From SAR86 cluster bacterium AG-313-N18 (GTDB lineage Bacteria > Pseudomonadota > Gammaproteobacteria > Magnimaribacterales > D2472): a stretch of 35,297 bases of DNA. The notes beneath the pieces were generated by a model. That model did not search any database, had not been told where the DNA came from, and worked only from the letters and a program-made list of their open reading frames with translations. This document shows, piece by piece, positions 1 to 35,297 of the stretch. Numbering within the stretch: the stretch's first letter is position 1; each line of letters opens with the position of its first letter. A program made the position numbers and the translations under genes. The stretch lies in assembly GCA_003283765.1 (NCBI GenBank), contig QBVY01000011.1:1-35297 (forward strand), read 5' to 3'.

Positions 1-28
1 ATGGTGAAAAAGTTTTTAGTTTAGATAT

Positions 29-1126
29 ATGATCCATAAAAATATTAGTGAAGAGCAGAATAATTCTAGATTAGATCAAGCGGCAACTTTTATATTCAAA
101 GATTATTCACGAAGCCAAATCCAAAGATGGATATCGCAAGGCAATCTATTGGTAAATGGTGAAATTCTAAAAGCAAAAGACAAAGTACATACTGGGGATG
201 AAATTTCTTTAGATCCAATATTTGAAAATAGGGTCTCTTGGGATGGAGAAGATATACCTATTCAGATCTTTCATGAAGAAGAGGATTTTTTAATAGTCAA
301 CAAATCGCCAGGGTTGGTTATGCATCCAGGTGCAGGCTGTCATGATGGCACTCTGGCAAATGCTTTGGCTTTCCATTTTCCAGATTTAAAAAAATTACCT
401 CGATGTGGAATCGTTCATAGGCTAGATAAAGATACCGCTCAAAGAAGAATGAAAGCCAATAACTTCTTTTCTGCAATCGAGTCTCTGGAAGCTATTGAAG
501 CAAGATATCCCTTTGGCAGATATGCAGAGCAAGCTCAATCAGAATTAATTTATGCATATTTCATGAATGGTGAAGATGAGGCTGCGCATGAGGCTGCTGA
601 AAAATTTATTCGCCTGAATCCGAGACATCCGAATATTGATTATGCATATTTTATGAGAGGCATAGCCAGTTACACCAGAGATAAAGGAATGTTTGCAAGA
701 ATTTTTAAGTCTGACCTGTCGAACAGAGATATCTCGGGTGCAAAGCAAGCCTTTGGTGAGCTATCTGAATTTTTAACTCGATTTCCACAAAGCCAATATG
801 CTCCATATGCCTCGCAAAGATTAGTTTATTTAAGAAGTTTAATTGCAAAAAATGAATTAGTTGCTGCTGAGTATTACCTAAAAAGAAAAGCCTATGTAGC
901 TGCTCTTCGAAGAGCTAAATATGTAATTGAAAATATTCCGAACTCTTCAGAAACGATGAGAGCTTTAAAAATTATTAGAGAATGTTATAAAGCTCTTGGT
1001 TACTTCGAATTGATGGAGGACATTGAAAGTGTTATTGAAGTAAATGGTGGAACAATTCTTGAGAGTCCAGAGAGCTTCTCGTGGAATTTCTTTTCAAGAA
1101 AGGCACCTCGACCCAATCAAAACTAA
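29..1126 (+). CDS. Chimeric RluD (N-terminal) / BamD (C-terminal) open reading frame
   Basis: This 365-residue frame joins two unrelated proteins. Residues 1-136 look like the start of RluD, the 23S rRNA pseudouridine synthase: an S4 RNA-binding domain (about 12-70), then the start of the synthase domain, ending in HRLDKDT, which carries the catalytic Asp (D133). The rest of the catalytic domain is missing. From about residue 136 the protein is BamD, the outer-membrane assembly lipoprotein, with TPR-type repeats and the family motifs RYPFG, FIRLNP.HPNIDY and AEYY. The BamD part lacks its signal peptide and lipobox cysteine. Neither half should work: the synthase is cut at its active site and BamD would stay in the cytoplasm. 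In many gammaproteobacteria the two genes are divergent neighbours, so an inverted chimera from amplification or assembly is likely. A real rearrangement with intact copies elsewhere is possible. Identity of both halves is near certain. Confidence 0.85.
   Translation: MIHKNISEEQNNSRLDQAATFIFKDYSRSQIQRWISQGNLLVNGEILKAKDKVHTGDEISLDPIFENRVSWDGEDIPIQIFHEEEDFLIVNKSPGLVMHPGAGCHDGTLANALAFHFPDLKKLPRCGIVHRLDKDTAQRRMKANNFFSAIESLEAIEARYPFGRYAEQAQSELIYAYFMNGEDEAAHEAAEKFIRLNPRHPNIDYAYFMRGIASYTRDKGMFARIFKSDLSNRDISGAKQAFGELSEFLTRFPQSQYAPYASQRLVYLRSLIAKNELVAAEYYLKRKAYVAALRRAKYVIENIPNSSETMRALKIIRECYKALGYFELMEDIESVIEVNGGTILESPESFSWNFFSRKAPRPNQN
431..442. other. Junction between rluD-derived and bamD-derived sequence
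   Basis: RluD similarity ends at Asp-Thr (codons at 431-436) and BamD similarity begins at Thr-Ala-Gln (434-442). The Thr codon ACC could belong to either parent, since family members have Thr at both places. This fits a join through very short shared sequence. The joined frame is open by chance or by selection; one random join in three keeps frame. Confidence 0.7.
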
Positions 1127-1133
1127 TTTAAAG

Positions 1134-2345
1134 TTAGGTAATTATTGAATATAGTCCTGCAGTAAGAAGATTACTTGTTCGATATAGTTCCTTTGGATTG
1201 TGCTGCTGATTGCATATAAATCCATAACCTACGCCTTTTTCAGGATCGCCAAATGCAACTGCGCCTCCGACTCCAGCATGACCAAACATTTTATTGTTTA
1301 GTGTTGGAGAAATATTTCCCACTGTAGCTATGCCTTGAGCCAGCTCATAACCAAGTCCAAATTTTATTGGAGCTCCAAATAATACAGAATCAGGACCGCT
1401 AGAATGAGGGGTGATAGAATGCTGAAGTGAAGCTTCACTCATAATGGATACTCCGTCTCTTTCACAACCATTACTCAAAATGCCAAATAAAGTTGCCAAA
1501 CTTTTGGCAGTGCCATGTCCGTTAGCAGATGGGATTTCTGCCAGCCGCCAATCATGAGAATTGATATAATTATCATCATCCCCTTCTCTTTCTTGAAAGG
1601 CCTCTTTGAAATCTCCACTTAATAAAGCTGCTTTAAAATTTTTAAGTATTTGGGGTAAGAAAAAGTTAGGGACATACTTAAGAAACTCTCCTGGAAGTTT
1701 TATATTTTCCATAGGTAGCATCAACATATCAGCACATCTTTCAAATTCACTCTCAGCAAGTCCGATATGAAAATCAATATTCAAAGGATCTGCTATCTCC
1801 TCCTTAAAGTAAGAGCCTGCAGTGCGGCCATCAACCCTCCTTATTAATTCACCAACCAGCCAACCAAATGTCAATGCATGATATCCCTGCGATGTACCTG
1901 GTTTTCTGTAGGGAGGTTGGATTTGGAGTGCATGCGTAAACTTATCCCAATCTTGAAAGGAGCCTGGCGGAATCCCATCTTTAAATCCAAACATTGAAGC
2001 TCTATGACAAAGTAAATCACTTACCTTGGTATTCTCTTTACCATTACAACTATATTCAGGCCAATAATGACCAACCCTTTTATTTGGATCCAGTTTACCT
2101 TGATCAATTAACCGAGATATACATGTTGCAGTTACTCCTTTGGTGACCGAGAAAACATTAACCAGAGTTTCTTCCTCCCATGCTTTTGTTTTCTTTGCAT
2201 CTTGATATCCGCCCCATAGATTAACAATCATTTCACCTTGGTACTCAATCGCTAAGGATGCTCCTGTCTCAAAACCGCTAGTTATGGCATCTGAAAAAAT
2301 GTCATAAACTTTTTGAAATTTTGGATCGCAGTAACCTTTTATCAT
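1134..2345 (-). CDS. Serine hydrolase, beta-lactamase/family VIII esterase fold
   Basis: A 403-residue protein of the beta-lactamase-related serine hydrolase family (PF00144: class C beta-lactamases, family VIII esterases, DD-peptidases). The nucleophile motif S-V-T-K is at S66-K69, the catalytic Tyr is probably Y155 (in Y-H-A), and H-A-G at 356-358 takes the place of the third lactamase motif. I see no clear signal peptide, so a cytoplasmic esterase is more likely than a periplasmic lactamase. It begins inside the stop of the upstream symporter gene (ATGA overlap, 2342-2345), so the two are translationally coupled, and its substrate may relate to what the symporter imports. The fold is secure; the substrate is unknown. 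It ends 7 bp from the end of the chimeric frame. Confidence 0.9.
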   Translation of the reverse strand: MIKGYCDPKFQKVYDIFSDAITSGFETGASLAIEYQGEMIVNLWGGYQDAKKTKAWEEETLVNVFSVTKGVTATCISRLIDQGKLDPNKRVGHYWPEYSCNGKENTKVSDLLCHRASMFGFKDGIPPGSFQDWDKFTHALQIQPPYRKPGTSQGYHALTFGWLVGELIRRVDGRTAGSYFKEEIADPLNIDFHIGLAESEFERCADMLMLPMENIKLPGEFLKYVPNFFLPQILKNFKAALLSGDFKEAFQEREGDDDNYINSHDWRLAEIPSANGHGTAKSLATLFGILSNGCERDGVSIMSEASLQHSITPHSSGPDSVLFGAPIKFGLGYELAQGIATVGNISPTLNNKMFGHAGVGGAVAFGDPEKGVGYGFICNQQHNPKELYRTSNLLTAGLYSIIT

Positions 2346-3859
2346 ATCTCTCTATAGCTTTTTATATCCCCACTGTTCAATCTTTTTTGATAATTTTCAA
2401 GCTCAGTTTTTATTACAGGAGCCAAAATATAAAGCCCCAATATATTCGGAAGAGCTACAACAAAAATAACAGCATCAGAAAAATCTAAAACCGCCGTTAA
2501 ATTAATCATGCAACCTAGGGCTATAAAAATACAAAAAAATATTTTGAAGATATTTTCTGTCCATACAGATTCTCCAACAATATATGTCCAGCCTTTCAAG
2601 CCATAATATGACCAAGACAGGATTGTTGAAAATGCAAATAATATTGCAATAAATGATAGGGGAATCACCGACCAACTAAATGTGCTGCTGAAAGCTTGAG
2701 AGGTCAAAGCAATACCTTGAATTCCTTGATTTGCCATTGCAGGCTCGTAGACTGTGGTTAAAATTACCAAGGCTGTAAGAGTACAAATAATAACTGTATC
2801 TATAAATGGTTCCATCAAACCAACGTAACCCTCAGTCACAGGTTCTTGAGTTTTGACTGCAGCATGAGCTATAGCAGCTGATCCAATTCCAGCCTCATTA
2901 GAAAATGCTGCCCTTTGAAAACCTAAAATCATAATACCCAACATTCCCCCACTCATTGCACTCGGATTAAATGCTTCAGTTAAGATGGCTGAGATTGCCC
3001 ATGGAACCCTTTCTGCATTCATAATAATTACAAGCAATGCACCAACAACGTAAGTGAGAGTCATAAATGGAACTAGCTTTGAAGTGACCCTAGCAATACC
3101 CTTAATACCGCCAATTATAACCAATCCAACTATGCCAGCTAAGATCGAGCCAAAAAGCCATCCTTTATCAAGAAAATAACTAGCTTCTCCTCCTGTAATA
3201 AAGATGAATTGCTGAAAGGCTTGATTGGACTGAAACATATTTCCTATTCCTAAACATCCAACAACAATAGCAATTGCATAAAATAGTCCCATTGGCTTTG
3301 CAAGCCAAGATAAATTTTTCTGATGCAACCCAGCCTCTAAATAATACATTGGCCCCCCAGAAATACTTCCATCAGTATTAACTTTTCTATACATCACTCC
3401 AGCCACGCATTCTGCAAATTTTGTAGACATGCCTAACAAGCCAGCAACAATTAACCAAAATGTAGCGCCGGGACCACCAATAGAAATAACAATGGCAACT
3501 CCAGCAATATTTCCAATTCCTACAGTTCCAGAAACAGCAGTTGATAATGCTTGAAAGTGAGTTAACTCACCTTCATTGTCTGGCCTGGAATAATCTCCTC
3601 TTAGTAATTTAAAAGCATGCTTAAATCCGCGAAGATTTAAAAAATTAAAGTAGCCAGTAAAAAAAATAGCTGCTCCGATTAACCATAAAACTATTAGTGG
3701 CATTGAGGCTCCGAAAATTTCAACCTCATAAAAAATAAAGGAGGACAAGAGGTTGGTAATAGGTTGGACGGCTGCATTAATTGAAGCATCAAAACCCGAA
3801 GCTGATAAAGGTGATGAGATAATTGCAATAATGCAAGAAATAATTCTATTGCTTTTCAT
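2342..3859 (-). CDS. Alanine/glycine:cation symporter (AGCS family)
   Basis: A 505-residue inner-membrane carrier of the AGCS family, which imports alanine, glycine or related small amino acids with Na+ or H+. Family signatures are clear: GTVGIGNIAG (111-120), GGPGATFW (128-135), A-E-C with G-V-M-Y-R near 149-158, and GGPMYYLE (168-175). About 10-11 hydrophobic segments are visible, after an N-terminal stretch that resembles a signal peptide (about 1-22), as in some long AGCS members. Length is normal to slightly long. It is the first gene of a two-gene unit with the serine hydrolase and is divergent from the amidotransferase gene across 36 bp. The exact amino acid carried cannot be read from the sequence. 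Confidence 0.93.
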   Translation of the reverse strand: MKSNRIISCIIAIISSPLSASGFDASINAAVQPITNLLSSFIFYEVEIFGASMPLIVLWLIGAAIFFTGYFNFLNLRGFKHAFKLLRGDYSRPDNEGELTHFQALSTAVSGTVGIGNIAGVAIVISIGGPGATFWLIVAGLLGMSTKFAECVAGVMYRKVNTDGSISGGPMYYLEAGLHQKNLSWLAKPMGLFYAIAIVVGCLGIGNMFQSNQAFQQFIFITGGEASYFLDKGWLFGSILAGIVGLVIIGGIKGIARVTSKLVPFMTLTYVVGALLVIIMNAERVPWAISAILTEAFNPSAMSGGMLGIMILGFQRAAFSNEAGIGSAAIAHAAVKTQEPVTEGYVGLMEPFIDTVIICTLTALVILTTVYEPAMANQGIQGIALTSQAFSSTFSWSVIPLSFIAILFAFSTILSWSYYGLKGWTYIVGESVWTENIFKIFFCIFIALGCMINLTAVLDFSDAVIFVVALPNILGLYILAPVIKTELENYQKRLNSGDIKSYREI

Positions 3860-3895
3860 GAATTGAATATACTACATTAAGAAAAAATAATATTT

Positions 3896-4597
3896 ATGAA
3901 AATTGGAATCCTGAACGCAGATACTGTCCAAATAAAGGGCGCCTCAGGCTTTGGTCAATATCCTGAAATGTTTTCTAAAATATTCTGGTCTGTAGATACT
4001 AATATTCAATTTAAAACATATGAAGTGCAATTCGGTGACTATCCCAGAGTCTTAAATGAATGCAATGCCTATTTGATTACTGGTAGTAAGGCAAGTGCTT
4101 ATGATGATAACCAATGGATCCATGATCTAAAAAAATTTATTCAAAGATTACATCAAAATAAAAAAAAGTTAGTGGGCGTATGTTTCGGTCATCAAATAAT
4201 TGCTGAGGCACTGGGCGGATCAGTTCGAAAATCTCCAACAGGCTGGCATGCTGGAGTTGATTCAATTTCGTTAAATAATAATGGTTATGAATATGGAGAC
4301 AAGGGAAAGAAATATAATTTAGTTTTTAGTCACCAAGATGAAGTGGAGAAACTGCCACAAAATGCAACTTTAATCGCAGGATCTCCAATATGTCCAAATG
4401 GGATGTTTTTTATTGAAAATAATATTCTTTGCATTCAGGGACATATTGAATTAGATAAAAAATTTGCAAGGATGATATATGACTTCAGAAAAGATCAAAT
4501 TGGGAATTCTAAGTATCTCCATGCTTGTGAAACGCTAGCCATTAAAACTAATGAGCAAGAGATTACAAGTAGCATTTTAGAATTTCTAAAAAAATAA
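3896..4597 (+). CDS. Class I glutamine amidotransferase-like protein
   Basis: A 233-residue single-domain protein of the GMP-synthase-like class I glutamine amidotransferase group. The catalytic triad is readable: Cys96 in the nucleophile elbow GVCFGHQ, and His183 and Glu185 in QGHIE. Stand-alone members hydrolyse glutamine or gamma-glutamyl compounds, often in polyamine or amino-acid catabolism, but nothing nearby fixes the substrate. It lies alone, divergent from the AGCS symporter and ending 1 bp from the convergent dioxygenase gene. A TATACT hexamer at 3868-3873 could serve as its -10 box. No Shine-Dalgarno sequence is evident before the ATG. Guanine synthesis is unlikely, since the synthetase domains of GuaA are absent. 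Confidence 0.85.
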   Translation: MKIGILNADTVQIKGASGFGQYPEMFSKIFWSVDTNIQFKTYEVQFGDYPRVLNECNAYLITGSKASAYDDNQWIHDLKKFIQRLHQNKKKLVGVCFGHQIIAEALGGSVRKSPTGWHAGVDSISLNNNGYEYGDKGKKYNLVFSHQDEVEKLPQNATLIAGSPICPNGMFFIENNILCIQGHIELDKKFARMIYDFRKDQIGNSKYLHACETLAIKTNEQEITSSILEFLKK

Positions 4598-4598
4598 C

Positions 4599-5423
4599 TT
4601 AATAAGGCTTGTCGCCATCTATTGCCACTCGCTGCAAAAGTCTGTGGGATGGAAAGTAATCATTGATTGGCTTATGTTGAGTGCTTCGGTTGTCCCATAT
4701 AGCTATCGAATTCGGTTCCCATTTAAAGCGACATGTATATTCAGCAGTAATTACATGATCATACAAAAATTGTAATATTGCTGAACTTTCTTTATCAGGC
4801 AATCCAATGATTCTTGTTGTAAACAATGCGTTTACAAAAATTACTTTTTGATCGCTTTCAGGATGAACTCTTATAACAGGATGCTGAACAGGAGGGTTAT
4901 CTTTTACAGCCTGTGCCAAACGCTCTTTTCCACCTGGCTCAGCTAAACTTTCTTTAAAGCCATAACTAAAATCATGCTCGGCCTCTAAAGTTGAAAGAAA
5001 TTCCTGTATATTCTTTGATAATCCATCATAAGCGGCAGTCATGCTCGCCCACATAGTATCGCCACCCTTGGGTGGACAAATTTTTGACCTTAAGACAGAT
5101 CCCAAAGGTGGATGTTTACGAAAGGTCATATCTGAGTGCCACACCTCTATCTTGGAAGGTTTATCAGCAGTGCTTTCTAAGATAGTAATTTCTGGAAATC
5201 CATCTACTGTTTCATAAGCAGGGTGTGTTTGAACTGGCCCAAAAGATTCAGCTAGCTTTTTATGTTGGGCTGAGGAAATATCTTGATCTCTAAAAAAAAT
5301 AACTTGGTGCTCTATAAGCAATCTTCTAATTTCAGCATAAACATCTGGGGAAAGATCCTGACATAAATCAACCCCATGCAATTCTGCACCCAAGGCTGCT
5401 GCAATTGGTTTTACTTGAAACAT
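4599..5423 (-). CDS. TauD/TfdA-family 2-oxoglutarate/Fe(II) dioxygenase
   Basis: A 274-residue enzyme of the TauD/TfdA family, which couples 2-oxoglutarate decarboxylation to hydroxylation of a small acid such as taurine, a sulfonate or an aryloxyacetate. The iron ligands are visible: His96-x-Asp98 in WHSDMTF and His250 in the motif WDNRSTQH. Arg261 is placed like the arginine that binds the 2-oxoglutarate carboxylate. Length matches the family (about 270-300). It is the last gene of a co-directional series below the RND pump, 30 bp after the cupin gene. No sulfonate transporter (tauABC) is nearby, so taurine use is not supported by context. Family certain, substrate open. Confidence 0.9.
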   Translation of the reverse strand: MFQVKPIAAALGAELHGVDLCQDLSPDVYAEIRRLLIEHQVIFFRDQDISSAQHKKLAESFGPVQTHPAYETVDGFPEITILESTADKPSKIEVWHSDMTFRKHPPLGSVLRSKICPPKGGDTMWASMTAAYDGLSKNIQEFLSTLEAEHDFSYGFKESLAEPGGKERLAQAVKDNPPVQHPVIRVHPESDQKVIFVNALFTTRIIGLPDKESSAILQFLYDHVITAEYTCRFKWEPNSIAIWDNRSTQHKPINDYFPSHRLLQRVAIDGDKPY

Positions 5424-5453
5424 AGGCTATGTAAATTCTAACTCTTTTTCAGT

Positions 5454-5978
5454 TTACTCTTTTAGCTCGCTATCAATCAAGACCGCAATGAGCAATGCAG
5501 GCTCCTCGCCGTGATTAACCCATGCATGGTTAGTCCCTCGCTGGACGACAGTATCAAATGGCTTCAGTCTTACCTCTTCTTCATCGAGCAAGAGGCTGAC
5601 ATCTCCTTTTAATAAAATAATATAGTCAATGGTCTCTGTTTTATGCATTGCAGGATGTTTAGAAGTATCAATTCGATGGTGAGCAGCTCCGATTCTTTCA
5701 AAAGCTTCAGCCGCTGCATCTTGCAAAACCTCCCATGGAACGCCTTCAGGAGTTGGGTTAATCTGAAAATATCTAAATTTAGTTCCATTAGTGGGGGGTG
5801 ATAGAATTATTTCTGTATCTGCCCTGTCTAAATTATCGGTTGTATCAACGGGCATGCCGTCTGTATTCCAAATTTCAAAAAGGCCACCAACTTCCTCTCC
5901 AATTGATCTGGCTGGAGGGCCATCAATAGTAATAACTGATTTTCCTGCTTGATTGTGACCTGTAATTATTCTTCTCAT
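5454..5978 (-). CDS. Cupin-domain protein
   Basis: A 174-residue protein with one cupin barrel in its C-terminal half: the first motif runs from about H133 to the G in L-L-K-G-D, and the second contains P-F-D-T-V and the N-H-A-W-V-N-H segment, supplying His residues for metal binding. The N-terminal half is polar with no motif I recognise. Such proteins are isomerases, dioxygenases, or ligand sensors. It sits between DUF1543 (20 bp) and the TauD-like dioxygenase (30 bp) on the same strand, which suggests joint expression and perhaps action on a common small metabolite. That link is inference only. Confidence 0.8.
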   Translation of the reverse strand: MRRIITGHNQAGKSVITIDGPPARSIGEEVGGLFEIWNTDGMPVDTTDNLDRADTEIILSPPTNGTKFRYFQINPTPEGVPWEVLQDAAAEAFERIGAAHHRIDTSKHPAMHKTETIDYIILLKGDVSLLLDEEEVRLKPFDTVVQRGTNHAWVNHGEEPALLIAVLIDSELKE

Positions 5979-5998
5979 ATCATCATTTACAATTTTAA

Positions 5999-6268
5999 TT
6001 AAAGTTTTTTTGATTCATCATATGAATATACCTTAGCTTTATTTTGCTTGGGATTTTTAATTAAATGAACCTCGTAATCATCAACATTATTGATCTCTTT
6101 AATTCCATCAATATGCATTTTTTTATCTCTAAATTTATCCATGCTCATGATTTTTTTCTTTGCTGATTTGGGATTACCAGCTGCAACAAAGATATTAATG
6201 TGAGATTCATAAATACCTTCTCCAACTTCCTCATCATAAAAACCCACATGAACCATAAATAATTTCAT
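5999..6268 (-). CDS. DUF1543-like small protein
   Basis: An 89-residue protein beginning with K-L-F-M-V-H-V-G, followed by G-x-Y-E-S-H and a V-A-A-G-N-P-K-S-A-K-K-K stretch. This resembles the DUF1543 family, small soluble proteins of unknown function. It has no signal peptide or membrane segment and is rich in lysine. It lies 30 bp below the RND pump gene and 20 bp above the cupin gene, on the same strand. No function can be assigned. Confidence 0.65.
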   Translation of the reverse strand: MKLFMVHVGFYDEEVGEGIYESHINIFVAAGNPKSAKKKIMSMDKFRDKKMHIDGIKEINNVDDYEVHLIKNPKQNKAKVYSYDESKKL

Positions 6269-6298
6269 ACTTATCTCTTTTAATTTGTATCTATTAAT

Positions 6299-9200
6299 TT
6301 ATAGCTTTTTTGAAATCGCGTAGCAAGCTGGAATATAAAATAAAGCAATCACTGCGGACCCAATTACACCACCAGCCATTGCCCAAGCCAACGGCTTAAA
6401 GAAAATGCTGGTAATTAACAATGGTAGAAATCCACCTATAGTTGTTGCTGATGTGGTAACAACATGACGAGTTGATCGAATAATTACTTCAACAAGATCT
6501 TCTTTAGTAATTGGTGAATTCGCATTTGCTTCTTTTATATGAGACAAAACAACAATAGAATCATTTATAGATAAGCCTGCTAGTCCTATGGCACCTACCA
6601 AACCAATAAACCCAAAATTGGCTTGGCCAATTGTTAAGCCCAAAAATGCTAAGCCTGTGCACCAGAAAGCAACACTCAGAATTAAGCCTGCCTGCCTAAA
6701 TGAGTTTAAGGCTGCAACCAATGCGATAATTATTAATACAAAAAACAAGATGGCTGATGAGAATATATTAGACTGAGATTGCCCTCGCGCCTCAGCCTCT
6801 CCTCCTACCTCAAAAATATATCCAGGCGGAAGCTCGGCTTTAAACGTCTCCAACTTATCTGCTAAATATTTTTCGGTTTGAGATGGAAGCAAGCCAGGCC
6901 AAATCCATGCTGAAACTTGATTTTGCCTCTTACCAGCATCACGAGAAACAAAATTGGCTTGATTGGTTACCTCGAACTCTCCATAGTTTGAAGAGTAATC
7001 AAAACCTTCCTGGGAAGGCATAGATAAAAATTGAGTTGATTCAATTGAATCAGTTGAAGACCCTCGTATCTTAATTGGTAGCTCTTTATTCCCATCAATC
7101 ATGGTGCCAATAACCTTGCCTTCACTTGCAATCGCTAACTCATTAATGAAGAAATCTCCAGAAATTGAGCCTAATGCAAGATTGGATTCATTAAAGGCGA
7201 ACTCCAAGTTTGTTGCTCCGCCAGCAAGCTCACTTCTAGTTAAGAAAACTCCAGGAGCATCTCGCACAATTAACTCTAGTTTTTTTCCTAGAGCTCTGAG
7301 AATTTCTATATCAGGCCCATCAATACTGTACTCAACTGCAGCATCTACAGGAGGACCCGAATCAAATTTATCCACAATAATATTTAAATCAGGATTTTCA
7401 GCAGTGAGTCTTTTAGCAAGCTTAGGTAGATTCTCAATCATTTCTTTGTAAGAAGTACTGATATAAACACCTTGTGCTAGATTATTGGCACCCAAGGCCG
7501 AATCTCCTCCAACTACGTTGTAGAGAATCCTTGGTAATCTTCTACCAATAAACCAAAAATCATCTTGCACGATTCCACTTTTAGCAATGGAATCTCTTAG
7601 CTCTAAAACTGCTTTTTCCGAACTTTCTACATTTGAATTTTGTGGAAGCTCTACTAACACTTTAAACATATTTCTATCAAGCTCAGGAAAGAAATCTGCC
7701 TTTAGAAATGGAAAAGAGATAAAACCAAGAACAGGCAATATCATTGCAATCATGATGCCTCTTTTAGGAACATCGTATGACCAAGTCAGCATAGCTCTAT
7801 ATCTACGAAGAATTTTTTCATTTGAATAGCCATTGCCACCAAAAATTTCTTTTTCAAAAAATTTTATTTGATCTAGATAATTTAAGAGGACTGGTACAAC
7901 ATAAAGCGCAAGGAATAGCGAGGAAGTAATTGAAAGAATGACTGTTTTTGCCATGCCACCTACAAACTCTCCGCTAGGACCTGCTCCGGCAGCAATTGGA
8001 AAAAAAGATAATGCTGTTGTTGAAGTTGCTGCAGCAAGGGGTATCCATAAATGTTGAAAAGTTTCAAAAGAGGCTTGCTCTCTGGAATGACCTAGTTTGC
8101 GCCTATATTTAAAATCTTCTACCACAATGATGGCATTATCGATCAGCAAACCAAGGGCAATAATAATTCCAGTCATTGAGGTTTGATGCAAGGGTAGTCC
8201 AAGCAATGTGCAGCCAAATAACACTAAAAAAATAGTAAGAGGAATAACTGATCCAACAATAAGGGCTGATTTAAAGCCCAGGAGAAAATAACTTATCCCA
8301 ATGACGATCAAGGTCGCAAATAAAATACTTGTATATAAAGTATTAAATTTTTCTTTGAAATAATAAGATTCGTCATAAACTTTCTCAAGAGAAATTTCTG
8401 AGGGCAATTGATCTTTGAATTCATCGACCACCTTTTCAATTTCTTCGACATAGAGGTCTACTCTTTGTGAGAATGCTCCACTAATGTTGACCAAAACAGA
8501 CCTTTCTCCATTAAAAAGTGAAAGTTCTTCCGGTGGATCTCTTGGGTTTTTTGATAAGGTCGCAATGTCACCCAAACGAATAATCTCGTAATCATTAAAA
8601 ACTTTGATTGGCAAGTTAGCTACTTGTGAAAGATTGGTTAAATTATCTTTTGATTTCACAAGAAGTTCTTTACCATTCTGTGAAATTTGTCCAATTGGTT
8701 TTTTTGTATCAAGTCCAGATAATACTTGGGCAACTTCTTGAAAAGAGAGGCCAAGAGCAGATAATTTAGCATTATCTATTTCTACCAAAACTTCTTCATC
8801 AGCTGCTCCGTATGTGTGACTTCTATCTGAACCACTGACATAGGCTAGAGTTTGCCGAAGATCCTCTGCAATGCGTGATAGCAGAATTAATGGAGTTTTT
8901 CCATCTCCATTCCAGGTTAATGAATAAAGGAGGGTTATTGGAGGGCCGCTACTTCTGATTAATTGTGGTTTAACATCTGAAGGTAATAAAAATGATGCTT
9001 GATCTATTTTATCCTGAACTTCAGACCATACTTGTTCTATCAGAGCTGGCGGGACCTCATCTTTAATAGCTAACACCGTTGTTGAAAATCCTTGAGAGGC
9101 AAATGAGACAATTTCATCAAGTTCGAATACTTCCCTTAGCTTGGCTTCAAGTGGCTCTAAAATTTGCGTTTCAATTCGTGTTGGCGATGCTCCAGGATAG

Positions 9201-9349
9201 ATGCTTTGCACTGTTGACCATCGCTGAGCAAGCTCTGGATTTTCTTGTCTTGGAAGAGTGCTAAGAGAAAAAATACCGGCTAAAAAAATAAAGGTTAAAA
9301 GTAAACTGAAGACCCTCGGTCGATTAAATAAAATCTTTAGCAAAATCAT
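6299..9349 (-). CDS. RND-family efflux transporter, inner-membrane permease
   Basis: A 1016-residue pump of the AcrB/MMPL superfamily (ACR_tran), driven by the proton gradient. The usual plan is visible: a first membrane helix at about 11-32, a large periplasmic loop, helices 2-6 from about 335, a second loop, and a final membrane block from about 860. In the fourth helix, near residue 405, the sequence L-L-I-D-N-A keeps the first Asp of the AcrB proton relay and has Asn in place of the second, as in many hydrophobe/amphiphile pumps outside the AcrB subgroup. It follows the fusion-protein gene by only 3 bp. No outer-membrane channel gene is present here, so a TolC encoded elsewhere would complete the pump. 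Substrate unknown. Confidence 0.95.
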   Translation of the reverse strand: MILLKILFNRPRVFSLLLTFIFLAGIFSLSTLPRQENPELAQRWSTVQSIYPGASPTRIETQILEPLEAKLREVFELDEIVSFASQGFSTTVLAIKDEVPPALIEQVWSEVQDKIDQASFLLPSDVKPQLIRSSGPPITLLYSLTWNGDGKTPLILLSRIAEDLRQTLAYVSGSDRSHTYGAADEEVLVEIDNAKLSALGLSFQEVAQVLSGLDTKKPIGQISQNGKELLVKSKDNLTNLSQVANLPIKVFNDYEIIRLGDIATLSKNPRDPPEELSLFNGERSVLVNISGAFSQRVDLYVEEIEKVVDEFKDQLPSEISLEKVYDESYYFKEKFNTLYTSILFATLIVIGISYFLLGFKSALIVGSVIPLTIFLVLFGCTLLGLPLHQTSMTGIIIALGLLIDNAIIVVEDFKYRRKLGHSREQASFETFQHLWIPLAAATSTTALSFFPIAAGAGPSGEFVGGMAKTVILSITSSLFLALYVVPVLLNYLDQIKFFEKEIFGGNGYSNEKILRRYRAMLTWSYDVPKRGIMIAMILPVLGFISFPFLKADFFPELDRNMFKVLVELPQNSNVESSEKAVLELRDSIAKSGIVQDDFWFIGRRLPRILYNVVGGDSALGANNLAQGVYISTSYKEMIENLPKLAKRLTAENPDLNIIVDKFDSGPPVDAAVEYSIDGPDIEILRALGKKLELIVRDAPGVFLTRSELAGGATNLEFAFNESNLALGSISGDFFINELAIASEGKVIGTMIDGNKELPIKIRGSSTDSIESTQFLSMPSQEGFDYSSNYGEFEVTNQANFVSRDAGKRQNQVSAWIWPGLLPSQTEKYLADKLETFKAELPPGYIFEVGGEAEARGQSQSNIFSSAILFFVLIIIALVAALNSFRQAGLILSVAFWCTGLAFLGLTIGQANFGFIGLVGAIGLAGLSINDSIVVLSHIKEANANSPITKEDLVEVIIRSTRHVVTTSATTIGGFLPLLITSIFFKPLAWAMAGGVIGSAVIALFYIPACYAISKKL

Positions 9350-9352
9350 GAT

Positions 9353-10345
9353 TTAGTTTACTTTTAAAATTTCATTTTCAATTACCTTTTCAGCTCCCCC
9401 TGATACCACCATATCTCCAGTTGAAATAGTTCCTGAAATGTATGCGTTATCTCCTTCCACATGAATCAATTCAACAATTTCTTTGGCAACCTTGAATTGG
9501 CTATTGCTATCTTTGGAGACTGTATATAAATTCCATAAACCTTGTGTCCCTTGAGAAAGAGATTTCAAGGGAACCCAAGCTCCAGTTGCTGATTTTACTT
9601 GTTGAAGCTGAAGGTAAGAAATTGATCCTGGGCTAATAAAAGTCTCAAATTCAAATATGCATAGTCTATTATCTGACCCTTGGTTACTCATTTTTGTAAA
9701 CCGCTTAAGTGTTGCAGGCAAAATTCTATTATCAAGAAAAAAATTATAAGAATTTCCCTCGACTAAGCTCTCGATAATGTAGCTAGGAACTGAAACATGA
9801 GCTTCTACAACGGTTGAATCAATAATTTCTAAAATTGGCACTCCTGGGCTAATGACTGTGCCGGAATCTAGAAACCTGTTTTGAATATATCCATCGAATG
9901 GAGCGCGGATAAAGGTTTGCTCTAATTTAACTGAGTATAAGTCTACTTGTGCCTTAGCAATAAGAAACTCTGAATTAGCTCGATCTAATTCCTGATTAGA
10001 GATAAACCCTTTTGACTTTAAATCTTTAAACCTATTTAAGGCTTGATTTGCTAAATCGAATCTTGCCTGAGCTTGATTTAAGTTTGCCTGCATTTCAGCT
10101 GGATCCAAAGTTGCTAATACATCATTCCTTTTAACAGCATCGCCGATATCAATTTTTACCTCTGAAATTTTACCAGGAACTTCAAAAGCCAGCTTTGAGT
10201 AATTTAATGGAAGTATCTTTCCGGGAAATCTTTGAGTTGTATTGTAAGAATCTTGAATCTCAATCGTAGTGATTTCTAGAGACGTATTCGAGGAAAGATC
10301 AAAACCTAAAAATAAAAAAAACGATAGTTTGAATAATTTATTCAT
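9353..10345 (-). CDS. RND efflux membrane-fusion (periplasmic adaptor) protein
   Basis: A 330-residue HlyD/AcrA-type adaptor that links the RND pump to an outer-membrane channel. It has an N-terminal hydrophobic signal segment (about 1-19) without an obvious lipobox cysteine. The first half of a lipoyl domain follows (F-E-V-P-G-K-I-S near 54-62), then an alpha-helical hairpin with N-Q-A-Q-A-R-F (about 95-140), then the second lipoyl half (F-I-R-A-P-F-D-G-Y-I-Q near 145-155) and beta-barrel domains. It is the first gene after the divergent control region at 10346-10429, and the pump gene follows after 3 bp, so the pair is surely co-expressed. Confidence 0.94.
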   Translation of the reverse strand: MNKLFKLSFFLFLGFDLSSNTSLEITTIEIQDSYNTTQRFPGKILPLNYSKLAFEVPGKISEVKIDIGDAVKRNDVLATLDPAEMQANLNQAQARFDLANQALNRFKDLKSKGFISNQELDRANSEFLIAKAQVDLYSVKLEQTFIRAPFDGYIQNRFLDSGTVISPGVPILEIIDSTVVEAHVSVPSYIIESLVEGNSYNFFLDNRILPATLKRFTKMSNQGSDNRLCIFEFETFISPGSISYLQLQQVKSATGAWVPLKSLSQGTQGLWNLYTVSKDSNSQFKVAKEIVELIHVEGDNAYISGTISTGDMVVSGGAEKVIENEILKVN

Positions 10346-10370
10346 AAAATTTAGTGTGCTATGCTATTAA

Positions 10371-10387
10371 TGTTAACAGCGTAAACA
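10371..10387. promoter_or_regulatory. Operator-like near-palindrome, site 1
   Basis: TGTTAAC-AGC-GTAAACA is a 17-base inverted repeat whose arms match at 6 of 7 positions, typical in size for a TetR-family dimer site. It spans the predicted transcription start of the pump operon (about 10382) and the possible -35 box of the regulator. Assignment to the adjacent TetR protein is inference from position. Confidence 0.6.
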
Positions 10388-10388
10388 T

Positions 10389-10416
10389 AGTATATATTTA
10401 ATGTATTCACTGTCAA
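10389..10416 (-). promoter_or_regulatory. Predicted sigma-70 promoter of the efflux operon
   Basis: On the minus strand there is a perfect -35 box TTGACA (plus-strand 10411-10416), a 16-bp spacer, and a -10 box TATACT (10389-10394; 5 of 6). Transcription would start near 10382, about 37 bp before the adaptor ATG at 10345. The -35 box and start lie inside the two operator-like sites, so a bound repressor would block polymerase. Confidence 0.7.
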
Positions 10417-10418
10417 CA
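10402..10418. promoter_or_regulatory. Operator-like site 2 (weaker copy)
   Basis: TGTATTC-ACT-GTCAACA matches site 1 at 11 of 17 positions and lies exactly 31 bp from it, about three helical turns. Its right half contains the pump promoter's -35 box (TTGACA on the minus strand). Also visible is a longer inverted pair, TAATGTTAACAG (10368-10379) and CTGTCAACATTA (10410-10421), matching at 11 of 12 positions. Confidence 0.5.
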
Positions 10419-10429
10419 TTATTTTGATT

Positions 10430-11026
10430 ATGAAATATCATCACGGCAATTTAAAAGAAGAATTAATTTCAAGTGCTTGCAAAATATGCGAGAGCAGTGG
10501 TCATGACCATATGAGTTTAAGATCAATTGCAAAAGAAGCAAGTGTTTCTCAAACAGCTCCTTACAGACATTTTAAAACAAAAGAATGTCTTCTTGCAGAG
10601 GTATCCAAGAGGGGTTTTGAAGAGTTAACTGAAAGATTAAGGGCGGTGACCAACAAAGCGAATAAAGCAACTGCAAAAGATAGATTTCTTGAAATGGGTC
10701 TTGCCTATCTTGAATTTGGACTCGAAAAAAGAAAAACCTATGATCTAATGCACAGTCCTGTAATTGACAAAGTTGAATTTCCAGAGTTATTAGATGCAGC
10801 CACAGGTGCATTTGAAGAGTTAGTCCAAATCCTAAAAGAGCTATTTCCAGGAATATCTGAGAAGTCGCTTGGAAAAAAATGCATAAAATTTTGGGCAATG
10901 ATGCATGGCCTTGTTGGATTACTGGACATGAGGATAGAATCAGAGTTTGATACCAATGCAGGTTTAGCTATGTCAGTTGTAAAAGATGACTTTCGATCGT
11001 TCCTAGATGAATCCTTGGATATCTAA
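10430..11026 (+). CDS. TetR/AcrR-family transcriptional regulator
   Basis: A TetR-family repressor of 198 residues from the ATG at 10430. An in-frame TTG at 10424 would add two residues, but it overlaps an operator-like repeat and is less likely. The N-terminal helix-turn-helix is clear (about 28-50: L-R-S-I-A-K-E-A-S-V-S, then A-P-Y-R-H-F-K-T-K), followed by a variable helical ligand-binding domain. It begins K-Y-H-H-G-N-L, usual in the subgroup next to efflux operons. It is divergent from the adaptor-pump genes over a short region with operator-like repeats, so it probably represses both the pump and itself until an inducer binds. Its end overlaps the convergent DUF4399 gene by 4 bp. Confidence 0.93.
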   Translation: MKYHHGNLKEELISSACKICESSGHDHMSLRSIAKEASVSQTAPYRHFKTKECLLAEVSKRGFEELTERLRAVTNKANKATAKDRFLEMGLAYLEFGLEKRKTYDLMHSPVIDKVEFPELLDAATGAFEELVQILKELFPGISEKSLGKKCIKFWAMMHGLVGLLDMRIESEFDTNAGLAMSVVKDDFRSFLDESLDI

Positions 11027-11427
11027 TTAACTTTGACAGTAATTTTTTTTGAAAAAATAGCTGGATTATGAGGAATGTGACGAAAATCACCCAATAGCAA
11101 TTGAAGGGTGTGAGTTCCAGGGCTTAACTCGATTTCTACTTCTGTTTGTCCCTTCCCAAAATGAACATGATTTTTATCAGCTGGTATTGGAAGGTTAAGT
11201 GGAGGCAGATCAGTGTCGATAATTAAATGGTGATGGCCTGTATGCATGACTTGAGTTCCAGCAGGAGCAACACCAAAGTTCTCTAAACCAAATCGAACTT
11301 TAATTTTCCCCGAAATAGATTCTCCATCATTTGGAGAAATAAAATACACAGAAGCATTATCAGTGCCAGGTGATAATTCTATTGCATGCAATGAGAATGA
11401 AAGTAAAAAAATAAATAAATATCTCAT
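11023..11427 (-). CDS. DUF4399-domain exported protein
   Basis: A 134-residue protein with a signal peptide (about 1-15, hydrophobic L-F-I-F-L-L-S-F-S-L) and one DUF4399 domain filling the rest. The family features are readable: V-Y-F-I-S-P-N-D-G near 26-36, the histidine-rich G-H-H-H-L-I-I-D-T segment, H-V-H-F-G-K-G-Q-T, and S-P-G-T-H-T-L-Q-L-L-L-G-D near the end. Function is unknown; the conserved histidines suggest metal binding, which is inference. It is probably periplasmic. The flavin reductase gene ends immediately upstream, so the two may be co-transcribed. Confidence 0.85.
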   Translation of the reverse strand: MRYLFIFLLSFSLHAIELSPGTDNASVYFISPNDGESISGKIKVRFGLENFGVAPAGTQVMHTGHHHLIIDTDLPPLNLPIPADKNHVHFGKGQTEVEIELSPGTHTLQLLLGDFRHIPHNPAIFSKKITVKVN

Positions 11428-11892
11428 CTAATCTAGGTATCCTCCGTCTGCATACATCAAGGTGTTAAATGTATCTGCACTTTGGGAGCTTTCAACACTT
11501 GCAATAACAATTTTATGAGTATGATAAGCAATCGTTTCATCAACTTTGCAAAAAATATTTGATTGAGCATTTTGGATGAAAGGAGTGTGACTGGAATTCC
11601 AAAAATCATTTTCAAATCTTTGAGACTCAAGTTGCTTTGAGCTACATAAATTAGAGATCTCTTGCTGATTTTTTTGAAGAATATTGATGCATAAGTCAGC
11701 TCCAGGAATCAGAACATCATGAATACTAGCTTCGTTGTTCACACAAACTAAAACAGATGGCGGATCAATCGTTAAAGAGGTTACAGATGATGCTGTCATA
11801 GCATATAAATTGCCAGATTGATCTTTTGTTGAGATGACGCTAACAGAAGAAGCTAAAAATCTCATCGCAATTATAAATTGTTCTTTAGACAT
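11428..11892 (-). CDS. Flavin reductase-like (FMN-binding split-barrel) protein
   Basis: A 154-residue protein of the flavin_reduct family, which uses NAD(P)H to reduce FMN or FAD, often to supply a two-component monooxygenase. The N-terminus M-R-F-L-A-S-S-V-S-V-I-S-T and the segment A-M-T-A-S-S-V-T-S-L-T-I-D-P-P-S-V-L-V are characteristic flavin-binding strands. No monooxygenase partner is encoded beside it, so the physiological role is open. Its stop is directly followed by the start of the DUF4399 gene. It is divergent from rsmD across 37 bp. Confidence 0.88.
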   Translation of the reverse strand: MSKEQFIIAMRFLASSVSVISTKDQSGNLYAMTASSVTSLTIDPPSVLVCVNNEASIHDVLIPGADLCINILQKNQQEISNLCSSKQLESQRFENDFWNSSHTPFIQNAQSNIFCKVDETIAYHTHKIVIASVESSQSADTFNTLMYADGGYLD

Positions 11893-11898
11893 AGACGT

Positions 11899-11904
11899 TA
11901 TAAT
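11899..11904 (+). promoter_or_regulatory. Possible -10 box of the rsmD-hemC-hemD unit
   Basis: TATAAT, a perfect -10 consensus, lies 25 bp before the TTG start of rsmD. No good -35 box stands at the right distance (the best is TTGTTC at 11878-11883, spacer 15), so the assignment is tentative. Confidence 0.4.
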
Positions 11905-11929
11905 TTATACTCTGTAAAAATTTTAAAAA

Positions 11930-12478
11930 TTGAACACGTCAAGCATAAGAATAATTGGAGGTAGACACAAGAGCTATCGAATAGTTTTTAAAGCTTCGCC
12001 CGCCTTAAGGCCAACTTCCGATCGAGCAAAAGAAACTTTATTTAGTTGGCTTCAATTTGAATTAGCAAATAAATCTTGTCTCGATTTATTCGCTGGCACA
12101 GGTGGTTTAGGTTTAGAAGCTTTATCAAGAGGCGCACAACATGTCACATTTGTAGAGAAAGAAAAAAGTTTGTATAAAAACATCGTCAAAAATATTAGTC
12201 ATCTCGGTTATGAGAATAAAATTCAAGCTGCGTGCAGTGATGCTTTCAAGTGGCTGAAAACAAATAAGCAAAAGTTCGATATTATTTTTGTAGATCCTCC
12301 ATTTGATCAGATTGACTATAAAATTTTAATTAGAACAATCTTTCAAAGTAATGTTTTAAATGAAGGTGGTAAAGTCTTTCTTGAAACCAATAAGCATACT
12401 GAGCTCGAATTAAGTAAATCTCAGGATATTCTTAAAGATAAAACCATTGGAGATGTGAGGCTCACGATTTTACAATGA
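11930..12478 (+). CDS. rsmD: 16S rRNA (guanine966-N2)-methyltransferase RsmD
   Basis: A 182-residue methyltransferase that uses S-adenosylmethionine to methylate G966 of 16S rRNA during small-subunit assembly. The N-terminus I-R-I-I-G-G-R-H-K-S and the R-P-T-S-D-R-A-K-E-T-L-F segment (27-38) are diagnostic. The cofactor loop D-L-F-A-G-T-G-G-L-G is at 52-61 and the catalytic D-P-P-F at 122-125. Length fits the family. The start is TTG with no obvious Shine-Dalgarno sequence; no ATG lies near enough to serve instead. It overlaps hemC by four bases (ATGA), so the two are translationally coupled. Confidence 0.95.
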   Translation: MNTSSIRIIGGRHKSYRIVFKASPALRPTSDRAKETLFSWLQFELANKSCLDLFAGTGGLGLEALSRGAQHVTFVEKEKSLYKNIVKNISHLGYENKIQAACSDAFKWLKTNKQKFDIIFVDPPFDQIDYKILIRTIFQSNVLNEGGKVFLETNKHTELELSKSQDILKDKTIGDVRLTILQ

Positions 12479-13386
12479 AGATTAGAATAGCAACTAGACG
12501 CTCTCCACTTGCAATGCTTCAAACCAATGAAGTCATAGAGCGGATTCAACTATCCAATCCTGAGTGTATTTGTGAGATTATTGAAATGGAATCAGAAGGT
12601 GATCTTACAGATGCGCCTTTGCATACTATTGGTGGCAAAGGGTTGTTTGTATCTAAGTTAGAGACCGCTCTAGCAAACGGGGTGGCTGACATAGCTGTTC
12701 ACAGTTTAAAGGATGTGCCTGCATTGATAGATTCTCAATTTAGCATTGTGGCAACTTTGCCAAGAGAGGATTATGGAGATGCTCTTCTTTTAAGCGAAGG
12801 CTTAACCATCAATGACTTGTCAAAAAATCTTAAAATTGCAACATCTGGACCCAGAAGAAAATCTCAGTTACTTGCCATCAACCCTAAATTAAACATAGTG
12901 CCGATAAGAGGAAATATTCAAACTAGGATTAACAAAATAGAAGCTGAAAACCTTGATGGTTTGATTGTAGCTAAAGCTGCATTAAATAGGTTAGAAATCG
13001 TATATCCGAACATGTATACATTTTCAGAAAATCAAATGTTACCAGCAGCAGCTCAAGGGGCAATTGGCATAGAAGTTAATTCAATGGAATTGGAATCTGA
13101 TATTCGAAATTTGTTAAAATCGATCAATGATCAACCTACTTATCAAGCTACAAAAATTGAAAGAAAAGTTGTTGCTTCCTTAGAAGGCAATTGTTTATCA
13201 CCAATCTCTGCTCTATGTAAAATCGGTAGCAAGGATACCGAGCTTAAAGTAAGAGTCTCAAATCAAGATGGGACTGAAGTTTATAATGAGGCAATCAGAT
13301 TCAATCTAGAAAATAAAACTGATGCTTTGAAAGGTTTTATTGAGACATTAATTCGCAATGGTGCAAAAGAAATTATTCAACAATAA
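12475..13386 (+). CDS. hemC: Hydroxymethylbilane synthase (porphobilinogen deaminase)
   Basis: A 303-residue enzyme that joins four porphobilinogen units into hydroxymethylbilane in haem synthesis. Visible landmarks are the substrate-binding start R-I-A-T-R-R-S-P-L-A, the catalytic Asp80 in HSLKDVP (76-82), and Cys240 in E-G-N-C, which anchors the dipyrromethane cofactor. Length is standard (about 300-315). It starts within the end of rsmD (4-bp overlap). The hemD ATG follows directly after the TAA stop, so the two consecutive pathway steps are expressed together. Confidence 0.97.
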   Translation: MKIRIATRRSPLAMLQTNEVIERIQLSNPECICEIIEMESEGDLTDAPLHTIGGKGLFVSKLETALANGVADIAVHSLKDVPALIDSQFSIVATLPREDYGDALLLSEGLTINDLSKNLKIATSGPRRKSQLLAINPKLNIVPIRGNIQTRINKIEAENLDGLIVAKAALNRLEIVYPNMYTFSENQMLPAAAQGAIGIEVNSMELESDIRNLLKSINDQPTYQATKIERKVVASLEGNCLSPISALCKIGSKDTELKVRVSNQDGTEVYNEAIRFNLENKTDALKGFIETLIRNGAKEIIQQ

Positions 13387-14085
13387 ATGATTGTAAATAC
13401 TAGGCCGGGAGATCTGAGTCAAAATACAAATTCTTTGCTGGAAAAATCCAAGCAAAATTTTATTCACATACCACTCACCAAGATTGTCAAAACTAAGCCT
13501 CCAGCTGAAGTCTTGAAACATATCGATAATATTAAAGATTATGATGCTGTTATATTTACTAGCCAATCAGCGGCGACCTGTGGCGCTAAATTTTATCAAG
13601 AGGCTTTGCTTGCTAATAAAAATATACCTATTCTTGCAATTGGGATGGCAACTCAAAAAACACTTAAAAAATTTAATCTTAGCTCATCAATTCCACCAAC
13701 ATTTAATTCGGTTGGTATAGCAAATGTAATTAAAGAAATGGGTTACAAAAAATGTTTGGTCTTTTGTGGAGAGATAAATCCTCGCATTATAACTTTGACC
13801 GATGCAGATATAGATACATTTCCTTGTTATGCATCTAATGACGAAACAAATATTGATGTTTCACAAATTAGAGACAAAGATAAATTAGTAATCTTGATCT
13901 ACACTCATCAGAGTTTGAAGGTATTGATGAAAGAATTGTCAGTTAATCAAAAGCAAAAAGTGGTTTTGATTGTTGCATCTCAGAGAATAAAAGGATTTGC
14001 GAAAGAGTACGGTTTTAAAAATAGCGTCTTATCAGAATCTCCTCATGATAAGGAGATGATTGAAGCAGCTTTAGCAGAAGCTTGA
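13387..14085 (+). CDS. hemD: Uroporphyrinogen-III synthase
   Basis: A 232-residue HemD-type protein that cyclises hydroxymethylbilane and inverts its D ring. HemD sequences diverge strongly; the call rests on the start I-V-N-T-R-P, the segment Y-D-A-V-I-F-T-S-Q-S-A (about 49-59), the two-lobed alpha/beta character, the length, and the position directly after hemC with no gap. No C-terminal HemX or methyltransferase extension is fused to it. It ends 6 bp from the convergent rho gene, leaving no room for an intrinsic terminator. Confidence 0.9.
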   Translation: MIVNTRPGDLSQNTNSLLEKSKQNFIHIPLTKIVKTKPPAEVLKHIDNIKDYDAVIFTSQSAATCGAKFYQEALLANKNIPILAIGMATQKTLKKFNLSSSIPPTFNSVGIANVIKEMGYKKCLVFCGEINPRIITLTDADIDTFPCYASNDETNIDVSQIRDKDKLVILIYTHQSLKVLMKELSVNQKQKVVLIVASQRIKGFAKEYGFKNSVLSESPHDKEMIEAALAEA

Positions 14086-14091
14086 ACTAAA

Positions 14092-15372
14092 CTATTTCTT
14101 CTTTCCATTCCCATTGCCACTTTTCATGGCGCTGAAGAACTCATCATTTGTTTTGGAGGATTTCAGTCTTTCAATCAAGAATTCAATTGCTTGAGAGTCT
14201 TCCATGTCATCTAGAATCTTTCTAAGAATAAACATTCTCTGCAATTCTTCAGGACTAGTAAGAAGATCTTCCCTTCTGGTTCCTGAGCGTCTAATGTTAA
14301 TAGCAGGATATATTCTCTTTTCAGCAATCTTTCTTTCTAAATGAATCTCCATGTTTCCAGTTCCCTTAAACTCCTCATAAATGACTTCATCCATTTTCGA
14401 GCCTGTTTCAACTAGAGCGGTTGCAATAATAGTAAGACTTCCCCCCTCCTCTAAATTTCTTGCAGCTCCGAAAAATCTTTTTGGTCTCTCAAGCGCATTT
14501 GAATCAACACCACCAGAAAGGATCTTGCCTGAGGCAGGCTGGACAGAATTATATGCTCTACCCAGTCTAGTAATAGAATCTAATAAAATAACAACATCTT
14601 TCTTATGCTCGACGAGTCTTTTAGCTTTTTCAATCACCATATCTGCAACTTGTACATGCCTTGTTGGGGGTTCATCAAATGTACTTGCAACAACCTCGCC
14701 TCTAACTGTTCTGGACATGTCTGTAACTTCTTCTGGTCGCTCATCAATCAGCAATACTATTAATTCAACTTCAGGATTATTTTTGGTAATTGAGTGAGCG
14801 ATGCTTTGAAGCATGAGTGTTTTACCTGCTTTTGGTGGTGAAACAATTAAGCCACGTTGCCCCTTACCAATAGGCGATGCAAGATCAATAATTCTTGAAG
14901 AAAGGTCTTCTGCTGATCCGCTACCTTGCTCAAGTGTTAGACGAGAGGTTGGAAAAAGTGGTGTTAGATTTTCAAAAAGAATTTTCTTTTTCGTTTTTTC
15001 AGGGGCTTCTTTATTTATTGTGTCAACGTAGACCAAAGCAAAATATCTTTCACTATCTTTTGGGGGTCTAATTTTTCCATGAATTTCATCACCTTTTCTG
15101 AGGCTAAATTTTCTAACTTGGCTTGGGGATACATAAATATCATCTGGACCTGAACAATAAGACCCTTCAGGAGATCTTAGGAAACCAAATCCATCATTTA
15201 AAATTTCTAAGACACCTCCACCATAAATGTCTACCCCTTCTTTAGCTTGTTGTTTAAATATGCGGAAGATGATTTCTTGTTTTTTAAGCCTCCCAACATC
15301 TTCAATTCCAAGACTTGCTGCTATATCGACCAATTCATTAATTGGTTTGGCTTTCATTTCAGTTAAATTCAT
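14092..15372 (-). CDS. rho: Transcription termination factor Rho
   Basis: A 426-residue Rho helicase, the hexameric ATPase that releases RNA from polymerase. The N-terminal helical domain (about 1-45) is followed by the cold-shock-like primary RNA site with G-F-G-F-L-R at 61-66. The P-loop S-P-P-K-A-G-K-T is at 178-185 and the Walker B segment [10 protein letters not shown] lies downstream. A short polar tail (G-N-G-N-G-K-K-K) extends the C-terminus. There is no long N-terminal insertion. It follows trxA, the usual gammaproteobacterial order, across the largest gap in the window (106 bp), which carries a promoter. With almost no room for hairpin terminators in this region, Rho probably carries much of the termination load. 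Confidence 0.98.
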
Positions 15373-15444
15373 AAATTGTTCTCTGGTTGTTTAGGAGTAA
15401 AAGATTGTGATTTGATAGGTAGCTATAAAGCTAAGATGGAGAAA

Positions 15445-15473
15445 ATGATAATTCCTTTTCCCGTAAGATGCAA
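15445..15473 (-). promoter_or_regulatory. Predicted promoter of rho
   Basis: Reading the minus strand, TTGCAT (plus-strand 15468-15473) is followed after 17 bp by TATCAT (15445-15450; 5 of 6 to the -10 consensus). Transcription would start near 15438, giving a leader of about 65 nt before the rho ATG. The leader includes a small hairpin, TAGCT-TTAT-AGCTA (plus-strand 15420-15433). E. coli rho is autoregulated by attenuation in its leader; whether this short leader does so is unknown. Confidence 0.5.
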
Positions 15474-15478
15474 AGTTT

Positions 15479-15805
15479 TTATACTTCTGCTGCTATAAAA
15501 TCCTCCAATTGTTGCTTACTGATAGCGCCTATTTGACTTGAGGCTACTTCACCGTTTTTAAAGATTAAAAGGGTTGGGATTGATCTGACCCCATATTGAA
15601 CTGCTAAATCCTGATTGGAATCTACATCCATTTTGCAAACCTTGACTGAACCAACCATTGCATCGGCAACTTCTTCGACTGTAGGCGCAAGTTGTTTACA
15701 TGGTCCACACCATTCTGCCCAAAAATCAATTAGAACAGGCAAATCTGATTCTAGAACTTCCTGATTAAAATTTGCAGATGTTATTTCTTTGACATTGTCA
15801 CTCAT
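15479..15805 (-). CDS. trxA: Thioredoxin 1
   Basis: A 108-residue classical thioredoxin that reduces protein disulfides in the cytoplasm. The active site W-C-G-P-C is at 32-36 (Cys33 and Cys36), with the buried Asp in the I-D-F-W-A strand and the cis-Pro in R-S-I-P-T. Length equals that of E. coli TrxA. Its ATG overlaps the hemB stop (ATGA, 15802-15805), so it is translationally coupled to haem synthesis. rho lies downstream, the conserved trxA-rho order. Confidence 0.97.
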   Translation of the reverse strand: MSDNVKEITSANFNQEVLESDLPVLIDFWAEWCGPCKQLAPTVEEVADAMVGSVKVCKMDVDSNQDLAVQYGVRSIPTLLIFKNGEVASSQIGAISKQQLEDFIAAEV

Positions 15806-16794
15806 GAATTTAACTCCGATGCTATTTGCTTTGCTGCGTAGGTTAATATGGCATCAGCGCCAGCTCTTTTGCAACACAATAAAGATTCTAACATAACATC
15901 TTTATCAAGCCACCCCTTCTCAATACTTAACTTCAGCATTGAATATTCACCACTCACTTGATATACAAATGTTGGTATTTGAAACTTAGATTTAATTGCA
16001 TGAACAACATCAAGGTATGCTGTACCGGGTTTAACCATAACAATATCTGCTCCCTCTTGTATATCCATTGCTGTTTCATGGAGAGCCTCATCAAGGTTTG
16101 CAAAATTCATCTGATATGTTTTCTTTGAAGCCTTACCAAGATTTGCAGCAGATCCCACAGCCTCCCTAAATGGTCCATAAAAACTAGAGGCGTATTTAGC
16201 TGTGTAAGATAATATTATTGTATCCACGAGCCCGTTAGACTCTAAAATATTTCTAATCACCTTCACACGTCCATCCATCATGTCTGATGGAGCAAGCACA
16301 TCCGCACCAGATTGAGCTAAAAGTAGCGCTTGTTCTTGAAGTAACTTAAGCGTTTGATCATTATCCACTCTGCTATCTGATAATACCCCGTCATGCCCAT
16401 GATCTGTATAGGGATCAAGCGCAACATCAGCAATCTTAATAACCTCAGGAAATCTTTCTGCTAAACCTCTTAATGCTGAACAAACTATATTTTTATCATC
16501 AAAAGCATGTGAGCCTTGTGCATCTTTTTTATCTGAATCAATTGCAGGAAAAATGGCAACTGATTTTATACCTTGTTTGATTAATTCTTCTGTTTCAGCA
16601 TACAGTGATTCTAAATTGTGCCTATATATTCCCGGCATAGAGGGTATATCTATTTTCATCTCTTGTTGATCTGCAATGAAAATTGGTTGAATCAAATCAT
16701 TGGTACTTAAATGATTTTCAGCAACAAGATCTCTTAAATAGCCTTTGGCACGTGTTCTTCGTAGCCTTGATTGAGGGTAGGTTCTTTTAATCAT
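15802..16794 (-). CDS. hemB: Delta-aminolevulinic acid dehydratase (porphobilinogen synthase)
   Basis: A 330-residue enzyme that condenses two 5-aminolevulinate molecules into porphobilinogen. The two active-site lysines are K200 (in S-Y-T-A-K-Y-A-S) and K255 (in M-V-K-P-G). The metal region at 123-137 reads D-V-A-L-D-P-Y-T-D-H-G-H-D-G-V: aspartates stand where zinc-type enzymes have three cysteines. This is the Pseudomonas-like form, which uses Mg2+ rather than catalytic Zn2+. It follows ilvD by 5 bp and overlaps trxA by 4 bp, so it lies inside a minus-strand operon. Confidence 0.97.
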   Translation of the reverse strand: MIKRTYPQSRLRRTRAKGYLRDLVAENHLSTNDLIQPIFIADQQEMKIDIPSMPGIYRHNLESLYAETEELIKQGIKSVAIFPAIDSDKKDAQGSHAFDDKNIVCSALRGLAERFPEVIKIADVALDPYTDHGHDGVLSDSRVDNDQTLKLLQEQALLLAQSGADVLAPSDMMDGRVKVIRNILESNGLVDTIILSYTAKYASSFYGPFREAVGSAANLGKASKKTYQMNFANLDEALHETAMDIQEGADIVMVKPGTAYLDVVHAIKSKFQIPTFVYQVSGEYSMLKLSIEKGWLDKDVMLESLLCCKRAGADAILTYAAKQIASELNS

Positions 16795-16799
16795 ATAAA

Positions 16800-18461
16800 T
16801 TAATCAGTGATAGCGCCTTTTGATGCTGACTGAACTGTTTTTTTGTATTTTGCCAACACACCTTTTTTTGGGGACGGATTTGGATTTTTCCAGGTTTGCG
16901 ATCTTTTTATCATCTCATCGTCAGAAATATTAAGGGATAAAATATCTGTATTGGCATCAATTGTGATTTCATCTCCATCTTGAATAAAAGCAATAGGGCC
17001 CCCCATCTCTGCTTCAGGACTAATATGCCCGACCACAAAACCATGCGTCCCACCAGAGAACCTCCCATCAGTTATGAAAGCAACTTTATCTCCTAACCCT
17101 TGTCCCATAATTGCAGAAGTGGGTTTGAGCATTTCTCTCATTCCAGGACCGCCTTGCGGGCCCTCAAATCTTATTACAACAACATCACCCTCTGTAATTT
17201 TTTCCTCAAGGATCGCTGCCATACCCTCTTCTTCAGAATTAAACACCTTTGCATTGCCTGTGAAGACAGTACCTTCTTTACCTGTAATTTTTGCTACCGC
17301 TCCTTCTGGAGCTAAGTTTCCATATAGTACTCTTAAATGGCTAGAATCTTTAACTGGTTTGGATATTGGTAAGATAATTTTTTGACCATCAGGATACGGC
17401 ATAACTTCTTCAAGATTTTCTTCTAAAGTTTGCCCAGTAACAGTTAGACAATCCCCATGAAGCAATCCTTTTTCAAGCATCAGCTTCATCATAGGAGCGA
17501 TTCCACCAATTGCATTAAGTTCGGACATAAAGTGCACTCCAAAAGGCTTAATGTCAGCCAAAACAGGAGTAACTTTTCCAATGCGGGTAAAATCATCTAG
17601 ATCAAGATCCACACCAATAGAGTGAGCCATAGCAAGTAGATGCAGTACAGCATTTGTCGATCCCCCCAATGCAATCACAACTGCTATTGAATTCTCAAAA
17701 GCCTTTTTTGTCATGATGTCGCTTGGCTTGATATCAAGGTCAAGTAATTTTTTAATGGCAGTTCCAGCATTCTGACAATCTTGTTTTTTTTCATTAGAGA
17801 CTGCGTCTTGACTGCTGCTTCCTGGTAAACTCATACCGAGAGCTTCAATACTCGATGCCATAGTGTTAGCGGTATACATGCCACCACAGGATCCAGGACC
17901 CTTAACTGAAATTTTCTCAACTGCTATCAACTCTTCTTCACTAATACTGCCTTTTGCATATTCACCGACTTTTTCACAAACAGTTACATAATCAGTATTT
18001 AAAGAGCTGGGTTGAATAGAGCCACCATAAATAAATATTGAAGGTCTATTTAATCTTGCCAGTCCTATTAAGGCTCCTGGCATATTCTTGTCACATCCAC
18101 CAATTGCAACCACTCCATCGTAGCCCAAGCAACCTACAACAGTCTCAATAGAATCTGCTATTACTTCTCTTGAGACTAATGAATATTTCATTCCTTGGGT
18201 TCCCATGGATATACCGTCAGAAACTGTAATGGTATTAAAAAGAACTCCCTTGCAGTCAGAAGCATTAATAGACTCTTCTACAAGATTTGCCAATTCATTG
18301 ATGTGCATATTGCATGGAGTGACTTTTGACCAGGTAGATGCAATACCAACCAATGACTTTGAAAAATCAGCAGTTTCAAACCCAACACCTCTTAGCATAG
18401 AACGTGAAGCAGCCTGATGAGGGCCATCTACTAAATTCTTTGAAAATTTTCTATTGGACAT
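16800..18461 (-). CDS. ilvD: Dihydroxy-acid dehydratase
   Basis: A 553-residue IlvD, which dehydrates 2,3-dihydroxy-isovalerate and -methylvalerate to the 2-oxo acids in valine, isoleucine and leucine synthesis. Three cysteines, Cys50 (V-T-P-C-N), Cys123 (G-G-C-D-K-N-M-P-G) and Cys192 ([10 protein letters not shown]), are placed as in the [2Fe-2S] members such as the mycobacterial enzyme. The length is that of the short IlvD form rather than the E. coli form of about 616 residues. It sits 2 bp below the ABC ATPase gene and 5 bp above hemB. No other branched-chain genes are nearby. Confidence 0.96.
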
Positions 18462-18463
18462 AA

Positions 18464-20062
18464 TTAAACAGATGAATAACGTAATGCGGCATTGAGGAGT
18501 TTATCAGTATAGTCTTCTTCTGGGTTTGAGAAAACTTGTTTAGCAGGCCCTGATTCAACTATGTATCCATTTTGCATGACAAATATATAATCTGACATTG
18601 ATCTAACTACCTTGAGATCATGACTAATAAATAAATATGTCAGTTCATACTCTGCTTGAATATTTTTTAATAATTCAATAACTTGAATTTGAATAGATCT
18701 GTCCAAGGCTGATGTGGGCTCATCTAAAACCATAAATGAAGGATTTAAAATCAGCGATCTTGCAATCGCAACTCGCTGCCTTTGTCCACCAGAAAACTCA
18801 TGTGGATATTTAAATCTATCATCTGGATTAATCTCTACAGCCTTTAAACAATTTGCAATGCGTTCATCTTTTTGTTTTTTAGTGAGATCAAAATGAACAT
18901 CTAACCCTTCTCCAACTATTTCCCCTACAGTCATTCGTGGTGATAGAGAGCCATATGGATCTTGAAAAACAATCTGAATATCTTTCTTAATTGACTTTGA
19001 TTCCTTTGAATTTAATTGATTAATATTCACGCCATCGTAAAGAACTGAGCCTTGGTAATTAATTAGTCCAGCTAGGGCTTTGCCTAGAGTGGACTTCCCA
19101 GAGCCTGACTCTCCTACCAGGCCTATTGTTGATTTTTGTGGGATAGAAAAATTTACATCTTTCACAGCATGAAAAAAGTCTTTTTTAAAAAATGTTTTAT
19201 TTGGCAAGGGATAAAAAATATTTAAATCCTGAACTGTAATTAAGGGAGGTTCTTCTTTTAGGGGGTCTTGCTTGCTTGATGGCTCAGAATTAATGAGTTT
19301 TTTTGTATATGCATGTTGTGGATTTAAAAATACTGATTTTGTATCGCCCTGCTCCACTACAGTTCCCTCTTGCATAACCGTGATAGTGTCTGAGAATTTT
19401 TCAATCAGCCCTAAGTCATGAGTTATAAATAATATAGACATTCCCACTTCATCCTTAAGCTTTGTCATTAAATCAAGAATTTGAGCTTGGATAGTTACAT
19501 CAAGGGCTGTGGTTGGTTCATCAGCAATTAATAATTTGGGTTTATTGGCTAGAGCCATTGCGATCATAATTCTTTGTCGCTGACCACCAGAAAGCTCGTG
19601 AGGATAGGAAGAGAATCGTCTATCAACCTCAGGAATCTCAACTAGATTCATCAGATTTTTTGCCTCTAATACTGCCTCCGATTTAGCTTGCGCTTTGTGC
19701 AATAGTATAGATTCAACAATTTGATCGCCAACTCTATGATATGGATTTAATGAGGTCATTGGCTCTTGAAAAATCATGGAAATTTTATTCCCCCTAATCT
19801 TTCTTAGTGAAGTTTTATTAGCGCTAAGGATTTCCTCCCCATCAAATAAAATCGAGGATTTATCACTATATGAGGCCTTGGGTTCTGGTAGTAAGCGCAT
19901 GATTGACATTGCTGTAACCGATTTGCCTGATCCAGACTCACCAACTAGACCAACAATCTGATTTTCATTAATCGATAAGTTTAAATTCTTTACAGCAAGA
20001 AATTTATCTTTTCTAACTTGGAAACTAACAGATAAATTAGAAATTTGAAGTAATGGTTCCAT
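18464..20062 (-). CDS. Duplicated-ATPase ABC transporter protein (YejF/OppDF-like)
   Basis: A 532-residue protein with two complete ABC ATPase domains, as in YejF or fused OppD-OppF of peptide importers. Domain 1 has its Walker A G-E-S-G-S-G-K-S at 41-48, signature L-S-G-G-Q at 157-161 and Walker B ending D-E-P at 181-183. Domain 2 has Walker A at 317-324, signature F-S-G-G-Q at 423-427 and D-E-P at 447-449. Both active sites look intact. The short linkers N-P-x-x-x-Y-T-x-K/D-L-L after each domain are typical of peptide and nickel transporters. No permease or binding-protein gene is present in the window, so its partners are elsewhere. It overlaps the upstream hydrolase by 1 bp. Confidence 0.93.
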
Positions 20063-21078
20063 TATTTTAAAAAGTTTTTATAAGTTTTAAGTAAGTCTTT
20101 TGTTGCATCTTTTGCAGCTTTTAAAGCGGTCATATTAACAAAACCATGAATAAGATGTGGATAATGAATTTGCTGTACTTCATTTCCCATATTATCAAGC
20201 AGCCTTGCATATGCCTCTCCCTCATCACTTAACGGATCAAAACCCGCTGTAATTATTAAAGTTTTTGGAAGTTGGGCTTGTGGATCAATGGTTAAATTAA
20301 ATACTGGGTTATTAAGATTATCGCTTGAATCCATTAATTGCTGCCAAAACCAGATCATTGCTTTTTGACTTAAAAAAAATCCACTATCAAAGTCAACTTG
20401 AGATTTGGAGTTACATAATGGGTCTGTCATTGGATATATAAGGCATTGCGATAAAGGCAACTCCAATTTATTAATAGCTCTATAAGTTGAGAGGGATGCG
20501 CAAAGGTGGCCTCCAGCACTGTCACCGCAGAGACTAATTTCACTTATCGGGATATTCAATTCTTTTCCAAGCCATTCAAGCGCAAGGTTCGCATCTTGTA
20601 ATGAGGAAGGGAATTTATTTTCAGGCGCCAATCTGTAATCAAGCGAGAATATATTTGCTCCCATTTCTGCAGAAAAAAACTGTAAGGCATCATCATGACT
20701 TTCTATACCGCCTAATACATAGCCTCCTCCATGAAAATATAAAATCGGTGAGCTGATTGCATTATTCTCTGGGCAATACTCTCTAATCTTAAGTTGGCCA
20801 AAATCAGTTTGTAATAAGTGATCTTTTGCTTTGATAGGCATGATTGGTTTGGAGCTAAGCGGGAGACCCTCGATCATAAATTCTCTTATTTCCTGAGCAG
20901 AATCAAAGGAGCTTGGATCATCCAATCCATCAACCTGCAATGACTGTAGTCCTAAAAAAATCTGAGCTTGAAAATCAAGAATTTGATTATTGATGATGGT
21001 TCTTTTTTGAAAGGTTATACACCGCAGCAACCATACAGGAAGCAAAAAGAAAATTTTTAAAAATAATTTAATAGCCAT
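20062..21078 (-). CDS. Alpha/beta hydrolase, hormone-sensitive-lipase family esterase
   Basis: A 338-residue esterase of the HSL-like alpha/beta hydrolase group (Abhydrolase_3). The oxyanion motif H-G-G-G-Y is at 116-120, the nucleophile Ser187 in G-D-S-A-G-G, the acid probably Asp281 in F-D-P-L, and the catalytic His311 in I-H-G-F. An N-terminal hydrophobic stretch (about 4-21) could be a membrane anchor or uncleaved signal. It is the first gene of a tightly packed minus-strand run through the ABC ATPase, ilvD, hemB and trxA, and is divergent from the DsbD-like gene across only 21 bp. Substrates are likely short-chain esters; specificity cannot be read. Confidence 0.92.
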   Translation of the reverse strand: MAIKLFLKIFFLLPVWLLRCITFQKRTIINNQILDFQAQIFLGLQSLQVDGLDDPSSFDSAQEIREFMIEGLPLSSKPIMPIKAKDHLLQTDFGQLKIREYCPENNAISSPILYFHGGGYVLGGIESHDDALQFFSAEMGANIFSLDYRLAPENKFPSSLQDANLALEWLGKELNIPISEISLCGDSAGGHLCASLSTYRAINKLELPLSQCLIYPMTDPLCNSKSQVDFDSGFFLSQKAMIWFWQQLMDSSDNLNNPVFNLTIDPQAQLPKTLIITAGFDPLSDEGEAYARLLDNMGNEVQQIHYPHLIHGFVNMTALKAAKDATKDLLKTYKNFLK

Positions 21079-21087
21079 GGTTTCTTT

Positions 21088-21093
21088 TATAAT
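21088..21093 (+). promoter_or_regulatory. TATAAT box next to the DsbD-alpha start codon
   Basis: A perfect TATAAT lies only 6 bp before the ATG at 21100. If used as a -10 box, transcription would start at or within a base or two of the ATG, giving a leaderless mRNA. No Shine-Dalgarno sequence is present in the 21-bp gap, consistent with this. No convincing -35 box is visible. Confidence 0.35.
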
Positions 21094-21099
21094 GCTTCA

Positions 21100-21513
21100 A
21101 TGAAAATAAGGATCTTATTATACTCGTTTGTTTTTCTATCCGGATTTATATTTAGTAAAACTCAGTTTGAACAAAAAGATATATTAAATGTTGATGAGGC
21201 CTTTGTTGTAAATACATTATTTGAAAAAAACAAAATTCTAATTTCTTGGGACATCAAACCTGGATATTACCTATATAAAAAATCAATTTTAATTACAGCA
21301 GGTGATGATTCTCTTGAGCATAATTACTTATTAAAAAATGAATTAAAAATCTCTGATGATTTTTTTGGTGAGTCAGTTATTTTAAAAGGTGCTTTAAAGG
21401 TTGATGCTGAGCTATCAGATGTTAATCTAGGCAGTTTTAAGGGTATAAAGGTAATTTATCAAGGTTGTGCAGAAGGGAAGTATTGTTACCCAAAAACTAT
21501 AAAAAGTTTATAA
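21100..21513 (+). CDS. Stand-alone DsbD N-terminal (alpha) domain protein
   Basis: A 137-residue exported protein equal to the periplasmic alpha domain of DsbD, the disulfide reductase that passes electrons to periplasmic DsbC, DsbG and CcmG. A signal peptide covers about 1-19. The domain motifs are I-S-W-D-I-K-P-G-Y-Y-L-Y-K (48-60) and the redox pair Cys123 and Cys129 in Y-Q-G-C with Y-C-Y-P. The protein stops eight residues after Cys129. The eight-helix beta domain and thioredoxin-like gamma domain of full DsbD are absent, and only 42 bp separate it from aroQ, so they have not been left behind as a fragment. Its place before aroQ-accB-accC is where full dsbD stands in many gammaproteobacteria. 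It may work with a separate CcdA/ScsB-like partner, or be a relic. Confidence 0.85.
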   Translation: MKIRILLYSFVFLSGFIFSKTQFEQKDILNVDEAFVVNTLFEKNKILISWDIKPGYYLYKKSILITAGDDSLEHNYLLKNELKISDDFFGESVILKGALKVDAELSDVNLGSFKGIKVIYQGCAEGKYCYPKTIKSL

Positions 21514-21555
21514 AATCGTATAACTTCTAGGAAAAACATTATAAAATCTAAAAAA

Positions 21556-21996
21556 ATGAAAATATTAGTAATACATGGTCCTAATTTAAATTTACTTGGT
21601 GTACGAGAGCCTGAAGTTTATGGCTCAGTAACAATGGAAGAAATTAATAAGGGTTTAGAAGAAAGGGCAAGTTCTCATAGCATTGATTTTGAAGCCTATC
21701 AGAGCAATGCTGAGCATGAGATTGTTACAAAGCTTCAAAACTCCATGAATGAAGTAGATTTCATAATAATTAACCCTGGAGCCCTTACCCATACCAGTAT
21801 TGCAATAAGAGATTCCCTTCTTGGTATTGGGGTTCCATTTTATGAAGTTCATATATCCAATATCTTTGCAAGAGAAGAATTTAGGCACAAATCCTACTTT
21901 TCTGATGTGGCGAATGGTGTTATTTGCGGGCTTGGAACTCAAGGATATGACCTGGCTCTAAGACATATTATTGACAACTATAAGGATAAAAAATAA
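21556..21996 (+). CDS. aroQ: Type II 3-dehydroquinate dehydratase
   Basis: A 146-residue type II dehydroquinase, the third step of the shikimate pathway. The start G-P-N-L-N-L-L-G-x-R-E-P-E-V-Y-G carries Arg17 and the catalytic Tyr22. N-P-G-A-L-T-H-T-S (73-81) and E-V-H-I-S-N (97-102, His99) complete the active site. Length is typical. Its stop shares a base with the accB start (TAATG), so it is coupled to the biotin carboxylase genes, the usual aroQ-accB-accC arrangement. A TATAAA sequence at 21540-21545 could serve as a local -10 box. Confidence 0.97.
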   Translation: MKILVIHGPNLNLLGVREPEVYGSVTMEEINKGLEERASSHSIDFEAYQSNAEHEIVTKLQNSMNEVDFIIINPGALTHTSIAIRDSLLGIGVPFYEVHISNIFAREEFRHKSYFSDVANGVICGLGTQGYDLALRHIIDNYKDKK

Positions 21997-22427
21997 TGGA
22001 TATTAGAAAAATTAAAAAATTAATAGAAATGCTGCAAGAATCAGACTTAACTGAAATTGAAGTTCAAGAAGGAGAGGAGTCAGTAAGAATTGTACGAGGA
22101 AGCAATCAATCATTCGAAGTTAAAACTACTCCAATCTCTCATCACTCAATTGAAACTCCTGTAGAAAATAATGAAGTCTTAGCAAATGAATCAGGCTCTC
22201 TAATCAAATCTCCCATAGTAGGAACTTTTTATAGAAAACCAGCGCCAGACAAACCTCCTTTTGTTGAAATTGGCAGCCACGTTAATGCAGGCGATGTAGT
22301 TTGTATTGTTGAGGCAATGAAGATGATGAATGAAATTAAATCAGAATTTACAGGCAAAGTTTCTTCCATTAATGTTGAAGATGGCGAGCCGGTGGAATTT
22401 GATCAATCTCTAATTGTCATAGATTAA
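21996..22427 (+). CDS. accB: Biotin carboxyl carrier protein of acetyl-CoA carboxylase
   Basis: A 143-residue BCCP that carries biotin between the carboxylase and transferase parts of acetyl-CoA carboxylase in fatty-acid synthesis. The biotin site E-A-M-K-M is at 107-110, with Lys109 the modified residue. The thumb region (I-V-G-T-F-Y-R-K-P-A-P-D near 74-86) and the N-terminal helix I-R-K-I-K-K-L-I-E-M-L are typical. The Ala/Pro-rich linker is short, so the protein is smaller than E. coli AccB (156). One-base overlaps (TAATG) join it to aroQ and accC on either side. Confidence 0.97.
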   Translation: MDIRKIKKLIEMLQESDLTEIEVQEGEESVRIVRGSNQSFEVKTTPISHHSIETPVENNEVLANESGSLIKSPIVGTFYRKPAPDKPPFVEIGSHVNAGDVVCIVEAMKMMNEIKSEFTGKVSSINVEDGEPVEFDQSLIVID

Positions 22428-23770
22428 TGTCAAAAAAAATTCTAATTGCCAATCGAGGGGAGATTGCTCTGCGAGCTCTCAGGGCATGCAAAGAACTAGA
22501 TCTTAAAACAGTAGCAATATACTCTTCTGGAGACAAAGAACTCAAACACTTGAGATTGGCTGATGAAACTGTGTGCGTTGGGCCAGCGAGCCCTTTGGAA
22601 AGTTATTTAAATATTCCCTCGATACTTTCGGCTGCCGAGCTTACAAGATCTGATGCGATATATCCTGGCTATGGTTTTCTTGCAGAAGACGCAGATTTTG
22701 CTGAAAGATGTGAAGCTAGCGGATTTGTATTCATTGGCCCCTCTTCAGATGTTATTCGCAAAATGGGAGATAAAATTACCGCAAAAGGTTTGGCTGAAGA
22801 CTCGAATATTCCAATTGTACCGGGCTATAAAGGAGATATGCCTGAAACTGATGAGGCTATAAAAAAAATAGCTGCAGAAGTTAGTTACCCTCTTATGATT
22901 AAAGCATCTGCAGGAGGTGGCGGAAGAGGAATGAGAGTTGTCCAAGAAGAATCAGAATTGATCTCATCCCTACAGCTCACCAAACAAGAGGCAAAAAATG
23001 CTTTTGGAAATGACACCATATATTTTGAAAAATTTATTCAAAATCCTCGTCACATAGAGGTTCAAATTGTTGCAGATGGAAAGGGAAGTGCTATTCATCT
23101 TGGAACAAGAGATTGCAGCATGCAAAGAAGGCATCAAAAAATTATAGAAGAGGCTCCAGCTCTTGATATCTGTCAAGAATCTTTAGAAACAACACTACAA
23201 GCTTGCTTAACACTATGTAGAAATATTCAGTATTCTGGAGTAGGTACACTTGAGTTTCTGTATGAAAATGGTGCATTTTATTTCATTGAGATGAACACTA
23301 GAATCCAAGTTGAGCACCCTGTTTCTGAAATGATTACGGGCTTTGATATTGTTAAAGCGCAATTAAAAATTGCTTTAGGGATGGAGCTTACGCTTGATCA
23401 ACAAGAAATTATTTTTCGTGGTCATGCAATGGAGTGCAGGATAAATGCAGAAGACCCAGAGACTTTTGTTCCCTCGCCTGGGGTTATCAATAAAATGCAC
23501 CCTCCTGGTGGATTTGGGGTGAGGTTTGATTCGCATATCTACTCAGGATATGTTGTGCCACCACACTACGACTCCCTGCTCGCAAAAATTATTACAACCG
23601 CTAATACAAGAGAGTCTTGCATTAAAAGAATGCTAAGTGCATTAGATGAGTTTTTTGTAGAAGGTATCAGCACAAATCATTCTTTGCATCAAAAACTTTT
23701 GGAAGATAAAACATTTTGCAAGAATGAACATAATATCAACTATCTTGAAGGATCTTTTTTAGAAAAATGA
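22427..23770 (+). CDS. accC: Biotin carboxylase subunit of acetyl-CoA carboxylase
   Basis: A 447-residue ATP-grasp enzyme that carboxylates the biotin on AccB with bicarbonate and ATP. The start I-L-I-A-N-R-G-E-I-A-L-R-A-L-R, the ATP loop A-G-G-G-G-R-G-M (about 164-171), R-D-C-S-M-Q-R-R-H-Q-K, and E-M-N-T-R-I-Q-V-E-H-P-V-S-E are all present. Length matches the family (about 447-450). Its ATG shares a base with the accB stop and its end overlaps leuS by four bases (ATGA), so it is embedded in a coupled operon. Confidence 0.98.
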   Translation: MSKKILIANRGEIALRALRACKELDLKTVAIYSSGDKELKHLRLADETVCVGPASPLESYLNIPSILSAAELTRSDAIYPGYGFLAEDADFAERCEASGFVFIGPSSDVIRKMGDKITAKGLAEDSNIPIVPGYKGDMPETDEAIKKIAAEVSYPLMIKASAGGGGRGMRVVQEESELISSLQLTKQEAKNAFGNDTIYFEKFIQNPRHIEVQIVADGKGSAIHLGTRDCSMQRRHQKIIEEAPALDICQESLETTLQACLTLCRNIQYSGVGTLEFLYENGAFYFIEMNTRIQVEHPVSEMITGFDIVKAQLKIALGMELTLDQQEIIFRGHAMECRINAEDPETFVPSPGVINKMHPPGGFGVRFDSHIYSGYVVPPHYDSLLAKIITTANTRESCIKRMLSALDEFFVEGISTNHSLHQKLLEDKTFCKNEHNINYLEGSFLEK

Positions 23771-26172
23771 GTGTCAAAGAATATAATCCTGCTGAAATAG
23801 AAAACCTCATTCAGGAATCATGGAAGCAAAATAATTCATACAAAGCTTCACCCTCTGAAACAAAAGAAAAATTTTATTGCCTTTCAATGTTCCCTTACCC
23901 TTCAGGAAAATTGCATATGGGCCATGTTCGCAATTATACGATTGGAGACGTTATTTCTAGATTTAAGAGAATGCAAGGCTTTAATGTGTTTCAGCCCATG
24001 GGATGGGATGCGTTCGGCCTTCCAGCAGAGAATGCAGCTATAAAAAATAAAGTTGACCCTCAAAGTTGGACTGAACAAAATATTGCAAATATGAAGTCAC
24101 AATTAGAAAGATTAGGCTTTAGCTATGATTGGTCGAAAGAACTAAAAACTTGCGATCCTGGCTATTTTCGATGGGAGCAAGAGATTTTTACCTTGCTTCA
24201 TAAACAAGGTCTTGTATATAGAAAAAAATCCCTAGTTAATTGGGATCCTGTTGATGAAACAGTTTTAGCAAATGAACAAGTTATTGATGGTAAAGGATGG
24301 AGATCTGGAGCAACTGTTGAGCTCAAAGAAATTGACCAATGGTTTTTAAAGATTACTGATTATGCTGATGAATTGCTTTCATCAATTGAAAATTTAGATT
24401 GGCCAGAAAATGTAAAATCTATGCAAAAAAACTGGATTGGTAAGTCATTTGGTTCAGAAATAAAATTTTCTTTGCATGGTGCACAAGAGTTAACTGCCTT
24501 TACCACAAGAATAGATACTATTTATGGCGTAACCTACATAGCTATTTCTCCGAATCATCCTCTAGCCCAAGGTCTTGCAAGTGATAATCCAGAAATCAAT
24601 GAATTCATAAAAAAATGTAACGCAACAAAAATGGCAGAAGCTGACATGGCTAAGGCAGATAAGTTGGGACTAAAAACAAATTTGAAGGTTAAGCACCCTT
24701 TCTTAGACACCGACCTTGATGTATGGATTGCAAACTACGTTCTAATGGACTACGGAACTGGAGTAGTGATGGGTGTTCCTGCTCATGATGAAAGAGATTA
24801 TGAATTTGCTCAAAAATATAATATTGAAATTAAAAAAGTTATTGAATGCGACGAATTGCCATCCCCAAAGAAAGGAGTTCTTATTAATTCTGATAATTTT
24901 ACCGGGCAGGAATCAGACGAGGCAATTAAGAGTATTAATGACTACTTAGAAAAAAATACCATTGGTAAAAGTATAGAAAATTTTAGACTAAGGGACTGGG
25001 GCGTAAGTAGGCAAAGATTTTGGGGTTGCCCAATCCCAGTTATCTACCAAGATGGCGAGCCTATTTTTTTAGAGAACGAAGATCTTCCAGTCAAGCTACC
25101 TAAAATTGCAGATGGAGAATCTCCTAAACCGTTAAGTCAAAATAAAGCTTTCTTTGATTTGGGTTCAGGAAAGACTCGCGAAGTAGATACTTTTGATACA
25201 TTTGTAGATTCTTCATGGTATTACGCAAGATTTACAGCGGCTGATAATAATGACAAAGCATTGGATGAGAGTTCAAAGCATTGGCTTCCTGTTGATCTAT
25301 ATGTTGGAGGGATTGAGCACGCAATATTGCATCTTCTTTACTCAAGATTCTTCCATAAGGCTATGAGAGATATGGGTCTGGTTGATGGCGATGAGCCTTT
25401 TAAGAAACTTCTTACACAGGGCATGGTTCTAAAAGATGGTTACAAAATGTCGAAGTCTAAAGGTAATACTGTAGACCCACAACAGTTTATTGACCAATAT
25501 GGAGCTGACACAATTAGACTTTATATGATGTTTACTTCTCCGCCTGAGCAATCCCTGGAATGGTCAGATACAGCAATTGAGGGCTCATACAGATTCCTCA
25601 AGCGTGTATGGAATCTTTGTTCAGAAAGAAAAAGATTTACCGAAAAGCAACCAGACGAATTTACAAAACATGAGCTTGAACTGCGTCAAAAAAGTCATAA
25701 AACTCTAAAAAAAGTTACTCATGACTATGCTGAACGCAATTCATTTAATACAGCAATAGCATCAATAATGGAGTTATTAAATGCGGTTCCAGAATCATTT
25801 AAATCTAATGATGCAACCATAGCTCAAAGATTCTGTTTAGATGAGGTGATTCAATTTACATTGAAGATGTTATCGCCAATTACCCCCCATATTAGTCTAT
25901 ATTTATGGAAAGAGTACTCAGAATCTGATGATAATGATTTTGAAAATTCTTGGCCAATCTACAATGAAGAGTTTCTTCAATTTAAAGATTTTCAACTTAT
26001 TATTCAGGTGAATGGAAAAGTACGAGGCAAAGAAAATGTTTCTGTTGATAAAGAGCAAGCTGATTTAGAGGTGCTAGCAAAAGAAAATGAAAATGTTAAA
26101 AAAATTCTAGCTAACCAGTCCATAAAAAAGGTAATCTATATAAAAGAAAAACTAATTAATTTCGTGATTTAA
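23767..26172 (+). CDS. leuS: Leucyl-tRNA synthetase
   Basis: An 801-residue class I aminoacyl-tRNA synthetase. The HIGH motif appears as H-M-G-H (50-53) and the KMSKS loop is at 560-564. An editing (CP1) domain is present, with T-T-R-I-D-T-I-Y-G-V-T-Y near 242-253. The enzyme is about 60 residues shorter than E. coli LeuRS. The ZN-1 region from about 158 reads N-W-D-P-V-D-E-T-V-L-A-N and G-K-G-W-R-S-G: the zinc-binding cysteines of the E. coli form are absent. It overlaps accC by 4 bp and is directly followed by an unknown gene in place of lptE. Confidence 0.98.
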   Translation: MSVKEYNPAEIENLIQESWKQNNSYKASPSETKEKFYCLSMFPYPSGKLHMGHVRNYTIGDVISRFKRMQGFNVFQPMGWDAFGLPAENAAIKNKVDPQSWTEQNIANMKSQLERLGFSYDWSKELKTCDPGYFRWEQEIFTLLHKQGLVYRKKSLVNWDPVDETVLANEQVIDGKGWRSGATVELKEIDQWFLKITDYADELLSSIENLDWPENVKSMQKNWIGKSFGSEIKFSLHGAQELTAFTTRIDTIYGVTYIAISPNHPLAQGLASDNPEINEFIKKCNATKMAEADMAKADKLGLKTNLKVKHPFLDTDLDVWIANYVLMDYGTGVVMGVPAHDERDYEFAQKYNIEIKKVIECDELPSPKKGVLINSDNFTGQESDEAIKSINDYLEKNTIGKSIENFRLRDWGVSRQRFWGCPIPVIYQDGEPIFLENEDLPVKLPKIADGESPKPLSQNKAFFDLGSGKTREVDTFDTFVDSSWYYARFTAADNNDKALDESSKHWLPVDLYVGGIEHAILHLLYSRFFHKAMRDMGLVDGDEPFKKLLTQGMVLKDGYKMSKSKGNTVDPQQFIDQYGADTIRLYMMFTSPPEQSLEWSDTAIEGSYRFLKRVWNLCSERKRFTEKQPDEFTKHELELRQKSHKTLKKVTHDYAERNSFNTAIASIMELLNAVPESFKSNDATIAQRFCLDEVIQFTLKMLSPITPHISLYLWKEYSESDDNDFENSWPIYNEEFLQFKDFQLIIQVNGKVRGKENVSVDKEQADLEVLAKENENVKKILANQSIKKVIYIKEKLINFVI

Positions 26173-27297
26173 ATGAACTACATAACTCCTTTTGACGACT
26201 ATCCAATTCATCAAGCTATAGAGCCCATTACTGTTCCAGGGCCTACGGACAGAAATTTCTATGATAGATATTTTTTTAATGGCATGGATCCTGAAAATGA
26301 GTATATTTTCGAAATAGGTATAGCACTCTATCCAAATAGGCATGTGATGGATGCTCATTTCAGCATTTCTTACAAAGGCAAGCAGTATTCATTTCACGCT
26401 ACTCAGCGCCTAAATAAAAATAGAGTTCCAATCAATATCGGCCCTATGAGTCTAACCATTGATGAGCCCATGAACGAACTTACATTCTCATTAAAAGATC
26501 CTGACAATAAATTAAATTGCAATCTTAAATTCTCAGCTAATTCTGTTGCTCACCAAGAACCTCGATCCCTAATGATGGAGGGCACTAGAACGATTATGAA
26601 TACTATTAGATTCACCCAACTTGGTAAATGGACAGGCGAAATAACAACCGAAGCTGGAACACTCAATCCTCAGGCTATATATGGAATTAGAGATAGATCG
26701 TGGGGTGTCAGACCAGTGGGAGAGCCAGAGGGTGGCGCACCTGGAATGCTAAACCAAGAACCTGGTGTTTATTGGTGCTGGGCTCCTATCCACTTTGATG
26801 GATTCTGCACACAATTTGGAACATTTGAAGATAGGGATGGTAATACAACACAAATTTCCGGGCATAAATTACCTTTATACAAAGATATGTCCTCTGCCCC
26901 ATCTGAAATTGAAGTTGAAACTATCCACTCTCTTCATCATTCTGTTAAATGGCAAAAAGGTACACGTTGGGCAACCGGAGCAAATATATCAGGTATGCTA
27001 AAAAACAAAGAAAAGTTTGATTTAGAGCTTGAAACAATTGGTCCAATATTCTTTTGCAAAGGCATTGGATACCAGCATGATGAATGGAAGCATGGTGTTT
27101 GGAGAGGTGAAAGTGAAACAGGCTATGAGGTTTGGGATTTGTCTGCTATTGATCCAGGAGATTATACGTTTTTTCATACACATCAAATTGCTAAGGCAAC
27201 ATTAGGTTCAGAAGAGGGTATTGGAATGCTAGAGAACTTAGTCGTTGGAAGACATGACCCATCTGGCTTTGAAGATTTTTTTGATGGAGCAAAATAA
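26173..27297 (+). CDS. Uncharacterised 374-residue protein, possibly lipocalin-like
   Basis: I do not recognise this protein with certainty. It has no signal peptide or membrane helix, and the predicted character is mostly beta strand. The motif Y-G-I-R-D-R-S-W-G-V-R-P (about 173-184), W-C-W-A-P-I-H-F (about 199-206) and D-Y-T-F-F-H-T-H-Q near the end resemble a loosely defined group of CrtC/AttH-like, double-lipocalin proteins (DUF7064/7065 type), known mainly from lipid- and steroid-degrading bacteria. That link is from memory. The ATG abuts the leuS stop with no gap and the end overlaps lptE by 14 bp, so it is a translated member of the operon. It separates leuS from lptE, which are normally adjacent. 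Confidence 0.75.
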   Translation: MNYITPFDDYPIHQAIEPITVPGPTDRNFYDRYFFNGMDPENEYIFEIGIALYPNRHVMDAHFSISYKGKQYSFHATQRLNKNRVPINIGPMSLTIDEPMNELTFSLKDPDNKLNCNLKFSANSVAHQEPRSLMMEGTRTIMNTIRFTQLGKWTGEITTEAGTLNPQAIYGIRDRSWGVRPVGEPEGGAPGMLNQEPGVYWCWAPIHFDGFCTQFGTFEDRDGNTTQISGHKLPLYKDMSSAPSEIEVETIHSLHHSVKWQKGTRWATGANISGMLKNKEKFDLELETIGPIFFCKGIGYQHDEWKHGVWRGESETGYEVWDLSAIDPGDYTFFHTHQIAKATLGSEEGIGMLENLVVGRHDPSGFEDFFDGAK

Positions 27298-27748
27298 ATC
27301 CAATAAGTATTTCATAATACTCATATCTTTCTTTGTACTTTCAAGCTGTCAATTTGACTGGGTTGAAGAGCGACGCATATATCTAAATAAAATTGAATTT
27401 GGGTTGAGCGTTAAGGATTCATTTAAACAAAAGTCAATAAAATATTTTGCTCAAGATTCTTCCAATAATAATTACAGCCTAAAAATATCAAATCTTCAAT
27501 TTAAAAAGAAAAATTTTTATGGTGGCACTTCTGCAAGGGCAAAACAAATTGAGATTATTGGTCAGCTTGAATACCGCTTCACTAAAATGGCGTCCACAAA
27601 AAGTGGAAATCTGAAAATCTCAGGATGGATTCCAGTAAATGAAAATAATCCACAGGCTGAAATGATGGCACAAAGAAAAATTAAAGAAGAGCTAGAATTA
27701 TTGTTGCTTGAAGAACTCTTCAAGGAGTATTGGTTACTTGAAAGTTAA
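27284..27748 (+). CDS. lptE: LPS-assembly lipoprotein LptE
   Basis: A 154-residue lipoprotein from the ATG at 27284, chosen because it places a signal peptide at once: a hydrophobic core (F-I-I-L-I-S-F-F-V) and lipobox L-S-S-C with Cys22. A start further upstream at 27245 would add 13 residues before the signal. LptE plugs and assembles the LptD channel that inserts lipopolysaccharide in the outer membrane. Overall similarity is weak, as usual for LptE. The call rests on the lipobox, the size, and the place between leuS and holA. A basic, beta-rich middle and a helical, acidic C-terminus fit the family. It overlaps both neighbours. Confidence 0.85.
   Translation: MEQNKSNKYFIILISFFVLSSCQFDWVEERRIYLNKIEFGLSVKDSFKQKSIKYFAQDSSNNNYSLKISNLQFKKKNFYGGTSARAKQIEIIGQLEYRFTKMASTKSGNLKISGWIPVNENNPQAEMMAQRKIKEELELLLLEELFKEYWLLES
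27722..27727 (+). promoter_or_regulatory. Ribosome binding site that decides the holA start
   Basis: AAGGAG, one of the few clear Shine-Dalgarno sequences in this window, lies 10 nt before the TTG at 27738. It supports that TTG over the ATG at 27708, which would lie upstream of the site. Confidence 0.5.
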
Positions 27749-28736
27749 TTTTCTTAACTTCACTGATCCCAAGGATCATAAGTACTTTCTGCTAACAGGG
27801 AGAGAGTTTATTCTCAAACAAGATGCTGTTGATAGCATCTTAAATAATCTAGAGAACAATGGATTTAATGAAAAGGTGTCAGTAGCGCAAGATGAATTGG
27901 ATAGATTGCAGGAAATTGTTTCAAGAAATATTGGAGGCTCTTTGTTCCAAGAAAATATTATTCTTCACATCAAACATACTTCAGGAAAATTTCCTGAAAA
28001 AATAAAATCTCTTCTTGAAGACAATAATATCTTCAAATCTCCAAACATTGCATTGATTATAGAGTCTAGTATTGAGAAAACACCAACAAGCGGGGCTTGG
28101 ATTAAAAATTTTGATTCTAATGGTGTCATTATTAATTGCAGTAAATTAAAAGTAATAGAAGAAAAAATGTGGCTGAAAAGGCAGCTAAGCTTTTTGCCTA
28201 AGGATTTGCTTCCAATCTTTGGAGGCTCAATTTTTCAAAATAATGAGGCAAATCTCTTAGGTCAGAAAAATGAAGTTGCCTTACTAAAGCTTTTATTCCT
28301 AAGTCAAGATGATGCTAATGAAGCAAGCACAGATCATATTATATTTGGGTCTGGGATCAGCGCATTTGAACTGGAAGATTTATTAATTAATAGAGATTTT
28401 AAAAAAGCTCTTATGGCTATCAATTTTATGCGAGAAAATGATCGCCAAAACTCTGCTCCAATTATTTGGATAATTGCCAAAGTGATTAATTCTTGTTTAG
28501 AGTCGCTAAAAGCTGTAAATAAGAAGTCTGCATTAATAAATAGTGGGGTATGGTCATCCAAAGTGAATCTCTACTTAGACTTAATTAAGCAATCAAAGGC
28601 AAAAGAATTTTTGGTTTTAAATGAAGAGGTCCTTAAAATTGATCTTGCTAACAAAGGCTTGATCAAAGCTGACGCTTGGGAGCAAATTGAAGTAGTTATT
28701 CTGAAGCTGAAAGATGCGACTGCATTGCAGAATTAA
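27738..28736 (+). CDS. holA: DNA polymerase III delta subunit
   Basis: A 332-residue clamp-loader delta subunit from a TTG start at 27738, preceded by AAGGAG at 27722-27727. The ATG at 27708 gives 10 more residues that do not fit the family and overlaps lptE by 41 bp. Delta opens the beta sliding clamp and belongs to the AAA+ fold but lacks a working P-loop. Recognisable features are Y-F-L-L-T-G-R-E near the start, L-L-P-I-F-G-G-S-I-F and the helical C-terminal collar domain. Similarity is modest, as usual for HolA; position after lptE is strong support. Its last 41 bases overlap the convergent dat gene. Confidence 0.88.
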   Translation: MKVNFLNFTDPKDHKYFLLTGREFILKQDAVDSILNNLENNGFNEKVSVAQDELDRLQEIVSRNIGGSLFQENIILHIKHTSGKFPEKIKSLLEDNNIFKSPNIALIIESSIEKTPTSGAWIKNFDSNGVIINCSKLKVIEEKMWLKRQLSFLPKDLLPIFGGSIFQNNEANLLGQKNEVALLKLLFLSQDDANEASTDHIIFGSGISAFELEDLLINRDFKKALMAINFMRENDRQNSAPIIWIIAKVINSCLESLKAVNKKSALINSGVWSSKVNLYLDLIKQSKAKEFLVLNEEVLKIDLANKGLIKADAWEQIEVVILKLKDATALQN

Positions 28737-29544
28737 ATAGTTCTGCCACATCCAGATAACCTTGATAATTTTCTTCAGGTTTATAATCTGTTCCAACCAA
28801 GGTATTAAGAGGCAAGATTCCTTTTGTAGAACTAGTTAACCATATGCAAGGGGAATCATTGAAATCTGAGATAGAGCAGCTGCCTTCTTTCACTGAATAG
28901 GGAGTATCCTTTAGCGCTTCAATTACAATAGATCTAGTGACTCCGGGAAGAATATTTTCTGATATAGACGAGGTTCTAACTAAACCAGTAGAATCAAAAT
29001 AAAACACATTACTTGCACCCGCTTCGGTCATAAACCCATCTCTATGCATCACAACTTCTTGGCAGCCCAATGACTTCGCCTTATTCATCGCCAAAACATT
29101 TGCCAGCAACGATGTAGATTTAATATTGCACTTACCCCATCGATCATCTTCACATAACATAGCGCTAATGGCTGATGTAGGAAAACTTGTAGGCATTGCA
29201 TAGCCAAATCTTTCTATCTCAAGATCCTCTTGATACATATGTGATCTAACCACATCAAGTCCTCTTGAAATTTGATAATAGATATATCCATCTTGATTTA
29301 TTAGATTGGCAGCCAGCTCTTTAATATCATCTGCTACGACTTCAAAATTAACATTTAAACCCATTAGATTAGAGCTTTGAATTAAACGATCAAAGTGTTC
29401 TTTAAAACATAAAGGTTTTCCTGAAAAATATGGAATAACTTCATAAATACTATCTGAAAAAGTATATGCACGGGATAGCGGAGAAACCATGATTTGGTCC
29501 AAAGTATTTAATTTGCCCTGATATATTGCGGGAATATTAGTCAT
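28696..29544 (-). CDS. D-amino acid (D-alanine) aminotransferase, PLP fold type IV
   Basis: A 282-residue fold-type IV transaminase from the ATG at 29544; an in-frame TTG at 29553 would add three residues. The catalytic lysine is Lys142 in N-I-K-S-T-S-L-L, the same context as the D-alanine transaminase of Bacillus. E-A-G-A-S-N (174-179) binds the cofactor ring. D-E-R/G-type loops such as R-A-Y-T-F-S-D-S-I-Y-E-V match D-amino acid rather than branched-chain aminotransferases. It would supply D-Ala or D-Glu for peptidoglycan, fitting its place after dacA, seen in several gammaproteobacteria. It overlaps dacA by 8 bp and the end of holA by 41 bp. IlvE or PabC activity is a less likely alternative. 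Confidence 0.88.
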   Translation of the reverse strand: MTNIPAIYQGKLNTLDQIMVSPLSRAYTFSDSIYEVIPYFSGKPLCFKEHFDRLIQSSNLMGLNVNFEVVADDIKELAANLINQDGYIYYQISRGLDVVRSHMYQEDLEIERFGYAMPTSFPTSAISAMLCEDDRWGKCNIKSTSLLANVLAMNKAKSLGCQEVVMHRDGFMTEAGASNVFYFDSTGLVRTSSISENILPGVTRSIVIEALKDTPYSVKEGSCSISDFNDSPCIWLTSSTKGILPLNTLVGTDYKPEENYQGYLDVAELFNSAMQSHLSASE

Positions 29545-30694
29545 TCTGGCCAATAGAGAATAAACTCATGATCCAAAAAACTAGACGAGCCCATATCCTC
29601 CCAAAGAAACCTTTAGCTTCAACAGACTCAATGGCTATAAGCGGCGCAGACAGAACTACTCTTTCATTAGACATGAATTCAATATCACCTATCACATCAC
29701 CAGCAGAGATTGGAGCTTGAATATTATTCTTAAACTTATAGTTTGCTTTGATATTCTTAAAATCTGATCGTGGTAAAGTTAAAAAGATATCCTCATTTGT
29801 TCCAAGAGCAACTTCATCCATTTTTCCGCCCCAAACCTTAGCAATAGTAATCTCTGAGTCTTTTGCTATTAGTTTTTGAGTAGCAAAGAACCGAAACCCA
29901 TACTCTAAAAGCCTCTGCGATGAAGTTAGTCTCTCATTTTCAGAGGGGCTTCCAGCCACCACTGCTATTAATCTCATATCATTTCTCTTAGCTGAAGAAA
30001 TTAAACAATAGCCAGCAGATTCAGTATGACCAGTTTTGACTCCATCAACAGTATCATCTCTCCATAAAAGCTTATTGCGATTCAGCTGCCTAATACCGCT
30101 AAAAGTAAATTCCTTTTCTTTATAAGTTGCGTAATGATTGGGGAAATTATTAATCAATGCTTTTGTTAAATGAGCCAGATCTTTGGCTGATGAAAAATGA
30201 TTGGGGTCCGTCCATCCGACAGCATTTTGAAATAAAGTATTACTTAAGCCCAATTCAGATGCATAGGCATTCATGAAATCTACAAATCCCTCTTCGGAGC
30301 CTGCAACATACTCGGCCATGGCAACAGTGGCATCATTTCCAGATTGAATTACAATGCCAGATAATAAGTCACGAACAGAAATTCTTTTTCCAGCTTCAAT
30401 AAACATTTTGGAGCCGCCTGTTTTCCAAGCTTTTTCACTAATTAATACTTTGTCATCTAGGCTAATTGCCCCGCTAGCTATTTGATCCGCAATCACATAT
30501 CCGCTCATAACTTTGGTCATGCTGGCAGGAGAAATTTGATTATCAGAGTTGAATTCAGCTATTACAGTATTAGTACTAGCTTCGAGCAATATGTAACTAT
30601 CTAAATTTAATTTAGGTGCCTTAGGGACCATCGATTGAGCTAGGCCCTCCAGACAAAAAGAAGCAAGCAGGATAGAACAAAATATATTTTTCAT
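29537..30694 (-). CDS. dacA: D-alanyl-D-alanine carboxypeptidase (PBP5/6 type)
   Basis: A 385-residue low-molecular-weight penicillin-binding protein that trims the terminal D-Ala from peptidoglycan stem peptides. A signal peptide spans about 1-19. The three active-site motifs are S58-x-x-K61, S118-G-N120 and K220-T-G222. The C-terminal beta domain ends in a hydrophobic, amphipathic stretch (about 361-380) that anchors PBP5 to the inner membrane. Length is typical. It lies 7 bp below mltB and overlaps dat by 8 bp. Confidence 0.97.
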   Translation of the reverse strand: MKNIFCSILLASFCLEGLAQSMVPKAPKLNLDSYILLEASTNTVIAEFNSDNQISPASMTKVMSGYVIADQIASGAISLDDKVLISEKAWKTGGSKMFIEAGKRISVRDLLSGIVIQSGNDATVAMAEYVAGSEEGFVDFMNAYASELGLSNTLFQNAVGWTDPNHFSSAKDLAHLTKALINNFPNHYATYKEKEFTFSGIRQLNRNKLLWRDDTVDGVKTGHTESAGYCLISSAKRNDMRLIAVVAGSPSENERLTSSQRLLEYGFRFFATQKLIAKDSEITIAKVWGGKMDEVALGTNEDIFLTLPRSDFKNIKANYKFKNNIQAPISAGDVIGDIEFMSNERVVLSAPLIAIESVEAKGFFGRIWARLVFWIMSLFSIGQND

Positions 30695-30701
30695 AAAAGT
30701 T

Positions 30702-31730
30702 TCACTTAAATTCTAAGGATAAATCATACACGGCTTTAGCATAAAAATGACTACGATTATATTTGGTAATCGCAATAAAATTATCATCGCCTATAAAATA
30801 TAAATCCTTTGGTTTGGTTAATAGAATAGTTTGCCCAATTTTAATAACATTTTTGTCTTTAATATTATTTAGAGTCATGAGCTGCTGTAATTTTAGATCA
30901 TGGTTAGTTGCAATTGATGATAGGCTATCTCCCTCTTCAATTATGTATTCTTCCTCAAAGCCTTCGGTAAATCGAAGGGGAATATATTTACTTAAATTGC
31001 TTTGATAATTGTAGGTTTTATTAACTTTGTTTAGCGCAACTTTTTGCACTATAACTCCATCTCTTTTCCACCCATGTTTTTTAAGATAATTAGCAATGCT
31101 GGCTACGGCATCAGGCACTGAATTAAATAAGTCTGCATATCCATCATTATCATAATCTACTGCATAAGCTCGATAGCTAGAGGAAATAAACTGACCATAG
31201 CCCATAGCGCCTGCATATGATCCTTGCACTGAATTAATATCTAAATTATTTTCTCTTGAGAGAATAAAGAATTGCACAAGTTCACTTTTAAAGAATTTCG
31301 ATCTTCTCGGAAAATCAAAACCAAGGGTCGATAGACTATCAAGAACCCTGTAGCTACCTTTAATTTTCCCATATCTTGTTTCTACGCCAAGAATGGAAGT
31401 GATAATTTCCCTGGGCACTCCAAACTCATTTTCAACTCGATCAAATAACCTAGAATTATCCTTAATAAACTTTTTACCATTAGTAATACGCTTCTCTTCT
31501 AAAAACAGTTTTTTGTATCTGTCCCACGTCCAAGTAAATTCAGCTGGAGAAGACATTGATTCCAGGATTCGCTCCTGTTTCTTTGCTGTTTGAAGTATTT
31601 TAGTAACATAGTTCTTGTCAAAGCCATGTTCTGATACGAGGATTTCAATAACATCCTGAGCCTCTGGATGCTTTGAATAGTCGCCAAGAATGAAGCTCGA
31701 AAAAAAAAGAAGTGCAAAAAGATATTTCAT
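30702..31730 (-). CDS. mltB: Lytic transglycosylase MltB-type with LysM domain
   Basis: A 342-residue MltB/Slt35-family transglycosylase that cleaves the MurNAc-GlcNAc bond of peptidoglycan. The catalytic Glu117 is in G-V-E-T-R-Y-G, and G-S-Y-A-G-A-M-G-Y-G-Q-F (170-181) and D-Y-D-N-D-G (192-197) are typical. The signal peptide (about 1-16) has no lipobox Cys, so it is probably soluble in the periplasm. Residues 261-306 form a LysM repeat (Y-I-I-E-E-G-D-S-L-S-S-I-A to I-K-I-G-Q-T-I-L-L) placed before the family's C-terminal segment F-I-A-I-T-K-Y-N-R-S. The usual MltB has a different stretch there. The LysM may give sugar binding. It overlaps rodA by 4 bp. Confidence 0.93.
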   Translation of the reverse strand: MKYLFALLFFSSFILGDYSKHPEAQDVIEILVSEHGFDKNYVTKILQTAKKQERILESMSSPAEFTWTWDRYKKLFLEEKRITNGKKFIKDNSRLFDRVENEFGVPREIITSILGVETRYGKIKGSYRVLDSLSTLGFDFPRRSKFFKSELVQFFILSRENNLDINSVQGSYAGAMGYGQFISSSYRAYAVDYDNDGYADLFNSVPDAVASIANYLKKHGWKRDGVIVQKVALNKVNKTYNYQSNLSKYIPLRFTEGFEEEYIIEEGDSLSSIATNHDLKLQQLMTLNNIKDKNVIKIGQTILLTKPKDLYFIGDDNFIAITKYNRSHFYAKAVYDLSLEFK

Positions 31731-32818
31731 TGAGGTAAGAATTTTTTATGCGTTCCCATAGAAACAATTATGCCAAAAGCAAGAAATAATGACATTAAAG
31801 ATGATCCACCCTTACTTATAAATGGTAAAGGCATGCCAACAACAGGAAGCAGGCCCACTACCATGCACAAATTTATAATTAAATTGGCAGCAAAAGTGAG
31901 GCTCAAGCCTCCAATAACTAATCTGCAAAATCTGTCTCTTGCGCTCAAGGCCAAATAAAAACATCTCAATATTATAAATAAATAGATACTTAGTAGTAGT
32001 AGCACTCCGAGAAAGCCAAATTCCTCTCCAATTACTGAGAAAATAAAATCAGTTTCTGTTTCTGGTAAAAAATTTAATTGTGTCTGCGACCCTTCGCCAA
32101 AACCCTTGCCTAGTAAACCCCCAGAACCGATTGCAACTTTTGATTGAATAATGTTCCAGCTTGCCCCAAATGGATCAGACTCTGGATTAAAGAATGTTGT
32201 AATCCTCTGACGTTGAAAAGGTTGCAATAGGATATTCCAAATAAAAGGTGAGCTTATGATTAATAAAACAAAAGATCCGCCTATGAAAGCCCAACTTAAA
32301 CCAGAAAGAAACAAAACAAATAATCCTGAACAGGCAATAATTAATGCAGTTCCAAGGTCTGGCTGCCTAAAAACAAGAAAAAAACAACAAAATATAATTA
32401 ACAAGCTCATGATTATTTCATTTCTTTGTATAGGTAGTTTTTTATCAAATAAAAAATTTGCCAAAAATATTGGCACTGCAAGTTTTAACAATTCTGAAGA
32501 TTGAAAAGAAAATGGGCCGAGCCTTACCCATCTTTGAGCTCCATTAATTTCAGGGCCAAATAAATAGGTAATGCCTAAAAGTAATATTGAAAAAATTAGA
32601 AATAATCCTGATGTTCTTCTAAAAATGTCTGGATCTGGTTGACTAACCAAAATCATAATGATGAATCCAGCAAAAACAAAAACCATTTGTTTTAAAACAA
32701 GGCTAATATCTGAATTAGACGCAGAAAATAAAAAAAATAATCCAAGGGTAGACAATAAGAAAAGGCTAAAAAATAAATAAGGATCGAAGTATATTTTTTG
32801 AAATGATTTATTCATCAA
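31727..32818 (-). CDS. rodA: Rod-shape SEDS glycosyltransferase RodA
   Basis: A 363-residue polytopic membrane protein of the SEDS family, which polymerises glycan strands during cell elongation with PBP2. About ten hydrophobic helices are visible. Family landmarks are N-G-A-Q-R-W-V-R-L-G-P-F-S-F-Q-S-S-E, R-Q-P-D-L-G-T-A-L-I, D-F-I-F-S-V-I-G-E-E-F-G-F-L-G and P-F-I-S-K-G-G-S-S-L near the C-terminus. The last has S-K-G-G where many RodA proteins have S-Y-G-G. It overlaps mrdA by 11 bp at its start (or 8 if Met2 is used) and mltB by 4 bp. Confidence 0.97.
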   Translation of the reverse strand: MMNKSFQKIYFDPYLFFSLFLLSTLGLFFLFSASNSDISLVLKQMVFVFAGFIIMILVSQPDPDIFRRTSGLFLIFSILLLGITYLFGPEINGAQRWVRLGPFSFQSSELLKLAVPIFLANFLFDKKLPIQRNEIIMSLLIIFCCFFLVFRQPDLGTALIIACSGLFVLFLSGLSWAFIGGSFVLLIISSPFIWNILLQPFQRQRITTFFNPESDPFGASWNIIQSKVAIGSGGLLGKGFGEGSQTQLNFLPETETDFIFSVIGEEFGFLGVLLLLSIYLFIILRCFYLALSARDRFCRLVIGGLSLTFAANLIINLCMVVGLLPVVGMPLPFISKGGSSLMSLFLAFGIIVSMGTHKKFLPQ

Positions 32819-34643
32819 TTAAACTCTTCAAAACCTCAATTGCCACTGGTCCAGCAACCGCTCCTCCACTCTCTCCATTTTCAATTACCACCGATACTGC
32901 ATATCTTGGATTCGGCATAGGACCAAAAGCAATGATAATAGAGTGATCCCTTAGTAACTCTGAGACTCTTACCTCTTGATAAGCTTCTTTACTGTCTAAA
33001 CTAACAAGCTCAGCTGTTCCTGATTTTCCAGCCACTTGAAAATCCTTGAGATCACGAATACTTCTAGCAGTTCCATAATCGCTCTCTATGACCCCAAGTA
33101 AAGCTTGATGCATTTTGTTCCAATCTGCATCATCAAAACTTTCATCTTGCCAAGTGTTTATAGACTTTTTTTGGTTACCTAAAGCAACAAGAGAAGGCTC
33201 AATAAATTGTCCTTTGGTGGCTAAGATGGATGCATAATTTGCTAACTGCATTGGAGTTGCAACTAAATACCCCTGTCCAATCCCTAAATTAACTGTATCA
33301 CCCTTTACCCAGCCTGCATTCATGATGCTATATTTCCATTCAGGAGTTGGTACAAATGCTTGGTCTTCATCAAAACAATCCAAACAAACTTTTTTTCCAA
33401 ACCCAAGAGTGGACAAATGACTAGATAATTCATTAATATCTGCTTGGTATGCAAGCGAGAAGAAGTAAGTATTCGAGCTGACTAAAAATGCCTTATGCAT
33501 ATTTACCTTGCCATGACCTCCCTTTCGCCATCCTCTAAAAATTCTTCCAGTCTCGGGTAATTTAAAAAACCCAGGATCTTTCATCTCAAAATCCCAATTC
33601 ACAATATTATTTGATAACCCATACATACCGATTGCAGGCTTAATTGTTGATGCTGGAGGATATCTTCCTTGTAATGCTCTGTTAAAAAAGGGTTTATCTT
33701 GATCATTGATTAATGCTTGAAATTCACTTTCACTCATACCATTTGAGAGCTTATTTATTGAGTATGCAGGTGAGCTATATAAAACATTAATACCTCCAGC
33801 ATCTAGGTCTATGGCAACAACCGCACCTTTTCTATTTCCAAGGAATTTTGCTGCACTTTTTTGCGCATCAATATCTAAATTAGTATATAAATCGGACCCC
33901 TTTTCAGGCTTTGTAAGAGATAATGATTGAACAAGTTGCCCTCTTGCATTCATCTCATAGACTCTTTGCCCATGCCGCCCACTTAAATGCTCATCATATA
34001 TTTCTTCCAAACCTGTCTTGCCCTTAATGAGACCGCTAGCATATGTAAGTTCAACGTCTTTCCAATGACTTCGGGGAATTTCAGGCATAGCATTAAAATC
34101 GTCTTCCGTTCTAGATGTATACCCTAAAACATGTGAAAAAATATCTGGATAATCGCTAATTCTTCTGTAGCGTTTTGCTATAAACGCATTCTGAAAATTA
34201 AAACTCCTGACATTGAATCTAGCAATCTCTTCATCAGACAGATCTTTTTTTAAAACCAGCTCTTTATTTACAAATGCTTTCTCTTTTTGAAACTTTATAT
34301 ACCTCAATTTCTCAGTTTCAGAGAGATAAATAACGGGTTGAATCTCCTCTAAAAAGGAATCTATATCTGAAATTAAATTAGGGCGAGTGATTAAATCATA
34401 AGTTGGTTCATTTTTAATTAAGGCTCTGCCATTTCTATCAAAAATCTCGCCACGAAGTGACTGTACAGGCACGGCATAATTTTTATTTTTTAAAGCAGCA
34501 AGCTGATAATCTGTATAGCCAGAAATTTGTAATGAAAAAACTTTTACTAGGACGGCTGCTAGCCCAAGGATAATTAAACAAAAAAGTATTATTGCCCTTG
34601 AAGAAAAATTATTCTTTTCAATTTGCCTTTCTTCAAAAATCAT
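32808..34643 (-). CDS. mrdA: Penicillin-binding protein 2, elongation transpeptidase
   Basis: A 611-residue class B penicillin-binding protein that cross-links peptidoglycan with RodA. One N-terminal membrane helix lies at about 17-38. The dimerisation domain begins near 63 (R-G-E-I-F-D-R-N-G). The transpeptidase motifs are S332-T-I-K335, S389-S-N391 and K540-S-G-T543. Length matches the family (about 600-650). Its ATG shares one base with the rlmH stop (TAATG) and it overlaps rodA by 11 bp, so the elongation pair is translationally coupled. Confidence 0.98.
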   Translation of the reverse strand: MIFEERQIEKNNFSSRAIILFCLIILGLAAVLVKVFSLQISGYTDYQLAALKNKNYAVPVQSLRGEIFDRNGRALIKNEPTYDLITRPNLISDIDSFLEEIQPVIYLSETEKLRYIKFQKEKAFVNKELVLKKDLSDEEIARFNVRSFNFQNAFIAKRYRRISDYPDIFSHVLGYTSRTEDDFNAMPEIPRSHWKDVELTYASGLIKGKTGLEEIYDEHLSGRHGQRVYEMNARGQLVQSLSLTKPEKGSDLYTNLDIDAQKSAAKFLGNRKGAVVAIDLDAGGINVLYSSPAYSINKLSNGMSESEFQALINDQDKPFFNRALQGRYPPASTIKPAIGMYGLSNNIVNWDFEMKDPGFFKLPETGRIFRGWRKGGHGKVNMHKAFLVSSNTYFFSLAYQADINELSSHLSTLGFGKKVCLDCFDEDQAFVPTPEWKYSIMNAGWVKGDTVNLGIGQGYLVATPMQLANYASILATKGQFIEPSLVALGNQKKSINTWQDESFDDADWNKMHQALLGVIESDYGTARSIRDLKDFQVAGKSGTAELVSLDSKEAYQEVRVSELLRDHSIIIAFGPMPNPRYAVSVVIENGESGGAVAGPVAIEVLKSLIDE

Positions 34644-35107
34644 TATTTGTGATATGGATGGTTTCTATGAATAGTACTCGCTCTATAAATTTGTTCCATT
34701 AAAAATATTTTAAAAAGCCTGTGAGGAAAAGTTAATTCTGAGGCAGACAAAATTAATTGCGAATTTTTAAATAGATTCTCAGATACTCCATGAGCACCAC
34801 CTATAATAAAATTAATATCTTTTCCTTGATCAAGGTAATTCTGCAGAAGACTTGCAAAACAAAGGCTATTAATTTTTTGACCCTGCCTGTCCCATAAAAT
34901 CACATGTGCATCTTGATCAACATTTTTTAATATCTCTGAACCCTCAGCCTCTAATATAGAATCCTTATTCATAGATTTAGAAGAAAAAGGCTTCACCTCA
35001 ACATTAGAAACTTGAAAGTGATTAGGCAACTGTTTGGTATAAAAATTTAGCGCCTGTTTCTCCCAATCAGATGGCTTGTGGCTAATGCTAATAACTTTGC
35101 ATTTCAT
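34643..35107 (-). CDS. rlmH: 23S rRNA (pseudouridine1915-N3)-methyltransferase RlmH
   Basis: A 154-residue SPOUT-class methyltransferase that methylates pseudouridine 1915 in helix 69 of 23S rRNA. The knot motif F-I-I-G-G-A-H-G-V-S-E (about 99-109) and the end segment F-P-H-R-L-F-K-I-F-L-M-E-Q-I-Y-R-A are diagnostic. Length equals E. coli RlmH (155). Its substrate pseudouridine is made by RluD, the very enzyme broken in the chimera at the start of this window; keeping an intact rlmH suggests the organism also keeps an intact rluD. It is joined to rsfS and mrdA by one-base overlaps. Confidence 0.97.
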   Translation of the reverse strand: MKCKVISISHKPSDWEKQALNFYTKQLPNHFQVSNVEVKPFSSKSMNKDSILEAEGSEILKNVDQDAHVILWDRQGQKINSLCFASLLQNYLDQGKDINFIIGGAHGVSENLFKNSQLILSASELTFPHRLFKIFLMEQIYRASTIHRNHPYHK

Positions 35108-35297
35108 TATGCGGAAACAAGAGTCTTTTCACCCCATAAACTTTCTAAGTCATAAAATTCACGAGTCTCTTGTTGCATTATATTCACAACGACATCTCCA
35201 CAATCGACCAAGATCCATTCTGAGTCATCCTGACCCTCAACTCCAACTAAGTGGTATTTTTGCAGTTTAAGTGATTCAATTAATTTATTGGAAATAG
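35107..35297 (-). CDS. rsfS: Ribosomal silencing factor RsfS, C-terminal part (cut by window edge)
   Basis: The minus strand is open from the window end to a TAA at 35107-35109, giving the last 62 or so residues of RsfS. The reading includes E-W-I-L-V-D-C-G-D-V-V-V-N-I-M and F-Y-D-L-E-S-L-W-G, the family's hallmark ending. RsfS (the Iojap/RsfS family) binds ribosomal protein uL14 and blocks subunit joining in starvation. The start lies beyond the window; about 45-50 residues are missing. The stop shares a base with the rlmH ATG. The gene expected upstream is nadD. Confidence 0.93.
   Translation of the reverse strand, partial: ISNKLIESLKLQKYHLVGVEGQDDSEWILVDCGDVVVNIMQQETREFYDLESLWGEKTLVSA

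Follow-up and report, generated by a model that had tools for sequence, protein, structure and literature searches.

The window, here the whole 35,297-nucleotide stretch that was analyzed, begins with an open reading frame (ORF) that joins part of RluD to part of BamD. The locus raises the question of whether this ORF encodes a fusion protein of the organism or arose during the preparation of its DNA. We conclude that it is almost certainly an inverted chimera of the kind formed in multiple displacement amplification (MDA) with phi29 polymerase, an artefact and no feature of the organism. This reading, put forward by the original prediction, is supported by the geometry of the locus in relatives, the overlap at the join, the lone occurrence of the fusion and a further inverted join that opens another contig, C10, of the source assembly.

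An ORF check of the window confirmed a frame of 365 codons (365 amino acids) at 29-1126 on the plus strand. Its residues 1-136 derive from RluD, and BamD, lacking approximately its first 40 residues, makes up 135-365. The parts of this region are as follows.

1-28, plus strand: start of the contig, intergenic sequence 5' of rluD that is the rluD-bamD spacer in relatives; aligns to the minus strand of locus L036 and of other relatives, just outside the rluD ATG.
29-436, plus strand: rluD from its start through codon 136, covering the S4 domain and the catalytic domain as far as HRLDKDT, with the remainder of the gene missing; placed by Pfam and NCBIfam matches and by the minus strand of relatives.
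431-436, plus strand: overlap at the junction, GATAC (5 nt) or GATACC (6 nt), common to rluD and bamD; placed by setting the two parents side by side in ten relatives.
437-1126, plus strand: bamD from about codon 41 onward, lacking the native start and the approximately 40 codons that include the signal peptide and lipobox; placed by TIGR03302 from profile position 39 and by the plus strand of relatives from 431 or 437.

Both halves are truncated. A Pfam profile search places the S4 domain (PF01479) at ORF residues 14-59, followed by a match to PseudoU_synth_2 (PF00849) at residues 86-136 that covers only positions 1-49 of the 152 in the model and falls below its cut-off, so the ORF lacks a complete RluD catalytic domain. 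The RluD model PRK11180 matches residues 3-156 (9.7e-43), with a score below the cut-off as expected for an ORF that carries an RluD fragment only. The BamD model TIGR03302 from NCBIfam matches residues 136-339 (7e-59), beginning at profile position 39, and both the signal peptide and the lipobox cysteine of BamD are absent. The original prediction had described exactly these halves, an RluD cut at its HRLDKDT motif and a BamD with neither signal peptide nor lipobox, and the profile matches agree with it on each. In L036, the closest relative, BamD has 40 residues ahead of the switch point, including a signal peptide and a lipobox-like ..SC. A lipobox-like motif is found upstream of bamD in 74 of 77 relatives' loci, and the remaining three have a Cys in a context outside the pattern used.

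The normal arrangement of the two genes is apparent from the relatives, the closest of which carry SAR86 cluster bacteria as their title. Among the best 80 of 104 named SAR86 loci, 77 have rluD next to bamD in divergent orientation, as the original prediction had stated for E. coli and its relatives. These 77 include metagenome bins and one record titled complete chromosome (L069). The three exceptions are L056, a contig end whose sequence begins within bamD; L108, which is N-masked upstream of bamD (2903 N); and L048 (AG-893-O10), whose sequence upstream of bamD (1998-2786) departs from that of L047, L051 and L049 at approximately 2786 and holds a 5'-truncated ilvC in place of rluD. The upstream sequence of L048 is possibly another chimera or a true rearrangement. 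Separately, the bamD matches in L020 and L022 (genomes G003 and G002) each contain one in-frame TAG.

Against this arrangement, the window is inverted on one side of the join. When compared with the ten closest named loci, positions 1-439 of the window (1-435 or 1-436 in some cases) match the minus strand with 83-88% identity, and positions from 431 (or 437) onward match the plus strand with 83-89%. In L036, window 1-439 corresponds to minus-strand 2819-2381, and window 431-1600 to plus-strand 3001-4170. The ends of the join are therefore approximately 617 bp apart in this relative, in keeping with the predicted inversion over several hundred base pairs, and 181 bp are missing between the first base of the window and the bamD part. 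Two neighboring segments, less than 10 kb apart, are thus joined in inverted orientation with deletion of the sequence between them, as judged from close relatives that hold both.

The switch from rluD to bamD falls within GATACC at window 431-436, so the anticipated microhomology is indeed present at the join. These six nucleotides encode Asp-Thr in both parents (RluD ..HRLDK-DT-SG and BamD ..YY-DT-AQRR). All ten relatives have GATAAAGATAC(C or T)TC in the parental rluD. In the parental bamD, nine have TATTACGATAC.GC, and L042 deviates inside the 6-mer. Among the ten, bamD has GATAC in nine and GATACC in two, and rluD has GATACC in seven and GATACT in three. Whether the overlap spans 6 nt or 5 nt consequently depends on the sixth base of bamD in the source genome: C there would give 6 nt, any other base 5 nt. 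In simulated random joins between rluD and bamD, an overlap of at least 5 nt occurs in a fraction of 0.0075-0.0079 of trials (0.75-0.79%) and one of at least 6 nt in 0.0023-0.0030 (0.23-0.30%), which makes the observed overlap noteworthy. Because 33% of such joins (1 in 3) stay in frame, the open fused frame is by itself unremarkable.

The fusion is private to one assembly. Among the matches listed for the 107 genomes of the family, 102 of which matched with the source assembly (G000) included, only G000 has a match over both halves; since matches are ordered by score, a fusion elsewhere in the family would top the list. A wider set of 60 relatives reaching into the order gave the same result, with 59 of 60 matched and both halves in one match only in G000 among the matches listed. 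The comparison of the locus across related genomes that had been proposed as a check yields the normal divergent order in 77 of 80 named loci, and the fusion in G000 only among the matches listed. Two groups of apparent exceptions were rejected. Fifteen whole-fusion tblastn matches in the 80 named loci cross the join, but each of the 15 falls within the relative's native rluD, on the minus strand, and is no fusion. Family matches on the rluD side that extend to query residue 165-180 were checked in G015, G022, G033, G116, G070 and G073, where they lie on the strand opposite to bamD of the same contig. A tblastn search of phage records with the fusion matched 18 records, none covering 80% of the query; of the five listed, three align with the BamD half, under the annotation yfiO, and two with the RluD half, the records being unannotated. 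A search of one literature library for RluD, BamD and fusion together found no paper.

The source assembly comprises 1,198,394 bases in 45 contigs and is 73.5% complete, and the window is its contig 11 (C11). Four other contig ends, chosen arbitrarily, were compared with nine close relatives, for a total of six ends including both of C11. The end of C12, the starts of C1 and C4 and the far end of C11 are collinear with relatives. The start of C10 (L129, G000:C10:1-4000) is a second inverted join, with 1-1492 on one strand and 1493-4000 on the other. This join is seen against all seven relatives that match it (G022, G014, G001, G008, G005, G007 and G015); the remaining two, G019 and G025, have no match to the C10 start. 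In G015, contig C26 holds both strands of the C10 start, and the remainder is on C20. The C10 join leads from the end of murF into the inside of murE and cuts murE from 486 to 238 amino acids, and in G022 its ends are 2105 bp apart with 613 bp missing. A further chimera of the same form is thus present at one of the four other ends, in an assembly that is the only one of the 107 family genomes to hold the rluD-bamD fusion among the matches listed. The C10 and C11 joins share the inverted form, and the relatives are too diverged to place an overlap at C10.

The rluD-bamD join fits the published properties of MDA chimeras in its orientation, its overlap and the range of distances, though not in the peak distance. 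Excerpts of a study of a single-cell MDA reaction (Lasken and Stockwell, 2007, PMC1855051) give 406 inverted chimeras of 475, with the segments less than 10 kb apart in 337 of the 406 and more than 70% of junctions primed at 2-21 complementary nucleotides. For a larger chimera set, excerpts of Tu et al. (2015, PMC4595205) give an overlap that peaks at 6 nt, with most at 5-8, and distances between 0 and 5,000 nt, the peak being at 250-300 nt. The overlap GATAC or GATACC falls within these ranges.

Amplification could have produced the join in the following manner. In the chromosome, rluD and bamD presumably lie back to back, approximately 90 bp apart, as the order in relatives suggests. During amplification, a growing 3' end would copy outward through rluD to codon 136 and then be displaced. 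Pairing through GATAC or GATACC (5 or 6 nt), the displaced 3' end could re-anneal at about codon 41 of bamD on the complementary strand close by, and be extended through bamD. An assembler following this chimeric molecule would then produce a contig that ends in intergenic sequence.

We infer from the fit to MDA chimeras and from the C10 case that the source DNA was amplified. Among the 11 closest named loci (L036-L046), eight are named AG-..., many of these records being titled MAG; we take AG-... to be single-cell names and count them toward amplification. Marine single-cell genomes, including 16 of SAR86, are described in excerpts of PMC6122165.

Several observations count against the amplification artefact. 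Just 28 bp of contig precede the rluD ATG, and a further 181 bp would be needed to reach the repeated bamD sequence. The original prediction had placed the contig end about where an assembler would break on such a repeat; the join does lie at a contig end, but the start does not coincide exactly with the expected repeat border. Trimming of 100 bp from contig ends, as in one single-cell pipeline (excerpts of PMC5519541), leaves the exact contig start unexplained by rough reckoning. Moreover, three of the four other contig ends are collinear with relatives, and the distances of approximately 617 and 2105 bp exceed the peak of 250-300 nt, yet lie within the reported range. Palindromic contig ends lend the artefact no support, since no self-inverted repeat was found in 62 of the 90 contig ends of G000 (60 ends of 2-4 kb each and both window ends).

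Intact copies of the two genes elsewhere in the assembly, which it had been suggested to look for, did not emerge: the missing stretches were not found in the 73.5% complete G000. Searches with L036 1-2380 (the rest of rluD and the sequence beyond it) and with L036 2820-3000 (the missing 5' region of bamD) gave no match in G000, although a diverged query such as the latter could miss a short copy. G000 has a single BamD match with no second PF13525 match, and four pseudouridine-synthase matches, one of them in the window.

Collinearity with relatives holds from 431 to the opposite end of the window, with two exceptions. At 5979-6290 the alignment breaks in six of nine relatives, and a short ORF (5999-6268) lies inside this interval. 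At 24446-25496, G025 and G015 lose close similarity over approximately 1 kb with a good match on both sides. The ORF that holds this interval (23767-26172) is by appearance, we presume, a leucyl-tRNA synthetase, and it looks as if its middle part had been swapped for a diverged allele. Elsewhere in the assembly, the start of contig C3 (L122:11-640) is a near-perfect tandem array of a 48-bp unit in 7.9 copies followed by an 18-bp unit in 11.6 copies, which is a likely reason for the contig end there.

A true inversion of approximately 0.6 kb in the chromosome of this cell, with breakpoints in rluD and bamD and with either a dead gene or a fused protein that is not secreted as its outcome, is formally possible but very unlikely. 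Its right-hand junction alone would be identical to that of the chimera, and the fused frame is open. However, it would remove the signal peptide and lipobox of BamD and most of the catalytic domain of RluD, its reciprocal left junction was not found in the 73.5% complete assembly, and no other of the 107 family genomes has the fusion among the matches listed. The C10 join of the same form would also require that murE be broken; E. coli cannot live without BamD or MurE. That such an inversion gave one SAR86 cell a cytoplasmic S4-RluD/BamD fusion, its intact genes being lost or in the unassembled quarter, is highly improbable. A further alternative is a pure assembly error, with no amplification involved and a short repeat leading the assembler from one strand to the other. 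It would suit the position at a contig end and the 5- or 6-nt overlap but is scarcely credible, because that overlap is far below usual assembly k-mers and calls for a chimeric molecule, and because two joins of inverted form occur in one assembly.

With the amplification chimera as the preferred reading, the spurious RluD-BamD fusion is dropped from consideration and is not a new protein. Since no fewer than two contigs of the source assembly, C10 and C11, start with an inverted join, a fused or broken gene at any of its contig ends should be accepted only after comparison to relatives.

Compared with known systems, the N-terminal half of the ORF is a clear homologue of RluD, the 23S rRNA pseudouridine synthase, and the C-terminal half of BamD, the outer-membrane assembly lipoprotein, but each gene is incomplete in the window. 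As a join, the locus resembles the inverted chimeras of phi29 MDA as characterized in excerpts of Lasken and Stockwell (2007) and Tu et al. (2015) in its inverted orientation, a distance far below 10 kb, the deletion between the segments and the overlap of 5 or 6 nt. It differs from them in being known here from the assembled contig alone, and its distance is above the most frequent one in the excerpts of Tu et al.
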